Shown here: piece after piece, positions 1 through 64,000 of the stretch
How the letters are laid out: each line of letters begins with the position of its first letter
Numbering within the stretch: position 1 is the stretch's first letter
Notes under the pieces: generated by a model
What the model was told of the DNA's origin: nothing
The model's input: the letters and a program-made list of their open reading frames with translations, nothing else
Databases searched by the model: none
Position numbers and translations under genes: made by a program
Assembly (NCBI RefSeq): GCF_009371975.2
Contig: NZ_VIKT02000012.1
Location: forward strand, 1 to 64,000
DNA from: Microcella pacifica
GTDB taxonomy: Bacteria; Actinomycetota; Actinomycetes; Actinomycetales; Microbacteriaceae
Direction of reading: 5' to 3'
DNA length: 64,000 bases

Positions 1-2
1 AC

Positions 3-76
3 GGTGAGACACGAAGACCTCCGGTGGCGATCAGTGAGTGTGGTAACCCACATCGTTCCGGAGGTCTTCGCTCACC
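3..76. repeat. Long-spaced inverted repeat at window edge
   Basis: The arms CGAAGACCTCCGG (12-24) and CCGGAGGTCTTCG (58-70) are perfect 13-bp reverse complements. They extend outward through GGTGAG (3-8) and CTCACC (71-76). The spacer is 33 bp. The dyad lies beyond the rplL terminator and encodes no protein that I can see. It has the same architecture and size (74 bp) as the dyads near 11.5, 15.3, 28.6, 43.0 and 44.1 kb, but its arm sequence is unrelated. A terminator for a gene to the left of the window is an alternative. Confidence 0.6.
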
Positions 77-157
77 TCACCCGTTCACAACGTCCCGAGG
101 AATTACACCTAGCCCGCGCACGAATACCGCAGCGCGCAGGCCTCCCCCCACGCACGA

Positions 158-190
158 AGGCCCCGCGCCGTCGACGGACGGGCGGGGCCT
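158..190 (-). terminator. Terminator of rplJ-rplL
   Basis: AGGCCCCGC (158-166) pairs with GCGGGGCCT (182-190) across a 15-nt loop, 33 nt past the rplL stop. Read on the minus strand, a short T run follows the stem. This is the expected end of the rplJL transcript. Confidence 0.7.
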
Positions 191-222
191 GCGCGAGCAG
201 CACGAGGCTGCGGGTGGTGCGA

Positions 223-612
223 CTACTTGAGGGTGACGGTGGCGCCGGCCTCTTCGAGCTGGGCCTTGGCCTTCTCGGCGGCGTCCTTGGGCGCGCCCTC
301 GAGCACGACACCGGGAGCACCGTCGACGAGCGCCTTCGCCTCACCGAGACCGAGGCTCGTGAGGGCGCGCACCTCCTTGATGACCTGGATCTTCTTCTCG
401 CCGGCGGCCTCGAGAACGACGTCGAACGAGTCCTTCTCCTCGACCTCCTCGGCAGCGGCTCCGCCACCGGCGGGGCCGGCCGCGGCCACGGCGACGGGTG
501 CCGCGGCGGTGACCTCGAAGACCTCTTCGAACTTCTTCACGAACTCGCTGAGCTCGATGAGCGACAGCTCCTTGAACGCCTCGATGAGGTCGTCAGTCGA
601 CATCTTTGCCAT
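223..612 (-). CDS. rplL: 50S ribosomal protein L7/L12
   Basis: This is the stalk protein of the large ribosomal subunit. It recruits and stimulates the translational GTPases EF-Tu, EF-G and IF2. The 129-residue product has the standard layout: an N-terminal dimerisation helix pair (residues 1-33, starting [20 protein letters not shown]), an Ala/Gly/Pro-rich hinge (about 35-55) and a globular C-terminal domain (about 58-129) with the conserved [20 protein letters not shown] stretch. The ATG is preceded by a strong AGAAGGAG site. It lies 52 nt downstream of rplJ, as in most bacteria, and shares its promoter and leader. Length and motifs are normal. Confidence 0.98.
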
Positions 613-664
613 GATTTCTCCTTCTTACGTGCTGCTACTGGTCTGATCTACCGCGGGGCTGGAT

Positions 665-1180
665 TCAGCTCGCGGACTCCTGCTTCTGCCGCAGCGCGTC
701 CACTGCCCGCGCGGCCTGAGCCAGCGGAGCGTTGAACATGTACGCGGCACCGAACAGCGAGGCCTTGACGGCACCGGCCAGCTTGGCCAGCACCACCTCA
801 CGGCTCTCGAGATCGGCGAGCTTGGTCACCTCGGCGGCGGTGAGCGGGTTACCGTCGAAGTACCCGCCCTTCACCACGAGGAGGGGGTTCGCCTTGGCGA
901 AGTCGCGCATGGCCTTCGCCACGTTCACGGTGTCACCGTGGACGAAGGCGATGGCAGAAGGACCCTCGAGCAGGTCATCGAACGAGTCGATGCCGGCGTT
1001 GTTGGCCGCAATCTTGGTCAGCGTGTTCTTCACCACGGCATAGGTCGCGTCCTCACGGAGTGCGGCACGCAGCTGCTTGAGCTGGGCCACCGTGAGACCG
1101 CGGTACTCGGTCAGCAGTACGGCCTTCGAGCTGTGGAAAAGTGCTGACAGCTCGGCGACCGTTGCTTCCTTGTTCGCCAT
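665..1180 (-). CDS. rplJ: 50S ribosomal protein L10
   Basis: L10 anchors the L7/L12 dimers to 23S rRNA and forms the stalk base. The 171-residue product starts [20 protein letters not shown], has the RNA-binding N-terminal domain and ends in the alpha-helical tail (from about residue 135) that carries the L12 dimers. An AGAGGAGC ribosome binding site precedes the ATG. In many bacteria L10 represses its own operon by binding the mRNA leader, and the unusually long leader here (about 230 nt) fits that. Confidence 0.98.
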
Positions 1181-1444
1181 GGTGCTCCTCTAGTCATTGA
1201 CGTTCGGACTCCAGGGATCACCCGGCACACATGACGAAAGCCCCGTAGCGCGGGCGCTCGGGGCTTCTTCGCGATCCCGGTACGGGATGCACGGCAAAGG
1301 TTTCCTCACACCTGCGCGGGCCCTCGCCGCTCTTCACGAGGAAGAACTGCGAGCCTTCGGCCGACTCGCCCGCGAACGGGCCCGTCGACAACCGGCGGTC
1401 TCTGGCAAGCGCTCAGCATACGGCACGGAGCGGCTCGCACGCAA
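1181..1444 (-). promoter_or_regulatory. rplJ promoter and long structured leader (L10-leader candidate)
   Basis: This stretch holds no gene. On the minus strand a promoter can be read as TTGCGT (1444-1439), an 18-nt spacer and TATGCT (1420-1415), which puts the transcript start near 1408, about 228 nt before rplJ. Within the leader lies a near-continuous hairpin: AAGCCCCG (1238-1245) pairs with CGGGGCTT (1259-1266), and AGCGC/GCGCT is nested inside. On the minus strand the hairpin is followed by TTTCGTC, so it looks like an attenuator. A leader ahead of rplJ that binds L10 is known in many bacteria. Assigning this one to that class is inference from position and structure. Confidence 0.55.
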
Positions 1445-1481
1445 AACGGCGTCGACCGGGTGCGCGCGCGGCCGGGGGCGC

Positions 1482-2327
1482 CTACGTCTCGTCGAGCCAG
1501 CTGTGCCGCGGCGCGTAGCCGAGGTCGCGCCGAGCGGCGTCGATTGACAGGAGGGTCTGGCGCCCGCTCACCGTGGAGAGCACCGGTACGTCGGGGAACT
1601 CGGCCGCCATGAGCTCGGCGCTGTCCCGCCGCATGACGGTGTCTGCTGCGGCGATGATGTAAGCGCTGTAGCCGGGCTGCTGCGCGAGAAGTGCGCGCTC
1701 GACCGCGTGGCCACCATCGCGGCGGTCGATGTAGCCCCACAGATTCCATCGCCGCACGGCCGGGTCGTCCTGCCAGGTCTCGAACTCGGCGTAGTCCTCG
1801 GGCGCCATGACATTGCTGAAGCGCAGGCCGGTCATCGCGAGCTCGGGCTCCAGTCGGCAGATCGCGCGCCCGAACTCCTCCTCGAGGTGCTTGCCGACCG
1901 CGTACATGAAGTTGGGTCGCACCGTCTGGGTCTCGTCGATGGGCGCGGCGGGCGGCGGCTCCTCGAGCGGCAGGCCGAGCAGGGTCTCGCTCGAGGCGTG
2001 CACGATGCGCCGAATCCCCGCGCGTCGCGCCGCCTGCACGACGCCGATCGTCATCGTGACGTTCTGCTGCAGCAGTGCCGTATCGGGCCGGATGCCCGGC
2101 GCGGGTGTCGCCGCGAGGTGCACGAGCGCGTCCACGCCGTCGTGGCGCTCCTCGACCCCGGCGAGAGCATCCGCCACCTGGCCGTAGTCGGCGAGGTCGA
2201 CCTGCACGAAATCCTTGCCGCGGGCGCCGACGGCGTCCATACCGATGACGGTGTGACCGCGCTCCCGCAGATGGTCGACGACTCCGACGCCGAGCTTGCC
2301 GCTGGATCCTGTCACGGCGATGATCAC
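1482..2327 (-). CDS. NAD-dependent epimerase/dehydratase family protein
   Basis: This is an extended short-chain dehydrogenase (SDR) of 281 residues acting on an unknown, probably nucleotide-sugar or related, substrate. The nucleotide-binding loop TGSSGKLG is at residues 6-13. The catalytic triad is visible as S112 (HASSET) and Y142-x3-K146 (YAVGK). The acidic D31 after the second strand suggests NAD rather than NADP. The start is a GTG 6 nt behind a strong AGGAGG. The gene stands 44 nt downstream of the histidine kinase gene on the same strand and could be the last gene of that operon. The exact reaction cannot be told from sequence alone. Confidence 0.85.
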   Translation of the reverse strand: MIIAVTGSSGKLGVGVVDHLRERGHTVIGMDAVGARGKDFVQVDLADYGQVADALAGVEERHDGVDALVHLAATPAPGIRPDTALLQQNVTMTIGVVQAARRAGIRRIVHASSETLLGLPLEEPPPAAPIDETQTVRPNFMYAVGKHLEEEFGRAICRLEPELAMTGLRFSNVMAPEDYAEFETWQDDPAVRRWNLWGYIDRRDGGHAVERALLAQQPGYSAYIIAAADTVMRRDSAELMAAEFPDVPVLSTVSGRQTLLSIDAARRDLGYAPRHSWLDET

Positions 2328-2371
2328 GGTCGACCTCCTCTGCGGGCCGACGGTCGCGGCCCTCGTCGAGG

Positions 2372-3799
2372 CTACTCGTCGCGCACGAGCGGCAGCCGCA
2401 CCGTGAAGACCGTGCGGCCCGGGCGGGACTCCACCGACACGCTGCCGTCGGGGGCGCCCACGCCCGCCGCGACGATCGCGAGCCCGAGCCCCGTGCTGCC
2501 CGTCGCGCGCGAGCGCGAGGTGTCGGCGCGCGCGAAGCGCTCGAAGAGCACCGGCTGCACCTCCTCGGGAATCCCTGGCCCATCGTCCGCCACGCGCACG
2601 ATCGCCTCGCCGTCGACGGCGGCGACCGACGCCGCGACCGACGTGCCCTCGGGCGTGTGCACGCGCGCGTTGGCGAGGAGGTTCGCGACGACCTGGTGCA
2701 GCCGCCCCTGATCACCGGTGACGACGACCGGCTCGTCGGGTACCTCGACGCTCCAGCGGTGATCGTCGCTCGTGGCGCGGGCGTCGGCGAGAGCATCCGC
2801 GATCACACGGCCGAGGTCGACGGGGTCGGCGCGCAGCGCTCGGCCCTCGTCCAGTCGCGCGAGCAGCAGCAGGTCGTCGACGAGCTCGGTCATGCGCACC
2901 GACTCCGACTCGATGCGGTCGAGCGCGTGGCGCACGTCGGGCGGCACCTCGTGCCCACCCCGCCGGGTGAGCTCGCTGTAGCCGCGGATGGCCGCGAGCG
3001 GCGTGCGCAGCTCGTGGCTCGCATCGGCGACGAACTGCCGCACCTTGCCCTCGCTCGCCTCGCGGGCGAGCAGCGCCGCCTGCACGTGGTCGAGCATGCG
3101 CGTGAAGGCGGCACCCAGCTGCCCGACCTCGGTGCGCGTATCGGTGTCGATCGTCTCGAGCCGGTCGGAGAGGGCGACGGCACCGCGGTCGAGCGGCAGC
3201 TCGGTCACGCGCGTCGCCGTCTCGCGAATGCGCGTGAGGGGTCGCAGTGCTACGCGCGCGACGCTGCGCCCGAGCGCCGCCGCGACGATGAGGGTGCCGA
3301 TGAGGACGGCGGTGATCGTCGCGCCGAGGCGCGCGGTCGTCACGGTCGCCTCGCGCGTCGAGAGCCCGACCACGACGGCAGAGCCCTCACCGACGGGAGC
3401 ACCCAGCACGCGGTACTCGCCAAGCCCACCGGGAAAGCGGATGGTGCGCGGCTGCTCGATCGAGGCTCCCGCGAGGACGCGCTGCTGGAGGGCCGACAGC
3501 TCGCGGACCTCGGCGTCGAGGTCGAGGTAGGCGGCCGTCACGCGACCCTGCGGCGATACGACCGCGATGAGCGAGCCGAGCGGCAGTCCGGGGCCGAGCA
3601 GGCTGCGACTCGAATCCCCCGGCCCCGCGTCGAGCGTCACGGCAACGCGCTGCGTCGTCGTGCGCAGTTCGTCGTCGAGCTGACCGATGAGGGAGGTGCG
3701 CAGGGCGAAGGTGCTCACGACGCCGATGCCGAGCGTCGCGACAGCGAGCAGGGCGAGGATGCCCGCGACGAGCCTCTGCTGCAGCGACCAGCCGCGCAT
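2372..3799 (-). CDS. Two-component sensor histidine kinase
   Basis: This 475-residue membrane kinase is the sensor for the response regulator just upstream. It has TM1 at about 10-33, an extracellular sensor loop (about 35-155), TM2 at about 158-180, a HAMP linker (about 180-235), a HisKA domain with the phosphoacceptor in SHELRTP (H262) and a HATPase domain with an N-box (NLLANARVHTPEG) and a G1 box (DDGPGIP). It belongs to the actinobacterial OmpR-type group resembling TrcS/MprB. The ligand is unknown. The 46-nt gap to the regulator gene and the shared strand indicate one transcript. Confidence 0.9.
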   Translation of the reverse strand: MRGWSLQQRLVAGILALLAVATLGIGVVSTFALRTSLIGQLDDELRTTTQRVAVTLDAGPGDSSRSLLGPGLPLGSLIAVVSPQGRVTAAYLDLDAEVRELSALQQRVLAGASIEQPRTIRFPGGLGEYRVLGAPVGEGSAVVVGLSTREATVTTARLGATITAVLIGTLIVAAALGRSVARVALRPLTRIRETATRVTELPLDRGAVALSDRLETIDTDTRTEVGQLGAAFTRMLDHVQAALLAREASEGKVRQFVADASHELRTPLAAIRGYSELTRRGGHEVPPDVRHALDRIESESVRMTELVDDLLLLARLDEGRALRADPVDLGRVIADALADARATSDDHRWSVEVPDEPVVVTGDQGRLHQVVANLLANARVHTPEGTSVAASVAAVDGEAIVRVADDGPGIPEEVQPVLFERFARADTSRSRATGSTGLGLAIVAAGVGAPDGSVSVESRPGRTVFTVRLPLVRDE

Positions 3800-3845
3800 C
3801 CTCAGGCCCCCGTCCTCACGCGGCGGGATCGCACGCGACGCGGCC

Positions 3846-4586
3846 TCACGCGACCGGCTTGATGAGGTAGCCCACGCCGCGCACGGTGTGGATCATCGCC
3901 GGGCCGAGCGTGTCGATCTTCTTGCGCAGGTACGAGATGTAGATCTCGACGATGCTCGACCGCCCGCCGAAGTCGTAGCTCCAGACTCGGTCGAGGATCT
4001 GCGCCTTGCTGAGCACACGACGCGGGTTGCGCATGAGGTAGCGCAGCAGCTCGAACTCGGTGGCGGTGAGCTCGATCTCGGTGTCGCCCCGGCGCACCTC
4101 GTAGCTCTCCTCGTTGAGCACGAGGTCGCCGACGCGGATCTCGGGGTCGGACCGCTCGCTCACCACGAGCGCGCTGCGGCGGATGAGCCCGCGCAGTCGC
4201 GCCACGAGCTCCTCGAGGCTGAACGGCTTCGTGACGTAGTCGTCGCCCCCCGCGGTGAGGCCCACGACGCGGTCATCGACGGCGTCCTTCGCGGTGAGGA
4301 AGAGCACCGGCACGTTGCTGCCGTCCGCCCGCAGGCGACGCAGCACCTCGAGGCCATCGAGGTCGGGCAGCATGATGTCGAGCACGACGATGTCGGGGCG
4401 GAACTCGCGGCCGTGCGCGAGCGCCTCCTGCCCGGTGAGGGCGGTGCGCACCTCCCACCCCTCGTAGCGCAGCGCCATCGAGACGAGGTCGGCGAGGGAG
4501 GGCTCGTCGTCGACGACGAGCGCCCGCACGGGGGAGCCGTCGGGGTGGGTGAGGCGAGGCGACTCGGTCTGATCGTCGTAGGACAT
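3846..4586 (-). CDS. OmpR-family response regulator (TrcR-like)
   Basis: This is a DNA-binding response regulator of 246 residues from the ATG at 4586. An in-frame ATG at 4604 would add six residues (MGSTGT). The shorter form, starting MSYDDQTESPRLTHPDGS, matches how the family usually begins. The receiver domain has the acidic pair VVDDEPS, the phospho-acceptor Asp in VVLDIMLPDLDGLEVL and the switch Lys in VTKPFS. The C-terminal winged helix ends RKKIDTLGPAMIHTVRGVGY, the typical OmpR/PhoB recognition region. It is the partner of the downstream kinase. Its targets are unknown. Confidence 0.9.
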   Translation of the reverse strand: MSYDDQTESPRLTHPDGSPVRALVVDDEPSLADLVSMALRYEGWEVRTALTGQEALAHGREFRPDIVVLDIMLPDLDGLEVLRRLRADGSNVPVLFLTAKDAVDDRVVGLTAGGDDYVTKPFSLEELVARLRGLIRRSALVVSERSDPEIRVGDLVLNEESYEVRRGDTEIELTATEFELLRYLMRNPRRVLSKAQILDRVWSYDFGGRSSIVEIYISYLRKKIDTLGPAMIHTVRGVGYLIKPVA

Positions 4587-4656
4587 GGTCCCAGTACTGC
4601 CCATGAACCTATGAGCCTGCTCTGAGCCAGCCCTGAAGCAATGAGCATCACAACGA

Positions 4657-4696
4657 GAACCCCGGCTGCCCTTGGGGGAAGGGACTGCCGGGGTTC
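4657..4696 (-). terminator. Terminator hairpin between the small membrane protein gene and the response regulator
   Basis: AACCCCGGC and GCCGGGGTT form a GC-rich stem around a CCCTTGGGGGAAGGG-type inner stem. It sits 43 nt past the stop of the 35-residue ORF and upstream of the response regulator, so it separates the two minus-strand transcripts. Confidence 0.65.
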
Positions 4697-4739
4697 GTCG
4701 TACGGCGCGGTGGCGCGTGGCTCTCGGGGAGCCGGTGCG

Positions 4740-4847
4740 TCAAGCGCGGTGGGCCCCACGGGACTTGCGGCCCGTGCCGGCGATGCCGGCCATGAGGGCG
4801 AAGAAGCCCACGAGGGCGGAGATCATGAGGAGGGGGAGGGTGATCAT
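4740..4847 (-). CDS. 35-residue single-span membrane protein, unknown function
   Basis: This short ORF starts MITLPLLMISALVGFFALMA and ends in a basic, glycine-rich tail. Residues 3-25 form one hydrophobic span followed by KSRGAHR, which predicts the N-terminus outside or in the membrane and the C-terminus in the cytoplasm. The ATG at 4847 has an AGAGG ribosome binding site at a good distance and a terminator follows the stop, so it looks like a real monocistronic gene. A longer in-frame version from 5030 would run through the hairpin-rich leader and is less likely. I do not recognise the family. Small single-span proteins often modulate larger membrane proteins, but nothing here shows a partner. 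Confidence 0.6.
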   Translation of the reverse strand: MITLPLLMISALVGFFALMAGIAGTGRKSRGAHRA

Positions 4848-5155
4848 GTCGTTCCTCTCGGGTCGAGTCGGGCGGGGTATTGGAGCGACGCGAGCTTCGG
4901 GTGCTCGTGTCCTCACTGTGGGGGACCGGGGGTGTCCCCCTTCTCTACGAGTGTGCGCTATACGAACATCGAGCACAGGCCCCCCTCCGGGGGTGATTCG
5001 GTCCCCAGAAAGGGGGACCACGATGTTCATCTTTTGTACCCCACTCGCTCTCCAGCCTCGTGATTCCGGGAGAGTTTGCCCCTGCGTGACACTCTGGAAA
5101 CATCCGCGACCCGAAAGCGCGGTTGACTGATGCTCGTTGCGGGAGGGGACCGACG
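4848..5155. promoter_or_regulatory. Hairpin-rich divergent intergenic region
   Basis: About 300 nt lie between the 35-residue ORF (minus) and the oxidoreductase (plus). Three successive strong hairpins occur within about 100 nt: GGGGGAC/GTCCCCC (4920-4926/4934-4940), CCCCC/GGGGG (4981-4985/4989-4993) and GGTCCCC/GGGGACC (near 5000-5019). GAACATCG (from about 4964) and CGATGTTC (from about 5022) form an outer inverted pair enclosing the last two. A TATAGC box on the minus strand near 4965 could be the promoter of the small ORF. On the plus strand TTGACT near 5122 could be a -35 for the oxidoreductase. No known riboswitch class is recognised. Confidence 0.45.
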
Positions 5156-6124
5156 ATGACGACGATGACGGCCATGGTGGCCACGGAGTGGGGCGGCCCC
5201 GAGGTGCTCTCCCCCGCCGACGTGGCGATGCCCGTACGGGCGAACGCCGAAGTGCTCGTGAAGGTCATGGCGGCGGGCGTCAACCCGATCGACGCGAAGA
5301 CCCGGGCAGGCCGCGGGGTCGCGGGCGCCGTGAGGTCGTTCCCCGTGATCCTCGGCTACGACGTCGCGGGCGTCGTCGTCGAGTCGCCCTACGAGGCCCA
5401 CCCGCTCGCCGTGGGCCGCGAGGTCTACGGCATGTCGATGGTGCCTCGCTTCGACGGCACCTACGCCGAGTACGCCGTGCTGCCGGAGGCCTCCGTCTGC
5501 CCCAAGCCCGCCTCGCTGAGCTTCACCGAGGCGGCCGGGGTGCCGGTCGCCGCCCTCACGGCGTGGGGCATGGTCGTCGACGTCGCGCGCGCTCATGAGG
5601 GGCAGCGGATGCTCATCCACGCGGGAGCCGGCGGTGTCGGGCACTTCGCCGTGCAGCTCGCCGCGTACTTCGGGGCCCATGTCACCACGACGGGCTCCGC
5701 GCGCAACCAGGGCTGGCTGCGCGAGCTCGGCGCCTCCCAGGTCATCGACTACACGTCGACCCGCTTCGAGGACCACGTGCACGACGCCGATGTCGTCATC
5801 GACCTCATCGGCAACGTGCACGACGACACGGGCACGCGCTCGCTCAGCGTCCTGCGGCCCGGGGGGCTTCTCGTCAACGCGCCCAGCGGCAGTTGGCCGA
5901 CCATGCGCGAGGATGCTCTCGAGGCCGGCGTACGGGCGACCGGCTACAAGGTCTCACCGAGCGGGGCGACCCTCGCGGTGCTCTCGCGCCTGTTCGAGTC
6001 TGGCGATCTTCGCGTGAACCTCGACCACGTGCTGCCGCTGAGCGAGGCCGCCGAGGCCCACCGGCTGCTCGAGGAGGGCCACACGCGCGGCAAGATCGTG
6101 CTCGAGGTCTCGCCAGATCAGTGA
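5156..6124 (+). CDS. NADP-dependent zinc-independent quinone/alkene oxidoreductase (MDR superfamily)
   Basis: This is a 322-residue medium-chain dehydrogenase/reductase of the quinone oxidoreductase (QOR) type, which reduces quinones or alpha,beta-unsaturated carbonyls with NADPH. It has a GroES-like N-terminal domain (about 1-120) with VNPIDAKTRAG and GYDVAGVV, then a Rossmann domain with the cofactor loop HAGAGGVGHFAVQLA. The zinc-ligand cysteines of true alcohol dehydrogenases are missing. The ATG at 5156 follows GGGAGGGG at normal spacing, which is better than the in-frame ATG at 5123. It is monocistronic, and short degenerate tandem repeats follow its stop. Confidence 0.85.
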   Translation: MTTMTAMVATEWGGPEVLSPADVAMPVRANAEVLVKVMAAGVNPIDAKTRAGRGVAGAVRSFPVILGYDVAGVVVESPYEAHPLAVGREVYGMSMVPRFDGTYAEYAVLPEASVCPKPASLSFTEAAGVPVAALTAWGMVVDVARAHEGQRMLIHAGAGGVGHFAVQLAAYFGAHVTTTGSARNQGWLRELGASQVIDYTSTRFEDHVHDADVVIDLIGNVHDDTGTRSLSVLRPGGLLVNAPSGSWPTMREDALEAGVRATGYKVSPSGATLAVLSRLFESGDLRVNLDHVLPLSEAAEAHRLLEEGHTRGKIVLEVSPDQ

Positions 6125-6200
6125 GCGCCGCGCAGTAGGCGCTGAGGAGTGAGCGCTGCGGAGTGAGCGCTGCGCAGTAAGCGCTGCGCCGTAGGCGCCG
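6121..6200. repeat. Degenerate short tandem repeats after the oxidoreductase stop
   Basis: Four to five imperfect copies of a roughly 15-nt unit of the form GAGCGCTGCGCAGTA run between two convergent genes. The pattern suggests slippage duplication. No stable terminator is seen here, although each unit contains the small palindrome AGCGCT. Confidence 0.6.
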
Positions 6201-6201
6201 G

Positions 6202-6732
6202 TCAGAGCGTGCGCTCGCGCACCCAGTCGTCCTCGAAGGTGTCGCCGACGAGGAACCTCTTGCTGCCGACCGTCTCGAAGTCGCTCTTGGCGTAGAAGCG
6301 GTTCGCGCGCGCGTTGTGCTGGTTGACTCCGAGCCACACGCTCGCGGCACGGTGCCGTGCCGCGGCGTCGACGACCGCGGCGACGAGGGCCGAGGCGACC
6401 CCGCCCCCGTGGTGCAGAGGGTGCACGTAGAGCTTGCTGAGCTCGGCCGTCGGCCGCGAGCGCACCGCCTGCGCGACATCGGGGTCGGCCGGCTCCCCGT
6501 GCACGACCATCGCATAGCCGATGAGCTGTCCCGCATCGTCGGCGACGACCACATCGCGTGCGGGGTCGGCCAGGTAGCGGGCGAACGCCGCCTCGCTCAA
6601 GTGCTCCGCGATGAACGCCGCCTTCGAGGCCTCCGTCGTCGAGGGCGGGCAGGCGAGCGGGAAGGTGAGGGCGGCGAGCTCGTGCAGAGCCGCTGCCTCC
6701 GCCGCGCTCGCGGGCCGAATGCGCGCAGTCAT
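6202..6732 (-). CDS. GNAT family N-acetyltransferase
   Basis: The product has 176 residues starting MTARIRPASAAEAAALHELA. The GNAT fold is shown by the central strand KLYVHPLHHGGGVASALV, a variant of the acetyl-CoA pyrophosphate loop (Q/R-x-x-G-x-G/A), followed by VWLGVNQHNARANRFYAKSD, the usual beta5/alpha4 region. The substrate is unknown, and small-molecule or protein N-termini are both possible. CAGAAT lies 6 nt before the ATG, a weak form of the leaderless promoter seen elsewhere in the window. An upstream in-frame start at 6828 would run through the rplA terminator and is rejected. Confidence 0.85.
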   Translation of the reverse strand: MTARIRPASAAEAAALHELAALTFPLACPPSTTEASKAAFIAEHLSEAAFARYLADPARDVVVADDAGQLIGYAMVVHGEPADPDVAQAVRSRPTAELSKLYVHPLHHGGGVASALVAAVVDAAARHRAASVWLGVNQHNARANRFYAKSDFETVGSKRFLVGDTFEDDWVRERTL

Positions 6733-6781
6733 GCCCCCATTCTGCCGCCCGGCCCCGAGCATCCCGTGCCGCCCCGCCTCC

Positions 6782-6798
6782 GTTCGCAACTCAGGCAG
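6782..6798. repeat. Orphan arm of the GTTCGCAACTCAGGCAG repeat
   Basis: This 17-nt sequence is identical to the left arm of the 76-bp dyad at 11529 and shares 15 nt with both arms at 44053-44128. No right arm is found here: the rplA terminator begins 3 nt later. Confidence 0.7.
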
Positions 6799-6801
6799 AC
6801 G

Positions 6802-6831
6802 ACGATGGCCCCGCCGAAGCGGGGCCATCGT
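6802..6831 (-). terminator. Terminator of the secE-nusG-rplK-rplA transcript
   Basis: A perfect 12-bp stem, ACGATGGCCCCG (6802-6813) with CGGGGCCATCGT (6820-6831) and a 6-nt loop, lies 26 nt past the rplA stop. Confidence 0.8.
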
Positions 6832-6856
6832 GGCGGTGCGGCGCGGTGCGGTGCGC

Positions 6857-7546
6857 CTAGAAGATGTTGACGTCGAGCGGGATGCCCGGGCCGAACGTCG
6901 TCGAGACGGTGGCCTTCTGCACGTAGCGACCCTTCGAGCTCGACGGCTTGAGGCGCACGACCTCGTCGAGCGCCGCGTGGATGTTCTCCGCGAGCTGCTC
7001 CTGCGTGAAGCCGGTCTTGCCGACGATGAAGTGCACGTTCGCGTGCTTGTCGACGCGGAACTCGATCTTGCCGCCCTTGATGTCGGTCACGGCCTTCGCC
7101 GGGTCCGGGGTCACGGTGCCGGTCTTCGGGTTGGGCATGAGGCCGCGCGGGCCCAGCACCTTGCCGAGGCGACCGACCTGGCCCATGAGCTCCGGGGTCG
7201 AGACCGCGGAGTCGAAGGACGTGTAGCCGCCGGCGACCTTCTCGATGAGCTCGGCGCCGCCGACCTCGTCGGCGCCCGCCGCGATCGCGGCCTCGGCCGC
7301 GGGGCCGGTCGCGAACACGATGACGCGGGCGGTCTTGCCCGTGCCGTGAGGCAGGTTGACGGTGCCGCGCACCATCTGGTCGGCCTTGCGGGGGTCGACG
7401 CCGAGCTTGAGCGCGACCTCAACGGTCGAGTCCATCTTCTTGGAGCCCGTCTCGCGGGCGACCGCGACGGCCTCGTCAGGGGTGTAGAACTTGCCCGGCT
7501 CGATCTTCTCGGCCGCGGCCCGGTAGGCCTTGGACTTCTGTGCCAT
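6857..7546 (-). CDS. rplA: 50S ribosomal protein L1
   Basis: L1 binds 23S rRNA at the mobile L1 stalk that releases deacylated tRNA from the E site, and in many bacteria it represses its own operon. The 229-residue protein has the usual length and the signature [17 protein letters not shown] with flanking GKVEFR-like strands ([20 protein letters not shown]). It begins [20 protein letters not shown]. It follows rplK by 78 nt and ends at a strong terminator. Confidence 0.98.
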
Positions 7547-7624
7547 GTTGTGTCTCCTAGTGGGGAAGAACGCGGTTGACGAGCCTGGCAGGCTCTCCCG
7601 CTGGTTGAAGGTCTGTGAGGTCGC

Positions 7625-8056
7625 TTACTTGTCGACCGTGATGCCCATGCTCCGCGCCGTGCCGGCGATGATCTTCTCCGCGGCGTCGAGGTCGTTGGCG
7701 TTGAGGTCGGACTGCTTCTGCTCGGCGATCGCGCGAACCTGCTCGCGCGTGATCGAGGCGACCTTGACGGTGTGCGGGGTTCCCGAACCCTTCTGCACGC
7801 CGGCGGCCTTCTTGATGAGCTCTGCGGCCGGCGGGGTCTTGAGGATGAACGTGAACGAGCGGTCCTCGTACACGGTGATCTCGACCGGGATGACGTTGCC
7901 GCGCTGCGACTCGGTGGCCGCGTTGTAGGCCTTGCAGAACTCCATGATGTTGACGCCGTGCTGACCCAGCGCGGGCCCGATGGGCGGGGCGGGGTTGGCG
8001 GCGCCGGCCTGGATCTGCAGCTTGATCAGACCCGAGACCTTCTTCTTCGGTGCCAT
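7625..8056 (-). CDS. rplK: 50S ribosomal protein L11
   Basis: L11 forms the GTPase-associated centre with 23S rRNA helices 43/44 and is needed for RelA sensing of stalled ribosomes. The 143-residue form starting [20 protein letters not shown] at 8056 is the standard length; the in-frame ATG nine residues upstream is not. The proline-rich N-terminal motif [19 protein letters not shown] and the C-terminal rRNA-binding domain are present. A GAAGGAA-type site precedes the ATG. Confidence 0.98.
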
Positions 8057-8076
8057 ATTTTCTTCCTTCGTGTCGT

Positions 8077-8147
8077 GCGGCACCCGGTGAGAGTGCCGCG
8101 CTCCCGCCTGCGCGCCCTGTGCGCGCCGCGGTCAACTGATGAGTCTA
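8077..8147 (-). promoter_or_regulatory. rplK leader: promoter-like box and hairpin
   Basis: In the 120-nt gap between nusG and rplK the minus strand carries TAGACT (8147-8142), matching the -10 box used by many genes in this window. A hairpin GCGGCAC/GTGCCGC (8077-8083/8093-8099) follows just upstream of rplK. It may give rplKA a second promoter and an attenuating structure. The -35 region is not convincing. Confidence 0.35.
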
Positions 8148-8176
8148 GAGCGTGCCGCTCGACTCGGGGTACAGGG

Positions 8177-9154
8177 TCAGAGCTTGGTGACCTGGTCGAA
8201 CGACAGCTCGACCGGGGTCTCGCGCTCGAAGAGCGAGACGAGCACCGTGAGCTTGCCGCTCTCGGGCTTGATCTCGTTGATCGTGCCGGGAAGGCCCGCG
8301 AACGAGCCCTCCTTGATCGTGATGGTCTCGCCGACCTCGAAGTCGATCTCGGCGGGGATGACGCGTGCCGCGACGCCGCCGCCCTTCGCGCCGCCGGTCT
8401 TGGCGGGCGCCTCGACGACCTGCACGGTCGACTTGAGCATCTGGAACGCCTCGTCGAAGCGCAACGGCGTGGGGTTGTGGGCGTTGCCGACGAACCCGGT
8501 CACGCCGGGCGTGTGACGCACGACCGACCAGCTGTCCTCGTTGAGGTCCATGCGCACGAGCACGTAGCTGGGGATGCGCACGCGGTTGACGAGCTTGCGC
8601 TGCCCGTTCTTGATCTCGACGACGTCCTCCATGGGGACCTGCACCTCGTAGATGCTCTCCTCCATGTTCATCGAGATCTTGCGGTTCTCGATGTTTTGCT
8701 TGACCCGCTTCTCGAAGCCGGCGTACGAGTGCACGACGTACCACTTGCCCGGCTTCATGCGCAGCTCGAGCTTGAACTCCTCGTAGGGGTCGACCTCGGG
8801 CTCCTCAGCCTCGGCGTCGGCCTCGTCGGCGGCAGCAGCGGCGTCCTCGTCCTCGTCGGACTCGTCGTGGGTCGCCTCGGCCGCGGCGTCCGCCTCCTGG
8901 GCGGAGTCGATGTCGAGGGCGTCCTCGACGACGGCGTCCGCCTCCGGGTCGGCCGCCATGTCGAGGGCGTCGAGCAGGCCGTCGAGGTCGGGCTCGCGGT
9001 TCTCGTCGTCGACGACGTGCATCGCGTTGTGCTCAGCCGGGTCGGAGGAGTGCTGCTGAGAGTCGAGCACGTTGCCCTCCTGCGCCTCGTCCTCCTCAGA
9101 GGACTGCTCGGCGGCGGTCGCGAGATCGATGTCGCGCGGCAATTTCTCAGACAC
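8177..9154 (-). CDS. nusG: Transcription termination/antitermination protein NusG
   Basis: NusG binds RNA polymerase, modulates pausing and Rho termination, and couples transcription to translation through S10. The 325-residue product is long because of an acidic Ala/Asp/Glu-rich N-terminal extension of roughly 145 residues, usual in Actinobacteria. The NGN domain starts at [20 protein letters not shown] and the C-terminal KOW domain contains [20 protein letters not shown]. It is cotranscribed with secE upstream. Confidence 0.97.
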
Positions 9155-9217
9155 TGCTTCTTCTTTCCTTGTGCTGTCGAACGTGCACGGCTGTCGGACG
9201 TGCTCGTGGAGGCGGAC

Positions 9218-9505
9218 TCAGCCGCCGGCGCCCAGGTTTCCCGTACCGAACAGGAAGTTCACGAGAGACCCGAACACGATGTCGAGGCCCGACACGATCG
9301 CCATCATGATGATCACGAAGACGAGCACGACGAGCGTGTAGGTGATGAGCTCGCGGCGCGTCGGCGTGACGACCTTGCTGAGCTCGTTGAGCACCTGACG
9401 GATGAACAGCGCGAAACGACCGAACGGTCCGCGCTTCTCGGCGCGCTCCCGCTTCGCCTTGGCGACGACATCCTCGCCGCCGGGCTCGTCGATCACATTG
9501 CTCAC
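9218..9505 (-). CDS. secE: Preprotein translocase subunit SecE
   Basis: SecE clamps the SecY channel of the Sec translocon. I chose the GTG at 9505 (product starts VSNVIDEPGGEDVVAKAKRE, 95 residues), which has GAAGG about 11 nt upstream and gives a normal length. The upstream in-frame ATG would translate the tRNA-Trp region. The protein has the amphipathic helix GPFGRFALFIRQVLNELSKV, the conserved VTPTRRELITYT and a single TM helix (about 58-80). It lies between tRNA-Trp and nusG, a common order in bacteria. Confidence 0.95.
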   Translation of the reverse strand: MSNVIDEPGGEDVVAKAKRERAEKRGPFGRFALFIRQVLNELSKVVTPTRRELITYTLVVLVFVIIMMAIVSGLDIVFGSLVNFLFGTGNLGAGG

Positions 9506-9616
9506 GTGATGCTCTACCTTCGTCGCTCGGGTACTGAACTGGGGGTGGTGCTCACCGCCGCACTCGGCGCATCTCGTCCCACGTCGCGAACGGATGCGCC
9601 GAGCTCGGCGACTGTG

Positions 9617-9689
9617 CAGGGCGGACAGGACTCGAACCTGCAACCTGCGGTTTTGGAGACCGCTGCTCTACCAATTGAGCCACCGCCCT
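9617..9689 (-). tRNA. tRNA-Trp (anticodon CCA)
   Basis: This is a 73-nt cloverleaf. The acceptor stem AGGGCGG/CCGCCCT, the D stem GCTC/GAGC, the anticodon stem GCGGT/ACCGC with loop CTCCAAA and the T arm with TTCGAGT all pair. The 3' CCA is not encoded. It lies upstream of secE, as in many bacteria, and is probably cotranscribed. Confidence 0.97.
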
Positions 9690-9852
9690 CTGCGGTGCGG
9701 CGCTGACCCGCGGGCATGCCAAAGCATGGCGGAGATCAACCACCGATCCCCAGTGTAGGCGACGCGCGCGAGGCCGCCAACCTGGCGGAATGCGCTGCGC
9801 GCGAGCCGAGCATCCCGAAGCCGCCCGACGCGACGTCGGTAGACTGCGCAGC

Positions 9853-11058
9853 GTGACCAGCGACCCTCGACGCATCGCCCACCGCATCGCCGCCATCAGC
9901 GAATCGGCCACCCTCAAGGTGGACGCCCAGGCCAAGGCGCTCAAGGCCGCCGGGCGCCCCGTCATCAGCTTCGCGGCGGGCGAGCCCGACTTCGCGACGC
10001 CCGACCACATCGTCGAGGCCGCCGTCGAGGCGGCACGCGACCCGAAGAACCACCGCTACACGCCGGCTGCCGGGCTGCCCGAGCTGCGCGAGGCGATCGC
10101 CGAGAAGACTCTGCGCGACTCGGGCCTCGAGGTGCCAGCAAGCCAGGTCATCGTCACCAACGGCGGCAAGCAGGCCGTACACGAGGCCTTCCAGACGATC
10201 GTCGACGACGGCGACGAGGTGCTGCTGCCCGCCCCCTACTGGACCACCTATCCGGAGGTCGTCGCGCTCGCCGGCGGCACCCCCGTGGAAGTCTTCGCCG
10301 GCAGCGACCAGGACTACCTCGTCACGGTCGAGCAGCTCGAGGCAGCGCGCACGCCGCGCACGAAGGTGCTGCTCTTCGTGAGCCCCTCCAACCCGACCGG
10401 ATCGGTCTACAGCCCCGAGCAGACGCGGGCCATCGGCGAGTGGGCCCTGCAGCACGGCATCTGGGTCATCACCGACGAGATCTACCAGTCCCTCACCTAC
10501 GACGGCGCGCGCGCGGTGTCGATCGTCGAGGCTGTTCCCGAGCTGGCGGAGCAGTGCATCCTCGTCAACGGCGTCGCCAAGACCTACGCGATGACCGGCT
10601 GGCGCGTGGGGTGGATGATCGGCCCGAAGGACGTCATCGCGGCGGCCTCGAACCTGCAGTCGCACCTGTCGAGCAACGTCGCGAACGTCTCGCAGCGCGC
10701 GGCCCTCGCCGCCCTCACGGGCCCGCAGGACGCAGTCGCCACGATGCGCGAGGCCTTTGACCGTCGCCGTCGTCTCGCCGTCGCCGAGCTCAACAAGATC
10801 GACGGGATGCTCACCCCCACCCCCACGGGAGCCTTCTACGTCTATCCCGACGTCACGGCGCTGCTCGGCCGCGAGTGGCACGGTGTCACGCCGACGACCT
10901 CGCTCGAGCTCGCGGAGCTGATCCTCGAGAAAGCGGAGGTCGCCGCGGTGCCCGGCGAGGCGTTCGGCCCGAGCGGCTACCTGCGCTTCAGCTACGCGCT
11001 CGGCGACGCCGACCTGCTCGAGGGCGTCCAGCGCCTGCAGCACTTCTTCGCCGCGTAG
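9853..11058 (+). CDS. Pyridoxal-phosphate aminotransferase (aspartate aminotransferase-like, class I)
   Basis: The product is a 401-residue fold-type I aminotransferase, probably for aspartate or aromatic/prephenate substrates. Key features are the N-terminal [18 protein letters not shown], the aromatic PLP-stacking region [11 protein letters not shown], the Asp/Tyr pair in [12 protein letters not shown] and the Schiff-base Lys in [15 protein letters not shown]. The Arg that binds the substrate carboxylate is in YLRFSYALG. The GTG at 9853 is preceded by TAGACT exactly 7 nt upstream (9840-9845), suggesting a leaderless mRNA. Position next to tRNA-Trp/secE is conserved in related actinobacteria. 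Substrate preference is not certain. Confidence 0.9.
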
Positions 11059-11105
11059 TCGCTCCGCGCGGCGTCAGCGCTGCAGGGCGTCAGCGTTGCG
11101 CGGCG

Positions 11106-11441
11106 TCAGCGCTGTGCGGCGGCGTACGCCTCGCGGATCTCGGCGGGGATGCGCCCGCGGTCGCCCACGGTGTAGCCGTTGCGCTGCGCCCACTCGCGCA
11201 CGGCGGCCGTATCGCTCGAGCCGCTTGAGCGCTTGCGCGGGGCAGCGCCGCCACGGCGGCCCGTCGAGCGCGCGTTGGCGATGAACGGTGCGAGAGCATC
11301 CCGCAGCGCCCGCTGATTGTCGTCACCGAGGTCGATCTCGTAATTCGTGCCGTCGAGCGCAAAGGCGACGGTGCCGCCCGTACCGGGCTCGATAACCGTG
11401 CCGTCGATATCGTCGACGAGTTCGGTGGTAATGCGCTTCAT
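11106..11441 (-). CDS. lsr2: Lsr2-type nucleoid-associated protein
   Basis: Lsr2 is the actinobacterial H-NS analogue: it bridges DNA and silences AT-rich, often horizontally acquired genes. The 111-residue protein has the N-terminal dimerisation domain (about 1-60, including TNYEIDLGDDNQRALRDALA) and a C-terminal DNA-binding domain (AAVREWAQRNGYTVGDRGRI) whose RGR is the minor-groove AT-hook-like contact. The linker GRRGGAAPRKRSSGSS is basic. Its presence is relevant because lower-GC, probably acquired genes occur from 46 kb on. It converges with the aminotransferase gene. Confidence 0.95.
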   Translation of the reverse strand: MKRITTELVDDIDGTVIEPGTGGTVAFALDGTNYEIDLGDDNQRALRDALAPFIANARSTGRRGGAAPRKRSSGSSDTAAVREWAQRNGYTVGDRGRIPAEIREAYAAAQR

Positions 11442-11528
11442 GGAATTCCCCCTCGATAAACAGTCGTGCTGGTGTGCGCATTGAGTGTAGAGGCTGCGAA
11501 ATGCGGGCGCACTCTATGCGCTCATGTC

Positions 11529-11604
11529 GTTCGCAACTCAGGCAGAGAGTGCGGTGGTGACCGGTTGACCCCGCACACACCCGATTCCTGCCTGAGTTAA
11601 GAAC
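11529..11604. repeat. 76-bp inverted-repeat element, GTTCGCAACTCAGGCAG arms
   Basis: The left arm GTTCGCAACTCAGGCAG (11529-11545) matches the reverse complement of 11588-11604 in 15 of 17 positions. It lies between the divergent lsr2 and ABC transporter genes. An element with the same arms and the same 76-bp total length is at 44053-44128. The interiors differ. There is no coding sequence inside. Confidence 0.8.
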
Positions 11605-11694
11605 AGGAACGGGGGCGGGTCCACCGGTCGGTGGACGGCAGAGTAGGCCTAACGGCCGTTGTCGCGGCCGGGCTGAGAGGCGCAGAGTAGTCGC

Positions 11695-12597
11695 ATGACC
11701 ACACACGAGAACGTCGTCGAGGTGCGCGAGCTGCGCAAGATTTACGGCCATTTCGCCGCTGTCGACGGTATTGACTTCGATATTCACCGAGGCGAGACTT
11801 TCGCCCTGCTGGGCCCGAACGGCGCAGGAAAGTCCACGACGATCGAGATTCTCGAGGGCTATCGCGACCGCACGAGCGGTGACGCCCGCGTGCTCGGCGT
11901 CGACCCGGGCCGCGGCGGCCTCGACTGGAAGGCGCGGCTCGGCATCGTGCTGCAGTCCTCCGGCGAGAGCGGCAACGTCACGGTCATCGAGCAGCTGCGG
12001 CACTTCGCGGCCCTCTACCCGAACCCGCGCGACGTCGACGAGGTGATCGCCGCCGTCGGGCTGCAGGAGAAGGCGGGCACGCTCATCCGCAAGCTCTCCG
12101 GAGGGCAGCGTCGCCGCGTCGACGTCGCGGTCGGCATCGTCGGGCGGCCCGAGCTGCTGTTCCTGGACGAGCCGACGACGGGCTTCGACCCCGAGGCGCG
12201 GCGCAGCTTCTGGGATCTCATCCGCACCCTCCAGTCGGAGGGCACCACGATTCTGCTCACGACGCACTACCTCGACGAGGCCGCCCAGCTGGGCGACCGC
12301 GCGGGTGTCATCGCGGGCGGTCGCATGGTCGACCTCGCCCCGATCGGCGAGCTCGGCGGTGCGGATGCTCGCACTCCGCTCGTGCGCTGGCGCGAGGCGG
12401 GCGAGCAGCGCGAGCAGCGCACCGACGCACCGGGTGCGCTCGTCGCCGCCTTGATCGACCGGCTCGGGCCGGAACCCGACGCGCTCGAGGTGATTCGTCC
12501 GAGCCTGGAGGACGTCTACCTCGACCTCATCGGCCGCGAGACCTCGACCTCGGATGACGCAGAACCGACCACGACAGAGACGGAGGTCGCACGATGA
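11695..12597 (+). CDS. ABC exporter ATP-binding protein (ABC-2 type, DrrA-like)
   Basis: This is the nucleotide-binding subunit (300 residues) of an exporter that works with the permease encoded next to it. Walker A is GPNGAGKSTT, the signature is LSGGQRRRVDVAVG, Walker B is ELLFLDEPTTGFD and the switch His is in LLTTHYLDEA. The C-terminal tail (from about 215) is the regulatory extension common in drug and lantibiotic exporters. The stop overlaps the permease start by 4 nt (ATGA). With the sensor kinase and regulator downstream it forms a transporter/two-component cassette, typical for response to cell-envelope stress or antibiotics. The substrate is unknown. Confidence 0.9.
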   Translation: MTTHENVVEVRELRKIYGHFAAVDGIDFDIHRGETFALLGPNGAGKSTTIEILEGYRDRTSGDARVLGVDPGRGGLDWKARLGIVLQSSGESGNVTVIEQLRHFAALYPNPRDVDEVIAAVGLQEKAGTLIRKLSGGQRRRVDVAVGIVGRPELLFLDEPTTGFDPEARRSFWDLIRTLQSEGTTILLTTHYLDEAAQLGDRAGVIAGGRMVDLAPIGELGGADARTPLVRWREAGEQREQRTDAPGALVAALIDRLGPEPDALEVIRPSLEDVYLDLIGRETSTSDDAEPTTTETEVAR

Positions 12598-13466
12598 GCG
12601 CGACGACGAGCACCACCCCGGCACCGCGCACGACCTCGCACGCTGTCGGCAGCAGCATCCTGCGGGCGATCCGCCTCGGAGGCCTGCGCATTGGCTACGA
12701 GGTGCGCGCGTACTTCCGCCAGGGCGACACCGTGTTCTTCACGTTCCTGTTCCCGGTCGTCATGCTCACGATCTTCAGCGTGTCGTTCAGCCAGGCGAGC
12801 TTCGGCCAGACAGTCGACGGCGACGACGTGAGCGCCGCGTGGTTCTACCTGCCCGCAATGCTCGCCGCCGGGCTGCTGCTGAGCGGTGTGCAGAACCTCG
12901 CGATCGACATCGCGCTCGAGAAGAGCGACGGCACGCTCAAGCGGCTCGCAGGCTCTCCCCTTCCGGTGGTGAGCTACTTCATCGGCAAGCTCGGGCAGTC
13001 GTTCGTCACGGGACTCGCGCAGGCCGCGGTGCTGCTCGCCCTCGGCTTCACCGTCTTCGGCGTGCCCCTGCCGGAGGAGCCGCAGAACTGGCTCGTGTTC
13101 GCGTGGGTGTTCGTGCTCGGTGTCGTCACCTCGGCGATCCTCGGCATCGCCCTCTCCGCTGTTCCGCGCAGCGGCAAGAGTGCGACGGCCGTCGTCATCC
13201 CGATCACGCTCGTGCTGCAGTTCATCTCGGGTGTGTACCTCGCGTTCAGCAACCTGCCGGACTGGCTGCAGAACTTCGCGAGCGTCTTTCCCCTCAAGTG
13301 GATGGCGCAGGGCATGCGCAGCGTGTTCCTGCCCGAGGAGCTCGTGATTCTCGAGCCGAACGAGTCGTGGGAGCTGCCCGGGGTCGCCCTGGTGCTGGGT
13401 CTGTGGCTCGTCGTCGGTCTTGTGCTCGCCCGCCTCACGTTCCGCTGGATCCGCAAGGACAGCTGA
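12594..13466 (+). CDS. ABC-2 type permease
   Basis: This is the 290-residue membrane subunit of the exporter. After a short cytoplasmic N-terminus it shows six hydrophobic spans: about 45-68 (FFTFLFPVVMLTIFSVSF), 85-105, 130-155, 165-185, 195-215 and 260-282. The motif FISGVYLAFSNLPDWLQNFASVFPLKW is characteristic of ABC-2 permeases of the DrrB/YfiN type. It is translationally coupled to the ATPase gene. The downstream kinase gene begins 18 nt after its stop. Confidence 0.88.
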   Translation: MSATTSTTPAPRTTSHAVGSSILRAIRLGGLRIGYEVRAYFRQGDTVFFTFLFPVVMLTIFSVSFSQASFGQTVDGDDVSAAWFYLPAMLAAGLLLSGVQNLAIDIALEKSDGTLKRLAGSPLPVVSYFIGKLGQSFVTGLAQAAVLLALGFTVFGVPLPEEPQNWLVFAWVFVLGVVTSAILGIALSAVPRSGKSATAVVIPITLVLQFISGVYLAFSNLPDWLQNFASVFPLKWMAQGMRSVFLPEELVILEPNESWELPGVALVLGLWLVVGLVLARLTFRWIRKDS

Positions 13467-13484
13467 GTGGCTAGGCTCGGCCGC

Positions 13485-14633
13485 ATGACGGCGAGGCGCT
13501 GGTGGTGGGTCGCTGTGCTCGGCATGGCGGCCCTCACCGGCGTACTCGCCATCGCCAACCTGCAGACTCCGTGGCGCCTCACGCTCGCGCTCACGGGCAT
13601 CGCCCTGCTGGTCGTCGCGTGGGCCGTCGTCGGCGACCGTCGCGCGGAGTCGGAGTCACCGTCGTGGACGCTCGTGCTGCTCGTCACCGCCGCCGCCGGG
13701 ATCGGCACAGCCGGGTACCCGACCCTCGCGATCCTGCAGGCGCTCGCGTACCCGATCTCGTGGGTCTTCGCGGCCCGCTCGCGTGACGCCGTCGTCGGCA
13801 ACGTGCTCATCGCCGTGGCGGTCGGCGTCGGTTTCGCCATCGGCATCGGCACCGGGCCGGAAGACATCATCCAGATCATCGTGACGCAGTCGCTCGCCCT
13901 CGGGTTCAGCCTCGCGATGGGCTTCTGGATCACCCGGATGGTCGAGCTCGGCGAAGAGCGCGGCCGCCTGCTCACCGAGCTGCAGGGCGCGCAGGAGCAG
14001 ATCGCCGCCCTGCACCGCGACGCCGGAGCCGCCGCCGAGCGCGAGCACCTCGCCCGCGAACTGCACGACACGATCGCGCAAGACCTCACGGGGCTCGTCA
14101 TGCTCGCCCAGCGCGCACGGCGGGAGGGCGCGGGCGCGGTGGAGACGCTCGCGCTCATCGAGGAGAACGCGCGCGGCGTTCTCGCCGAGACGCGCGCGCT
14201 CGTGGCGGCGGGCGCGAGCGTCGAGACGGGCGAGACCCGTCTCGATCTGCTCAACGCTCTGCGCCGCATCGCCGAGCGCTTCCAGCGCGAGACGGGCGTG
14301 ACCGTGACCGTGCAGGGGCCGGAGAGGCTCGTGCTGCCGCGCGACCTCGAGGTGGTCGTGCTGCGCTGTGCGCAGGAGGCGCTCGCGAATGCGCGCAAGC
14401 ATGCGCGAGCATCCCGCATCGAGGTGGGGCTCGTCGCGGGGGACGGCGCCGTGCGCGTCACCGTGACCGACGACGGCATCGGCTTCGACCCGGACGACGC
14501 ACCAGACGGGTTCGGGCTGCCCGGCATGCGCGACCGCCTCGCCCTCGTGGGCGGCTCGCTCAGCGTCACGAGCGCCCCCGGTGAGGGCACGCGGCTCACC
14601 GCCGAGGTAAGCGTGCAGGAGCTCGCGCTGTGA
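13485..14633 (+). CDS. NarL-type sensor histidine kinase
   Basis: The product is a 382-residue kinase with a membrane-embedded sensor: about five hydrophobic segments in the first 150 residues (from WWWVAVLGMAALTGVLAIAN) and no large extracellular loop. This intramembrane-sensing layout is common for kinases paired with ABC exporters. A coiled segment leads to a HisKA_3 domain with the phospho-His in ERELHLARELHDTIAQDL-type sequence (the visible core is HLARELHDTIAQDL) and a HATPase domain (CAQEALANARKHARAS, VTDDGIGFDPDD). TAGGCT lies 7 nt before the ATG at 13485, so a leaderless internal promoter is likely. The GTG at 13467 is the alternative start. Confidence 0.88.
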   Translation: MTARRWWWVAVLGMAALTGVLAIANLQTPWRLTLALTGIALLVVAWAVVGDRRAESESPSWTLVLLVTAAAGIGTAGYPTLAILQALAYPISWVFAARSRDAVVGNVLIAVAVGVGFAIGIGTGPEDIIQIIVTQSLALGFSLAMGFWITRMVELGEERGRLLTELQGAQEQIAALHRDAGAAAEREHLARELHDTIAQDLTGLVMLAQRARREGAGAVETLALIEENARGVLAETRALVAAGASVETGETRLDLLNALRRIAERFQRETGVTVTVQGPERLVLPRDLEVVVLRCAQEALANARKHARASRIEVGLVAGDGAVRVTVTDDGIGFDPDDAPDGFGLPGMRDRLALVGGSLSVTSAPGEGTRLTAEVSVQELAL

Positions 14634-15247
14634 TCCGCGTACTCGTGGCCGACGACCACGCGGTCGTGCGCGCCGGCATCGTGTCGCTCCTCGAGGCCGA
14701 GGACGGCATCGAGGTGGTCGGCGAGGCGGTCGACGGTGAGGATGCCGTGGGTCGCGCCCTCGCGCTGCGCCCCGATCTCGTCGTCATGGATGTCAGGATG
14801 CCCGGGCTCACGGGCGACCAGGCGACGGCGCGCATTCGGGAGAGCGCGCCGGAGATCCGCGTGCTCGTGCTCACGACCTACGAGTCGGATGCGAGCATCC
14901 TCGCCGCGATCGAGGCGGGCGCGAGCGGATACCTGCTGAAGGCCGCCCCGGCCGAGGAGCTCGTCGCGGGGGTGCGCTCGGTCGCCGCGGGCGAGGTCGC
15001 CCTCTCGCCGTCGATCGCCGCGCAGCTCGTGACGCGCATGCGCGAGCCGGCGCCTGCCGCGCTCACGCCGCGCGAGACGGAGGTGCTGCGGCTCGTCGCC
15101 GAAGGGCTCTCGAACCGCGAGATCGGCGAGCGCCTCTTCCTCGGCGAGGCGACCGTGAAGACGCACCTGCTGCGCACTTTCGAGAAGCTCGGCGTGAGCG
15201 ACCGCACGCGCGCGGTGACCCTCGCGATGGAGCGCGGGCTCCTCTAG
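14630..15247 (+). CDS. NarL/LuxR-family response regulator
   Basis: This 205-residue regulator is coupled to the kinase by a 4-nt GTGA overlap. The receiver domain has the DDH acidic cluster, the phospho-Asp in LVVMDVRMPGLTG, the switch Thr (LVLTTYESD) and the Lys in GYLLKAAP. The C-terminal HTH is LTPRETEVLRLVAEGLSNRE followed by EATVKTHL. It probably controls the adjacent exporter. A 97-bp inverted repeat follows the stop. Confidence 0.92.
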   Translation: MIRVLVADDHAVVRAGIVSLLEAEDGIEVVGEAVDGEDAVGRALALRPDLVVMDVRMPGLTGDQATARIRESAPEIRVLVLTTYESDASILAAIEAGASGYLLKAAPAEELVAGVRSVAAGEVALSPSIAAQLVTRMREPAPAALTPRETEVLRLVAEGLSNREIGERLFLGEATVKTHLLRTFEKLGVSDRTRAVTLAMERGLL

Positions 15248-15287
15248 TCGAGAGCGCAGCGGCCACGGCGTGATCGCCGCGCGGCGT

Positions 15288-15384
15288 CTCCACAATTCAG
15301 GAGTTTCTGCAGCGGGTGCCTGGTGACACGCCGACGGCGCCCCCGTGCGGGCCATTTGGCGGCCCTCACTCCTGAATTGTGGAG
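15288..15384. repeat. 97-bp inverted-repeat element with 17-bp perfect arms
   Basis: CTCCACAATTCAGGAGT (15288-15304) and ACTCCTGAATTGTGGAG (15368-15384) are exact reverse complements 63 bp apart. It lies between the convergent response regulator and murB genes. The arm resembles those at 28618 (TTCCACAACTTCGGA) and at 11529/44053 (CGCAACTCAGGCAG). A role as bidirectional terminator is possible at this site but does not fit the sibling elements in divergent regions. Confidence 0.8.
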
Positions 15385-15417
15385 GTGACAGCCTCGAGTG
15401 GGTGCTGTAGGCCGGGG

Positions 15418-16521
15418 CTAGAGCTCGACGCCGAGGAAGACCGGCTCGGGGTGCAGCACGACCCCGAACTCGCTCATGACACGCGTCTGGATGTAGCCGG
15501 CGAGCTGGGCGACCTCGCGCGCGGTCGCGGCGCCGCTCGCGTTCGTGAGCGCGAGCGTGTGCTTCTTCGACACCGCGGCACCGGAGCCGGGCAGCGCGAA
15601 GCCGCGGCCGATGCCGGAATGCTCGATGAGCCACGCGGCGCTGAGCTTGACGGTTCCCTCGACGACGGGCGGCGGCGGGGCGGGCTCGGCGCCGAGCGGC
15701 ACGGCGCGCGTCGGCGCCTCCGGCTGTTGCGCCCAGCGCGGCGCCTCCCCGGGCAGGGTGCGCGCGAAGGCCTCGCTCACGATGGGGTTCGTGAAGAACG
15801 ATCCGGCGCTCACCGAGTCGGGGTCGTCGGGGTCGAGCACCATGCCCTTCGCGGCCCGCAGCGCGAGCACCGCGGCGCGCACACCGACGAGGGGCGCGGT
15901 CTCGCCGATCTCGACGCCCAGGGCGTCGGCGAGCTGGGCGTAGCGCACGGGTCGGCTACGAGCATCCTCGTCGGCGCCCAAGGCGAGGTCGATGCTCAGC
16001 ACGACCGCGCGACGCCCTTGCTTGATGCTGCTCGTGCGGTAGCCGAGCTCGAGCAGGGGCGCGGGCCACGTCGTGCGCTCCCCGGAGTCGAGGTCGAGCA
16101 CCTCGACGGCGACGAGGCTCTCGGCGAGCTCCTGCCCGTAGGCGCCGATGTTCTGGATGGGGGCGGCTCCGCAGGAGCCCGGGATGCCCGACAGCGCCTC
16201 GAGCCCCGAGAAGCCCTGGCGCACGGTGTGCTCGACGAGCGCCTCCCACGGCTCCCCGGCCTGCACGCGCAATCGGATGGGGCGCGCCGAGCCGGGCGCA
16301 TTCGGCAGTCGCTCGATGCCGCGCGTCGCGACCCGCACCACGACGCCCTCGATGCCGTCGTCGCCGATGAGCACGTTCGAGCCGCCGCCGAGCACGAGCC
16401 AGGGCTCGCCCACGCGGTCGGCCTCGAGCACCGTCTCGACAAGCTGGTCGGTCTCGGTCGCGTCGACGAAGCGCTCGGCCTCGCCGCCGATGCGCAGGGT
16501 CGTCAGGTCGCTGAGCTTCAT
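15418..16521 (-). CDS. murB: UDP-N-acetylenolpyruvoylglucosamine reductase
   Basis: MurB reduces UDP-GlcNAc-enolpyruvate to UDP-MurNAc with NADPH and FAD, the second committed step of peptidoglycan synthesis, in the cytoplasm. The 367-residue protein has the FAD motif LVLGGGSNVLIGDDG, the conserved GLEALSGIPGSCGAAPIQNI loop, the proton-donating Ser in SVSAGSFFTNP and the late Glu region. It follows the hadB-like gene by only 13 nt, so the three genes are probably one operon. Confidence 0.96.
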   Translation of the reverse strand: MKLSDLTTLRIGGEAERFVDATETDQLVETVLEADRVGEPWLVLGGGSNVLIGDDGIEGVVVRVATRGIERLPNAPGSARPIRLRVQAGEPWEALVEHTVRQGFSGLEALSGIPGSCGAAPIQNIGAYGQELAESLVAVEVLDLDSGERTTWPAPLLELGYRTSSIKQGRRAVVLSIDLALGADEDARSRPVRYAQLADALGVEIGETAPLVGVRAAVLALRAAKGMVLDPDDPDSVSAGSFFTNPIVSEAFARTLPGEAPRWAQQPEAPTRAVPLGAEPAPPPPVVEGTVKLSAAWLIEHSGIGRGFALPGSGAAVSKKHTLALTNASGAATAREVAQLAGYIQTRVMSEFGVVLHPEPVFLGVEL

Positions 16522-16534
16522 GAGGGTCGAAGAG

Positions 16535-16954
16535 CTAGTGCGCGCTGATGCGCACCTGCGCCTTGCCGAGCACGGTCTGCCCCTCGTAGACGGCGGTGAG
16601 ATCGATGCGCGCGCCCGCGTCGTCGATCACGCCGACGGTCGCCGTGACCGTCACCTCGGCACCAGCCTGCGGGTCAACGACGACGGGGCGCGTGAAGCGC
16701 ACCTGGTAGTCGCTCACCCAGCCGCGGCCGTCGAGCCAGTCGACGACGGGCTGCACCGCGACACCCATCGTGAGCATGCCGTGCGCGAGCACGCCCGGCA
16801 AACCCACCTGCGCGGCGACGTCGTCGCGGTAGTGGATGGGGTTGAAGTCGCCGCTCGCCCCCGCGTAGCGCACGAGCGTGTCGCGGCTGAGGTTGAAGGT
16901 CTGCTCGGCGACGACCTGGCCGACCTCGAGGCCCAGGTTCTCTGCGAGGCTCAC
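16535..16954 (-). CDS. MaoC-like (R)-3-hydroxyacyl-ACP dehydratase subunit, HadB-like
   Basis: This hotdog-fold hydratase-2 subunit of 139 residues has the catalytic motif YAGASGDFNPIHYRDDVA with the Asp/His dyad and GVLAHGMLTMGV. In mycobacteria HadAB and HadBC dehydrate acyl chains in FAS-II. Microbacteriaceae lack mycolic acids, so here the pair probably serves ordinary fatty acid elongation or another acyl-thioester pathway. The start overlaps the partner gene by 4 nt, which supports a heterodimer. The gene is followed by murB. Confidence 0.85.
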   Translation of the reverse strand: MSLAENLGLEVGQVVAEQTFNLSRDTLVRYAGASGDFNPIHYRDDVAAQVGLPGVLAHGMLTMGVAVQPVVDWLDGRGWVSDYQVRFTRPVVVDPQAGAEVTVTATVGVIDDAGARIDLTAVYEGQTVLGKAQVRISAH

Positions 16955-17400
16955 GAGTCGTCCCCTCTCACGACGAGGGTGGACACGCTCGTGACGACGT
17001 GCGCACCGGCGGCGTCGACCATCGTGCTCTCGCTCGCGACCATGCTGTTGCCGCCGAGCGTCTTGATGCTCGTCACGCGCAGGGTCGCGGTGAGCTCGTC
17101 GCCGGCGACGATGGGGCGCGTGTAGGTGAAGCGCTGGTCGCCGTGCACGACGCGGCTGAAGTCGATGCCCGCGTCAGGCTCGGCGAGCAGCTGCTGCAGC
17201 GTCGCCTCGGCGATGACGATCGGGAAGGTCGGCGGGGCGACGACGTCCGCGTAGCCGGCTGCCTGCGCGGCGGCCGGGTCGTGGTGCAGCGGCGAGGTCG
17301 CGAGCACGGCACGGGCGAACTCGCGCACCTTCTCGCGCCCCACGAGGTACGCAGGTGTCGGAGCGAACTCGCGCTCGGTCAGATCAGGGTTCACGGGCAC
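16951..17400 (-). CDS. FAS1-like/MaoC dehydratase subunit, HadA-like
   Basis: This is the 149-residue partner of the HadB-like protein. It has the N-terminal MaoC-type hotdog with YLVGREKVREFARAVLATSP and the D-x-x-x-V-H region VVHGDQRFTYTRPIVAGDEL. Such HadA subunits lack or have a degraded catalytic dyad and stabilise the complex. The start is GTG at 17400; TAGACT stands exactly 6 nt upstream (17412-17407), so the operon promoter gives a leaderless transcript. The hadA-hadB-murB order near secE-nusG is conserved in many actinobacteria. Confidence 0.85.
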   Translation of the reverse strand: MPVNPDLTEREFAPTPAYLVGREKVREFARAVLATSPLHHDPAAAQAAGYADVVAPPTFPIVIAEATLQQLLAEPDAGIDFSRVVHGDQRFTYTRPIVAGDELTATLRVTSIKTLGGNSMVASESTMVDAAGAHVVTSVSTLVVRGDDS

Positions 17401-17458
17401 CCGCCCAGTCTAGGCGGCGGGCTGGGACTGGCGAATGGGCTCAGTCCCGAGGGCGGGC

Positions 17459-18373
17459 TCAGAAGAGGGCGGTGCCGAGGAGCCGGTCGAGGATGCTCCG
17501 CCCGAGCATCCTCTCGGCCGCATGGCCGCGCCGCTCACCGCGCACGAGCAGCTCGAGCCCGCGCACGGCCGCGACGGCGCCGAGCACGAGCTCGTCCCGT
17601 TCGCTCGGCACGCGCCCGTAACCGTGCAGGAAGGCCGCGCGCAGGGCGGGCGCGTCGCGCCACGCTCCGTACTCGAGCCACAGCAGGTCGGCCGACCACG
17701 GTTCGAACTCGAAGGCGGCGAAGTCGACGAAGCGCACGCGGCCGCCCGGGTCGACGACCCAGTGGCGGGGATGCAGCTGACGGTGCGCGGGCACGTGGTC
17801 GAGCGCGCCCAGGTCGAGGGCCGCGGCGACGTGCTGCCGGGCGGCGTGACGCTCCTCGGCGCCCCGCTCGCCCCACAGGTCGTCGGCGAGGGTGCTCCAG
17901 CGTTCGAAGTCGGCGGCGATGATCGGGCCGAAGCGGTCGTGGCGCACGGGTGGGGCGGAGTCGTGCAGGCGGCGCAGCAGCTCGCCGGCGCGAGCGTGCA
18001 CGGCCTCGTCGTGCTCGAGCTCCGTGCCTGCGGCCTGCTCGCCGAGCACGTGCGAGACGACCACGAGGCGCAGGGCCGGGTCGCTCAGCACGAGGCGCGG
18101 CGCGTCGCCGCTCAGCGCGGGAGTGTGGTGGTGCAGGGCGGTGTCTTCGCGGCGGTGCGGCAGAGCATCCCGATGCCATTTGACGACCGCGCGCTCCTCG
18201 CCGCGCGTGACGACCTGCAGAACGCGCGAGACCTTGTGAGCGCCGTCGTGCTCGGCGACGACGTCGACGGGGCCGAGGGTGCGATGCACGCGATCGAGCA
18301 CTTCGGCGTCGGAGGCGAGGCGCGTCGAGGAGCGCCCCAGTTCGGGCGTCAGGGCATCGACGGTGATGCTCAC
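17459..18373 (-). CDS. APH-fold phosphotransferase-like protein with altered catalytic loop
   Basis: The product (304 residues) has the fold of aminoglycoside/choline kinases: the N-lobe Lys is in RAVVKWHRDALPH, a LVVVSHVLG hinge follows, then the Brenner-type loop, and a metal-binding Asp in VRFVDFAAFEFEPWSADLLW. The catalytic loop reads HRQLHPRHWVVD where active members have HxDxxxxN. The Asp is replaced by Gln and the Asn by a bulky residue, so classical kinase activity is doubtful. The GTG start is 6 nt behind AGGAGG. The gene lies directly downstream of the terminator of the 27-residue peptide gene. A resistance role should not be assumed. Confidence 0.7.
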   Translation of the reverse strand: MSITVDALTPELGRSSTRLASDAEVLDRVHRTLGPVDVVAEHDGAHKVSRVLQVVTRGEERAVVKWHRDALPHRREDTALHHHTPALSGDAPRLVLSDPALRLVVVSHVLGEQAAGTELEHDEAVHARAGELLRRLHDSAPPVRHDRFGPIIAADFERWSTLADDLWGERGAEERHAARQHVAAALDLGALDHVPAHRQLHPRHWVVDPGGRVRFVDFAAFEFEPWSADLLWLEYGAWRDAPALRAAFLHGYGRVPSERDELVLGAVAAVRGLELLVRGERRGHAAERMLGRSILDRLLGTALF

Positions 18374-18428
18374 GACCGGCCTCCTGTACTCGACGGTGCG
18401 CTACGCGCGGTCTCCTGATAGCACGAAA

Positions 18429-18455
18429 CCCCGGTCACCTCGTGGTGGACCGGGG
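18429..18455 (-). terminator. Terminator of the 27-residue peptide gene
   Basis: CCCCGGTC (18429-18436) pairs with GACCGGGG (18448-18455), with extra inner ACC/GGT pairing, and a TTTCGTGC tail follows on the minus strand. It sits 39 nt after the peptide stop and separates it from the APH-fold gene. Confidence 0.75.
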
Positions 18456-18493
18456 CCTCGGCAGAACCGTGTATCAGCTCGTGGGTGCGATGC

Positions 18494-18577
18494 CTACTGG
18501 CAGCTGTCGCACTGCAGCATGTCCATGGGGTCGACGGGAACGTCGTAGCCGCCCACGGTGTCGTTGTCGTTGTCCAT
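18494..18577 (-). CDS. 27-residue peptide with GG motif and C-terminal CxxC
   Basis: The ORF encodes MDNDNDTVGGYDV followed by PVDPMDMLQCDSCQ. The first ten residues are acidic and end in Gly-Gly. The last 17 contain two prolines and the Cys23-Asp-Ser-Cys26-Gln end. Translation is strongly supported by AGAGGAGGT 5 nt before the ATG. A promoter with a perfect palindromic operator lies upstream and a terminator downstream, so this is a compact, dedicated transcription unit. The layout (leader, GG, short Cys-containing core) resembles ribosomally made modified peptides, and type V lanthipeptide and thioamitide clusters use APH-fold proteins like the neighbour. A metal- or thiol-sensing peptide is equally possible. 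I do not recognise the family. Confidence 0.65.
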   Translation of the reverse strand: MDNDNDTVGGYDVPVDPMDMLQCDSCQ

Positions 18578-18628
18578 TGCGGACCTCCTCTTGGTATGAA
18601 TTCTCCGCCCCCGGCGGCTAGGGCTCTC

Positions 18629-18662
18629 ACTATATACAGGGAATGACACGGTTGTCATTCCC
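18629..18662 (-). promoter_or_regulatory. Promoter with perfect 10-bp palindromic operator for the peptide gene
   Basis: GGGAATGACA (18639-18648) and TGTCATTCCC (18653-18662) are exact reverse complements separated by CGGT. On the minus strand ATGACA inside the distal arm can act as -35, with TATAGT (18634-18629) as -10 at an 18-nt spacing, so the dyad fills the -35 and spacer. A dimeric repressor or activator binding here would control the 27-residue peptide gene 52 nt downstream. The divergent plus-strand gene begins 105 nt away and could share the site. Confidence 0.65.
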
Positions 18663-18766
18663 CTAGATGTTGTGGTCTCGGCGTGTCGCGACAAGATGCT
18701 CGCACAGCGCCGCAGACAGCCCAGCGCCGTACTCTGAGAGCACCGCTCTCCTCACGCAAGGACACC

Positions 18767-19345
18767 ATGCCGTCGCCCGATGCCTCCCGCCCGTCCCCTC
18801 GGGGTGCGGGGCGACCGCACCTGCCGGCGAGCCCCATCGAGGAGGGCGTGCTCGTCGCCCGCTCCGCGCTGCGGCTGTCCATCAAGAACAGCATCATCAT
18901 GCTGACGCTGCGCGACGAGAAACCGTGGAACGACGACGACATGATCGAGCTCGCGCGGCGCGAGATCGAGACGCTCATGGCCGAGCTCACGCAGACCGCC
19001 GAGCGGCTCGAGGAGAGCAGCGCCGCGCCACGCCGCACGTTCGGGCGCTCCCGCCGCGCCGCCGCCAATGCGCGGCAGGACGCCGAGCATCAGCGCACCC
19101 GCGCCCGCATCCTGCGCGGCGTCGTCGACCGGCTGCGCGAGATCGAGGAAGATCCCGCCCAGACGCACGCCCTGCTCGCGGTCGCGCGCGAGGAGACCCT
19201 CGCCGAGCTCACCCAGGCGCGGCTCATCCCCCTCGGCGCCGAGCAGAGCGAGGAGGAGCGGCGCGCGAGCATGGACGCCGTCAAGGAGGACCTGCGCGAG
19301 CAGCTCGCCCTGCAGCAGCTCAAGGATCTGCCCGAGGGGTACTGA
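18767..19345 (+). CDS. Conserved hypothetical coiled-coil protein
   Basis: The 192-residue product from the ATG at 18767 is charged and helical. An N-terminal disordered, Pro/Ser-rich segment (about 1-25) is followed by long amphipathic helices (RREIETLMAELTQTAERLEE; HQRTRARILRGVVDRLREIE; AREETLAELTQARLI). There is no signal peptide, membrane span or catalytic motif. A TACTCT box and GCAAGGACACC precede the start. The in-frame ATG at 18683 would extend it through the promoter region. The function is unknown; a structural or scaffolding role is all the sequence suggests. Confidence 0.65.
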   Translation: MPSPDASRPSPRGAGRPHLPASPIEEGVLVARSALRLSIKNSIIMLTLRDEKPWNDDDMIELARREIETLMAELTQTAERLEESSAAPRRTFGRSRRAAANARQDAEHQRTRARILRGVVDRLREIEEDPAQTHALLAVAREETLAELTQARLIPLGAEQSEEERRASMDAVKEDLREQLALQQLKDLPEGY

Positions 19346-19379
19346 CGGGCGCAGGTTACTGCGAGGCGCAGGGTACTGA

Positions 19380-19399
19380 GTAGCGAGGGCGGGACTCGA
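19380..19399. repeat. Duplicated 3' end of tRNA-Met (attachment-site-like)
   Basis: The 20 nt GTAGCGAGGGCGGGACTCGA are identical to 19528-19547, which cover the discriminator, the 3' acceptor strand and part of the T arm of tRNA-Met. The rest of the tRNA is absent here. Duplication of a tRNA 3' end is the usual scar left by tyrosine-recombinase integration. Only 128 bp lie between the copies, and they include a terminator. Confidence 0.7.
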
Positions 19400-19484
19400 T
19401 CCCTACCGTGCCGCCTCGACGCCGCTGCGCGGCGCCGCGGACTGCGCGGTGGGGGCCCAGGAAGGTTCTCGGCGACACCCTGGA

Positions 19485-19530
19485 TACCAATGCGAAAAGC
19501 CCCGCCGAGGCGGGGCTCTTCGCATTGGTA
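19485..19530 (-). terminator. Terminator of the tRNA-Thr/tRNA-Met transcript
   Basis: A nearly perfect dyad runs across 46 bp: TACCAATGCGAA pairs with TTCGCATTGGTA, and AGCCCCGCC pairs with GGCGGGGCT inside it. It begins at the very 3' end of tRNA-Met. Confidence 0.75.
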
Positions 19531-19602
19531 GCGAGGGCGGGACTCGAACCCGCGACACCACGATTATGAGCCGTGTGCTCTAACCACCTGAGCTACCCCG
19601 CC
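19529..19602 (-). tRNA. tRNA-Met (anticodon CAT)
   Basis: This is a 74-nt cloverleaf with acceptor GGCGGGG/CCTCGCT (two G-U pairs), D stem GCTC/GAGC, loop CTCATAA and T arm GCGGG-TTCGAGT-CCCGC. Initiator features (a C1-A72 mismatch and three G-C pairs in the anticodon stem) are not evident, so the elongator form is more likely. A lysidine-modified Ile isoacceptor cannot be excluded from sequence alone. Confidence 0.9.
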
Positions 19603-19637
19603 GGGTAGGCCTCCCGCATTGTGTGCGAGAGGGCCAG

Positions 19638-19709
<72 letters not shown>

Positions 19710-19802
19710 GCGACCGTAGAGCCCGTAAGGCGCAACGGCACCGCAACAGATTAGCACCATGATTCCGGCTGTTCTGCACCCCGGGTGCACGGCAAGCGAG
19801 GA

Positions 19803-19840
19803 TGGAACCGTTTCCACATGGGGCGCGTTGGCCGTATCGT
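19803..19840 (+). promoter_or_regulatory. LacI-type operator and promoter of the alpha-glucosidase gene
   Basis: TGGAACCGTTTCCA (19803-19816) has TGGAA/TTCCA arms of the LacI/GalR sugar-repressor type. TATCGT (19835-19840) lies 7 nt before the ATG at 19848 and fits the leaderless -10 used elsewhere, placing the operator across the -35 region. Repression relieved by an alpha-glucoside is the likely logic. The repressor gene is not in the window. Confidence 0.5.
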
Positions 19841-19847
19841 GTTCGTC

Positions 19848-21560
19848 ATGCCTCACGAGAACACCGCGACTGCCACCCTGCCCTCCGGGCACCCCCGCGA
19901 GCTGGCTTCTGCCCCGGGCTCCGAGTGGTGGCGCTCCGCCGTCATCTACCAGATCTACCCGCGGTCCTTCGCCGACGCCTCGGGCGACGGCATCGGCGAC
20001 CTCGCCGGCATCACGCAGCGGCTCGAGTCGCTCGCCAACCTCGGCGTCGACGCCGTGTGGCTCTCCCCCTTCTTCCGATCGCCGCAGAAGGACGCCGGCT
20101 ACGACGTCTCCGACTACTGCGACGTCGACCCCATCTTCGGCACCCTCGACGACTTCGACGCCCTGCGCGACCGTGCGCACGAGCTCGGCCTGCGCGTCAT
20201 CGTCGACCTCGTGCCCAACCACTGCTCGAGCGAGCACGAGTGGTTCCAGGAGGCCATGGCCGCCGGCCCCGGCTCGCCCGAGCGCGACCGCTTCATCTTC
20301 CGCCCCGGCACGGGCGACAACGGCGAGCTGCCGCCCAATAACTGGCACTCCATGTTCGGCGGCCCCGCCTGGACGCGCACGACCAACGCTGACGGCACCC
20401 CCGGCGACTGGTACCTGCACCTTTTCGACAGCACGCAGCCCGACTTCGACTGGACGAACCCGTGGGTGTGGGAGCAGTTCCGGCAGATCCTGCGCTTCTG
20501 GCTCGACCGCGGCGCCGACGGCTTCCGCGTTGACGTCGCCCACGGCCTCATGAAGGCCGAGGGCCTGCCCGACATCGAGGAGGCCGCCGAGGAGGACAGC
20601 GAGCTCGCCGAGGGCCTCATGGGCTCCCTCGAGGTTCCCTACTGGGGGCAAGACACCGTGCACGCCGTCTACCGCGACTGGCACGCCGTGCTCGCCGAGT
20701 ACGAGGGCGACCGCGTGCTGTGCGCCGAGGCCTGGGTCGAGCCGCTCGCGAAGGCCGCGCTGTGGGTGCGCCCCGACGAGATGCACCAGGCCTTCAACTT
20801 CTCCTACCTCGCGACCCCGTGGCTCGCGCCGCGCTTGCGCGACGTCATCACCGAGTCGCTCGAAGCCTTCACGGGCGTGGGTGCGCCGAGCACGTGGGTG
20901 CTCTCCAACCACGATGTGGTGCGCCACGCGAGCCGCCTCGGCCTCGCCCCGTACGCGGCCGGTCCCGGTGCCGGCATCGGCCCGTCATCGCCCGAGAAGC
21001 CGGATGCCGCTCTCGGGTTGCACCGGGCGCGTGCAGCCACGGCGCTCATGCTCGCACTGCCGGGCAGCGCCTACCTCTACCAGGGCGAAGAGCTCGGCCT
21101 GCCGGAGGTCATCGAGCTCGACGACGAGTACCGTCAGGACCCGTCGTTCCACCGCACCGGCGGGGAAGTGTACGGGCGCGACGGCTGCCGCGTGCCGATC
21201 CCGTGGGAGCCCGACGCTCCCGCCTTCGGCTTCAACACGACCGGCGAGAGCTGGCTGCCGCAGCCGGAGACGTTCGCGCGGTTCGCGCACGCCGCGCAGG
21301 CCGACGTCGAGGGCTCGACGCTCGAGCTCTACCGTCTCGCGCTCGCGCTGCGCGCCGAGCACGGCTTCGGCCTCGGCACGCTGACCTGGCTCGAGGGGTA
21401 CGCCGACGAGGTGCTCGCCTTCCGCAACGGCGGCGTCACGGTCATCGCGAACCTCGGCGATGCTCCCGTCGAGCTGCCGGCCGGCGAGGTCATCCTCGCG
21501 AGCGACCCGCTCGAGGCCGGCGCCGTACCGAGTGACACGACCGTGTGGGTGGCCGCCTGA
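19848..21560 (+). CDS. Alpha-glucosidase (glycoside hydrolase family 13)
   Basis: This 570-residue enzyme is of the oligo-1,6-glucosidase/alpha-glucosidase group. It starts MPHENTATATLPSGHPRELA; the longer in-frame start at 19785 would translate through the operator. The GH13 (beta/alpha)8 barrel carries VDLVPNHCSSEHEWF (region I), GFRVDVAHGL with the nucleophile Asp (II), VLCAEAWVEP with the acid/base Glu (III) and VLSNHDVVRH (IV). There is no signal peptide, so it hydrolyses imported oligosaccharides (maltose, isomaltose or trehalose-like) in the cytoplasm. It is monocistronic, with a probable LacI-family operator. Confidence 0.9.
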   Translation: MPHENTATATLPSGHPRELASAPGSEWWRSAVIYQIYPRSFADASGDGIGDLAGITQRLESLANLGVDAVWLSPFFRSPQKDAGYDVSDYCDVDPIFGTLDDFDALRDRAHELGLRVIVDLVPNHCSSEHEWFQEAMAAGPGSPERDRFIFRPGTGDNGELPPNNWHSMFGGPAWTRTTNADGTPGDWYLHLFDSTQPDFDWTNPWVWEQFRQILRFWLDRGADGFRVDVAHGLMKAEGLPDIEEAAEEDSELAEGLMGSLEVPYWGQDTVHAVYRDWHAVLAEYEGDRVLCAEAWVEPLAKAALWVRPDEMHQAFNFSYLATPWLAPRLRDVITESLEAFTGVGAPSTWVLSNHDVVRHASRLGLAPYAAGPGAGIGPSSPEKPDAALGLHRARAATALMLALPGSAYLYQGEELGLPEVIELDDEYRQDPSFHRTGGEVYGRDGCRVPIPWEPDAPAFGFNTTGESWLPQPETFARFAHAAQADVEGSTLELYRLALALRAEHGFGLGTLTWLEGYADEVLAFRNGGVTVIANLGDAPVELPAGEVILASDPLEAGAVPSDTTVWVAA

Positions 21561-21588
21561 GGCTACGCCCGACTACCGGGCGTTCGTC

Positions 21589-22914
21589 CTAGCTCGCGTT
21601 CGTCGTGAGCCAGGCGAAGGGGTCGATCTCGATGCCGTCGATGGCGATCTCGAGGTGCAGGTGCGGCCCCGTGGAGAGCCCCGAATTGCCAACCGTGCCG
21701 ACGAGAGTCCCCACCGGGATCTCCTGCCCGACCTTGAGTGGCGAGCTGTCCCACTCCATGTGGGCATACAGGCTTGTGACCCTCTGCCCGTTGATCGTGT
21801 GCGAGATCTCGACTCGGTAGCCGTACGACGTGTACTCGCCGACGCCGGTGACGACGCCGTCGGCGATCGCGTAGATGGGATTGCCCCCTCCGCCAAGCAT
21901 GTCGAGGCCGCGGTGGTAGGACGAGCAGCCGAAGCAAGGGGCAACGCGGTCGCCGAAGCCCGAGCTGATGGGCACCGGATTCGGGAACGGCCACCGCACA
22001 GCACCCGTGCCGTTGGTCGAATACGAGAAGTTGCGAGTACCGTACTTGAGCCGCAGCATCTCGGCGTACGAGGTCACCGACCAGTCGTCGCGACTCGCGA
22101 CCGGGGCGGCAACGCTCTCGGTCGGGGCGATCTCGAGCACCTGGTCCTCGACCATCTCCGGCGCCGGCTCGGCGGCGGCGGCCTCGGTCGACTCGAGCTC
22201 GTTGGTCGGGATGGCGGCGTAGGCGGCCGACGCCGGCTGAGCATCCGGATCGAAGAGGGCGCTGGGGTGCACGGAGGTGCCGATGAGAAGCGCAGCGGCC
22301 GCCGCCATGACGACGGGCGGGAAGGTCTTCTGGGCGACCCGCTTGCCGAGGCGGGTGCGGGCGGGCGCTGACGCGGTGGCGGGCGGGCGGCTGGCCGGGG
22401 TGCGCGTCGCCACGCTGCGGCGACCGCGCGATGAGGCGGGATGCACGGGGCCGACCACGGCGGACGGCTCGGGTGCGCTCGGTGCTGACGCGGTCGGTGC
22501 CGTCGCGACCGAGGCCGCCGCGCTCGAGGCCGGGCTGGCCTGCAGCGCGGAAGCCTCGGCCGCCGTGTCGTCGACCGCGTCGAGCGGTGCGGTCGCCACA
22601 TCGGCGGGGTCGATCGGAGCGGGAGGCGCGGCGGGCGAGGCAACCGCAGGAGTCGCGCGTGCATCGGCCTTCGCGCGACGGTCCTTGCGGCCACCGGCAC
22701 GACCGCGGCGCCGCGAGCTCGACTTCTCCGCCTCGCGCAGAGCGCGACGGCTCAGGGGCGCGGGGGTCGTGGAGACGGCCTCGAGCGGAACCTCGACAGG
22801 CTGTGTTGCCGGGGATTCCTCACCAAAAGTGAAGCCGAGAGATTGCAGGGTTCCGGGGAGGGCGGTGGCGTCCGTTTCGGGGGCGCTGTTCCGCGGCTGC
22901 AGCTCGTCTGTCAC
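21589..22914 (-). CDS. M23 family metallopeptidase (membrane-anchored murein endopeptidase)
   Basis: The 441-residue protein has a long disordered Ala/Pro/Thr-rich cytoplasmic part (about 1-215), one TM segment (about 220-238, PPVVMAAAAALLIG), a linker, and a C-terminal M23/LytM domain. The zinc ligands are visible as H and D in YHRGLDMLGGGGNPIYAIAD and H-x-H in STGPHLHLEIAIDG. It should cut peptide cross-bridges or activate other hydrolases outside the membrane. The start is GTG at 22914. A leader of about 100 nt upstream is not explained; I could not match it to the c-di-AMP riboswitch often found before such genes. Confidence 0.85.
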   Translation of the reverse strand: MTDELQPRNSAPETDATALPGTLQSLGFTFGEESPATQPVEVPLEAVSTTPAPLSRRALREAEKSSSRRRGRAGGRKDRRAKADARATPAVASPAAPPAPIDPADVATAPLDAVDDTAAEASALQASPASSAAASVATAPTASAPSAPEPSAVVGPVHPASSRGRRSVATRTPASRPPATASAPARTRLGKRVAQKTFPPVVMAAAAALLIGTSVHPSALFDPDAQPASAAYAAIPTNELESTEAAAAEPAPEMVEDQVLEIAPTESVAAPVASRDDWSVTSYAEMLRLKYGTRNFSYSTNGTGAVRWPFPNPVPISSGFGDRVAPCFGCSSYHRGLDMLGGGGNPIYAIADGVVTGVGEYTSYGYRVEISHTINGQRVTSLYAHMEWDSSPLKVGQEIPVGTLVGTVGNSGLSTGPHLHLEIAIDGIEIDPFAWLTTNAS

Positions 22915-23094
22915 GGGTATCGGTAGGCCTTGATCACATCTCTAGTCGGGTTCTGGGACTCGCACGTGGGTATTCGACCGTCTCGGAAGGAGGCAGGGTC
23001 AAGCTCCGCAATTATCACGGATTGGTAAAGACTAACCGGTTCACGGCGATTCGACCAGTCCGTGAAACGAACTCGCAGGCTTCGCGCACGACAC

Positions 23095-23913
23095 TCATGA
23101 CTGCTCCGGCCCGTCTGCTGCGACCTCGAGAAGCAGCGGTTCGAGCAGGGCGGCCAGCTCGGGGTGGGCCGCGAGCAGGAACGCCGTGCTGGGCCGCGGC
23201 ACCCCGAGCCCGCTCACCCGCGCGCCGGCCTCCTCGGCGATGAGCGCGCCGGCCGCGTGATCCCACGGGTTGAGCGTGCGTTCGAAGTAGGCGTCGACGC
23301 GGCCCGAAGCGACGGCGCACAGGTCGAGCGAGGCGGTGCCCATGCGGCGGATGTCACGTACGCGAGAGAGCAGGCGGGCGACAACCGCGCCCTGCTCGGC
23401 GCGAATAGCTGCGTCGTAGGCAAAGCCTGTCGCGAGGAGGGTGCGCTCGAGAGAGTCGGGGCGGGAGACGCGCAGCGGCTGCTCGCCGAGGAACGCTCCC
23501 CCGCCAGCGGAGCCCGTGAACAGCTCACCCGTCGCCGGGTTGATGACCGCGCCCGCGAGGGCCGTCCAGCTTTGCGGGTCGGGCTCTCCCTCGACGACCG
23601 CAATGCTGACGGCGTAGTGCGGGATGCCGTAGAGAAAGTTGACGGTGCCGTCGATCGGGTCGACGACCCAGGTGAGGCCGCTCGTGCCGCCTCCGCCCCC
23701 CGACTCCTCGCCGAGGAACGCGTCGTCGGGGCGCAGCTCGAGCAGCCGACCGCGGATGAACGACTCGGTGTCGCGGTCGACCTGCGTCACGACATCCACC
23801 GAGGAGGACTTCACGTCGGCGACCTCGACGATGCCTCGGCGGGCCTCGGCGACCCGCTCTGCCGCCTCGACGGCGATGCCGCGGGCGATGGCGAGGAGCG
23901 AGGTGTCGGTCAT
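23095..23913 (-). CDS. suhB: Inositol monophosphatase family protein
   Basis: This is a 272-residue Mg-dependent phosphatase of the SuhB/ImpA group, hydrolysing inositol-1-phosphate or similar substrates. The metal-binding motifs are complete: FLGEESGGGG, WVVDPIDGTVNFLYGIP and NPWDHAAGALI. Inositol phosphatase is needed for phosphatidylinositol and mycothiol synthesis in actinobacteria. The ATG at 23913 is only 3 nt (CCC) from the last base of tRNA-Tyr, which leaves no room for a ribosome binding site after tRNA processing. It must be translated from the unprocessed transcript or as a leaderless mRNA. Confidence 0.9.
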   Translation of the reverse strand: MTDTSLLAIARGIAVEAAERVAEARRGIVEVADVKSSSVDVVTQVDRDTESFIRGRLLELRPDDAFLGEESGGGGGTSGLTWVVDPIDGTVNFLYGIPHYAVSIAVVEGEPDPQSWTALAGAVINPATGELFTGSAGGGAFLGEQPLRVSRPDSLERTLLATGFAYDAAIRAEQGAVVARLLSRVRDIRRMGTASLDLCAVASGRVDAYFERTLNPWDHAAGALIAEEAGARVSGLGVPRPSTAFLLAAHPELAALLEPLLLEVAADGPEQS

Positions 23914-23916
23914 GGG

Positions 23917-23998
23917 TGGCGAGTGAGGGATTCGAACCCCCGAAGGCTGAGCCGTCTGATTTACAGTCAGATCCCTTTGGCCGCTAGGGTAACTCGCC
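23917..23998 (-). tRNA. tRNA-Tyr (anticodon GTA)
   Basis: This is an 82-nt class II tRNA with a long variable arm. The acceptor is GGCGAGT/ACTCGCC, the anticodon loop is CTGTAAA, the variable stem is formed around GCTCAGCCTTCGGGGG and the T loop is TTCGAAT. CCA is not encoded. It is immediately followed by suhB on the same strand. Confidence 0.95.
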
Positions 23999-24089
23999 GG
24001 GTGCGCGCCCGACCGATGTGGTCATCGAGCGGAAGCGCGAGTCAAGGATACAAGAGGTACGAGCCTCGTGTGACCATCGCGAGGCGGTC

Positions 24090-24890
24090 TCACGGCACCG
24101 CATCCGCGGCGGCCTGCGCGTAGAAAGCGGAGCGCGTCGCGACGGCGTCGAGGTAGCTGCTCGCCGAGTTGTAGGCGGCGATGCCCGCCCGCCACGACTC
24201 CTCGTCGCCGAGGGTCGGCGTCGCGCGGCACAAGTAGTTGGCGGCGGCGAGCGACGCGTCGTCGATGTTGTGCGGGTCGGCGTCACCGTCGCCGCTCGCG
24301 TCGACGAACCAGTTGGCCCAGCTGCCGGGGATGAACTGCATGGGCCCGACGGCGCGGTCGAACTCGTCGTCGCCGTCGATGGCACCGTCGTCGGTGTCGG
24401 GGATGAGCGCGGTCGTCGACCCGTCGAGCGCGATGCCGATGATGGGCGGGCTCACGGTGCCGTCATCGGCGATGGATGCTCCGCCATAGCTGCCGTGCCG
24501 CGACTCGACCCAGCCGATGCCGGCGAGCGTGTTCCAGCCGAGGTCGCAGTCGGGTCGCTCGCCGTTCTTCGCGATCGCGGCGCCCGCGTAGGCGGCGAGC
24601 GCCCGCTCAGGTATGCCCGTCTCGGCGGCGACGGCGGCGAGCCACTCGGGGTCGGCCAGGCCAGCGACCCCGGCGCGAGTGGGCTCGGAGGCCCCGGGCG
24701 GCACCTCGGCTGGCGCTGCCCAGCGCGGTGCGGGAGCGGCCTCGGTCGGGGCGGGTGGGGCCGCATCCCCACCGCCGCCGCGCGGAGCGAGCACAAGGGC
24801 GATGAGGAGCGCGAGCACGACACCGCCCGCGAGCAGCCCGCCGATGAGCGTGGCGAGGGCGCGGCGCGAGAGCATGCGCCATTCCACCAT
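24090..24890 (-). CDS. Lytic murein transglycosylase (MltB/SLT type)
   Basis: A membrane-anchored or secreted cell-wall lytic enzyme of 266 residues from the ATG at 24890 (MVEWRMLSRRALATLIGGLL). Starts at 24938 and 24875 are also possible. The N-terminus is a basic stretch and a TM/signal helix (about 10-30). A Pro/Ala linker follows and then the transglycosylase domain with the catalytic Glu in IGWVESRHGSYGG and GPMQFIPGSWANWFVDASGD. Such enzymes cleave the glycan with formation of 1,6-anhydroMurNAc. It is transcribed away from yajQ. Confidence 0.85.
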   Translation of the reverse strand: MVEWRMLSRRALATLIGGLLAGGVVLALLIALVLAPRGGGGDAAPPAPTEAAPAPRWAAPAEVPPGASEPTRAGVAGLADPEWLAAVAAETGIPERALAAYAGAAIAKNGERPDCDLGWNTLAGIGWVESRHGSYGGASIADDGTVSPPIIGIALDGSTTALIPDTDDGAIDGDDEFDRAVGPMQFIPGSWANWFVDASGDGDADPHNIDDASLAAANYLCRATPTLGDEESWRAGIAAYNSASSYLDAVATRSAFYAQAAADAVP

Positions 24891-24944
24891 GCGCACCTGG
24901 CGCGAGTCCGACCGGCAGCGCGGGGTGGCGGCTAGCATGGGCGC

Positions 24945-25433
24945 ATGGCTGATTCCTCATTCGACATCGTGAGCAAGGTCGACAAGATGGAGGCGGAGAA
25001 CGCCGTCAACCAGGCGCAGAAGGAGATCGCGCAGCGCTACGACTTCAAGGGCGTCGGCGCGTCGATCGAGTGGAGCGGCGAGAGGCTGCTGCTCAAGGCG
25101 AGCGCCGAGGAGCGCGTGAAGGCCGTGCTCGAGGTGCTCGAGTCGAAGATGATCAAGCGCGGTATCGGCATCCGCAGCCTCGATACGGGCGAGCCGTACG
25201 CGAGCGGCAAGGAGTTCCGCATCGAGGTCGGGCTCAAGAACGGCATCTCGAGCGAGGACGCGAAGAAGATCGCGAAGATCATCCGCGACGAGGGCCCGAA
25301 GAGCGTCAAGAGCCAGATTCAGGGCGATGAGCTGCGCGTGCAGTCGAAGAGCCGCGACGACCTGCAGTCGGTCATCGCGCTGCTCAAGGGCAAAGACCTC
25401 GACGTGGCGCTGCAGTTCGTCAACATGCGCTGA
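24945..25433 (+). CDS. yajQ: YajQ family nucleotide-binding protein
   Basis: The 162-residue protein has two ferredoxin-like domains, starting [20 protein letters not shown] with [13 protein letters not shown] and [20 protein letters not shown]. Members bind c-di-GMP in Xanthomonas, and elsewhere the role is unclear. The length is normal. TAGCAT stands 6 nt before the ATG (24933-24938), fitting a leaderless transcript. Confidence 0.93.
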
Positions 25434-25439
25434 CATGCC

Positions 25440-26657
25440 GTGACGGGCACCTTCGGCGGTCACCCGCGTGGCAGCCGGGAGTACAGGCGGCTTCTCGCCG
25501 CGCTCTTCATCGCGGGCGTGGCGACCTTCACGCAGCTGTGGTCGGCACAGGGGGTGCTGCCGCAGATCGCGCGCGACCTCGAGGTCGGGCCCGCGACGGC
25601 CGCCCTCACGGTCTCGGGCACGACCGCGGGGCTGGCCGCCGCGGTGCTGCCATGGTCGTGGGTCGCCGATCGCATCGGTCGCCTCGCCGCGATGCGCATC
25701 GCGCTCGTCGGCGCGAGCGCTCTGGGGCTGCTCGCGCCGCTCGCGCCGAGCATCGAGCTGCTCGTCGGAGTGCGCATGGTCGAAGGTGTCGCCCTCGGCG
25801 GTCTCCCCGCTGTCGCGCTCACCTACCTGAGCGAGGAGGTCGACCGGCGGCATGCGGGGGTCGCCGCCGCGACCTACGTGGCGGGAACGAGCGTCGGCGG
25901 CCTCACGGGGCGGCTCGTGGCGGCGCCGGTCGCCGAGCTGAGCGACTGGCGCGGAGGGCTCGCCGTCGCGGCAGCCGTCGCCGCGGTCGCGGCGGTCGTG
26001 TTCCTTCTTCTCGCCCCGCGGGCTCGCGGCTTTCAGCCGGGCACGGTGCGGGGCGCGCGTCACATTGTCTCGGTCGTGCGCACGCTCTCACGAGATCGCG
26101 TCGTCGTGGCGCTGTGGCTGCAGGGCGCGCTCCTCATGGGAGCGCTCGTCACGATGTACAACTACCTGGGCTTCCACCTCGAGGAGGCGCCGTTCGGGCT
26201 GCCGCCCGCGGTCGCGTCGCTGCTCTTCACCGCCTACCTCGCCGGCACGCTCTCCTCGCGCATGGCGGGCGCCCTCGTAGACCGGGTCGGCCGACGAGGC
26301 GTGCTTCTCGCCTCCGGCGCCCTCGTGCTCGTGGGCGCAGTGCTCACCCTGGTGCCCGTGCTCGCGGTCGTCATCGTGGGTCTCGTCGCCCTCACCGCCG
26401 GGTTCTTCGCCGGCCACGCCGTGGCCTCCGGGTGGATCGGCGCGCGCGCGAGCGTAGGGCGAGCACAAGCGACGAGCATCTACACGCTCAGCTACTACGC
26501 CGGGTCGAGCGCCGCCGGCTGGCTCGGCGGCGTGCTGTTCGTCGTCGGCGACTGGCCCGCCGTGGTGGCGCTCGTCGTGGTGCTCGCGATCGCCGCGCTG
26601 CTCGTGGCCGGCGTCGCCGCGCGCGAGCACCCGGCCTCGTCCGATGCCGCTCAGTAG
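25440..26657 (+). CDS. Major facilitator superfamily transporter
   Basis: A 405-residue drug/metabolite antiporter-like MFS protein with 12 hydrophobic spans, starting at a GTG 6 nt after the yajQ stop. The loop 2-3 motif is present (WVADRIGRLAAMR), and a second copy occurs as ALVDRVGRRGVLLASGA in the other half. It resembles the YnfM/AraJ-type exporters. The substrate is unknown. The TAG stop (26655-26657) is also the first three bases of the TAGACT promoter box of the cardiolipin synthase gene. Confidence 0.85.
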   Translation: MTGTFGGHPRGSREYRRLLAALFIAGVATFTQLWSAQGVLPQIARDLEVGPATAALTVSGTTAGLAAAVLPWSWVADRIGRLAAMRIALVGASALGLLAPLAPSIELLVGVRMVEGVALGGLPAVALTYLSEEVDRRHAGVAAATYVAGTSVGGLTGRLVAAPVAELSDWRGGLAVAAAVAAVAAVVFLLLAPRARGFQPGTVRGARHIVSVVRTLSRDRVVVALWLQGALLMGALVTMYNYLGFHLEEAPFGLPPAVASLLFTAYLAGTLSSRMAGALVDRVGRRGVLLASGALVLVGAVLTLVPVLAVVIVGLVALTAGFFAGHAVASGWIGARASVGRAQATSIYTLSYYAGSSAAGWLGGVLFVVGDWPAVVALVVVLAIAALLVAGVAAREHPASSDAAQ

Positions 26658-26660
26658 ACT
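26655..26660 (+). promoter_or_regulatory. Leaderless-type -10 box of cls overlapping a stop codon
   Basis: TAGACT begins with the TAG stop of the MFS gene and ends 6 nt before the cls ATG at 26667. With that spacing the transcript should start at or next to the ATG. Confidence 0.6.
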
Positions 26661-26666
26661 GCGCCC

Positions 26667-28154
26667 ATGAGCGACCAGATCACGGTCAGCGGCGCCGGAG
26701 CGATCGCCGCCGCCGTGATCGCGGGGCTGCTGCTGCTGACGATCGTGACGGTCGCGCTCGTCTCACTCGTGGTCGTGCCGCGCAACCGTCGGCCGCAGAG
26801 CGCGCTCGCCTGGCTGCTGCTCATCTACATCCTGCCCATCGTCGGGTTCCTGCTGTTCCTGTCGCTCGGCTCGCGCCGCCTGCCGAGACGCCGGCGCGAG
26901 AAGCAGGTGGAGATCAACCAGTACATCCTCGACACGACGGCCGGCATGGATCAGGTCTCGACGAACGAGCCCTGGCCGCCGTGGCTCATGCCGATCGCGC
27001 AGCTCAACCGCAATCTGGGGTCCATGCCGCTCGTGGGCGGCAACTCGGCAGAGCTCATCGCCGACTATGCGGAGTCGCTGCGAGCGATGTCGGCGACGAT
27101 CGATGCAGCGACCCGCTCGGTGCACGTCGAGTTCTACATCATGTCGGTCGACGAGGAGACCGCCCCGTTCTTCGACGCCCTCGCGCGCGCGGTCGCGCGC
27201 GGCGTGACGGTGCGCGTGCTGTTCGACCACGTCGCGTCTGTGCGGGTGCGCGGCTACCGACGCATGCTGCGGCGGCTCGACGCGATCGGCGCCCAGTGGC
27301 ATCGGATGCTGCCGGTGCGCCCCTGGCTGGGCCAGTATCAGCGGCCGGATCTGCGCAACCACCGCAAGTTCCTGATCGTCGACGGCCGCGTCGCCTTCAC
27401 CGGGTCGCAGAACCTGATCGAGCGCACCTACCACCGCGGCCCCCACTGGTCGGGGCGTCTGGAGTGGAAGGAGCTCATGGTGCGCTTCGAGGGGCCGATC
27501 GTCGCCGGTGTCGACGCGCTGTTCGCGACAGACTGGTACAGCGAGACCGATGAGCTACTGCTGCGCGAGACCCCCGCCGTCGTGGAGGCGGACCCGACGC
27601 GCATTCTGGACGCTCAAGTGGTGCCGAGCGGGCCGGCATTCGAGGGCGAGAACAACCTGCGGCTCTTCAACTCGCTGCTCTACGCGGCGCAGGAGCAGAT
27701 TCAGATCTGCTCGCCGTACTTCGTGCCGGACGAGTCGATGCTCTACGCGATCACGACAGCGGCGCAGAGCGGGCTGGACGTGCAGCTCTTCGTGTCGGAG
27801 ATCGGCGATCAGCCACTCGTCTTCCACGCACAGCGCTCCTACTACGAGGAGCTGCTGCGCGCGGGTGTGCGCATCTGGCTGTACCGAGCGCCGACGGTGC
27901 TGCACGCCAAGCACTTCACGATCGACGACCAGGTGGCCGTGATCGGCTCGAGCAACATGGACATGCGCTCGTTCAGCCTCAACTTGGAGGTGTCGGTCAT
28001 GGTGCGCGGAGCGAGCATCATCAGCGACTTGCGCGCGATCGAGCAGTCCTATCGCGACAACTCGCGTGAACTCACTCTCGACGACTGGATGCGCCGCCCG
28101 CGCCACATGCGCATCTTCGACGACCTCGCGCGCGTGACGGCGACTGTGCAGTAG
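26667..28154 (+). CDS. cls: Cardiolipin synthase
   Basis: A phospholipase D superfamily enzyme of 495 residues that condenses phosphatidylglycerol into cardiolipin at the membrane. There are two N-terminal TM helices (about 8-35 and 42-65, the PLDc_N domain), then two HKD motifs, NHRKFLIVDGRVAFTGSQN (about 230) and LHAKHFTIDDQVAVIGSSNM (about 412). The length is normal. It is probably transcribed from the box overlapping the preceding stop codon. Confidence 0.93.
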   Translation: MSDQITVSGAGAIAAAVIAGLLLLTIVTVALVSLVVVPRNRRPQSALAWLLLIYILPIVGFLLFLSLGSRRLPRRRREKQVEINQYILDTTAGMDQVSTNEPWPPWLMPIAQLNRNLGSMPLVGGNSAELIADYAESLRAMSATIDAATRSVHVEFYIMSVDEETAPFFDALARAVARGVTVRVLFDHVASVRVRGYRRMLRRLDAIGAQWHRMLPVRPWLGQYQRPDLRNHRKFLIVDGRVAFTGSQNLIERTYHRGPHWSGRLEWKELMVRFEGPIVAGVDALFATDWYSETDELLLRETPAVVEADPTRILDAQVVPSGPAFEGENNLRLFNSLLYAAQEQIQICSPYFVPDESMLYAITTAAQSGLDVQLFVSEIGDQPLVFHAQRSYYEELLRAGVRIWLYRAPTVLHAKHFTIDDQVAVIGSSNMDMRSFSLNLEVSVMVRGASIISDLRAIEQSYRDNSRELTLDDWMRRPRHMRIFDDLARVTATVQ

Positions 28155-28186
28155 CCCCGGCGCGGCCGCGAGCGTAGGGTGCCCCC

Positions 28187-28597
28187 ATGACGCAGAAGAC
28201 GCGACCGACCGACGTTCCGGTCGAGGAGTTCTTCGCGACCCTGGACGCTCGACGCAGCGCGGAGGGCGCTGAGCTCGTGGAGGTGTACCGCGCCGCCACG
28301 GGCGCGGAGCCCGTCATGTGGGGCCCGTCGATCGTGGGATTCGGTCAGTACACCTATCGCTATGCGAGCGGGCACGATGGAGTCTGGCTGCGCACAGGCT
28401 TCTCACCGCGCAAGGCCAAGCTCTCCCTGTACGGGCTCACCGAGCACCCCGACTCGCCCCTGCTGCTCGATCGCCTCGGGCCGCACACCGCCTCTGTCGC
28501 GTGCGTCTACGTCACCCGACTGTCGGCCATCGACCTCGACGTGCTGCGCGAGCTCGTCGCCCTCGGCTGGACGACGACCGCGGACTCCGCCGTCTGA
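28187..28597 (+). CDS. DUF1801 domain-containing protein
   Basis: A 136-residue cytoplasmic protein with the DUF1801 core: VYRAATGAEPVMWGPSIVGF, YTYRYASGHDGVWLRTGFSP, KAKLSLYG and CVYVTRLSAIDLDVLRELV. The family has a YdhG-like fold and no settled function. TAGGGT lies 6 nt before the ATG (28175-28180), again the leaderless spacing. An inverted repeat follows the stop. Confidence 0.88.
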   Translation: MTQKTRPTDVPVEEFFATLDARRSAEGAELVEVYRAATGAEPVMWGPSIVGFGQYTYRYASGHDGVWLRTGFSPRKAKLSLYGLTEHPDSPLLLDRLGPHTASVACVYVTRLSAIDLDVLRELVALGWTTTADSAV

Positions 28598-28617
28598 CCA
28601 CACTGCACCTCTCTCCG

Positions 28618-28685
28618 CCTTCCACAACTTCGGAGCGGCGCCGGCACGGTCACCCGAGTTCCTTCCATTCCGAAGTTGTGGAAGG
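28618..28685. repeat. 68-bp inverted-repeat element with 17-bp perfect arms
   Basis: CCTTCCACAACTTCGGA (28618-28634) and TCCGAAGTTGTGGAAGG (28669-28685) are exact reverse complements with a 34-bp spacer. It lies between the DUF1801 gene and the AbiEi-like remnant, both on the plus strand. The arm is similar to the CCACAATTCAGGAG arm at 15288. Confidence 0.8.
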
Positions 28686-28802
28686 GGCGGAGGCCTGGGT
28701 TCGTTCCGTCGCGCGTCCTCCCCACGTGCGTCTGCACGTGGCGCATCCCCTACGGCGTTCTCGCGGCACCAGTGGCACACAACCGGCACCAGACTCCTCG
28801 TC

Positions 28803-29273
28803 GTGCGCGAATTCTTCACCTTCGAGGACTGCATCGCCCATCACGGCGGGATCATGTCTCGCGCTGAGCTTCTGCGCGTCGGCTGGACCTCTCACGATGT
28901 GCGCATCGGCGTGCAGTACGGCTGGCTGCATCGGCTCTGTCGAGGCTGGTACGGATCGGTCGATCTGCCTGCAGCCGTTCGCGCCTCCTGGGCGCACGGC
29001 GGGCCACTCGCCTGCGTGAGCGCGCTCGAATACTTGGGCGCGATCAGTTCTGCCGGCATTGAGGCTCCACCGCACGTCTGCCGTCCTTCGCGAGGGCATC
29101 GCCTGCGGTATTCAGGACCAGCGGTCGTGCACTGGTCCGACGCTGATGCAAACTCGGGAGATCGCTGGTGCGTCTCCCTCGAGGCTGCACTTCGTCAGGC
29201 CGCTCTGTGCGCACCCGAACGGATGCCCGAGAGCACGAGGCCCGGAGGTGAACCAACGCAGTGGTCGTTCTGA
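28803..29273 (+). pseudogene. Truncated AbiEi-like/DUF559-type protein
   Basis: The reading frame from the GTG at 28803 gives 156 residues beginning VREFFTFEDCIAHHGGIMSR. The winged-helix N-terminus and the middle part (LLRVGWTSHDVRIGVQYGWL; SALEYLGAI; RWCVSLEAALRQAALC) resemble actinobacterial proteins annotated as type IV toxin-antitoxin AbiEi-family antitoxins. These usually reach about 280-300 residues and end in an endonuclease-like domain. Here homology stops after ERMPES and a short unrelated tail leads to a stop, so the C-terminal half has been lost. The family call rests on recognition of the N-terminal pattern and is moderate. Confidence 0.5.
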
Positions 29274-29324
29274 GAGGACACCGCATCGCCGCGGCGCCAC
29301 ATCTCGGGCGCGCGACCGGCATGC

Positions 29325-30674
29325 TCAGTCGCGGGAGATGCGGATCATCTCGTCGCGCGGCACGACCTTGATGCGCTCGCGGCCCTGGTTCTCGCCGAGC
29401 GCCACCTCGTGGGCATCGAGACGGTGCCAGCCGTCGAGATTCGTGTACAGCACCCCTCGACGATCGAGCAGGTCGGTCACCGCCTGCTCGGCGGGCTCCG
29501 CGGGAGACCACCACGAGCTCTGATCCTTCACGAGGTGCTGGATCGTCTCCATCGCGTCGCTCTTCGTGTGGCCGATGAGCCCGACCGGGCCGCGCTTGAT
29601 CCAGCCCGTCGCGTACACGCCCGGCACCTGGTTGTTGTCGTCGCCGAGCACCTGGCCCTCGTGGTTCGGGATCACGCCGTGGCGCTCGTCGAACGGGATG
29701 CCGTCGAGCGGCGAGCCGAAGTAGCCCACCGCGCGATACAGCGCACTCACCTCGACCTCGCGGAACTCGCCCGTACCGCGCACGCCGCCCTGGCCGTCCG
29801 GCTCGGTGCGCTCGTACCGGAAGCCGCTCACCGCGCCATCCGTGGTGAGCACCTCCACAGGTCGCGCGTAGAAGTGCAGGTGAAGGCGCCGAGACGCACT
29901 GCCCGTCTCGCGTGCGCGCCACTGAGTGAAGATGCGGTCGATGACCGTCAGCTGCTTGTTCGACGTGATCGCGTCACGCGAGGCAGGGTCGTAGTCGAAA
30001 TCCTCCTCGTGCACGATCATGTCCACGTCGCGCAGCTCACCGAGCTCTCGTAGCTCCAGGGGCGTGAACTTCACCTGCATCGGGCCGCGGCGGCCGAACA
30101 CGTGCACATCCGTCACGGGCGAGGCCTGCAGGCCCGCGTACACGTTGTCGGGCACCTCCGTCGGCAGCAGATCCTCCGAGTGCTTCGCGAGCATGCGCGC
30201 CACGTCGAGCGCCACGTTGCCGTTGCCGATGACCGCCACCGACTGCGCCTCGAGCGGCCACTCGCGCGGAACATCAGGATGCCCGTCGTACCAGCTGACG
30301 AAGTCAGCGGCACCGTAGCTGCCGTGCGCATCGATGCCGGGCATCTCGAGCGGAGCATCCCGCACCGCACCCGTCGAGAAGATGACCGCGTTGTAGTGCC
30401 TCTTGAGGTCGTCCAGCGTGATGTCGGTGCCGTACCGCACGTTGCCGAAGACGCGGATGTCACCCGAATCCAGCACCTCGCGCAGCGCGTTGACGATGCC
30501 CTTGATGCGCGGGTGATCCGGGGCCACCCCGTAGCGCACGAGCCCGTACGGTGCGGGCAGCTGCTCGAACAGGTCGATCGAGACCTCGAACGCCCGCTCG
30601 TGCTTGAGGAGGATGTCGGCGGCGTAGATGCCGGCGGGGCCGGCGCCCACGATGGCGAGCCTGAGCTTGGTCAT
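29325..30674 (-). CDS. fprA: Ferredoxin-NADP(+) reductase (FprA type)
   Basis: This 449-residue adrenodoxin-reductase-like flavoprotein transfers electrons between NADPH and ferredoxin. The start is MTKLRLAIVGAGPAGIYAAD at 30674; the longer frame upstream has no family similarity. The FAD motif GAGPAG is at residues 9-14 and the NADP motif is IGNGNVALDVARML. GVYATGWIKRGPVGLIGHTK is the conserved C-terminal FAD contact. The length is close to mycobacterial FprA (about 456). It lies downstream of the polyprenyl diphosphate synthase gene. Confidence 0.93.
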   Translation of the reverse strand: MTKLRLAIVGAGPAGIYAADILLKHERAFEVSIDLFEQLPAPYGLVRYGVAPDHPRIKGIVNALREVLDSGDIRVFGNVRYGTDITLDDLKRHYNAVIFSTGAVRDAPLEMPGIDAHGSYGAADFVSWYDGHPDVPREWPLEAQSVAVIGNGNVALDVARMLAKHSEDLLPTEVPDNVYAGLQASPVTDVHVFGRRGPMQVKFTPLELRELGELRDVDMIVHEEDFDYDPASRDAITSNKQLTVIDRIFTQWRARETGSASRRLHLHFYARPVEVLTTDGAVSGFRYERTEPDGQGGVRGTGEFREVEVSALYRAVGYFGSPLDGIPFDERHGVIPNHEGQVLGDDNNQVPGVYATGWIKRGPVGLIGHTKSDAMETIQHLVKDQSSWWSPAEPAEQAVTDLLDRRGVLYTNLDGWHRLDAHEVALGENQGRERIKVVPRDEMIRISRD

Positions 30675-30729
30675 GAGAAGTAGAGCACTTTCTGGATCGG
30701 CGGAGGCGGCGGAGCCACGGGGATCGAGA

Positions 30730-31794
30730 CTACTTGCTGCGGTCGACGACGGCTTCCGCGAACTTGGTGAGGGCCTTCGTGACCGGGCTCGGCGGCAAGG
30801 GCGCGAGGGCGGCGACGGCGTCATCCGCCCAGCGGCGTGCCTCGTCGAGCGTCTCCCCCGTCACCGGGTGCGCGCGCAACTCGGCGATCGCCGCGGCGAG
30901 CTCCTCCTCGGTGCCACCAGCCACGACGTGACGCTCGATGCGGTCCAGCAGGTCGGCAGCCCCCGGGTCGCTCTGCGCAGCGCGGCGCAAGTAGAGCAGA
31001 GGCAGGGTCGCGACGCCGCTGCGCAGATCGGTGCCCTGCGCCTTGCCCGTCTCCGACTCCGGCTCGGCCAGGTCGATGACGTCGTCGATGAGCTGGAAGG
31101 CGACACCGATCTTCTCGCCGAAGACCACGACCGGCTCGGCGTACTCCTGCGGCGCGCCCGAGAAGATGACGCCCATCTGCGCGGCCGCCGAGATGAGCGA
31201 CCCCGTCTTGTCGGCGAGCACCTGAAGGTAGTGGTCGATCGGGTCGTCGTCGAGACGCGGGCCCACCGTCTCGTGCAACTGGCCCAGGCACAGGCGCTCG
31301 AACGTGTCGGCCTGCAGCTTGATCGCGCCCTCACCGAGACTCGCGACGAGCTTGCTCGCGCGCGCGAACAGCAGGTCGCCCGTCAGGATCGCCACCGAGT
31401 TGCCCCACACGCTCTGCGCGCTCGGAACCCCGCGGCGCATCTCCGCCTCATCCATGACGTCGTCGTGGTAGAGCGAGGCCAGGTGGGTGATCTCGATCGC
31501 CTGCGCCGCCGTGATGACCGCAGCGTTGTTGCCCTCGCCCAACTGGGCGGTCAGAAGCGTCAGCACGGGGCGGATGCGCTTGCCCCCCGCCTCGAGAAGG
31601 TAGCGGGACGCGACATCCGCCATGTCATCGGCGAAGCTCACCTCGCGCAGCAGGCCCGCCTCGACCTCCGCGAGACCCTCCTCGATCGCGTCGGCGAAAC
31701 GCCGCTCCTCGCTCGAGGCGAAGAGCTTCTCGCCGAGGCCGAGCGACGCGCTGAGCGTCTTGCTGCGGCGGGCGAGGGGAGTGCCGTGGGTCAC
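30730..31794 (-). CDS. All-trans polyprenyl diphosphate synthase (menaquinone side chain)
   Basis: A 354-residue class I prenyltransferase that elongates isopentenyl diphosphate units. The first aspartate-rich motif is LYHDDVMDEAEMRRG, the second QLIDDVIDLAEPE, and the basic GGKRIRPVL motif precedes them. The start is GTG at 31794; the upstream reading frame overlaps menG and is not used. Location 31 nt after menG argues that it makes the octa- to decaprenyl tail of menaquinone. The chain length cannot be read from the sequence with confidence. Confidence 0.9.
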   Translation of the reverse strand: MTHGTPLARRSKTLSASLGLGEKLFASSEERRFADAIEEGLAEVEAGLLREVSFADDMADVASRYLLEAGGKRIRPVLTLLTAQLGEGNNAAVITAAQAIEITHLASLYHDDVMDEAEMRRGVPSAQSVWGNSVAILTGDLLFARASKLVASLGEGAIKLQADTFERLCLGQLHETVGPRLDDDPIDHYLQVLADKTGSLISAAAQMGVIFSGAPQEYAEPVVVFGEKIGVAFQLIDDVIDLAEPESETGKAQGTDLRSGVATLPLLYLRRAAQSDPGAADLLDRIERHVVAGGTEEELAAAIAELRAHPVTGETLDEARRWADDAVAALAPLPPSPVTKALTKFAEAVVDRSK

Positions 31795-31825
31795 CGGATC
31801 TGCCGATCTGTCGAGAGGAAGGAGG

Positions 31826-32620
31826 CTACAGCGCCGTGAAGGACGACGACACGGCCGCATCGGTCGAGGTGCTCGACTCGGTCGAGCGTGCTCGGCGCTG
31901 AGCGACGGACGCGCGGATCGCCGCATTCGCCGGCTTGCGGCCACGATGCAGGGCGACGACGCCCGTCGTGAGGTTACGGTACGCGACTCGCGTGAATCCC
32001 GCACCGCGCAACCACTGGCTCAGCCGGGTCTGGTCGGGCCAGTCCTTGATCGAGTCGAAGAGGTAGCGATAGGCCTCGGGGTTCGAACTCGCCGCACCCG
32101 CGACGAGAGGCATGACGTAGCGCAGGTAGGCGAAGTAGCCCGCGCGCACGACCCCGACGGGAGGCCGCGAGAACTCGCAGATCACGAGACGCCCGCCCGG
32201 CTTGAGCACGCGGTACATCTCGGCGAGCGCCACCTGGGGGCGCTGCACGTTGCGCAGGCCGAAGCTGATCGTCACCGCATCGAACTCGTCGTCGCCGAAC
32301 GGCAGCTTCTCGGCATCGCCCTGCACGAACTCGAGGCCCGGGTGCCGGCGGCGGCCCTCCTCGACCATGCCCTGCGAGAAGTCGAGGGCGATGACCTTCG
32401 CGCCCGACTTCGAGAGCGCCGCAGCGCTCGTGCCCGTGCCCGCCGCGATGTCGAGGATGCGCTCCCCGGGCTGCGGGTCGACCGCCCGACCCGTCGCCGC
32501 GCGCCACAGGCCCGCGTTGCCGACCGAGAGCACGGCGTTCGTGCGGTCATAGCCGCGCGCCACGCCATCGAACATCGCCGCGACCTCGCGCGGCGTCTTC
32601 GTCAGGTCTGCCCTCGTCAC
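31826..32620 (-). CDS. menG: Demethylmenaquinone methyltransferase
   Basis: MenG (UbiE family) methylates demethylmenaquinone with SAM, the last step to menaquinone. The 264-residue protein has motif I ILDIAAGTGTSAAALSKSG, the signature VAAMFDGVARGYDRTNAVLS and the later FGLRNVQRPQVALAEMYRVL with LVICEFSRPP. The GTG start has TAGACT 6 nt upstream (32632-32627). It diverges from menF, whose own box is 78 nt away. Confidence 0.95.
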   Translation of the reverse strand: MTRADLTKTPREVAAMFDGVARGYDRTNAVLSVGNAGLWRAATGRAVDPQPGERILDIAAGTGTSAAALSKSGAKVIALDFSQGMVEEGRRRHPGLEFVQGDAEKLPFGDDEFDAVTISFGLRNVQRPQVALAEMYRVLKPGGRLVICEFSRPPVGVVRAGYFAYLRYVMPLVAGAASSNPEAYRYLFDSIKDWPDQTRLSQWLRGAGFTRVAYRNLTTGVVALHRGRKPANAAIRASVAQRRARSTESSTSTDAAVSSSFTAL

Positions 32621-32722
32621 ACACCGAGTCTAGTGAGCGCTCACCCGGGGTTGACCGTGAGGCGCCTGGGCAGGCGTCGAGTGCGCGACAGCGGCGCAGG
32701 ACGCGCAGAGTACGCTCGATCC

Positions 32723-33988
32723 GTGCCCTCCCCCGCTGCGCCCGCGGCGCATCCTGCCGCCGACGTGCTGCGAGTCGTCACCGAGACCGTGCCCGACCCC
32801 GGGCCGCTCCTGCCCTACGCAGAACCGGGCACTCCCCTTGTCGCCCTGCGCCGCGGCGACGGCATCGTGGGCGTGGGAGAGACGCTGCGACTCGAATACC
32901 GGGGCCCCGACAGGATCGCCGAGGCCGCCGCTCAGTGGCGTTCGGTGAGCGATCTCGCTCACGTCGACGACCCGGTGCGCCGCCCCGGCAGCGGGCTCGT
33001 CGCGTTCGGCACCTTCGCCTTCGCCGACGACTCCGGTGCCACAAGCACACTCATCGTGCCCGAGCTCATCATCGGCCGCCACGAGGGGGTCTCCTGGGTC
33101 ACGCGCCTGAGCGTCGAGCAGGGTGGCCTCGAGCCCGTCTCCACACCGCTGCCGCGCCCGATCGGCGAGCGCCCGCGCGCCACACTCGCCGCCTCGAGCC
33201 TCAGCCGCGACGCCTTCATGGGCGTCGTCTCCGAGGCCCTCACCCGCATCCGCGGCGGAGAGCTCGAGAAGGTCGTCATCGCCCGGGATGCGACCGCCCG
33301 CATTCCTGCCGACAGTGACCGTCGCGCGCTCGTCGACGAGCTCGCCCAGGCCTACCCGGACTGCCTCACCTTCGCGGTCGACGGCCTCGTCGGCGCGAGC
33401 CCGGAGACGCTCGTCAACGTGCACGCGCGCGAGGCGAGCGCGCGCGTTCTCGCCGGCAGCACCGCGCGGGGAGCCAACGCCGCTGACGACGCCGCGGCCG
33501 CCGCGACGCTCGCCACGAGCACGAAAGACCTCGACGAGCACGCCTTCGCCGTGCAGAGCGTGCTGCAGTCGCTGCGCCCGCACGCCCGCGCCGTCACCGC
33601 GAGCGAACTGCCCTTCACCCTCAAGCTGCCCAACCTCTGGCACCTCGCCACCGACGTCGCCATCGAGCTCGGCGAGCAGTCCAGTGCGCTCGACCTCGTC
33701 GCCGCGCTGCACCCCACGGCCGCCGTCGCGGGATCGCCGACCGCGGACGCCCTCGCCCTCATCGCCGCGCTCGAGCCCTTCGATCGCGGCCGCTACGCGG
33801 CGCCCGTCGGCTGGATCGACCAGGACGGCGACGGCGAGTGGGTCATCGCGCTGCGCTGCGCCACCGTCGACGCCGACGGGCTGCTCACGGCGCATGCCGG
33901 GGCTGGCATCGTCGCCGACTCCGACCCCGAGGCCGAGCTCGCCGAGACCCGCATGAAGTTCCGGCCGATTGCGGACGCCCTCCGATAG
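32723..33988 (+). CDS. menF: Isochorismate synthase
   Basis: MenF converts chorismate to isochorismate, the entry step of menaquinone synthesis. The 421-residue product has the chorismate-binding fold: the Lys/Glu region RGGELEKVVIARDA, FVDGLVGASPETLV-type (visible as AVDGLVGASPETLVNVHARE), LAGSTARG, HPTAAVAGSPT and AGIVADSDPEAELAET with the metal-binding Glu. The start is GTG at 32723, 6 nt after TACGCT (32711-32716), indicating a leaderless message. The TAG stop lies in the loop of a strong hairpin. Confidence 0.93.
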   Translation: MPSPAAPAAHPAADVLRVVTETVPDPGPLLPYAEPGTPLVALRRGDGIVGVGETLRLEYRGPDRIAEAAAQWRSVSDLAHVDDPVRRPGSGLVAFGTFAFADDSGATSTLIVPELIIGRHEGVSWVTRLSVEQGGLEPVSTPLPRPIGERPRATLAASSLSRDAFMGVVSEALTRIRGGELEKVVIARDATARIPADSDRRALVDELAQAYPDCLTFAVDGLVGASPETLVNVHAREASARVLAGSTARGANAADDAAAAATLATSTKDLDEHAFAVQSVLQSLRPHARAVTASELPFTLKLPNLWHLATDVAIELGEQSSALDLVAALHPTAAVAGSPTADALALIAALEPFDRGRYAAPVGWIDQDGDGEWVIALRCATVDADGLLTAHAGAGIVADSDPEAELAETRMKFRPIADALR

Positions 33989-33997
33989 AGGGCGTCC
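33973..33997. terminator. Hairpin enclosing the menF stop codon
   Basis: GGACGCCCTC (33973-33982) and GAGGGCGTCC (33988-33997) form a perfect 10-bp stem with loop CGATA; the TAG stop spans loop and stem. A second hairpin, GTCGGCCG/CGGCCGAC, follows at 34019-34040. Together they separate the convergent menF and ppk2 genes. There is no U tract, so termination efficiency is uncertain. Confidence 0.5.
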
Positions 33998-34070
33998 AAA
34001 AGGACACAGGCAGTTCGTGTCGGCCGGCGTGGCGGCCGACAGTCTGCGGTAGCGGCAGCCGCAGCGCTGG

Positions 34071-34895
34071 CTACGAGTCGGCGAGGCGCTGCTTCTCGAG
34101 CTCGACGTCGAAGTCGGCACTCGGCCACTGCGGGTCGAGGTCGCGCAGTGCTGACAGGAGCAGCGACTGCACCGCGAGCCGGGCGTACCACTTGCGGTCG
34201 GCGGGCACAATGAACCAGGGCGCGTGGTCGGCATCCGTGCGCTCGATGGCGAGCTCGTAGGCGCGCTCGTACTCGGCCCAGAGCATCCGCTCATCGATGT
34301 CGCCTGGGTTGTACTTCCAGTGCTTGTCGGGGCGGTCCAGCCGCTCGGCGAGGCGCTCCTTCTGCTCGTCCTTCGAGATGTGCAGCATGACCTTCACGAT
34401 GCTCGTGCCGCTGTCGGCGACGCGACGCTCGAACGCGGCGATGTCGTCGTAGCGCTGCTCGATCTCGTCGGCGGGGGCGAGCTCGCGCACCCGCCCGATG
34501 AGCACGTCCTCGTAGTGCGAGCGGTCGAAGACGCCGATCTTGCCGACGGCGGGCAGCTGCTTCTCGACCCGCCACAGGAAGTGGTGGCTGAGCTCCTCCT
34601 CGGTGGGGCGCTTGAAGGCCGCGAGCTGCACGCCCTGCGGGTCGACGGAGCCGATGACGTGGCGCACGATGCCGCCCTTGCCCGCCGTGTCCATGGCCTG
34701 GATGACGAGCAGTACGCGGCGCGTCTCGCCGGCGGTGCTTGCCGCGTGCAGCCGTTCCTGCAGGGAGCTCAGCTCGTCGACACCATCGGCGAGCGCCCGT
34801 TCACCGTCAGCCTTGTCGCCGTCGAAGCCGGGGGTGGAGCGCGTGTCGATGTCGTGCAGTCGTACGTCGGCGGGTGCCCGCAGCAGCTCGTCCAT
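34071..34895 (-). CDS. ppk2: Polyphosphate kinase 2 family protein
   Basis: The 274-residue one-domain PPK2 transfers phosphate between polyphosphate and nucleoside phosphates. Walker A is AMDTAGKGGIVRHVIG, Walker B is IGVFDRSHYEDVLIGRV, and the lid has Arg residues in KERLAERLDRPDKHWKYNPG. Whether it prefers NMP or NDP is not decidable by eye. TAGCCT stands 6 nt before the ATG (34907-34902). Confidence 0.92.
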   Translation of the reverse strand: MDELLRAPADVRLHDIDTRSTPGFDGDKADGERALADGVDELSSLQERLHAASTAGETRRVLLVIQAMDTAGKGGIVRHVIGSVDPQGVQLAAFKRPTEEELSHHFLWRVEKQLPAVGKIGVFDRSHYEDVLIGRVRELAPADEIEQRYDDIAAFERRVADSGTSIVKVMLHISKDEQKERLAERLDRPDKHWKYNPGDIDERMLWAEYERAYELAIERTDADHAPWFIVPADRKWYARLAVQSLLLSALRDLDPQWPSADFDVELEKQRLADS

Positions 34896-34932
34896 GACCC
34901 GAGGCTACCCGGCAGCGCGGTGAGCGCGTGGG

Positions 34933-36660
34933 TCAGTCGCTCGACGTGGCCTCGGTCAGAGTCGGCTCGTTGAGAGGCACCTCGACGAGGAGGCGGGGCT
35001 CGGGCGCGGTGAGCGCGTCGTCGAGCTCGGCGCGCGTCGTCACCCGTCGGTACGCCCAGCCGCCGGCCGCCGCGAGTGCGGCGAGGTCGACCTCCTGCGG
35101 CGTGCGCATGACCTGCTCGAAGTCGTCGGCGGGCGCGGTCGCGGCCACCTCGAGATCGTCGAAGATCGTGCCGCCGCCGTCGTTGCCGACGATGACGTGC
35201 AGCCGCAGGTCGTCGGGCAGGGGGGCGAGCAGCGCACCGGCGTCGTGGAGGAGGGCCAGGTCGCCGAGGAGCACGCGCGTCGTACCGGGCGTCGCGGTGG
35301 TCTCCGCATCGGCAGCGCCGAGCGCCATGCCCGTCGCCGTCGATACCGTGCCGTCGATGCCGGCGAGACCGCGGTTGGCGTGCACGGGGATCGCCTTGCC
35401 GGGCACGATCGCGTCGGCGACGCGGATGAGCCGGGAGGCCGCCAGAACGAGTCGATCGTGCGGCCAGGTGGCAGCCCACACGGCGCGCACGAGCATCCGC
35501 CGGTCGACGGGGGCGCGCAGCACGGCGAGCTCGGCGGAGGCGAAGGCGGCGCGCACGCCGCGGTCGCTCGAGACGGCGAGCGAGAGCTCGGGCGCGGGGT
35601 CGCCGGGCTCCTGCGACTCGAGAACGGCGCGCGACATGCTCACCCAGCCGCCGACCCAGCGCCGCACGACGGTGCGATCGGGGGTGCCCTGCACGCGCAC
35701 GTCGTCCACGATGCGCGCGCGACGGCCGGGGTTGTACGCCTCGACGCCGGGCGTGCGCACGACGATCGTCTCGACGTCGTCGCGCTCGAGCAGGGCGGGC
35801 ACCTCGCGGCTGAGAGTCGGGTGCCCGAACACGATCGCCCGGCCGACGGCCTCGCCGTGCGGCCCGCGCAGCACGTCGCGGTAGGCGACGACGAGGTGGC
35901 GGCCGAAGCGGGCGCCGCTCGACACCTCCGCGATGAGCGGAGCGCCGAGATCGACCGCGAGCTGCTCGGCGGCCGGCCCGGCGCCGTGGCCCGCGATGAC
36001 GACGGTCGCGTCGTCGGGCACGAGGTCGAGCGTCTGCCGGGGGGCAGCGGGCGCATCATCCAGTGCGGGTGCGGCATCGATCGGGTCCGGAACATGGATG
36101 CTCCCGCTCAACGGTTCGCGATACGCGAGGTTGAGGTGCACGGGGCCCTCGGCACTCGCCCTGACCGCGAGGGCGGCGAGGGTGCGAGCATCCTCACGCT
36201 CACCGGGCGCGCCCGTCGGGGCGGGCACATCCCAGTCAGCGCGCACGAGCTCGCCGAAGATGCCCGGCTGCACCGTCGTCTGGTTGCTGCCGATGCCGCG
36301 CAGCTCAGCAGGGCGGTCGGCCGTGAGCACGATGAGCGGAACACCCGAGTGGTGCGCTTCGAGCACGGCGGGGTGCAGGTTGGCGACAGCCGTGCCCGAC
36401 GTGCACACGATCGCGACGGGCCGACCGGTCTGCACGGCGAGACCCAGTGCGGTGAAGCCCGCAACGCGCTCGTCGATGCGCACCGTGACGCGAAGGTGCC
36501 CGGCACGCGCGAAGGCCGCCGCCGCGAGGGCGAGGGCCTGCGAACGCGAGCCGGGGCTCAGCACGACGTCGGCGACCCCGTGCGCCACGAGACCCTCGAG
36601 CAGGGCCGCCGCGGACGCCGAGGCCGGCGACTCAGCGCTCAGCGGGCGGAGGGTTGTCAT
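34933..36660 (-). CDS. menD: 2-succinyl-5-enolpyruvyl-6-hydroxy-3-cyclohexene-1-carboxylate synthase
   Basis: MenD is a thiamine-diphosphate enzyme joining isochorismate and 2-oxoglutarate, the second step of menaquinone synthesis. The 575-residue product has the N-terminal VADVVLSPGSRSQALALAA, the catalytic-Glu region IVCTSGTAVANLHPAVLEAH and the ThDP-binding LRLHVIVGNDGGGTIFDDLE. The ATG at 36660 overlaps the end of the upstream PLDc_N gene by 29 nt, so the two are probably cotranscribed and coupled. Confidence 0.95.
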   Translation of the reverse strand: MTTLRPLSAESPASASAAALLEGLVAHGVADVVLSPGSRSQALALAAAAFARAGHLRVTVRIDERVAGFTALGLAVQTGRPVAIVCTSGTAVANLHPAVLEAHHSGVPLIVLTADRPAELRGIGSNQTTVQPGIFGELVRADWDVPAPTGAPGEREDARTLAALAVRASAEGPVHLNLAYREPLSGSIHVPDPIDAAPALDDAPAAPRQTLDLVPDDATVVIAGHGAGPAAEQLAVDLGAPLIAEVSSGARFGRHLVVAYRDVLRGPHGEAVGRAIVFGHPTLSREVPALLERDDVETIVVRTPGVEAYNPGRRARIVDDVRVQGTPDRTVVRRWVGGWVSMSRAVLESQEPGDPAPELSLAVSSDRGVRAAFASAELAVLRAPVDRRMLVRAVWAATWPHDRLVLAASRLIRVADAIVPGKAIPVHANRGLAGIDGTVSTATGMALGAADAETTATPGTTRVLLGDLALLHDAGALLAPLPDDLRLHVIVGNDGGGTIFDDLEVAATAPADDFEQVMRTPQEVDLAALAAAGGWAYRRVTTRAELDDALTAPEPRLLVEVPLNEPTLTEATSSD

Positions 36661-36988
36661 CGTCGAGGTCGGCGAGCTCCTGCTCGAGGCGGCGCAGACG
36701 CTCGTCCTGCTCGGCACGGCGCGCGACCTCGTCGCGGCCGAGCGTGCCGAGGAACGCCGGGTCGTCGTCGGGAGCGACCGTGCGGCTCATGCGGCCGGGG
36801 CCTCGGCGGGCCTTGCCGACGATGAGCCACAGGATGCCGCCGAGCACGGGGAGCACGACCACGAGCACGGCCCAGGCCGCCTTCGGCATGGCCCGGATGC
36901 GCCGACGGTCGGTGAGCAGGACGTCGACGAGCGTATAGATCGTGAAGGCGACGGCGACCACCACGAGCACGACGATGACTCTGGCCAT
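36632..36988 (-). CDS. PLDc_N domain small membrane protein
   Basis: A 118-residue protein with two TM helices (about 1-20 MARVIVVLVVVAVAFTIYTL, and about 38-58 AAWAVLVVVLPVLGGILWLI) matching the phospholipase D N-terminal (PLDc_N) domain but with no PLD catalytic part. An acidic, coiled C-terminal tail (EQDERLRRLEQELADLDDDN) follows. TACAGT stands 6 nt upstream of the ATG. It is divergent from the DUF4229 gene and overlaps menD. The function is unknown. Confidence 0.85.
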   Translation of the reverse strand: MARVIVVLVVVAVAFTIYTLVDVLLTDRRRIRAMPKAAWAVLVVVLPVLGGILWLIVGKARRGPGRMSRTVAPDDDPAFLGTLGRDEVARRAEQDERLRRLEQELADLDDDNPPPAER

Positions 36989-37075
36989 GCCCCTACTGTA
37001 ATCATGTGCTCTGGGCGGCGCCCGAGAGCGGGCCGTGCGCAGCCTGCACCCTGGTCGCGCTCGTAGAATGGGCGC

Positions 37076-37327
37076 ATGAGCCCGTGGATCGCCTACAGCC
37101 TGGTGCGGTTCGGACTGTTCGGCGGCGTCCTCGCCCTCCTCCTGCTCGCGCAGCTGCAGTGGTGGTGGGCCGCGATCATCGCGACGATCATCGCCTTCAC
37201 CGTCTCCTACATCTTCTTCCCCGGCCTGCGGCACGCGGTCGCCGCCGACCTCGCTGCCCGTCGAACGCGTGAGACGCCGGAGGATCCCGACGCCGACGCC
37301 GAGGATTCCGCGCTCGAGAACCGCTGA
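37076..37327 (+). CDS. DUF4229 domain-containing membrane protein
   Basis: An 83-residue two-span membrane protein (MSPWIAYSLVRFGLFGGVLA; then WWAAIIATIIAFTVSYIFF) with a charged C-terminal tail rich in Asp/Glu/Arg. DUF4229 proteins are common in actinobacteria next to menaquinone and ccd genes. Their role is unknown. TAGAAT lies exactly 6 nt before the ATG (37064-37069). Confidence 0.85.
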   Translation: MSPWIAYSLVRFGLFGGVLALLLLAQLQWWWAAIIATIIAFTVSYIFFPGLRHAVAADLAARRTRETPEDPDADAEDSALENR

Positions 37328-37420
37328 CCGGCAGCCGCTGCAGGGGACGTGCCTCGCTCGGTAAGGGTTTCGTAAGCTCGCACGCTGTCGGCGCGACCGG
37401 GCGCCGCCTAGATTCTCCTC

Positions 37421-37945
37421 ATGACCTCTCCCGCGCCCCTTCTGCGACTGGCTACCCTCGCGACCGCCCTGGCCCTCGTGGTCGCCGGTTGCACCCCGGT
37501 GGGCGACCCCGCGGTCGAGCCCTCGGCCGAAGTCTCGACCGCGCCCGGCTCGAGCGAGTCGATGGACGACGACATAGACGACGAGATGGACGACGACGCG
37601 ACGGATGCTGGGGCCGGCTCGAGCGGGGACGCCGCGCAGGCGGGCGCGTACGTCGAGTACCGCGACGGCATCATCGCGGAGACCGCCGGCACGAAGGCGC
37701 TGTTCTTCCATGCGCCGTGGTGCCCGCAGTGTCGTGCGCTCGAGGAGAGCATCCTCTCGGGGGAGATTCCCGACGACCTGACGATCATCAAGGTCGACTT
37801 CGACACCGCGACGAGCCTGCGCCAGCAGTACGGCGTGACCATCCAGACGACGATCGTGTTCGTCGACGACGACGGTGCCGCCCTCGCCTCCGAGGTTCTG
37901 TACTCCGACACGACGCTCGACGCCCTCGTGGCGGCGGCGCCCTAG
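37421..37945 (+). CDS. Thioredoxin-like lipoprotein
   Basis: A 174-residue exported lipoprotein. The signal peptide MTSPAPLLRLATLATALALV ends in the lipobox VAGC. An Asp/Glu-rich spacer (about 45-65) follows, then a thioredoxin fold with the redox motif APWCPQCRALEE and the cis-Pro loop GVTIQTTIVFV. It presumably receives electrons from the CcdA protein encoded next. TAGATT is 6 nt before the ATG (37409-37414). Its TAG stop starts the promoter box of ccdA. Confidence 0.88.
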   Translation: MTSPAPLLRLATLATALALVVAGCTPVGDPAVEPSAEVSTAPGSSESMDDDIDDEMDDDATDAGAGSSGDAAQAGAYVEYRDGIIAETAGTKALFFHAPWCPQCRALEESILSGEIPDDLTIIKVDFDTATSLRQQYGVTIQTTIVFVDDDGAALASEVLYSDTTLDALVAAAP

Positions 37946-37948
37946 GCT
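37943..37948 (+). promoter_or_regulatory. Leaderless-type -10 box of ccdA overlapping a stop codon
   Basis: TAGGCT starts with the TAG stop codon of the thioredoxin-like gene and ends 6 nt before the ccdA GTG. It is the same arrangement as at cls. Confidence 0.55.
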
Positions 37949-37954
37949 CGCGGC

Positions 37955-38698
37955 GTGGAAGGGCTCGCTCTCGTCAGCCTCGCCGCTGGCGTCCTCACCG
38001 TCGCGGCGCCGTGCGTGCTGCCGCTGCTGCCGATCATCATCGGCGGCTCGATCGTCGCCGACGACGCCGGCTCGACCCGGGCACGAGTGCGCCCCTACGT
38101 CATCGCGGGCTCCCTCGCGGTGAGCGTCATCGCCTTCACCCTGCTGCTCAAGGCGACGACGGCGCTGCTCGGCATCCCGACGCAGGTGTGGCAGGTCATC
38201 TCGGGCGTCATCGTCATCCTGCTCGGCATCAACCTGCTCGCGCCGAGCCTGTGGGAGCGATTCTCGACGCGCCTCGGCCTCGGTGATCGCAGCAACCGCG
38301 CGCTCGACGGCTCGGTGCAGCGGCAGAGCATCGGCGGCGACATCCTCACCGGGGCCGCACTCGGCCCGGTGTTCTCGAGCTGCAGCCCCACCTACGCGCT
38401 CATCGTCGCGACCGTGCTGCCCGTCTCGTTCGCCGAGGGGGTGCTCTACGTGAGCCTCTATGCGGTCGGTCTCGCGATTCCGCTGCTGCTCATCTCGCTC
38501 GCCGGCCGGGGGGCCGCGCGCCGGCTGGGGTGGCTCGCCGACCCGCGCGGCTGGTTCCGCCGCACGATGGGCGTGCTGTTCATCATCGTGGGTGTCGTCG
38601 TCATCGTCGGGGCCGACAAGGCTCTGCAGACGCTCATCCTCGACCTCGGCTGGTACAACCCCATCGCCGATCTCGAAGGGGTGCTGCGCGGTGGGTGA
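37955..38698 (+). CDS. ccdA: Cytochrome c biogenesis protein CcdA
   Basis: A 247-residue membrane protein with six hydrophobic spans that carries reducing equivalents across the membrane to extracytoplasmic thioredoxins. The two redox cysteines are visible in AAPCVLPLLPIIIGG (TM1) and in GPVFSSCSPTYALI (TM4). The pair with the preceding lipoprotein makes a reduction branch for apocytochrome c. ResB/CcsB, which attach haem, are found at 46 and 64 kb. The GTGA overlap with the next gene couples it to a response regulator. Confidence 0.92.
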   Translation: MEGLALVSLAAGVLTVAAPCVLPLLPIIIGGSIVADDAGSTRARVRPYVIAGSLAVSVIAFTLLLKATTALLGIPTQVWQVISGVIVILLGINLLAPSLWERFSTRLGLGDRSNRALDGSVQRQSIGGDILTGAALGPVFSSCSPTYALIVATVLPVSFAEGVLYVSLYAVGLAIPLLLISLAGRGAARRLGWLADPRGWFRRTMGVLFIIVGVVVIVGADKALQTLILDLGWYNPIADLEGVLRGG

Positions 38699-39573
38699 CC
38701 GTGGCGCCTGAGGCAGGGGGGATGGCGGAGCCGGGGGGCTCCGCAGGCGGGGTCGCGTCATCGGGTCGCGACCCCGCCTCATCGGCGCTCAGCCGCCCGC
38801 TCGATGGTCGAGCCGTGCTCGTCGTCGACGACGACCCGACGCTGCTCGAGATCGCCGCGACCTACTTGAGCGCGGCGGGCGCGACGGTGGCGACAGCGCC
38901 CGATTCGGTGCGCGCGCTGCGCTCGGCGGAGGAGTCGGAGCCCGACCTCGTCGTGCTCGACCGCATGATCCCGGGCGTGGACGGGCTCGAGGTGGCGCGT
39001 CGGCTGCGCGAGCGCTCGACCGTGCCGATCATCATGCTCACCGCCCTCGGCGAGGCCGAGCACCGCATCGAGGGCCTCGAGGCCGGGGTCGACGACTATC
39101 TCGCGAAGCCGTTCTCGCCGCGCGAGCTCGTGCTGCGCGCCGAGGCGCTGCTGCGCCGCTCGACCGCGAACCGAGAGGTGGACGGCGACGTGACCCTGGG
39201 GCGCTTGCACCTCGACGCCGCCGCCCGCACGATCAGTCTCGACGGCGCACCGCTCGCTCTCACCGCGCGCGAGCACGACCTGCTCGCGCACCTCGTGCGC
39301 CGCCCCGGCCGCACGCTGCGTCGCGACGAGTTGCTCGGCGAGGTGTGGGGCTGGACGATCGGCGACGTGTCGACCATCACGGTGCACGTACGGCGCCTGC
39401 GCGAGAAGGTCGAGCAGGACCCTTCGCACCCGCGCATCATCACGACCGTGTGGGGGGTCGGCTACCGCCTCGATCCGGCCGGCCTCGATCCCGCTGGCCT
39501 CGATTCCGCGGGCCACGACCCTGCCGACCCTGACCCCGCCCCGACCGACGCCGAGGGGGCTGAGTCGCCATGA
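38695..39573 (+). CDS. OmpR-family response regulator
   Basis: A 292-residue regulator from the GTG at 38695, which overlaps the ccdA stop by 4 nt. An unusual 35-residue Gly/Ala-rich N-terminal extension precedes the receiver domain (AVLVVDDDPTLLEIAATYLS; phospho-Asp in LVVLDRMIPGVDG; YLAKPFSPRELV). The winged helix has VWGWTIGDVSTITVHVRRLR. The C-terminus carries a short repeat, DPAGLDPAGLDSAGHDPADP, not part of the fold. Coupling to ccdA suggests that it responds to envelope redox or respiratory status, which is inference. Confidence 0.88.
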   Translation: MTVAPEAGGMAEPGGSAGGVASSGRDPASSALSRPLDGRAVLVVDDDPTLLEIAATYLSAAGATVATAPDSVRALRSAEESEPDLVVLDRMIPGVDGLEVARRLRERSTVPIIMLTALGEAEHRIEGLEAGVDDYLAKPFSPRELVLRAEALLRRSTANREVDGDVTLGRLHLDAAARTISLDGAPLALTAREHDLLAHLVRRPGRTLRRDELLGEVWGWTIGDVSTITVHVRRLREKVEQDPSHPRIITTVWGVGYRLDPAGLDPAGLDSAGHDPADPDPAPTDAEGAESP

Positions 39574-40715
39574 CGATCGCCGACTACGCGCAGGTGCTGG
39601 GCTTCGCGGCGGGCAGCGCCCTCGTCGCGGGGCTTCTTGCGGCGATCGTGCTGCGGCTCGCGCGCCGGGCGCCCCTGGTCGTGCACGTCATCGTCATCGT
39701 CGCAGCAGCGGTCGGCGCCGTTGCGGGCGGCATCGCCCTCACCGCGGGCGGCATGTACATCAACGACGCCGACACGATGGTGGCTCTCTCGGTGACCGCG
39801 GCGAGCGGCGTCGTCTCCCTGGCGATGGCGCTCCTGCTGACGCTGGCGCTCTCGAGGGATGCCCGGGGCCTCGGCCGCGATGCCCGCCGACTGGGGGCGG
39901 GCGACACCGTCGAGCCGGCTCGCCGCGTGACCGCGGAGCTCGACGCCGTGCAGGGCGAGCTCGCCGAGTCGAGCGACCGGCTGGCGGCGGCGCGCGCCGC
40001 GTCGGAGCGGGCGGAGGCGGCCCGGCGCGACCTCGTCGCCCGCATCGCGCACGACCTGCTCGCGCCGCTCGCGAGCATCCGCGCGATCGCCGAGACCCTC
40101 GAGGACGGCCTCTCGACCGAGCCGGAGCGGCACGCCCACCAGCTCGGCTCGCACGTGACGCGCCTGCACGCCCTCATCGGCGACCTCTTCGAGCTCTCGC
40201 GCATCGACGCTGGAACGCTCGCGCTCTCTCCGGAGACGGTGTCTCTCACCGACCTCGCCTCCGACGTCGTCGCCGACTTCGCCCCCCTCGCGGCCCAGCA
40301 CGATGTGACCCTCGAGCTCGCGGCGACCGACGCGGTCACGGCCGTCGTGGACGCGCAGGCCCTCAGCCGCGCCCTCATCAACGTGGTCGTCAATGCGATC
40401 GAGCACTCCCCCGTCGGCGGTGTCGTGACGGTCGCCGTCGACGAGCACGAGGGAGCCGGGCGCGTGCGCGTGCGCGACCGCGGGCCCGGTATCGCCGAGG
40501 CCGACCTCCCCCACGTCTTCGACGCCGGATGGCGCGCCGACGCGGCGCGCACCTCCCCCCGCCTGGGCCTCGCCGGCGGCGCCGGACTCGGCCTCGCCAT
40601 CACCCGCGCGATCCTCGAGGCGCACGGCGGCAGTGCGAGCGCCGCGCGCGGCGAGCCGGGTGCCACGGGTGGTGCCGGCGGTGCCGAGTTCACGCTGCTG
40701 CTGCCGCGCCCCTGA
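39570..40715 (+). CDS. Sensor histidine kinase
   Basis: A 381-residue kinase overlapping the regulator gene by 4 nt (ATGA). Three hydrophobic helices lie in the first 95 residues with almost no extracytoplasmic loop. A HAMP-like linker, HisKA with ARIAHDLLAPLASIRAIAET (the phospho-His is followed by DLLAPL instead of the usual ELRTPL) and a HATPase domain (NVVVNAIEHSPVGG; VRDRGPGIAEADLPHVFDAG) follow. It is the cognate partner of the preceding regulator. The signal is unknown. Confidence 0.88.
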   Translation: MTIADYAQVLGFAAGSALVAGLLAAIVLRLARRAPLVVHVIVIVAAAVGAVAGGIALTAGGMYINDADTMVALSVTAASGVVSLAMALLLTLALSRDARGLGRDARRLGAGDTVEPARRVTAELDAVQGELAESSDRLAAARAASERAEAARRDLVARIAHDLLAPLASIRAIAETLEDGLSTEPERHAHQLGSHVTRLHALIGDLFELSRIDAGTLALSPETVSLTDLASDVVADFAPLAAQHDVTLELAATDAVTAVVDAQALSRALINVVVNAIEHSPVGGVVTVAVDEHEGAGRVRVRDRGPGIAEADLPHVFDAGWRADAARTSPRLGLAGGAGLGLAITRAILEAHGGSASAARGEPGATGGAGGAEFTLLLPRP

Positions 40716-40784
40716 GCCCCCTGACCCGAGCCGCCTGACCTGAGCCCCCTGACCCGAGCCGCGCCGCAGTGAACCGCGCCGACC

Positions 40785-41780
40785 CTAGAACGCGATGGCG
40801 GCGGCCAACCCGAGCCCCGTGAGCAGCGCGGCCAGGGAAGTGAGCTTGAGCGCGAGCACGAGCTCCCCCGCCGTGCGCGCGAGCAGCACGATGAGGATGA
40901 CGGGGGCACTGATGAGGAGTGTGCCGTACACCGCGGGTGCCCACTGGAAGAGCAGTGCGAACGGCACGAGCACGCCGTAGGCACTTGCCAGCAGCACCGA
41001 GAAGAGGATGCGGGCCGGCAGGTCGCCGAGTCGCACGGCGAGCGTGCGCTTGGCGACCAGGGCATCCTGCTCGCGGTCGCGGATGTTGTTGACGAGCAGG
41101 ATCGCCGCGGCGAAGAGCCCCGCGATGGTGCCCGCGAGCCACGCCTCGAGGGGCACCTGCTGGATCTGCACGAACGTCGTGCCGGCCGTAGCGACGATGC
41201 CGAAGAACACGAAGGCGACGAGCTCGCCGAGGCCCGCGTAGCCGTACGGGCGCTTGCCCCCCGTGTAGAACCAGGCGGCGACGAGCGCGACCGCCCCGAC
41301 CGCGAGCAGCCACCAGATGCCGGTCAGGACGACGACGGCGAGGCCCGCCGCCGCACCGAGGCCGAAGAACACGAGCGCGACGGTGAGCACCGTGCGGGGC
41401 TTCGCAGCCCCCGAGCCCGTCAGCCGGCTCGGGCCGACCCGGTAGCGGTCGGTGCCGCGCACACCGTCTGAGTAGTCGTTGGCGAAGTTCACCCCGACCT
41501 GCAGGAAGACCGCGACGGCGAGGCACAGCAGCGCGATCGCGAGGTTGTAGCCGAGAGTGTTGTAGGCGATCGCCGTGCCGAGGGCGACGGGCGCGACGGC
41601 GAGGCTCAGGGTGCGCAGCCGGGCGCCGGCGATCCAGTCGCGCGCCGTCGCGGGACGAACCTTCGCCGGGTTGCCGGACGCCGCACTCGCCTTCGCAGGA
41701 TTCGTGCGCGCGGGGCTCGTGCGCTTCGAGGGGGCGCGCTTCGCGGACTTCTTCTTCGTCTTCTTCGTCGGGGAGGCCAC
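40785..41780 (-). CDS. menA: 1,4-dihydroxy-2-naphthoate polyprenyltransferase
   Basis: MenA attaches the polyprenyl tail to 1,4-dihydroxy-2-naphthoate in the membrane. The 331-residue product has an unusual Lys/Ala/Pro-rich N-terminal tail (about 40 residues), then the UbiA fold with aspartate motifs GVNFANDYSDGVRGTD and LLVNNIRDREQDALVAKRTL and eight or nine spans. The start is GTG at 41780, 7 nt after TACACT on the minus strand. Menaquinone genes E, B and C are next to it. Confidence 0.94.
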   Translation of the reverse strand: MASPTKKTKKKSAKRAPSKRTSPARTNPAKASAASGNPAKVRPATARDWIAGARLRTLSLAVAPVALGTAIAYNTLGYNLAIALLCLAVAVFLQVGVNFANDYSDGVRGTDRYRVGPSRLTGSGAAKPRTVLTVALVFFGLGAAAGLAVVVLTGIWWLLAVGAVALVAAWFYTGGKRPYGYAGLGELVAFVFFGIVATAGTTFVQIQQVPLEAWLAGTIAGLFAAAILLVNNIRDREQDALVAKRTLAVRLGDLPARILFSVLLASAYGVLVPFALLFQWAPAVYGTLLISAPVILIVLLARTAGELVLALKLTSLAALLTGLGLAAAIAF

Positions 41781-41835
41781 GGATGCGAGTGTAGCCGCGG
41801 GCGCGCGCCGAGCGGCGCCTCGCCGCGGTCGCGGC

Positions 41836-42966
41836 TCAGTCGACGAGGCGCGCGATCGTGAGCCGGTCGGGCTTGCCGCTCGGGAGCGTCGGCAGAGCAT
41901 CCAGCACCCGGATGCGGTCGGGGCGCGCCTCGGGGCCCAGGGCGGCACCGACCGCGCGCCGCACTGCCGCGAGGTCGGCAGACTGCGTCGTGACGACGAC
42001 GGGCACCTCGCCCCACTCCGGGTCGTGGCCGGGCACGACGACCGCGTCGGCGAGACCCGACTGCTCGCGCACAACGCGCTCCACCTCGCCCAGGCGCACC
42101 TTCAGACCGCCCGACACGATCGTGTCGTCGAGGCGGCCGAGCACCCGCAGCGTGCCGTCGTCGGCCAGCTCACCGGCGTCGTCGGTGCGGTACCAGCGCT
42201 CCCCGTCGTCCTCGATGAAGCAGCTCTCCGTGCGCGCCGGGTCGCCCAGGTAGTACTCGGCGATCGTGGGGCCCCCGAGCTCGACGCGGCCGTCGACGAC
42301 CCTCACGTGGGTCTGGCCGATGGGCCGGCCGTCGTACACGCAGCCGCCGCTCGTCTCGCTCGAGCCGTAGGTGCGCGTGATGCGCCAGCCGAGCGCCGTC
42401 GCCCGCTCGACGAGCGGCGCGGGCGTCGCCTGGCCTCCGACGAGGATGCGCGAGAAACCGGCGAGCGCCTCGCGGAGGGGCGCATCCATCTCGGCGTCGT
42501 CGACGAGCCTCGCGAGCTGGGCCGGCACGAGCGCGGTGAAGCGCGTCGGCTGCGACATCTGCTCGATTGCGGCCAGCACGCGCGCGCCGCTCATGCGCCC
42601 CGGCGGCACCGGCACGGGCTCGACGTCGGCGGCGAGGGAACGAGCGAGCACGTTGATGCCCGCGATGTACTGCACGGGCAGGGCGAGCAGCCACTGGCCG
42701 GGGCCCCCGAGTGCGCTCTGGCTTGCCGCCGCACTCGCGAGCACGGCGTCGGCGCTCAGCGCGACGCGCTTCGGCCGGCCCGTCGTGCCGCTCGTCTCCA
42801 CGACGACGGCGATGCGCTGCTCGACCTCGAGCGGAGCCGTGTGCACGGGGTTCACGCCCCCGCCGCGGAACAGCACCGCCGGCCCGTCGCCGCTCAGCGC
42901 CTCGCGCAGGGCGGCCCGGCACTGCAGCGGGTCAGCGGTATCGACGACGGCGAGCGGACGAGTCAC
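41836..42966 (-). CDS. menE: o-succinylbenzoate-CoA ligase
   Basis: A 376-residue short member of the adenylate-forming ligases that activates o-succinylbenzoate with ATP and CoA. The P-loop-like motif is VVETSGTTGRPKRVALSADA, with RTYGSSETSGGCVYDG and RTDDAGEL following, and the C-terminal catalytic Lys is in LPTLPSGKPDRLTIARLV. At 376 residues it is shorter than typical acyl-CoA ligases, as usual for actinobacterial MenE. TAGCGT lies 6 nt before the GTG at 42966. Confidence 0.92.
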   Translation of the reverse strand: MTRPLAVVDTADPLQCRAALREALSGDGPAVLFRGGGVNPVHTAPLEVEQRIAVVVETSGTTGRPKRVALSADAVLASAAASQSALGGPGQWLLALPVQYIAGINVLARSLAADVEPVPVPPGRMSGARVLAAIEQMSQPTRFTALVPAQLARLVDDAEMDAPLREALAGFSRILVGGQATPAPLVERATALGWRITRTYGSSETSGGCVYDGRPIGQTHVRVVDGRVELGGPTIAEYYLGDPARTESCFIEDDGERWYRTDDAGELADDGTLRVLGRLDDTIVSGGLKVRLGEVERVVREQSGLADAVVVPGHDPEWGEVPVVVTTQSADLAAVRRAVGAALGPEARPDRIRVLDALPTLPSGKPDRLTIARLVD

Positions 42967-43013
42967 GCGCCCACGCTACCCCGCGCACGCGGCGCTCGCC
43001 CACGTGCGCCCAG

Positions 43014-43082
43014 GTGCGCCAGATCTGGCGCGAATGGGCGCTCACCTCGTGGCCAAGCGCCCATATGCGCCAGATCTGGCAC
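43014..43082. repeat. 69-bp inverted repeat with nested palindromic arms
   Basis: Each side contains the 12-bp palindrome GCCAGATCTGGC (43019-43030 and 43069-43080). Between them ATGGGCGCT and AGCGCCCAT form a further inverted pair, so the whole reads as one imperfect dyad with arms of 27-29 nt around a 13-nt loop. It lies between the menB stop and the menE start, both minus-strand. It may form a cruciform or mRNA hairpin, or bind a dimeric protein. Confidence 0.75.
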
Positions 43083-43113
43083 AGGAGAGCGCTGCGCGCT
43101 GCGCGCGCAGCAG

Positions 43114-44028
43114 CTAGTACTGCCAGGGGAAGGGTGCCCAGTCGGGGGCGCGCTTCTCGAGGAAGGCGTCGCGGCCCTCGACGGCCTCGTCGGTGCCGTA
43201 GGCGAGCCGCGTGGCCTCGCCCGCGAAGAGCTGCTGGCCGACCATTCCGTCGTCGGTGAGGTTCATGGCGTACTTGAGCATGCGGATGGCCGTCGGGCTC
43301 TTCGTGAGGATCGTCTCGGCCCAGTCGAGCGCCTCCGCCTCGAGGGAGGCGTGCGGCACGACGGCGTTGACCGTTCCCATCTCGTAGGCGCGCTGCGCGT
43401 CGTACTCGCGCGCGAGGAAGAAGATCTCGCGCGCCACCTTCTGGCCGACCTGCTTCGCGAGGTAGGCGCTGCCGTAGCCGGCGTCGAACGAGCCGACGTC
43501 GGCGTCGGTCTGCTTGAAGCGCGCGTGCTCGGCGCTCGCGAGGGTCAGGTCGCACACGACGTGCAGCGAGTGCCCGCCACCTGCCGCCCACCCGGGCACG
43601 ACAGCGATGACGACCTTCGGCATGAAGCGGATCAACCGCTGCACCTCGAGGATGTGCAGCCTCGACGCCTTGCCAGCGTCGACCGTGTCGGCCGTCTCAC
43701 CCTCGGCATACTGATACCCGCCGCGCCCGCGGATGCGCTGGTCTCCGCCCGAGCAGAACGCCCAGCCGCCATCCTTGGCGCTCGGCCCGTTGCCGGTGAG
43801 CAGCACGACCCCCACGCGAGGGTTCTGGCGCGCGTCGTCGAGAGCGCGGTAGAGCTCGTCGACCGTGTGCGGGCGAAAAGCGTTGCGCACCTCAGGCCGG
43901 TCGAGCGCGATGCGCGCCACGCGCCCCGTCGTGTCGAGGTGGTACGTGAGGTCGGTGAGGTCGTCGAAGCCCGGCGCGACCCTCCAGCGGGCGGCGTCGA
44001 ACAGTTCGGAGACGTGCGGCTCGGCCAT
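43114..44028 (-). CDS. menB: 1,4-dihydroxy-2-naphthoyl-CoA synthase
   Basis: MenB, a crotonase-fold enzyme, cyclises o-succinylbenzoyl-CoA. The 304-residue protein has the oxyanion-hole regions VLLTGNGPSAKDGGWAFCSG and VIAVVPGWAAGGGHSLHVVC, the family-typical AKQVGQKVAREIFFLAREY and the C-terminal ending in APFPWQY. TAGGCT is 6 nt before the ATG. The gene is bracketed by intergenic inverted repeats at 43014-43082 and 44053-44128. Confidence 0.96.
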   Translation of the reverse strand: MAEPHVSELFDAARWRVAPGFDDLTDLTYHLDTTGRVARIALDRPEVRNAFRPHTVDELYRALDDARQNPRVGVVLLTGNGPSAKDGGWAFCSGGDQRIRGRGGYQYAEGETADTVDAGKASRLHILEVQRLIRFMPKVVIAVVPGWAAGGGHSLHVVCDLTLASAEHARFKQTDADVGSFDAGYGSAYLAKQVGQKVAREIFFLAREYDAQRAYEMGTVNAVVPHASLEAEALDWAETILTKSPTAIRMLKYAMNLTDDGMVGQQLFAGEATRLAYGTDEAVEGRDAFLEKRAPDWAPFPWQY

Positions 44029-44052
44029 GCCGCGAGCCTACCCGCGCACCCG

Positions 44053-44128
44053 GTTCGCAACTCAGGCAGAGCCCACCGGACGACTGTGTTCACGGGTCAC
44101 TTCTGCGCGTACAGCCTGAGTTGCGAAC
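44053..44128. repeat. 76-bp inverted-repeat element, GTTCGCAACTCAGGC arms
   Basis: GTTCGCAACTCAGGC (44053-44067) and GCCTGAGTTGCGAAC (44114-44128) are perfect 15-bp reverse complements. The total length is 76 bp, identical to the element at 11529-11604 with the same arms. It sits between the divergent menB and menC genes, 24 nt from the menB ATG and 20 nt from the menC ATG, so it must overlap both promoter regions. Confidence 0.85.
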
Positions 44129-44148
44129 AGAAGCGGCAGACTGGGGCG

Positions 44149-45147
44149 ATGGATGCTCTGCCCGAGCTCGACGACGTGCTGAGCCGCTCCCACGTCGTGA
44201 GCGTGCCGCTCACCACGCGGTTCCGCGTCGTGCAGCACCGTGAGGCCGTGCTGCTCGACGGCCCGGCGGGGTGGAGCGAGTTCGCGCCCTTCCTCGAATA
44301 CTCAGATGCCGAGGCCAGCACGTGGCTCGCCGCGGCCCTCGACTTCGGCTGGCGAGAGTCGCGGGCTCCAGCGCTGCGGCAGAGCATCCCGGTCAATGCC
44401 ACGCTGCCCGCCGTGCCGCTCGATCAGATCGCGGGCGTCCTGAGCCGCTTCGGCGATTGCCGCACCGTGAAGATCAAGGTTGCCGAACCGGGCGAGAGCC
44501 TCGCCGACGACGTCGCCCGGGTGCGCGAGACGCGGCGGCTCATCGGCGCTGCCGGGCGCATCCGCCTCGACGCGAACGGCGCGTGGAACCTCGACGAGGC
44601 CGAGCACGCCGTGCGCGAGCTCGAGCAGTTCGACCTCGAATACGTCGAGCAGCCGTGCGCGAGCGTGCCCGAACTCGCCGAGCTGCGGCGGCGCATCCAC
44701 CGCATCGACGTTCTCGTGGCCGCCGACGAGAGCGTGCGCAAGGCCGCTGATCCCCTCGCGGTAGCACGCGCCGAGGCCGCCGACCTGCTCGTCATCAAGG
44801 CGGCCCCGCTCGGGGGCGTCGACCGCGCGCTGCGCATCGTCGCCGAGGCCGGGCTGCCCGCGGTGGTCTCGAGCGCCCTCGACACGAGCGTGGGTCACGC
44901 GATGGGTGCGGCCCTGGCCGCGCGACTGCCGAGCCTCGAGTTCGACTGCGGGCTCGGCACCGGCGCGCTGCTCGCCGACGACATCGCCAACCCGCGCATC
45001 GTGCCCGTGAACGGTGCGATCGGCGTGGGCCGGGCATCCCTCGATGCGGATGCTCTGACTCGCCTTTCCGCGCCCGCCGACCGCACCGCCTGGTGGCGCG
45101 AGCGCCTCACGCGCTGCCACGCCGTGCTCGCCACCGCACCTCGCTAG
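44149..45147 (+). CDS. menC: o-succinylbenzoate synthase
   Basis: MenC (enolase superfamily) dehydrates SHCHC to o-succinylbenzoate. The 332-residue product has the catalytic Lys in TVKIKVAEPG, the metal ligands in RLDANGAWNLDEAE, YVEQPCASV and VAADES, and the second Lys in LLVIKAAPLGGV. The ATG at 44149 has CAGACT 6 nt upstream. A much longer open frame running in from 41575 is an artefact of high GC. Confidence 0.94.
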   Translation: MDALPELDDVLSRSHVVSVPLTTRFRVVQHREAVLLDGPAGWSEFAPFLEYSDAEASTWLAAALDFGWRESRAPALRQSIPVNATLPAVPLDQIAGVLSRFGDCRTVKIKVAEPGESLADDVARVRETRRLIGAAGRIRLDANGAWNLDEAEHAVRELEQFDLEYVEQPCASVPELAELRRRIHRIDVLVAADESVRKAADPLAVARAEAADLLVIKAAPLGGVDRALRIVAEAGLPAVVSSALDTSVGHAMGAALAARLPSLEFDCGLGTGALLADDIANPRIVPVNGAIGVGRASLDADALTRLSAPADRTAWWRERLTRCHAVLATAPR

Positions 45148-45228
45148 GCAGAAAGTACCTACCCCGCGCGAGTGGATCGCTCGCTACTCTCGAGTCAGGT
45201 CATCGATCCGGGCCTCGGGAGGTCAACC

Positions 45229-45837
45229 ATGCGTCGTGCAGGATTCGCCGCCACCATCGCCGTCGCCGGAGCGCTCGCGCTCACGGGATGCGGCGCCCCC
45301 TCCGGCGACGCCGAGCCCGACCCGGCGGAGGACGGGGCGGTCGAGGAACCGACCGCCCCGGAGGAGAAGCCGACGGACCCGACCGACCCCGCGTGCCTCG
45401 TGGGCGACTGGCGTATCGCCGAAGACCAGATGCAGTCGTTCTACGACGCGCTCGCCGCCGACCTCGACGGCGTCTCCTTCGCCATCGACGGGAGCGTCGG
45501 GCTCTCGTTCACGGCAGACGAGTACCGCTACACCTCCGACTTCGTGCTCGATCTCACGATCGACGGCGCCGGCGAGGGTGAAGGCGTCGCGACGGGCGGC
45601 CTCGGCGGCACCTACACGGCGGAGGACGGCGTCATCACGACGACGCTCGTCGACAACGACCTCTCCGTCATCGTGACGGTGATGGGCCAGACCATCGACG
45701 GCTCTGACCTGGCGGGCGGCCTGCTGCTCTCCGACCCGATCAACGATGCGCCGTTCGACTGCTCGAGCGGCACGCCCGTGCTGCAGTTCGAGACCGGCTC
45801 GGGCCGCACGCCCGTCGCGCTCACACCGGCGAGCTGA
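45229..45837 (+). CDS. Putative lipoprotein, unknown function
   Basis: A 202-residue exported protein. The signal peptide MRRAGFAATIAVAGALALTG ends in the lipobox LTGC. A Pro/Glu/Asp-rich linker (about 25-60) follows, then a beta-rich domain beginning CLVGDWRIAEDQMQSFYDAL with a conserved-looking WRI and a late Cys (FDCSSGT). No enzyme motif is seen. The sequence resembles small lipocalin-like or YceI-unrelated lipoproteins of actinobacteria, but I cannot name the family. A GGGAGGT ribosome binding site precedes the ATG, and a TACTCT box lies about 40 nt upstream. Confidence 0.75.
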   Translation: MRRAGFAATIAVAGALALTGCGAPSGDAEPDPAEDGAVEEPTAPEEKPTDPTDPACLVGDWRIAEDQMQSFYDALAADLDGVSFAIDGSVGLSFTADEYRYTSDFVLDLTIDGAGEGEGVATGGLGGTYTAEDGVITTTLVDNDLSVIVTVMGQTIDGSDLAGGLLLSDPINDAPFDCSSGTPVLQFETGSGRTPVALTPAS

Positions 45838-45918
45838 CGCCCGCGAGCTGAGCCCGACCCCGCGAGTCTGAGGGGCGACTACAGGCCGCACGGGCCCGGA
45901 CTACCGCGGGGCACAGAC

Positions 45919-45966
45919 TCCGCCGCGCCGACACTACTTTTACCGGGGTGGAGCCGGCGCGGCGGA
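45919..45966. terminator. Convergent terminator dyad at the GC-content boundary
   Basis: TCCGCCGCGCCG (45919-45930) and CGGCGCGGCGGA (45955-45966) are perfect 12-bp arms around a 24-nt spacer with a TTTT run. It lies between the plus-strand lipoprotein gene and the minus-strand ccsB. The lower-GC region begins just beyond it. Confidence 0.6.
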
Positions 45967-45997
45967 CCACCCGACCGCGCGCCCCTAGATAGCGCGC

Positions 45998-46957
45998 CTA
46001 CAGCCCCGAGTACGAGTGCAGCCCGTTGAAGTACAGGTTGACGATCGAGTAGTTGAAGAGCACGGCGCCGAAGCCGACGATCGCGAGCCACGCCGAGCGG
46101 TTGCCCCGCCAGCCCCGCGTCGCGCGCGCATGGATGTAGCCGGCGAAGAGCGTCCAGATGATGAAGGTCCAGACCTCCTTGGTGTCCCAGCCCCAGTACC
46201 GACCCCAGGCGCGCTCGGCCCAGATGGCGCCGGCGATGAGCGTGAATGTCCAGAACACGAAGCCGACGACCGTCACCCGGTAGGCGAGCGATTCGAGAAC
46301 GGATGCGCCGGGCAACGTGTCGAGGAAACGCAGGCCCGCACTCTCGCGGGCCTCACGCCGCGCCTGCATCAGCTGCATGATGGAGAGCCCGGCACCGATC
46401 GCGAAGAATGCGGTAGCCAGGGCAGCGACGAGAACATGGATGACGAGCCACGCCGACTGCAGTGCGGGCGGAGTGGGGACAACATCCACGTAAAAGTTGA
46501 CGGTGACGATCCCCAGCGAGAGCACGACGAACCCCGTGATGTAGGCGCCAAGATAGCGGAGGTCTTTCCACAGTTGCACGGCGACGAAAGTACCCATCAT
46601 GACGACGGTGGCGGTGAGACCAAACTCGAACATGTTCGTCCACGGCACGCGCTCCGCAGCGAAGCCGCGCGTGAGGACGGCGGCAGCGTGCAGCACGAAC
46701 CCGAGGATCGAGAGGGCGAGGCCCGCTCGCTCGTACCTGGTTGCTCCGCCCGACTGGAGCGGAGCAACCGGACGTTCGAGGACGCTGGTCATGCTCGAGG
46801 AGTTCACAGCCGCCTGCTGCGCCCGCGCGGCTACCGGCTCGGCGCGCTGGGCAGACCTCTTGGCCAGATCGAGCGTGAAGAGGATGAAGGCGACCGTGTA
46901 GACGCCCATGGCCGAATACACGGCGACGAGGGAGTAGGCAACGAGATTGTCCATCAC
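45998..46957 (-). CDS. ccsB: Cytochrome c biogenesis protein CcsB (CcsA family)
   Basis: A 319-residue integral membrane haem-handling protein of the System II cytochrome c synthase, working with ResB. About eight spans are visible, and the tryptophan-rich haem motif WGRYWGWDTKEVWTFIIW is present with flanking His residues. A GTG at 46957 is preceded by TACGAT at 6 nt (46969-46964), so it has its own leaderless-type promoter and does not need read-through from resB. In other actinobacteria ccsB directly follows resB; here resB is 16.4 kb away. Base composition is already lower than in the genes to the left. Confidence 0.93.
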   Translation of the reverse strand: MMDNLVAYSLVAVYSAMGVYTVAFILFTLDLAKRSAQRAEPVAARAQQAAVNSSSMTSVLERPVAPLQSGGATRYERAGLALSILGFVLHAAAVLTRGFAAERVPWTNMFEFGLTATVVMMGTFVAVQLWKDLRYLGAYITGFVVLSLGIVTVNFYVDVVPTPPALQSAWLVIHVLVAALATAFFAIGAGLSIMQLMQARREARESAGLRFLDTLPGASVLESLAYRVTVVGFVFWTFTLIAGAIWAERAWGRYWGWDTKEVWTFIIWTLFAGYIHARATRGWRGNRSAWLAIVGFGAVLFNYSIVNLYFNGLHSYSGL

Positions 46958-47063
46958 AACCTCATCGTACGATGTGCAGCTGTGAGGCGCCGCCTCGCCG
47001 CTGCTCCTCGATCAGGGGCCTCCGGCCCATACATCTCCTAGCTGCCCTCTCGATGCTGAGGGC

Positions 47064-47786
47064 ATGCCCCGAAAAACTCGGCCCGTGAAGTCCGCCCGCC
47101 GCAAGAAGTCGCCCGTGTCGCCGCGCGCCGCACAACTCATCGCGGTCGGCGTGGCGCTCGCCTTCATCGCGATCATCGTCGCGATCGTCGTTTCGAGTCT
47201 CAACCGGGCGGAGCCGCAAGCATTGCCGACAGTTGCGCCGAGCGACGCAGGCGAACTGTTGCGGGAGAACCCGCACCTGCTCTCGGACGTGGCGCCGCAG
47301 GACGCGGATGCTGTGCTCGTCGAGTTCGTCGACTTCCAATGCCCCGCCTGCGCTACGGCGAGCCCCATCGTTCAGCAGGTGGCCGACGAGTACGGCGACC
47401 GCCTCGCCGTCGTCGTGCGCAATCTACCGCTCACGAGTATTCACCCGCACGCTGTGGAAGCTGCGGTTGCCGCCGAGGCCGCTGCCGCACAAGGGGAATT
47501 CGCGGCAATGTACAAGGAGTTGTTTGCGACGCATCAGGAGTGGAGTTCGGCTCGCGGCGATCAGTCCGACACGTTCCGTGACCTGGCCGAACAGCTCGGC
47601 CTTGACATGGACGAGTACGACCGCGTCGCCGACGACCCCGCGACGCGAGAGCGAATTGCACTCGACCAGGCAGACGCCTTCGCGCTCGGGGCAACAGGCA
47701 CCCCAAGCTTTTTCCTCGACGGCGAACTCGTTCAGCTCAACTCTTTTGACGACCTGCGTGCTGCTGTCGAATCCGCGCTCCAGTAG
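47064..47786 (+). CDS. DsbA-family thioredoxin-fold protein (membrane-anchored)
   Basis: A 240-residue protein with a very basic N-terminus (Arg/Lys in residues 3-16), one TM anchor (24-45) and an extracytoplasmic DsbA-like domain. The active site is FQCPACA (C93, C96) and the cis-Pro loop is GATGTPSFFL. It should oxidise or isomerise thiols in exported proteins, and VKOR (53.9 kb) is a plausible reoxidant. It is divergent from ccsB. A second DsbA-like gene is at 50.9 kb with closely similar layout but a CEAC site. Confidence 0.9.
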   Translation: MPRKTRPVKSARRKKSPVSPRAAQLIAVGVALAFIAIIVAIVVSSLNRAEPQALPTVAPSDAGELLRENPHLLSDVAPQDADAVLVEFVDFQCPACATASPIVQQVADEYGDRLAVVVRNLPLTSIHPHAVEAAVAAEAAAAQGEFAAMYKELFATHQEWSSARGDQSDTFRDLAEQLGLDMDEYDRVADDPATRERIALDQADAFALGATGTPSFFLDGELVQLNSFDDLRAAVESALQ

Positions 47787-47807
47787 AGCGCAACGGGTCG
47801 AAAAGCG

Positions 47808-49388
47808 TCATCGCGACGCGCCTGACACATCGCTCACGCCGCTTCGCGCATCGCCATCGGTCCGGGCTCGTCGCTGCACAACACCGTTCCTCGACCATGC
47901 CAGGAGGAGGACGCCGACGCCGAGACCGGCCGCGGCGAGCTCGAACCATCCGCCGGCGGCAGCAGCAGGCGTCAGGCCCTCGAAGAGCTCGACCTCCGCG
48001 ACGATGCTCCCTGGTTCGTGCCAGGGAAGTTGAGCCAGTGTGCGCCCGTCAGGGCCAATGATGGCCGTGAGGCCGACGGTCGAAACATTGACCACCGTGC
48101 GACCCAGCTCGATAGCGCGAGCCCGAGCAATGGCCAACTGTTGCGCACTCTGGTCGGTGCGACCGAAGTCGGCATTGTTGGAGGCCGAGAAGATGACCTG
48201 CGCACCCTCCAGCACCGAGTCTCGGAGCACGGTGTCGTCGGCGATGTCGAAACAGATATTGATGCCCGTGGGCACTCCATCGACAGTGAAGATGGCATCG
48301 GCCGACCCCGGCGTGTAGTCCCGCGCTACCAGGTCGATAAGATCGGGGGCCAACGGTCGCCAGAATTCACGATCCGGCACGTACTCACCGAATGGAACGG
48401 GGTGGCGCTTGTCGTAGAAGTCGACTGCTCCCGAGCCTTGCTGCCACAGAATCTGCGTGTTGTAGGTGAGTCCCCCGCGCTCGGTGACGGCCCAACCGAT
48501 CAGCGGTGCGCCCGCTTGCCGCGATACCCGGTCGAAAACGGCGGCGGTTCGCGCATCGTCAAGCGGGCTGCGGTCCGTCGAGCCTTCCGGCCAGACGATC
48601 ACGTCCAGATCGCGATCCAGCACGGGAAGCGTCGCCTCGTACTGCGCGGCCAAGAGCGCGCCGTCGTTGCGGTCGTCAAAGTATCCCGCCGGTCCGTTCC
48701 CCTGAATCGCCGCGACGCGCATGCTGCCGGTGGACGACATCGGCCATGTCGGTATGGCGACGAGCACCGCAGTCAGGAGCGCTGGTACCACGGCGTCACC
48801 CCAGCGGGCAGGCGAGAACGGGCTCAACATCTCGACGACGAGCGCCACGAGCGCCACCATGAGGAAGCTCACTCCCGACAGCCCGACCCACGAGAGCAAA
48901 TCGCTGAACGGGCTCTCCGACTGCGACATGGCTAGCCGTCCCCAAGAAAAACCGCCATACGGCCACGTGCTGGCGACCATTTCGCGAAGAACCCACAAAC
49001 CGGCGATGGCCGAGGGCACCAGGTACCGAGCATGACTATTCGCACCAGACGTCGGAAGCCATCTGTACGCCAGAGAGATGAGGAGACACCCCAGCGCGAA
49101 CAGCGCCGCCTGCAGGGCGACGAGAGCCCCCATCGGCAACGGGCCGAGGAAGAGAGAAGCCCATTGAATCAACGCAAGATAGAAGGTTGCGCCGGCCACG
49201 AATCCCACGAGCAGGGCACCACCTGCGCTTCGCCCGATAAGGGCAACAAGCAGAAGACCGACCCCGATAAACGGAAGCGGCCACATGCCACGATCCGGGA
49301 AGCCGGCGTCGAGAAGCAGGCCCGCTCCCGAAGCAAGGGGAAGGGCGAGCCACAGCGGAATCATCCGGCCGCGTGCATGGGCTTCCAT
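47808..49388 (-). CDS. lnt: Apolipoprotein N-acyltransferase
   Basis: A 526-residue membrane enzyme that N-acylates the lipid-modified Cys of lipoproteins. About seven to eight TM helices (residues 10-200 and a last one near 485-505) flank a nitrilase-type domain. The triad is visible as Glu in DVIVWPEGSTDRSP, Lys in DFYDKRHPVPFGEYVP and Cys in PTGINICFDIADD. The start overlaps the stop of the DUF6804-like gene by 1 nt (TGATG), so the gene ends a four-gene operon with dsbA-like, ctaG and the small membrane protein. Confidence 0.92.
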   Translation of the reverse strand: MEAHARGRMIPLWLALPLASGAGLLLDAGFPDRGMWPLPFIGVGLLLVALIGRSAGGALLVGFVAGATFYLALIQWASLFLGPLPMGALVALQAALFALGCLLISLAYRWLPTSGANSHARYLVPSAIAGLWVLREMVASTWPYGGFSWGRLAMSQSESPFSDLLSWVGLSGVSFLMVALVALVVEMLSPFSPARWGDAVVPALLTAVLVAIPTWPMSSTGSMRVAAIQGNGPAGYFDDRNDGALLAAQYEATLPVLDRDLDVIVWPEGSTDRSPLDDARTAAVFDRVSRQAGAPLIGWAVTERGGLTYNTQILWQQGSGAVDFYDKRHPVPFGEYVPDREFWRPLAPDLIDLVARDYTPGSADAIFTVDGVPTGINICFDIADDTVLRDSVLEGAQVIFSASNNADFGRTDQSAQQLAIARARAIELGRTVVNVSTVGLTAIIGPDGRTLAQLPWHEPGSIVAEVELFEGLTPAAAAGGWFELAAAGLGVGVLLLAWSRNGVVQRRARTDGDARSGVSDVSGASR

Positions 49389-49765
49389 CAGGGTGCGCCG
49401 GGGGTGTCGACACCTGACTCAGCCCGTGGAGAAACCTTGAAGAAGGCGGCGACGACGAGGAAGCCGAGGGCGGCGAGATACTGAGCGGCAACCCCCCAGA
49501 TGCCAGCGAACGGAATGGGGAAGGCCGGATTCCACAGCACCGCGATAGCCAGCAGGATCGGCAACCACCACCAGTGTCGAGCTTCGACAGCGAACCAAGC
49601 GATGATGAGGGCCATGATCGCCAGAACGTATCGAATCGGCATGAACGCTTCCGTGCCGACGAGCGCTAGCCCCGCCAGTGCGACGATGGCGGCGAGAAGT
49701 CCAGGCACCAGAGCCGGGCGCCGGTACACCGGTCGAGGGGGGTGAGCATCGACGCTTCGCCTCAT
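49388..49765 (-). CDS. Small membrane protein (DUF6804-like)
   Basis: A 125-residue protein with three to four TM helices (LVPGLLAAIVALAGLALVG; IRYVLAIMALIIAWFAVEA; WWWLPILLAIAVLWNPAFPI; AQYLAALGFLVVAAFF). The ARHWWWLPIL and WNPAFPIPF signatures resemble DUF6804 proteins of actinobacteria. The function is unknown. It overlaps ctaG by 4 nt and lnt by 1 nt, so it is translated as part of the same operon. Confidence 0.75.
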   Translation of the reverse strand: MRRSVDAHPPRPVYRRPALVPGLLAAIVALAGLALVGTEAFMPIRYVLAIMALIIAWFAVEARHWWWLPILLAIAVLWNPAFPIPFAGIWGVAAQYLAALGFLVVAAFFKVSPRAESGVDTPGAP

Positions 49766-50763
49766 GCTGTGGGGTCTCCGTCCGCCGCGACATCGCGGTT
49801 CCGTCGCGCCTGCGTCCCATGATCGCGTTGCCCCAGGCGCGCGAGGTAGTCGTTGTAGGCCTCGAGCCCGGGGGCACCCTCCTGGTCGGCGCGCACGTCG
49901 GCGGCAGCGGCTCGCGACGTATCGTCGCGATGCCAGCGGTGCAGGATATAGATCAGGAGGAGAACGGTAGGAGCTTCACCATAGGACCACGCCAGTCCAC
50001 CCGCGACCCCTTGATCCGCCAGGGGATCAACGCCGAGCGTCTGAGGCGGATTCGCAAAGTAATCCAGGACCAGAGAAGGGCTCATCATGAGGAGCACTCC
50101 GAAAAAGGCGTGTAGGGCTACCTCGGCCGCAAGATCGAGCGCTCGCGCCGGATAAGACATCCGAATGGGCAGGGGATCACTGCTCAGGATGGGAATCGTG
50201 AACAGCACGCCCGCGGCGAGAAAGCCGAGCTCGAGGGCAATGTGCCCCCACGGTGTCGAGAGAATGGGATCGGCGAAATTCGCGAGGTACAGGCCGTAGA
50301 AGGATAAGAGGAAGAGGGGCACGGTGAACACGGGATGCAGAAGCCCTCGGCTGACTCGGCTTCGAAGCCCTGCCATTGCGAAGCGCAGGACACCGCGCCC
50401 CCAGCCGTGATGCGGTGTCGCTCTGAGCAAGAGTGTGCCCGGCGAGCCGAGCACGAGCAGTGGCGGAATCAGCATCATGAGGGTCAGTTGCTGGAACATG
50501 AAGACGGAGAACATCACGTAGCCGTAGCCTTCGACTCCCAACCCCGTCACGAGCACGATCGACAAGCATCCCAGCAGGAAGACGACCGTCCGGCCCACGG
50601 ACCAGCGTCGACCCGTTACCCACAGCCGGACAGCACCGACGACGTAGAGCGCGGCGAGCGACAAGCCGACGAGCGGCAGGATCGGTAGGGGCTGCGGATC
50701 GAACGCCAGAAACTGCCCGAGGCTCGGCGGAGCCTCGGGCAGGTTCACCCAGTTTTCAGTCAC
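49762..50763 (-). CDS. Cytochrome c oxidase assembly protein (CtaG, caa3 type)
   Basis: A 333-residue membrane protein of the caa3_CtaG family, thought to deliver copper to the oxidase. Seven or so spans are visible. Family signatures are VFMFQQLTLMMLIPPLLVLG, LFLLSFYGLYLANFADPILS, the His in HIALELGFLAAG, HAFFGVLLMMSPSLVL, GGLAWSYGEAP and the tail GLEAYNDYLARL. The start is a GTG behind GAGGAGC. A homologous CtaG domain is fused to a CopD domain in the gene at 56.7-58.7 kb. Confidence 0.9.
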   Translation of the reverse strand: MTENWVNLPEAPPSLGQFLAFDPQPLPILPLVGLSLAALYVVGAVRLWVTGRRWSVGRTVVFLLGCLSIVLVTGLGVEGYGYVMFSVFMFQQLTLMMLIPPLLVLGSPGTLLLRATPHHGWGRGVLRFAMAGLRSRVSRGLLHPVFTVPLFLLSFYGLYLANFADPILSTPWGHIALELGFLAAGVLFTIPILSSDPLPIRMSYPARALDLAAEVALHAFFGVLLMMSPSLVLDYFANPPQTLGVDPLADQGVAGGLAWSYGEAPTVLLLIYILHRWHRDDTSRAAAADVRADQEGAPGLEAYNDYLARLGQRDHGTQARRNRDVAADGDPTA

Positions 50764-50867
50764 TTCTGATGCTCCTCACGCGTTCGGCGGCTAGCGTCTC
50801 GGCTTGCTTTGCTCGTTGTCCTCGGATTTCCAGCAGCGCGGTCGACGTTGCGTCAGAGACGCTCTCA

Positions 50868-51518
50868 TCAGTTGAGTTCCGCTTCGATGGCATTCTGGAG
50901 GTCGTCAAAGGAGTCCATTTGAACCATCTGGTCATTGACGAAAAAGGTAGGGGTCGAGGAGACTCCCAGCGAAACTCCCTCGTCGTAGTCTGACTTGACT
51001 CGTTGAAGGGTGGCAGGATCGGCGATCGCCGCGTCATAGTCGGCCATATCGAGTCCTATCTCCTCGGCAAACTGTCGGAAGAGCGGGGCGCGTGACTCCT
51101 GCGCCTCACCCCACTCCGACTGAGTCTGGAACAGACGGCTGTACATCGCCTCCAGCTGCCCCTGTTGTGCGGCGGCTTCCACGGCGACGGCAGCGTTCCT
51201 CGAGTTGTAGTGGCTGGGAAGCGGAAAGTACCGAATCGCGAAGGTCACCTCTCCGGCATATTCGGCGCGGAGGCCCTCCACGACTGGGTAGAAGGCACCA
51301 CAGGCCTCGCACTCGAAGTCGAGGAACTCGACTACCGTCACCGCGTCTTCTCCCGCGTCTTGCAAGATGTGGCTGTCCTCAGACAGCGCAGGGGCGGCGG
51401 TCGGCGCCGCAACGGGGCCTGGCTGTTGGTTCTGCGCTATGGCCACGATGACGAACGCGACCACCACGATCACGATCACGCCACTCAAGACGATGGCGAC
51501 TCTGACGTTTGAATTCAT
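50868..51518 (-). CDS. DsbA-family thioredoxin-fold protein (membrane-anchored)
   Basis: A 216-residue protein with an N-terminal TM anchor (about 6-28) and an extracytoplasmic DsbA domain. The active site is FECEACG (C70, C73) and the cis-Pro loop is GVSSTPTFFV. A strong AGAGGAG precedes the ATG. It heads the operon with ctaG, the DUF6804-like gene and lnt. The stop is followed by a 25-codon ORF overlapping it, which I do not consider a gene. Confidence 0.9.
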   Translation of the reverse strand: MNSNVRVAIVLSGVIVIVVVAFVIVAIAQNQQPGPVAAPTAAPALSEDSHILQDAGEDAVTVVEFLDFECEACGAFYPVVEGLRAEYAGEVTFAIRYFPLPSHYNSRNAAVAVEAAAQQGQLEAMYSRLFQTQSEWGEAQESRAPLFRQFAEEIGLDMADYDAAIADPATLQRVKSDYDEGVSLGVSSTPTFFVNDQMVQMDSFDDLQNAIEAELN

Positions 51519-51645
51519 GTTTGTTCTCCTCTAGAAATGATGGAACACGTGGGCGGGCGCGCACGGCAGTTGCCGTCGCGGCAATGAAGATGAGAGAGCG
51601 ATGGCGCGGGCTCAGCGACCGCTGAAGCTCAGACGGCGCCGGGTC

Positions 51646-52107
51646 CTACGTGCGATTCACGCACAGAGCGGCGAGTTCGGGTCGGAGCCAGCCGATGATC
51701 CTCCGAGGCGCGGACGATGTTGTGGGCCCAAGGACCCTGTCACCGGTCGATGATAAGCACGGTACGACTCGTCCGAACCACGCGCGAACGCCCAGGATGA
51801 ACAGGCCCGCCAGGCAACCGACAATCACGGTCATGCCACCTGCCATGAGGTAGGCGGCTTCGTTCTCGTCAGACGCGTCGGCCGTGTCGACAAGCACCCT
51901 GAGTTCGGTCGAGAGCAGCGCCTGACCACTGTCGGATGACAAGGATCGCTCGACAGGGCCCTGAGTCGCTTGCGAGTGATGGGCGACAAGGATCGCCGCG
52001 GCGACGAGGAGGAGTGTGACGATCGCCATGCCCACTCTCGCGGTTGTGGCGTGATGCCGAGGCGCAAGGTCGACTCGGAAATCTCGGCGCCACGAGACCT
52101 GCGTCAT
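51646..52107 (-). CDS. Two-span membrane protein of the czr-like operon, unknown function
   Basis: A 153-residue protein starting MTQVSWRRDFRVDLAPRHHA at 52107, 1 nt after the stop of the ArsR gene. There are two TM helices (about 26-42, VGMAIVTLLLVAAAILV, and 88-108, LMAGGMTVIVGCLAGLFILG) joined by a 45-residue extracytoplasmic loop. A basic tail contains two Cys. No family is recognised. Its place at the end of the CDF-ArsR operon suggests a link to metal export. Confidence 0.6.
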   Translation of the reverse strand: MTQVSWRRDFRVDLAPRHHATTARVGMAIVTLLLVAAAILVAHHSQATQGPVERSLSSDSGQALLSTELRVLVDTADASDENEAAYLMAGGMTVIVGCLAGLFILGVRAWFGRVVPCLSSTGDRVLGPTTSSAPRRIIGWLRPELAALCVNRT

Positions 52108-52108
52108 G

Positions 52109-52600
52109 CTAGAGGTCACCACTCTCGATCGTCCGACGCGCGCCGTCGGACCGCGCACCGAGCTGGTCGTCGTGCTCATTCCCGGGGTGCAAGAGCACTA
52201 GGTGTCCCACGTGCTCCAGACCCAACTCGAGGAGCACGCGTACGTGCGAATCGGCCAGGGCGTAGTACGCGTGGCGACCCTCTCGCTTGACTCCGACAAC
52301 GCGGTGGGCGCGGAGCAGGCGGAGGGCATGCGACACCGAGGATTCGCTCGCGTCTACGACGCGAGCGATATCGTGCACGGCCATGGGACCCGGCAACAGG
52401 GCGATCAGTATGCGTACCCGCCCGGGATCACCGAGAAGGCGGAATATGTCGGCCAAGTCGGAAACATGCGGCGTGTGTGGCATCTTTGCCCGCACCTGCT
52501 CAGCGTGATCGGAATGATCGGATCCGGGAGGCACCTCGCGGTGCCGCCTCGAGCCGATGTCCTCCATGGTTCTGATGATACTCCGCACTCCTTCGCTCAC
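52109..52600 (-). CDS. ArsR/SmtB-family metal sensor with CzrA-type alpha-5 site
   Basis: A 163-residue winged-helix repressor, longer than usual through an N-terminal His/Asp-rich extension (about 1-45). The helix-turn-helix is VVDASESSVSHALRLLRAHR. In the last helix D117-x-H119-x10-H130-x2-H133 has exactly the spacing of the zinc/cobalt ligands of CzrA (D84, H86, H97, H100). No CxC alpha-3 site is present. It overlaps the CDF gene by 4 nt (GTGA), so exporter and sensor are made together. It should repress the operon until zinc or cobalt binds. Confidence 0.88.
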   Translation of the reverse strand: MSEGVRSIIRTMEDIGSRRHREVPPGSDHSDHAEQVRAKMPHTPHVSDLADIFRLLGDPGRVRILIALLPGPMAVHDIARVVDASESSVSHALRLLRAHRVVGVKREGRHAYYALADSHVRVLLELGLEHVGHLVLLHPGNEHDDQLGARSDGARRTIESGDL

Positions 52601-53406
52601 ACGGCCCGAGGAGCCTCATCGAATGCCATCGGTTCGCACTGGATAGTCGGGTGGTCGATGCTGTAGTCGTCCCGCAAGACAATCAGTATCTCGTCGAGGA
52701 CGCCGTGGTAGTCGTGCTCGGGGGAGACAACGATGTGTCCGCTCGCAGCTTCCAACCCTGATGTCACGGTCCAGACATGGAGATCGTGGATGTCGACAAC
52801 CCCGTCAACGGAGAGTATCGCCGCGCGCAGCTCGCCAAGATCGATGTGTGGCGGCGCCACTTCCAGAAGGATCCTGAGCGCTTGCCTGCTCAGCCTCCAC
52901 GTGCGCGGGAGAATGAAGAGCCCGATCGCGACCCCGACAATCGGATCCGCATAAGCCCATCCCGTGGTGAGCAGCACGACGGCCGCCGCGATGACCCCGA
53001 CCGATCCGAGCAGATCCGCCAAGACCTCGAGGTATGCTCCCCGGATGTTGAGGCTTTCCCGAGAGCCAGCCATGAGGAGACGGAAACTCACGATGTTGAT
53101 GAGCAACCCGATCGTCGACACGACCAGGAGAGGCACACCAGGCACGTCAGGCGGCTCGCTGAAACGTTGGATCGCTTCGACGATGACGTATCCAGCCACG
53201 CCGAAGAGCAAGGCTCCGTTGGCGAGTGCCGCGAGAACCTCCAGCCGGTAGAGCCCATACGTGCGCTGGAGGGTGGCCGGGCGTTTCGCCAGAGTGATGG
53301 CCGCCAGAGCCATCCCGAGCCCGATCACGTCCGTCGCCATGTGTGCAGCATCGGAGATCAACGCGAGCGAATTCACGGCGATTCCGGCCACGAACTCGAC
53401 CACCAT
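52597..53406 (-). CDS. Cation diffusion facilitator (CzcD/CzrB-like), N-terminally short
   Basis: A 269-residue CDF exporter, probably for zinc or cobalt, exchanging with protons. The metal sites are in SLALISDAAHMATDV (TM2) and SLNIRGAYLEVLADLLGSVG (TM5; AYLEV replaces the more common HxxxD), and a cytoplasmic domain follows with HIDLGELRAAILSVDGVVDI. The first ATG (53406) lies in the middle of TM1 (MVVEFVAGIAVNSLALIS). Upstream, the same frame has no ATG or GTG before a stop, so the start is unclear. An alternate frame just upstream reads ALAPALA where LALN-like residues would be expected, which hints at a lost base near 53416. Confidence 0.8.
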   Translation of the reverse strand: MVVEFVAGIAVNSLALISDAAHMATDVIGLGMALAAITLAKRPATLQRTYGLYRLEVLAALANGALLFGVAGYVIVEAIQRFSEPPDVPGVPLLVVSTIGLLINIVSFRLLMAGSRESLNIRGAYLEVLADLLGSVGVIAAAVVLLTTGWAYADPIVGVAIGLFILPRTWRLSRQALRILLEVAPPHIDLGELRAAILSVDGVVDIHDLHVWTVTSGLEAASGHIVVSPEHDYHGVLDEILIVLRDDYSIDHPTIQCEPMAFDEAPRAV

Positions 53407-53894
53407 GCAGTTCAGGCGAGCGCTGGCGCGAGGGCGTAGCTGTGCGCTGGCCGTTCCGCGAGCCAGTCTTGGCCTTGTCGCGTGGCGCGGTGTCGGTTAC
53501 GGACGCTACGTCAGCAGGAGCTTGCGTCGCAGTCACGGGTGTTTGCCGTGTCGACGCGGGAAGGCCCCACGCACTCAAGGGCGCGAGCGAGCGGCCGGGC
53601 CGATCATCCGAGTCGGTGCCACCGAGACGTCGCGGCCATCGCGGCATGCCACTCGCTATTGCAGAAGGGCTCCCTCGGTCGTCGCTCCTAGACAACTCAG
53701 GAGGGACTGCGGGCTGTGACCACGGGCCGGCTCGAGCGCACCGACCCCCTCCGACGCCGGTGGATCGCTCAGGGTAGATTGATTCGGATTGCGTTCGCGA
53801 CCATCATGAGTACGCCGTCCGCTCAGGTAGCGTGGCTCCAGACCCCTCCATTGCGAGCCGCAGACCCGCATGTCACGAAAGGCGAGCATGACCC
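53407..53894. other. Intergenic region without a supported gene
   Basis: About 490 bp lie between the divergent CDF and VKOR genes. Several open frames cross it on both strands but none has family similarity, a good ribosome binding site or the codon pattern of its neighbours. CAACTCAGGAG near 53693 resembles a single arm of the dyad elements. TAGATT near 53776 could serve as promoter for a transcript towards VKOR. I see no other structure. Confidence 0.5.
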
Positions 53895-54503
53895 ATGAAC
53901 GAGCGCATACTCCAGCCAGTCGGTCACCGGTCGCCGGTCGCGCTCGCGATCGTCCTGCTTGCCTCGGGGCTGATCGGATGGTTTGCCTCTGCGGCCCTGC
54001 TGGTGGAGCGGATCCGTAGCCTGCAGAACCCGACCGTCTCGCTCAGTTGCGACATCAGTCCGTTCGTAACGTGCGGCGCTCTTTTCGACCGCTGGCAGGC
54101 ATCTCTGCTGGGCTTCCCGAACCCGATCCTGGGTGTCGCGGGCTTCGTTGCGCCAATCGTCGTCGCCGCGGGCCTGCTCGCTGGAGCGCGCTTCAGCGCC
54201 TGGTACTGGCGACTATTCACGGCCGGTGTTCTCGGAGCGTGGCTTTTTGTCACGTGGCTCTTCGCACAGAGCGTTTTCGTGATCGGGGTGTTGTGCCCGT
54301 ACTGCATGGTCGTCTGGGCAGTCACAATTCCTCTGTGGTGGTACCTGGTGTCATGGGCGTTGCGTAGCGGCGCTCTCTTCGGGACCAGGGCACGGCGGTT
54401 CGGCGAGTGGTTCTTCCCGTTCGCGTGGGTCGCCACGCTGGCGAATTACGCCGTGATCGTGATATCCATTCTGGTCGAATTTCCGTTTCTCTTGAGCGGG
54501 TAG
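53895..54503 (+). CDS. Vitamin K epoxide reductase (VKOR) family protein
   Basis: A 202-residue membrane oxidoreductase with about five spans that passes electrons from DsbA-like partners to quinone. The CxxC active site is in GVLCPYCMVV (C134, C137) and the loop pair in SLSCDISPFVTCG (C52, C60). In actinobacteria VKOR replaces DsbB, and menaquinone would be the acceptor, whose pathway is encoded nearby. AAAGGCGAGC precedes the ATG at a workable distance. Two DsbA-like genes are at 47.1 and 50.9 kb. Confidence 0.93.
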   Translation: MNERILQPVGHRSPVALAIVLLASGLIGWFASAALLVERIRSLQNPTVSLSCDISPFVTCGALFDRWQASLLGFPNPILGVAGFVAPIVVAAGLLAGARFSAWYWRLFTAGVLGAWLFVTWLFAQSVFVIGVLCPYCMVVWAVTIPLWWYLVSWALRSGALFGTRARRFGEWFFPFAWVATLANYAVIVISILVEFPFLLSG

Positions 54504-54581
54504 CAGCCCGGCACTGTCCGCCCGCTCGCGCTGTGCGACTCGTGAGCCAGAGTGCGCCCAGGCGTCTGCTGGCTCTGGCGA

Positions 54582-55403
54582 TCAACGGGTCATGGAGGCA
54601 CAACGCACTGCCAGCGTGCGGCGACCGCGATTCCCGTAGCGGGCGGCGATGCGCTCGGCGCGCAGCGTGAGGGTGTCGTCATTCTGGTAGACGCCGAGGC
54701 GAATCAGCGCGTTGGAAAGGTTGACTGCTCCAGCGTGGCGCGCCGCATCATCATCGGCGATCAGCTCAATGCTGAGCCGGGTCGTGCGGTGCAGTTGACG
54801 CGCAACCTCGGCGCGCGGCAGGCACGCGAGATGGAGATCAGCCAGTCGCGTCGCCAAGAGGTGGCCCCAGCGAAGGTGCGCGCTCTCGTGGGCGATGACT
54901 GCACCCACTTGCGCGGGGTTCAGCAGGGCCTTGAGGCCCGTGGAAATGACGACGATGCCGCCGGAGACGGGAATCGCGCAAGCGATAGGTTCGTCCGTTT
55001 CGCACTCGAGCACCAGCGTGCCGCCGACCTGCTCGGCGTGATGCGGCAGCGACAGGAGCGTGGATCGATTATGACGCTGTGCGCCAAGGACCCTTTCGAG
55101 AGCGACCGAGATGACCGTGACCAAGCCCGAGAATGCGATAGCGGTGATCCAGCCAAGCAAGGAGATCGCCACCTGCTCGCCCCAGGGCTCTGCCGACCTC
55201 GTGGATACGGAGACAGCAGCACCGACGCTGAGCACCATCGCACCACCCATCAACATCATTCCCAGCACAAGGGCGACGTGCCACAGTGCCAGCGCCAGTG
55301 CGGGGCGACGCACTTGCCATCGCGCCTGCCTCAATACCCGTGGGGAGACCACCAGAAGTGTGAACGCGGCACTCGTGAGCGCACCCACCAACGCGAGTGT
55401 CAC
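54582..55403 (-). CDS. M56 family metallopeptidase (BlaR1-like)
   Basis: A 273-residue membrane zinc protease with three to four TM helices. The zinc motif is VIAHESAHLRWGHL (HExxH), with a third ligand expected near ELIADDDAA. BlaR1-type proteins cleave BlaI repressors after a signal. Here there is no C-terminal penicillin-binding sensor domain, so the signal is not a beta-lactam by sequence. It overlaps the BlaI gene by 4 nt. In actinobacterial copper islands this pair is common. Confidence 0.88.
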   Translation of the reverse strand: MTLALVGALTSAAFTLLVVSPRVLRQARWQVRRPALALALWHVALVLGMMLMGGAMVLSVGAAVSVSTRSAEPWGEQVAISLLGWITAIAFSGLVTVISVALERVLGAQRHNRSTLLSLPHHAEQVGGTLVLECETDEPIACAIPVSGGIVVISTGLKALLNPAQVGAVIAHESAHLRWGHLLATRLADLHLACLPRAEVARQLHRTTRLSIELIADDDAARHAGAVNLSNALIRLGVYQNDDTLTLRAERIAARYGNRGRRTLAVRCASMTR

Positions 55404-55780
55404 GGCGTCATGGTGCGATCGTACGCAAGGGCGGCTCGCAGGAGCGCCGAATCGACATCGTCGAGGTTTCCGACGAATTTCACGAGGGCCGCCCGACGGT
55501 CCTCGACCGTTGCGAGCGCCGACAGCATCGAATCGCTCGCGTCCTCCGCCTCTGATCGAACCGCGGCAAACTTCACTCGGCGAGGCGACAGCGCAATCCG
55601 GCGCACCCGGCCCTTGGCCACAAGGCGTTCCAGCGACGTCAGCACGGTGGTGTAGGCCGGCTTCTTGCCGGGCAGCGCCTCCTGAATCTCAGCCGCCCCG
55701 AGGGGCTCTGCGCTTCGGTGAAGCACTCCGACGATCTCGCTCTCGAGCTGCCCCTGTGCGCGCGTCTTGCGTCCGGGCAT
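55400..55780 (-). CDS. BlaI/MecI/CopY family transcriptional repressor
   Basis: A 126-residue winged-helix repressor starting MPGRKTRAQGQLESEIVGVL at 55780, behind a strong GAAGGAGG. The recognition region AEIQEALPGKKPAYTTVLTS and the C-terminal dimerisation helix VDSALLRAALAYD are typical. It is presumably cleaved by the adjacent M56 protease. A candidate operator lies at 56515-56532 upstream of the DUF5134 gene. Confidence 0.9.
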   Translation of the reverse strand: MPGRKTRAQGQLESEIVGVLHRSAEPLGAAEIQEALPGKKPAYTTVLTSLERLVAKGRVRRIALSPRRVKFAAVRSEAEDASDSMLSALATVEDRRAALVKFVGNLDDVDSALLRAALAYDRTMTP

Positions 55781-55881
55781 GTCACGCCTCCTTCTCTCCA
55801 GCACTCTACAAGTTCCGCTCCAGAGCTCGGCGGCCCGCATGCACGTCGTGGCGCAGACGCGACGGCGGCGAGAGACAGTGG

Positions 55882-56490
55882 TTAGGGAACGACGATCGCG
55901 ATGGACATCACCACCATGCCGAGCCCCATCACGATTGAGCTGACATGGTCACCGTAGAGGAGCGGCTCGCGCACTCGGCCGCGCCGGATGCTCCCGATAA
56001 GTCCTGCGAGGATCTTCGCCACGCCCGCCACCAGTGCCACGATCGTCCCGACACCCAGCCAGGTCACCGCCAGAGGCAGAGAGCCGTGAACTTCGCCCTG
56101 CATTCCCGACATCGAGCCCTCTGCCATCGCGCCACCGTCGGACATCGCGATGAGCATCCAGCACATCGTGGCCATCATGACGGCGTGAAGGTACTGCAAG
56201 GCGGCTGAGTGCTCGAGCAGCTCGCGTCGAAGCCAGCCTGCCTGCTCAGCCACTCCGAGACCGGCGAACCAGAGGGCAGCCAACGCAAAGAGGAGGATCT
56301 GCGGCCAGGGCGCAAGAGACATGCCCCACGGCCACGTCATCGCGATCATCCCCGATGACATGGCCATGTGCAGCAGCATCTCGATGCGCGTGAACCCACG
56401 ACGCGACAGAACGAGCCGAAACAGCGCGTAGCTCCCAGCAGCCGCGAGCGCGATGGTGATTCCCCACTGTGCGGCAAGTCCTTCGACCAC
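55882..56490 (-). CDS. DUF5134 domain-containing membrane protein
   Basis: A 202-residue protein with five or six TM helices starting from the GTG at 56490 (VVEGLAAQWGITIALAAAGS), behind GAGGA. His/Met-rich spans (EMLLHMAMSSGMIAMTWPWG; LHAVMMATMCWMLIAMSDGG) recall copper-handling membrane proteins. DUF5134 genes are regularly found beside CtaG and CopA in actinobacteria, and the function is unproven. The long upstream frame to 56646 crosses the operator and is not used. Confidence 0.8.
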   Translation of the reverse strand: MVEGLAAQWGITIALAAAGSYALFRLVLSRRGFTRIEMLLHMAMSSGMIAMTWPWGMSLAPWPQILLFALAALWFAGLGVAEQAGWLRRELLEHSAALQYLHAVMMATMCWMLIAMSDGGAMAEGSMSGMQGEVHGSLPLAVTWLGVGTIVALVAGVAKILAGLIGSIRRGRVREPLLYGDHVSSIVMGLGMVVMSIAIVVP

Positions 56491-56693
56491 GTCGAATCCT
56501 CTTCCCAGTTTATCTCTACTCTGTGTAGTAGAACAGGAGCTACTCTGCCACACGATGTAGAGTTCCGGCATGCTGGTGGCGCACGGGGAGGGTAACGTGA
56601 AGACAACTGACTGGCTGCGCCGTGAGTCCAGCTCGACGTGCAGCACACTAGCGCGCCCGGCCCGGGCGCGGAGTCAGTGTTGGTGGTGCCGCG
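56491..56693. promoter_or_regulatory. Divergent control region with BlaI-type dyad
   Basis: TCTACT (56515-56520) and AGTAGA (56527-56532) form a dyad around CTGTGT, 25 nt upstream of the DUF5134 start. It resembles the TACTAC/GTAGTA-type boxes of actinobacterial BlaI. A half-site pair TACTCT/TGTAGAG occurs 10-35 nt further on. The region also serves the divergent ctaG/copA operon. Binding by the BlaI protein encoded at 55.4 kb is inference. Confidence 0.5.
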
Positions 56694-58733
56694 ATGAGCT
56701 CTGATAAGAACGGGCGCACCTCGATCCACCCTTCGCTCAAGCCCGCACGCCCGCACCGCGGTATACTCGCCGTTTTCGTCGCCGGTGTCTCGCTGCAGGC
56801 TGCCGGCGTTCCCGCGCTGGCTGTCGTTCTCCTGGGCAGCTCGGGATATGACGCACTCGCGTGAAGCTACCCCGGAATCTTCACGTCCTTGCTGTCGGCG
56901 ATCCTGCGCGTCGTTGCCGAAGGAGCCTCGTGGCTCACGGTCGGGGCCCTCGTCTGCGCTCTCTTCCTGCGTGCCGTGCCAGGACAGTCGCGTCGCCTCC
57001 TCGACCAAGACTTCGAGGTTCGTGTCGGTCGAGCATCCGCTCTGGTGTGGGCCGGTTCAGCGCTCCTGCTGATCCCGGTCGATGCGGCGGATGCCAATGG
57101 ACAGACGATCGAAACGCTGCTCTTGCCCGGAGCTTTGCCGTACCTGGTGCAAGGCTCGTACCTTCCTGGAGCGTGGATCGTCGCCTTCATTCTGGCCTCC
57201 GCCAGCTACTTCCTCCTCGCCTTGGGTTCACGCTGGACGACCTTCCTGCCGGCCCTGCTCGCCTCGATGTTGGCTGTGCTCGCACCCGTCGTGGTCGGCC
57301 AGGTTCTGGTAGGTCCCGGGCATGACTTCGGGTCGGATGCGGCGATCATCGGAGTTCCCGTCAGCGCGGCGCTCTTCGGGGCAAGCACTGTCCTTACTTT
57401 GCGGCTGTGCTCCGGGCGCGCGATCCGACCCGGCACCCTTGACAGATTCGTGCGCATGGCCTGGTTCGCCTGGCCACTCGTTCTTGGATCGGAAATGGTG
57501 CTCGCGGCGTTCAAACTTGTCGGCCCCGACCCGTGGCAAACAGCTACCGCGACCTTGATCCTCACACGCTTGGGTCTGCTCGTGGGTCTCGCGTGCCTCT
57601 TCGCGTTCACCGTCATCGGTGAGCGCCGCAGGCGCATATCGCGGCACCAACTGACGCTTCTCTCGTGCGTCGGGACGACTCTCTCGTTGACCTATCTACT
57701 GGTAGGTGTCGTGATGACACGTATCCCGCCGCCCCAGTACTTCGTGCCCACGACGATCGCGGAGGTGTTCTTCGGCTTCACGATTGATGAGGCCCCAACC
57801 TTGACCGTGCTCGCGACGAGCTGGCGGCCCAACATCCTGTTCGCAGTCATCGCCGTTTCGGCCGTCATCTTGTACCTCGCGGCTCTGAGGCGAGTTCGGT
57901 CTCGCGGGCATGCCTGGCCGCTTGGTCGCACCGTCTCCTGGGTGCTGGGGTGGGTGGTAGTCGTCGTCGCCACCAGTTCGGGTCTGGGCAAGTATTCGGG
58001 CATCGACTTTGGCGTGCACATGACGGTGCACATGGCCCTCAACATGCTGGCGCCGCTCTTGCTGGTCATGGGCGGCGTAGTCACCCTCTTCTTGCGTGCA
58101 ACCACGCCAGCCGGGACTCATGGAGCCGCAGGCCCGCACGAGTGGCTTGCCGCGGTTCTCAAGTGGCGGGTCTTGCGAGTGCTCTACAACCCTCTGCTCA
58201 TCTTCGTTCTGTTCATCGGGTCCTACTACGGGCTGTATTTCACCGGTCTGTTTGAGGAAGCGATGCGGTTCCACTGGGGCCACCAAGCGATGAATCTGCA
58301 CTTCCTCATCGTCGGATATCTCTACTACTCCCTCATCATCGGCGTCGACCGGCCTCCGCGCCCCTTGCCTCACCTCGGCCGGCTGGGATTCGTTCTCGCT
58401 GCGATGCCGTTCCACGCCTTCTTCGGCGTCATTCTCATGACCAGCACCACACTCATCGCCGAAGACTTCTACCGGCAGGTCGGGGCACCCTGGGCCGACC
58501 TCAGTGCCTCGCAATATGTCGGCGGCGGTGTGGCCTGGGCCGGCGGCGAACTGCCTCTCCTGATCGTCATCATCGCCCTCGGTATCCAGTGGGCACGTCA
58601 AGATCAGCGCGAGGCCGTGCGTAAAGACCGGCACTTCGATTCCGGCCTCGACGACGATTTCGAGGAGTACAACGCAATGCTCCGGCGCCTCGCGAACCGA
58701 CGTGCAACCGCCGACTCCCGAGAGGACACATGA
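56694..58733 (+). pseudogene. CopD-CtaG fusion interrupted by an in-frame TGA
   Basis: From the ATG at 56694 the frame reads MSSDKNGRTSIHPSLKPARP and a first TM helix (GILAVFVAGVSLQAAGVPAL), then stops at TGA (56862-56864) after GYDALA. The same frame continues without further stops as SYPGIFTSLLSAILRVVAEG and on to 58733. This matches the expected protein: a CopD domain (about 65-300) followed by a CtaG domain with PFHAFFGVILMTSTTLIAED and the tail FEEYNAMLRRLANR. A single base change (for example GGA to TGA) would explain it. A TTG restart at 56889 is possible but has no ribosome binding site. The stop overlaps copA by 4 nt. Confidence 0.75.
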
Positions 58734-60976
58734 CGACGCCGATCAACCAGGAGACCTCGATCGTGCACCTCAACATCGAGGGGATGACATGTGCTGCCTG
58801 CGCAGGTCGGGTGGAGAGGGCGCTCTCGCGACTCGACGGAGCCGTCGCCACGGTGAACTATGCGACTGAGCGAGCAACCGTCACGGGGATCGAGCGGGCA
58901 CGGATCGCCGACGCAACAGAGGCGGTGGCGAAGGCAGGGTATCGGGCCCACCTTCGCACAGAGGCCGACGACGACTGGACCAGGCGAAGCACACTGGCGC
59001 GTCTCACGTCGTTGCGCCGCCGCCTTGCGGTATCGGCGTTGCTCACCGTGCCGCTCATGGACCTGAGCATTACGCTTGCGCTCGTCCCGAACCTGCGGTT
59101 CCCTTTCTGGGAACTGGTGTGCATCCTGCTCGCCGTTCCGATCGTGACGTGGGCGGCGTGGCCATTCCACCGAGCTACGGTGCGGAATCTCCGTCATGGA
59201 TCGATGAGCATGGACACGCTCGTCACCCTCGGGATAGTGGTCTCGTTCGGCTGGGCGGTCGCGACCATCATTTTCGGCCCGGACGACGGCGGCTACTGGG
59301 TGGGGTTCGGTCCAACTCCGCCGGGAGCCGACTCGATCTATCTCGATGTCGCGGCGGGCCTCACGACCTTCCAGCTTGCCGGTCGATACTTCGAAACACG
59401 CTCGCGCCGCAAGGCCGGGGAAGTCGTCGATGCGCTCGGTGCCCTGGTTCCCATGACGGTGCGACGGATCCACGGAAGCGACGAAGAGCTCGTCTCCGCC
59501 GCCGATTTGCGCGTTGGTGACACCTTCGCCGTGCATCCAGGCGAGTCGATCGCCGCGGACGGCGTCATCAAGGAAGGGCGCGCGGCCATCGACGAGAGCG
59601 TCCTGACTGGTGAGCCGCTACCGCGGGAAGCGGTCGTGGGCGACACCGTCATGGGCGGGGCCGTCAGTGCCGACGGATACCTTCTCATTGAGGCGAAGGC
59701 TGTGGGCGAGCACACCCGACTTGCGCAAATGTCAGCACTCGCGGAGCGAGCGCAAGAGAGCAAAGCTCGAATTCAAACGCTGGTCGACCGAGTCGTCACC
59801 TGGTTCGTGCCATCGGCGATCGGCCTAGCCGTACTCGTCACCGTGGCGTGGATCGTCGCGGGGGCCGCACTGACGCAGGCAGTCGGAATCGGCATTGCTG
59901 TGCTCATCATCGCCTGCCCCTGTGCGCTTGGACTCGCCACACCGACGGCGCTCCTCATGGGTGTGGGCCGTGGTGCCCACATGGGCATCCTGATCAAAGG
60001 CATCAGCGCACTCGAGGCGTCCGGTCGTGTGGATACCGTCGTTCTCGACAAGACGGGCACGGTGACCACCGGTCGCATGCAGGTGACTGAGTTTCAGACC
60101 AAGGGAGCGGTGAATCGCGAAGATGCGCTCCGCTGGGCCGGCGCCCTGGAGTCCCGCTCCGAACACCCTGCTGCCCGCGCGATATGCGCATTCGTCCTCT
60201 CGAGAGTCTCGCCATTGCCCCGCGTGGACGACGAGCAGATCCGGCCGGGCCTCGGCGTGGCCGGGCACATCGAAGGTGCAACCACGGTGATCGGCAGCCC
60301 CCGTCTCGCCGAGGAGTTCGGCGTCGCCTTCACGGAGGACGACCGGCGCACGATCGCAGTGATCCGCGAACGCGGGGACACGGCAATTGTCCTCGGCCGT
60401 GCCGACCGGGTAGTCGCATTTCTCGCGCTGGGCGACGAGCTCAAGGACTCCGCCGTTGCCGCCATCGCAAGCCTGCGCGATCTCGGACTGAGAACCATCC
60501 TCCTGAGCGGCGACCACGAGACGACGGTTCGACGTGTTGCGGCCGCGGTCGGCATCGACGACGTGCGAGCCGGAGTGATGCCCGAGGCGAAAGCAGAGGT
60601 GATCAACGCTCTGAAGAGGGCAGGTCGTCACGTCGCCATGGTGGGCGACGGGATTAATGACGCACCAGCACTCGCGACAGCCCATCTCGGTCTGGCAGTC
60701 GCCGACGGGAGCGACATCGCGATTCGTTCTGCCGACATTGTCCTCATTCGAGAGGACCTCCGAGTGGTCGCCGATGCTGTTCGGCTTGCCCGTCGTACTC
60801 TGGGTACTATTCGGACAAATCTCTTCTGGGCTTTCGGCTACAACATGGCGGCGATTCCCCTCGCCGCTGCTGGACTTCTCAATCCACTCATCGCCGCAGC
60901 TGCCATGGCGCTCTCGTCAGTGCTCGTCGTCGCGAACAGCATGCGCCTGCGCAACTTCGTGAGCATCAGCGAATAA
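58730..60976 (+). CDS. copA: Copper-translocating P-type ATPase
   Basis: A 748-residue P1B-type ATPase exporting Cu(I). The N-terminal heavy-metal domain has GMTCAACAGRVERAL (C21, C24). Eight TM helices surround the CPC motif (IIACPCALGLATPTALLMG). The actuator has SVLTGEPLP, phosphorylation is at DKTGTVTTG, the nucleotide domain has SEHPAARAI and the hinge is MVGDGINDAPALATAHLG. TM7/TM8 signatures (FGYNMAAIPLAAAG; MALSSVLVVANSMRL) fit copper specificity. It is translationally coupled to the broken CopD-CtaG gene. The BlaI/BlaR1 pair nearby may control it. Confidence 0.95.
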   Translation: MTTPINQETSIVHLNIEGMTCAACAGRVERALSRLDGAVATVNYATERATVTGIERARIADATEAVAKAGYRAHLRTEADDDWTRRSTLARLTSLRRRLAVSALLTVPLMDLSITLALVPNLRFPFWELVCILLAVPIVTWAAWPFHRATVRNLRHGSMSMDTLVTLGIVVSFGWAVATIIFGPDDGGYWVGFGPTPPGADSIYLDVAAGLTTFQLAGRYFETRSRRKAGEVVDALGALVPMTVRRIHGSDEELVSAADLRVGDTFAVHPGESIAADGVIKEGRAAIDESVLTGEPLPREAVVGDTVMGGAVSADGYLLIEAKAVGEHTRLAQMSALAERAQESKARIQTLVDRVVTWFVPSAIGLAVLVTVAWIVAGAALTQAVGIGIAVLIIACPCALGLATPTALLMGVGRGAHMGILIKGISALEASGRVDTVVLDKTGTVTTGRMQVTEFQTKGAVNREDALRWAGALESRSEHPAARAICAFVLSRVSPLPRVDDEQIRPGLGVAGHIEGATTVIGSPRLAEEFGVAFTEDDRRTIAVIRERGDTAIVLGRADRVVAFLALGDELKDSAVAAIASLRDLGLRTILLSGDHETTVRRVAAAVGIDDVRAGVMPEAKAEVINALKRAGRHVAMVGDGINDAPALATAHLGLAVADGSDIAIRSADIVLIREDLRVVADAVRLARRTLGTIRTNLFWAFGYNMAAIPLAAAGLLNPLIAAAAMALSSVLVVANSMRLRNFVSISE

Positions 60977-60994
60977 CACGAGATCCAGCTCGCC

Positions 60995-61726
60995 TCAGCC
61001 AACGTAGGCCGAGATGAGGGCGAAAAGGGCGAAACCCGCCGTCAGGAAGAAGGGTTCGAGCCGACTGGATCGCTCTTGGTGAGCCTGCGTGGTCATCTCT
61101 TCCACCGCCATGCTTGTGAGCAGGCCGCCCGTGAATGCGAGCACCGACAAGGTGATGATCTCGGGGGCGCTCCTCAGCGCGAGGTATCCGATTGTGGCAC
61201 CGACGAGCACGGGGATGGCGAAACTGAAGGAGAGGATCAGCCGGGTGCGGCGCCCGACTCCTGAGCGTCTCAGCGTGGCGATAGCCGCGAATCCTTCCGG
61301 GATGTCGGCAGGGACTTGACCCAGAGCGAGAATGAGGCCGAGGCCCGGGTTGATGACCGTGCCGGTGCCGATCATGACTCCGTCGCTGAAGAGATCGATC
61401 GAGACTCCTGCGAAGATGGCAGAAGGACCCGTGTCCACCTCTCCGGAACCGAACCGTCGTTTGACGTAGGCGAGGCTCCTCTCGATTCCGAGGAAGCCGA
61501 GGCCACCCAGGGCGAACGCAGCAATGGTAATCCACGGCGCCGACGCACGTAGCGCTTCCCGCATGAGCTCCAAGCCCACCACCGCGAGCACGATTCCCGT
61601 GGCGAAGTGCAAGGCGAGACTCAAGCGTCGACCGGAGACTCCGACGACCTCTGCGGCGAGGCCGCCCAGCATAGTTCCCACGGCGGGGAGCGCCGCAAGA
61701 CCGAGGACGAGCAGGAAGTCGTTCAT
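60995..61726 (-). CDS. ZIP-family metal transporter-like protein
   Basis: A 243-residue membrane protein with seven to eight spans. The ZIP core is seen as LALHFATGIVLAVVGLELMR and GVSIDLFSDGVMIGTGTVIN with GLILALGQVPADIPEGFAAI. The usual binuclear-site His-Asn-x-x-Glu is changed: ADIPEGF keeps the PEG but lacks the preceding His, and SIDLFSDG replaces HNFxDG. Transport specificity is therefore uncertain. It is convergent with copA, and the minus-strand direction matches mntH upstream. Confidence 0.8.
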   Translation of the reverse strand: MNDFLLVLGLAALPAVGTMLGGLAAEVVGVSGRRLSLALHFATGIVLAVVGLELMREALRASAPWITIAAFALGGLGFLGIERSLAYVKRRFGSGEVDTGPSAIFAGVSIDLFSDGVMIGTGTVINPGLGLILALGQVPADIPEGFAAIATLRRSGVGRRTRLILSFSFAIPVLVGATIGYLALRSAPEIITLSVLAFTGGLLTSMAVEEMTTQAHQERSSRLEPFFLTAGFALFALISAYVG

Positions 61727-61855
61727 GCACCAAAGTGTGCCGAAGGTTCCGGCCCTTTTCCACCGACAGCGTCGAGCGATGTAGGGAAATGTCCAGTCAG
61801 CGACGCGGTCGTCGCCTCAACCGAGAATTACCTGAGTACGCGTGTATCTGCGACC

Positions 61856-63217
61856 TCATACCCCGGCGAACACGAGCCATAGCAGCACACCGTTCAGAGC
61901 GATGAGGAGCACGGATGCCACGATGCCAGCAGCAGTCGTGAGCCAGTGGTTCCGCCAGGGGCCGAGAAGAGCGGAATTGGCGGTGAGGGCGACAAGCGGG
62001 ATGAGCGCAAAGGGAATGCCGAACGAGAGCACCACCTGGCTCAGGACGAGCGACTGAGTGGGGTCGAAGCCCAGCCACAATATGGCGATGGCCGGCGCCA
62101 GCGTGACGATTCTTCTGAGAACGAGCGGTACGCGTATGTGCAGCAGTCCACTCATGATCTCCGCACCGGCGTAGGCGCCCACTGCAGTCGACGCTAGCCC
62201 TGATGCGAGCAGTCCCACAGCGAAGAGCGTCGCAATCATCGGCCCGAGCGCGACACCGAGCGCGGCATGCGCGCCCTCGAGGCTGTCTGTGCCCGCAACA
62301 CCGGGCAGCGTGGCCGCTGCAAGAAGCATGATGCACAGGTTGACCGCGCCAGCGATGACCATCGCCGCGGAGACGTCCCATCTCGTGGCCCTGAGGAGCA
62401 CATTCGCCGGAATCGAGGTCGACGTACCCGGTAGCGGTTCCGTGTGTTCGATCTCACGCCGACTGCCTGCGGCACCACGCGCGGTCCAGGTCGAGAACCC
62501 ACCGTCCTGATCCCGCCGCTGCGAGACAAAACGATCCCGACTCAGGGACGAGTGGGCGTAGATGGCATGCGGCATGATCGTCGCCCCCAGTGTCGATGTG
62601 GCGAGCAAGACCGAATTGGTGTCCGCGAATCGCGGCTCAAGGCCAGAAAGAGCCGAGGTGATGTCGGGTGGCGCCACCACCACTCCTGCGGTGAATCCCA
62701 CAGCAATGATCGCCAGCAAGCCTACGATCACGAACTCGAACGGGCGCGGGCCGCGTCGAGACTGCAGGATAAGGAGCACGATTGAGACTGCACCGGTGAT
62801 GAGACCTCCCCAGACGAGCGGAATCCCAAAAAGCAGATTGAGCGCGACCGCGCCCCCGATCACTTCTGCGAGATCGGTCGCCATCGCAACGAGTTCCGCC
62901 TGCGCCCAGTACGCGCGGCGCGACCACCGATGGCGAATGCGCCTTCCCAGCACGTCGGGAAGGCTTCGACCCGTCACGATGCCGAGCTTCGCGGAGAGGT
63001 ACTGAATGAGCCAGGCCATGAGGTTCCCGAGTACGACCACCCATACGAGCAGATAGCCGTATTGCGCACCGGCCGTCATGTTGCTCGCGACATTTCCAGG
63101 ATCGAGGTAGGCGACTCCGGCCACGAACGCCGGCCCCATCAGAAATACCAACCTCTGCGCGGGCCGCCTGCGCACCGGGTTGTGGGGCCGGTTGCCGCGA
63201 CGTCGTGCGCTCCTCAC
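61856..63217 (-). CDS. mntH: Nramp family divalent metal transporter
   Basis: A 453-residue proton-coupled Mn(II)/Fe(II) importer with eleven or so spans. The TM1 metal motif is AYLDPGNVASN (DPGN at 39-42) and the TM6 motif is GATIMPHAIYAHSSL. A charged insert (about 225-265) lies in the loop after TM6. The start is GTG at 63217. In-frame codons further up reach a stop without a better start. A metal-regulator-like palindrome overlaps the promoter box at 63280-63300. Confidence 0.92.
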   Translation of the reverse strand: MRSARRRGNRPHNPVRRRPAQRLVFLMGPAFVAGVAYLDPGNVASNMTAGAQYGYLLVWVVVLGNLMAWLIQYLSAKLGIVTGRSLPDVLGRRIRHRWSRRAYWAQAELVAMATDLAEVIGGAVALNLLFGIPLVWGGLITGAVSIVLLILQSRRGPRPFEFVIVGLLAIIAVGFTAGVVVAPPDITSALSGLEPRFADTNSVLLATSTLGATIMPHAIYAHSSLSRDRFVSQRRDQDGGFSTWTARGAAGSRREIEHTEPLPGTSTSIPANVLLRATRWDVSAAMVIAGAVNLCIMLLAAATLPGVAGTDSLEGAHAALGVALGPMIATLFAVGLLASGLASTAVGAYAGAEIMSGLLHIRVPLVLRRIVTLAPAIAILWLGFDPTQSLVLSQVVLSFGIPFALIPLVALTANSALLGPWRNHWLTTAAGIVASVLLIALNGVLLWLVFAGV

Positions 63218-63279
63218 GGCTCACCCGTGTGTCGCGACATCGGAGCAATGCCGGAGGCGTCATGAACCAGTGTCCAGGT

Positions 63280-63300
63280 TTTCGGCATACCGAAATTCTA
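63280..63300 (-). promoter_or_regulatory. DtxR/MntR-type operator overlapping the mntH promoter box
   Basis: TTTCGGCATACCGAAA (63280-63295) is a 6+4+6 palindrome. On the minus strand TAGAAT (63300-63295) ends in the operator's first base, so a bound regulator would cover the -10 box and transcript start. The shape fits the DtxR/MntR family, which represses manganese or iron uptake when metal is plentiful. The regulator gene is not in the window. Confidence 0.6.
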
Positions 63301-63358
63301 CGCCCTGAAGCACCTCGTCACCACGGGTCTGCCGTCTACCGTGCAAGACCGGTTGCGG

Positions 63359-64000
63359 TCAGGAGCGGCCCGCACCACCGCCTCGTCGGTCGCGTCGCGC
63401 GACTCCCGATTCACCCCCATGCGCATGAGCGAACTCGGCGACGGCGCGCTCCAGCTGCGGGTCCTCCCCCCGAGCGAGGCCCGCATACTGAAGACGCACT
63501 GCGTCGCCGTCAGCCGTCGCGACCACCCACAAGCGTCGGCGGGGGACGAACAAGCTCACGAGCAAACCGAGGACAACGAGAATGGTGGAGACGAGCACTC
63601 CGACTTGGGTGGGGTCGTGGTGGACTTCAATGCTGGCGAATCGCGGCAGGCTCGTGAATTCGACGCTGCCGAGCTCGTCCGGCAACTCGGCAGTCTGCCC
63701 CAGACCCAGTACGATGGGAGGCGCATCGGTGTCCCCACCCGTGATCTGCGTGAGGCCGTCGGTGTTGAGCGCGTAGACATTTCGAGGAACGCCTTCGTTC
63801 AAACCAAGATCGCCGACGTAGGCGTTGAAGGTGAGAACTGGTCGATCCGGTTCCGGGTACACGGAACTCAAGGCGCCGCTCTCGAGCTGGACTGCCGACG
63901 GGTAGAAGAATCCGCGCATACCGAGCTGCTGGTCGAGTCCGTCCGGCACCTTGACAATTCCCAGGCTCGTGAGATTCGAGTCTTGGGGAAGAAACGGCAC
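63359..64000 (-). CDS. resB: Cytochrome c biogenesis protein ResB, C-terminal part
   Basis: The last 213 codons of ResB lie in the window, and the start lies beyond the right edge. ResB and CcsB together form the System II haem lyase. Visible features are the extracytoplasmic domain (SLGIVKVPDGLDQQLGMRGF, TFNAYVGDLGL), the juxtamembrane EVHHDPTQVGVLVS with the conserved His pair, the last TM helix (TILVVLGLLVSLFVPRRRLW) and a cytoplasmic tail. Its usual partner ccsB is 16.4 kb away in the downstream direction. The gap is filled by the metal/thiol gene set. Confidence 0.9.
   Translation of the reverse strand: MPFLPQDSNLTSLGIVKVPDGLDQQLGMRGFFYPSAVQLESGALSSVYPEPDRPVLTFNAYVGDLGLNEGVPRNVYALNTDGLTQITGGDTDAPPIVLGLGQTAELPDELGSVEFTSLPRFASIEVHHDPTQVGVLVSTILVVLGLLVSLFVPRRRLWVVATADGDAVRLQYAGLARGEDPQLERAVAEFAHAHGGESGVARRDRRGGGAGRS

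Follow-up and report, generated by a model that had tools for sequence, protein, structure and literature searches.

A gene of 27 codons that carries its own promoter, Shine-Dalgarno sequence and palindrome raises the question of what so small a product could serve for. Such a gene lies in the first 64,000 nucleotides of contig NZ_VIKT02000012.1 of Microcella pacifica (hereafter the window), and its product, MDNDNDTVGGYDVPVDPMDMLQCDSCQ, had been predicted from the sequence to be a modified-peptide precursor or a thiol/metal-responsive micropeptide.

A conserved 27-residue peptide with its own transcription unit

The ORF, the Shine-Dalgarno sequence, the promoter and the palindrome of the original prediction were all found again in the sequence (Table 1). 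The AGGAGGT element ends 5 nt before the ATG, and the product terminates in CDSCQ, with the CxxC motif one residue short of the C-terminus. Absence of the peptide from related species, named beforehand as the outcome that would speak against it, did not occur: 25 of the 26 genomes of the genus gave a full-length match with 85-100% identity, and the 26th, the 75%-complete G020, a partial match only. Within the genus, 16 distinct sequences gave a pN/pS ratio of 0.21; in named records, 61 distinct ORFs of 27 codons gave 0.20. Residues G9, G10, Y11, P14, D16-D19, L21-C23 and S25-Q27 were invariant in these 61 ORFs, all of which possess both cysteines of the CxxC motif. The Gly-Gly, previously read as the end of an acidic N-terminus, belongs to a GGY motif that all 61 share. 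The conservation of the window peptide is more than chance, and the earlier view of it as a thiol-bearing micropeptide that is conserved, regulated and transcribed as a unit of its own was right.

An Rfam scan of the window returned four tRNAs and no match at the peptide locus. Searches of NCBIfam and PHROGs with three peptides each gave no match up to E 10. The sole Pfam match of the 27-residue peptide, zf-C2H2_ZNF462 (E 0.3), fell below its cut-off and was rejected.

Table 1. Positions in the window of the peptide gene and its predicted signals.
Feature	Position	Strand	Basis
27-codon ORF plus stop (ATG at 18577, stop at 18496-18494), candidate free-standing RNR redox-tail peptide	18494..18577	-	sequence, genus matches, pN/pS
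Shine-Dalgarno AGGAGG	18584..18589	-	sequence
Predicted promoter ATGACA-18-TATAGT	18629..18658	-	sigma-70-like prediction; AATGACA kept in 68/68 aligned relatives
Palindrome GGGAATGACA-N4-TGTCATTCCC	18639..18662	.	sequence, genome search, relatives
Predicted double NrdR-like operator with 16-bp boxes at about 18660-18675 and 18627-18642, spacer 17 bp	18628..18674	-	pattern also before nrdA
Strong hairpin, probable terminator with short T-run	18421..18462	-	folding

The predicted promoter is the sole sigma-70-like site listed within 2.5 kb, where 0.1 would be expected. The 20-nt palindrome core occurs as one exact copy in the M. pacifica genome, and the next best place carries two mismatches. 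The perfect symmetry stressed originally holds in the window but is often lost among relatives: in 61 distinct promoters the left arm was exact in 56, while the right arm read TGTCATTC in 39, TGTGATTC in 15 and otherwise in 7. All 68 aligned relatives keep AATGACA and, in the right arm, TGT. Moreover, TATATAGT was present within 260 nt upstream in 68 of 80 named loci versus none of 3275 control windows (tail region left out); 11 of the 12 remaining named loci show by eye the same layout with C or G for the first T, L243 being the exception. These data show that the palindrome core belongs to the conserved elements of the promoter. The promoter region (18639-18674) shows near symmetry across more than 40 bp and lies opposite a divergent gene at 18767 (+). 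Since each arm of the palindrome resembles a -35 element, a bidirectional promoter is possible.

The gene had also been credited with its own terminator (18429-18455). A very stable hairpin indeed exists there (-32.4 kcal/mol, z -5.4), whereas it is absent from the program's terminator list and its T-run is short. The flanking genes, 17459-18373 (-) and 18767-19345 (+), had no accepted Pfam match. The proposed link to an APH-fold neighbour is not general: the gene so called gave no Pfam match at E<=1, and the two tested flanking genes adjoin the peptide in 16 of the 80 named loci, within the fetched flank.

A homologous sequence ends NrdA in other families

In most class I NrdA proteins, a C-terminal CxxC pair receives electrons from thioredoxin or glutaredoxin and passes them to the active-site disulfide, which is thereby reduced again (excerpts of PMC3483043 and PMC5704485). 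A profile built from 12 free tails established the homology of the window peptide to such NrdA-fused tails. Among the 248 genomes of an order survey it matched 19, namely the genome of M. pacifica, G187 and 17 genomes of other families. Each of these 17 matches (E 7e-9 to 5e-3) ends a long NrdA-type frame with a YYL motif. The window peptide has in common with the fused tails the CxxC-Gln end and its DPMxxLQCxSCQ context; it differs from the class I NrdA/R1 tail in that separate peptides of about 22-37 residues are encoded here, in several copies per genome and one of them with its own promoter. The linker that precedes one fused tail (L330, ...ARRGFGGLQPHVDVIDGEECPVDPMERLQCESCQ) resembles the stretch where NrdA ends here. 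We treat the fused tail as the presumed ancestral state.

A one-genome-per-species scan retrieved 339 relatives from 342 stretches, and the named records among the best 80 of the 339 belong to Microbacteriaceae or to actinobacterial bins.

The genome of M. pacifica (estimated completeness 99.99) contains exactly one PF02867 match, which is nrdA. The encoded protein, of 829 aa, possesses the ATP-cone and both large-chain domains of Pfam and ends with ...KRGFGFGGAGKSAES, without a CxxC tail. Aligned with Pseudomonas aeruginosa NrdA (5im3), it has the active-site cysteines and Tyr pair at matching positions. A second tail ORF of 37 codons is located between nrdA and nrdB (L036), and its ATG overlaps the nrdA stop codon (TGATG). 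The third copy (L035) lies near a phage-type gene whose match to a terminase model (PF03237, E 3.7e-5) is weak but accepted. The NrdB of the same genome (L036 3836-4873 -) reads EEANHCMSFEY; its Phe stands, presumably, at the position of the radical Tyr in E. coli NrdB (by motif and numbering), which suggests a class Ic-like radical site.

NrdA and its tail are encoded separately across Microbacteriaceae

We read 58 nrdA loci (30 + 28), which represent 40 of the 41 genera where NrdA was matched; the nrdA of G070 (L226), cut by a contig end, lay outside this set. The nrdA ORF ends without an in-frame tail in 57 loci, the remaining one, L040 (G034), being unreadable; there the nrdA frame continues past the tail ORF, perhaps through an assembly indel. 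A separate tail ORF was found beside nrdA in 55 of the 58 loci, in frame +2 relative to nrdA in 47, in frame 0 in five and in frame +1 in three, and this variation disfavours one programmed frameshift.

No linked tail was seen in L199 (G063) and L211 (G101), in which nrdB starts 96 and 59 nt, respectively, after the nrdA stop. The tails of G063, and those of G101 and its congeners G170, G223 and G270 (genus g75), were found elsewhere than beside nrdA. In G063, a single contig of 0.93 Mb, the tail is situated about 33 kb from nrdA, behind ACACTATATATAGT. The C2 tail of G170 has the same coordinates as on plasmid NZ_CP032625.1. Since only distant tails were found in g75 and G063, a distant tail must serve there if NrdA works.

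The survey was extended to 299 genomes of the family, with thresholds of E<=0.05 for the tail (profile of 12 peptides) and E<=1e-60 for NrdA. The tail was matched in 137 genomes (43 of 85 genera) and NrdA in 130 (41 of 85 genera). Both occurred together in 130 genomes, NrdA without a tail in none, a tail without NrdA in seven, and neither in 162. Two of the seven, G180 (E 0.02) and G187 (E 5e-4), are complete genomes in which the match is weak, and the other five are 77-94% complete (G160, G218, G295, G335 and G337). All 25 tested genomes without split-type NrdA encode another PF02867 protein, with a frame of 715-855 aa, that appears NrdE-like by length. Conversely, 34 of 40 one-per-genus genomes with split-type NrdA have exactly one PF02867 match; among the six with more than one, G070, G087 and G102 involve contig-end pieces, and a further RNR seems to be present in G112, G117 and G122. 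Two or more tail matches were obtained in 119 of the 137 tail-bearing genomes, so that the window copy by itself may be dispensable; a special role for it is possible.

An NrdR-like operator pattern precedes the peptide gene and nrdA

The palindrome of the window lies within a double NrdR-like operator that is common to nrdA. The two boxes are separated by 17 bp before the window gene and by 16 bp before nrdA, and the second box is a good half-site only. According to excerpts of PMC12051234, NrdR binds boxes with spacers of 14-17 bp, and excerpts of PMC9110341 place the boxes about three helical turns apart.

The pattern CACWASATNTNGG-N20-28-TATATAGTG gave 43 matches in 25 of the 26 genomes of the genus, while the reversed pattern used as control gave none in the same genomes. 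Twenty-five of the matches stand before window-type tails and 18 have the form of the nrdA promoter. Five of these 18 (G000, G001, G003, G008 and G010) have nrdA directly behind, twelve have a tail match about 2.7 kb downstream, and in the last, G004, the tail is on another contig. The double-box layout was also found at the chromosomal tails of G101, G170, G223 and G270. The M. pacifica genome encodes NrdR itself, in a gene whose product combines the NrdR zinc ribbon with an ATP-cone.

The pattern common to nrdA makes the window gene a putative NrdR target. The arrangement recalls the NrdR regulon, in which RNR genes are preceded by a pair of palindromic boxes spaced by about three helical turns (excerpts of PMC9110341 and PMC12051234), with the difference that in Microcella such an operator precedes a stand-alone tail peptide and that a further palindrome is located between the boxes.

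Probable supply of the redox tail as a separate peptide

Judged from these sequence comparisons, the 27-residue peptide is very probably the redox tail of class I RNR in detached form, diffusible and acting in trans. The tail would be supplied as separate peptides by the mini-gene between nrdA and nrdB, by the window gene and by the copy near phage genes. Through its conserved GGYxVPxDPMDxL stretch, the peptide would dock on NrdA and bring its two cysteines into the active site; it would then depart, be reduced by a redoxin and return. Separate supply could set the dose of tail apart from that of NrdA, and the stand-alone gene would raise this dose once NrdR lets go. RNR is essential, and its large chain is usually considered to include the tail as a flexible segment. 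The arrangement proposed here would be a minimal split enzyme with an added layer of dNTP control, and with the tail as a separate peptide the electron-relay step would become testable with short synthetic peptides, in terms of affinity, exchange, dose and redoxin choice.

Yeast Sml1 inhibits RNR, and for the stand-alone copy an inhibition of this type is the strongest competing explanation: as a tail mimic, the window peptide might be a competitive inhibitor or regulator of RNR, with catalysis left to the nrdA-linked peptide. Its own promoter would suit such a function, as would its occurrence beside a nrdA-linked copy in most tail-bearing genomes (at least two matches in the 119 mentioned above). 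We nevertheless consider it improbable. Both cysteines are invariant in the 61 distinct ORFs, which argues against a pure decoy that would not need them; furthermore, the tails found in g75 and G063 are distant copies only, and the operator pattern is common to nrdA.

It is considerably less probable still that the peptide is joined to NrdA post-translationally by ligation or splicing. This would restore the usual enzyme, and NrdA does end with a conserved RxGFGFGG-type stretch, but a plain reading of the loci showed neither an intein-like nor a ligase gene next to nrdA, and the distant and phage copies have variable N-termini that begin with Met. Programmed frameshifting or readthrough that yields full-length NrdA, the stand-alone copies being dispensable duplicates, is hardly credible: many linked ORFs overlap nrdA at TGATG and five of the 55 are in frame 0 after the stop, yet across the family the tail ORF occupies all three frames, at varied distances and with its own start, and two lineages are devoid of any linked tail. 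The modified-peptide precursor or thiol/metal-responsive micropeptide, drawn originally from the acidic start, Gly-Gly, CxxC and strong expression signals, is scarcely tenable, because the Cys-x-x-Cys-Gln end is that of the NrdA redox tail, fused to NrdA in 17 of 17 matches outside the family and, within it, encoded next to nrdA by an ORF of its own in 55 of 58 loci, and neither of the two tested neighbour genes is conserved with the stand-alone copy across the 80 named loci.

For the preferred reading, a detached tail, partial precedents exist. Electrons can pass between subunits of class II RNR (excerpts of PMC5704485), and in P. aeruginosa a separate NrdJb performs the inter-subunit electron transfer and is required in vivo (excerpts of PMC4520616). 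As in NrdJa/NrdJb, where dithiol exchange falls to a chain of its own that is required in vivo alongside the catalytic one, the part for dithiol exchange would be separate here. However, NrdJb corresponds to a folded Cys-rich domain of 150-220 residues with six cysteines (excerpts of PMC5704485), as against 27 residues and two cysteines for the window peptide, which by this measure is no counterpart of that domain. Moreover, the present system belongs to class I, consists of a short tail peptide only, and includes extra unlinked copies and copies on mobile elements. Phage Aeh1 NrdA likewise consists of two cooperating chains; that case, however, is one phage gene broken by the inserted gene of the homing endonuclease mobE (excerpts of PMC2988022), whereas here there is no insert, the redox tail alone is freed, and the split extends across a bacterial family. 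A literature search that covered few subscription journals found no free-standing class I RNR tail peptide, and PMC9669993, in its available part, discusses split class II chains and contains no split class I tail. Split RNRs are thus already known from NrdJa/NrdJb and Aeh1 NrdA; what would be new is the class I tail alone as a free peptide, in multiple copies and on mobile elements.

Phages and plasmids carry the tail without the operator

Viral contigs, when scanned, yielded 322 relatives, and 80 of these loci were examined. Seventy-five of them have neither nrdA nor nrdB in the fetched stretch and five have nrdB without nrdA, many of the stretches being short contigs. The five contigs with both nrdB and a tail peptide, L084 (6001-7130 +), L087, L131, L146 and L152, contain no PF02867 protein in their records; in L084 the tail ORF directly precedes an nrdB of 326 codons. 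The RNR large chain (PF02867) was absent from all 28 phage records, of which 25 are virus contigs, many of them fragmentary, and three are records of whole phages. Five named-phage records carry the tail peptide. The isolated phages among the carriers are the Clavibacter phages CN1A and CMP1 and the Pontimonas phage phiPsal1, and their records have no annotated feature under the tail match. Plasmid tails were present in 19 records, from Clavibacter (15), Leifsonia (3) and Gryllotalpicola (1). One Leifsonia plasmid tail (L348 2983-3084 +) is annotated as ribonucleotide-diphosphate reductase subunit beta (WP_223361114.1). TATATAGT was found upstream of the tail in none of the 86 phage and plasmid loci examined.

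Phages and plasmids may in this way add tails that escape an NrdR-like operator, and may gain dNTPs. We lean, cautiously, towards a wider reading: in about half of the sampled genera of the family (41 of 85), the RNR large chain would have given up its tail to a freely diffusing, exchangeable peptide subunit, dosed from stand-alone promoters of NrdR type and supplied in trans by phages and plasmids without the operator, so that infecting elements could raise or steer the synthesis of DNA precursors by the host with a gene of about 80 bases. Such a gene would be a very small metabolic gene of phages and plasmids, missed or misnamed by annotation pipelines.

The annotated CDS Pan2_27 of Pseudanabaena phage Pan2, a phage attributed to a cyanobacterium, was considered as the peptide and rejected; a tail-like ORF, MDDFDTIDGFACPNDPADLVSCESCQ (L365 2489-2566 +; ON968453.1 21246-21323), overlaps it in another frame.
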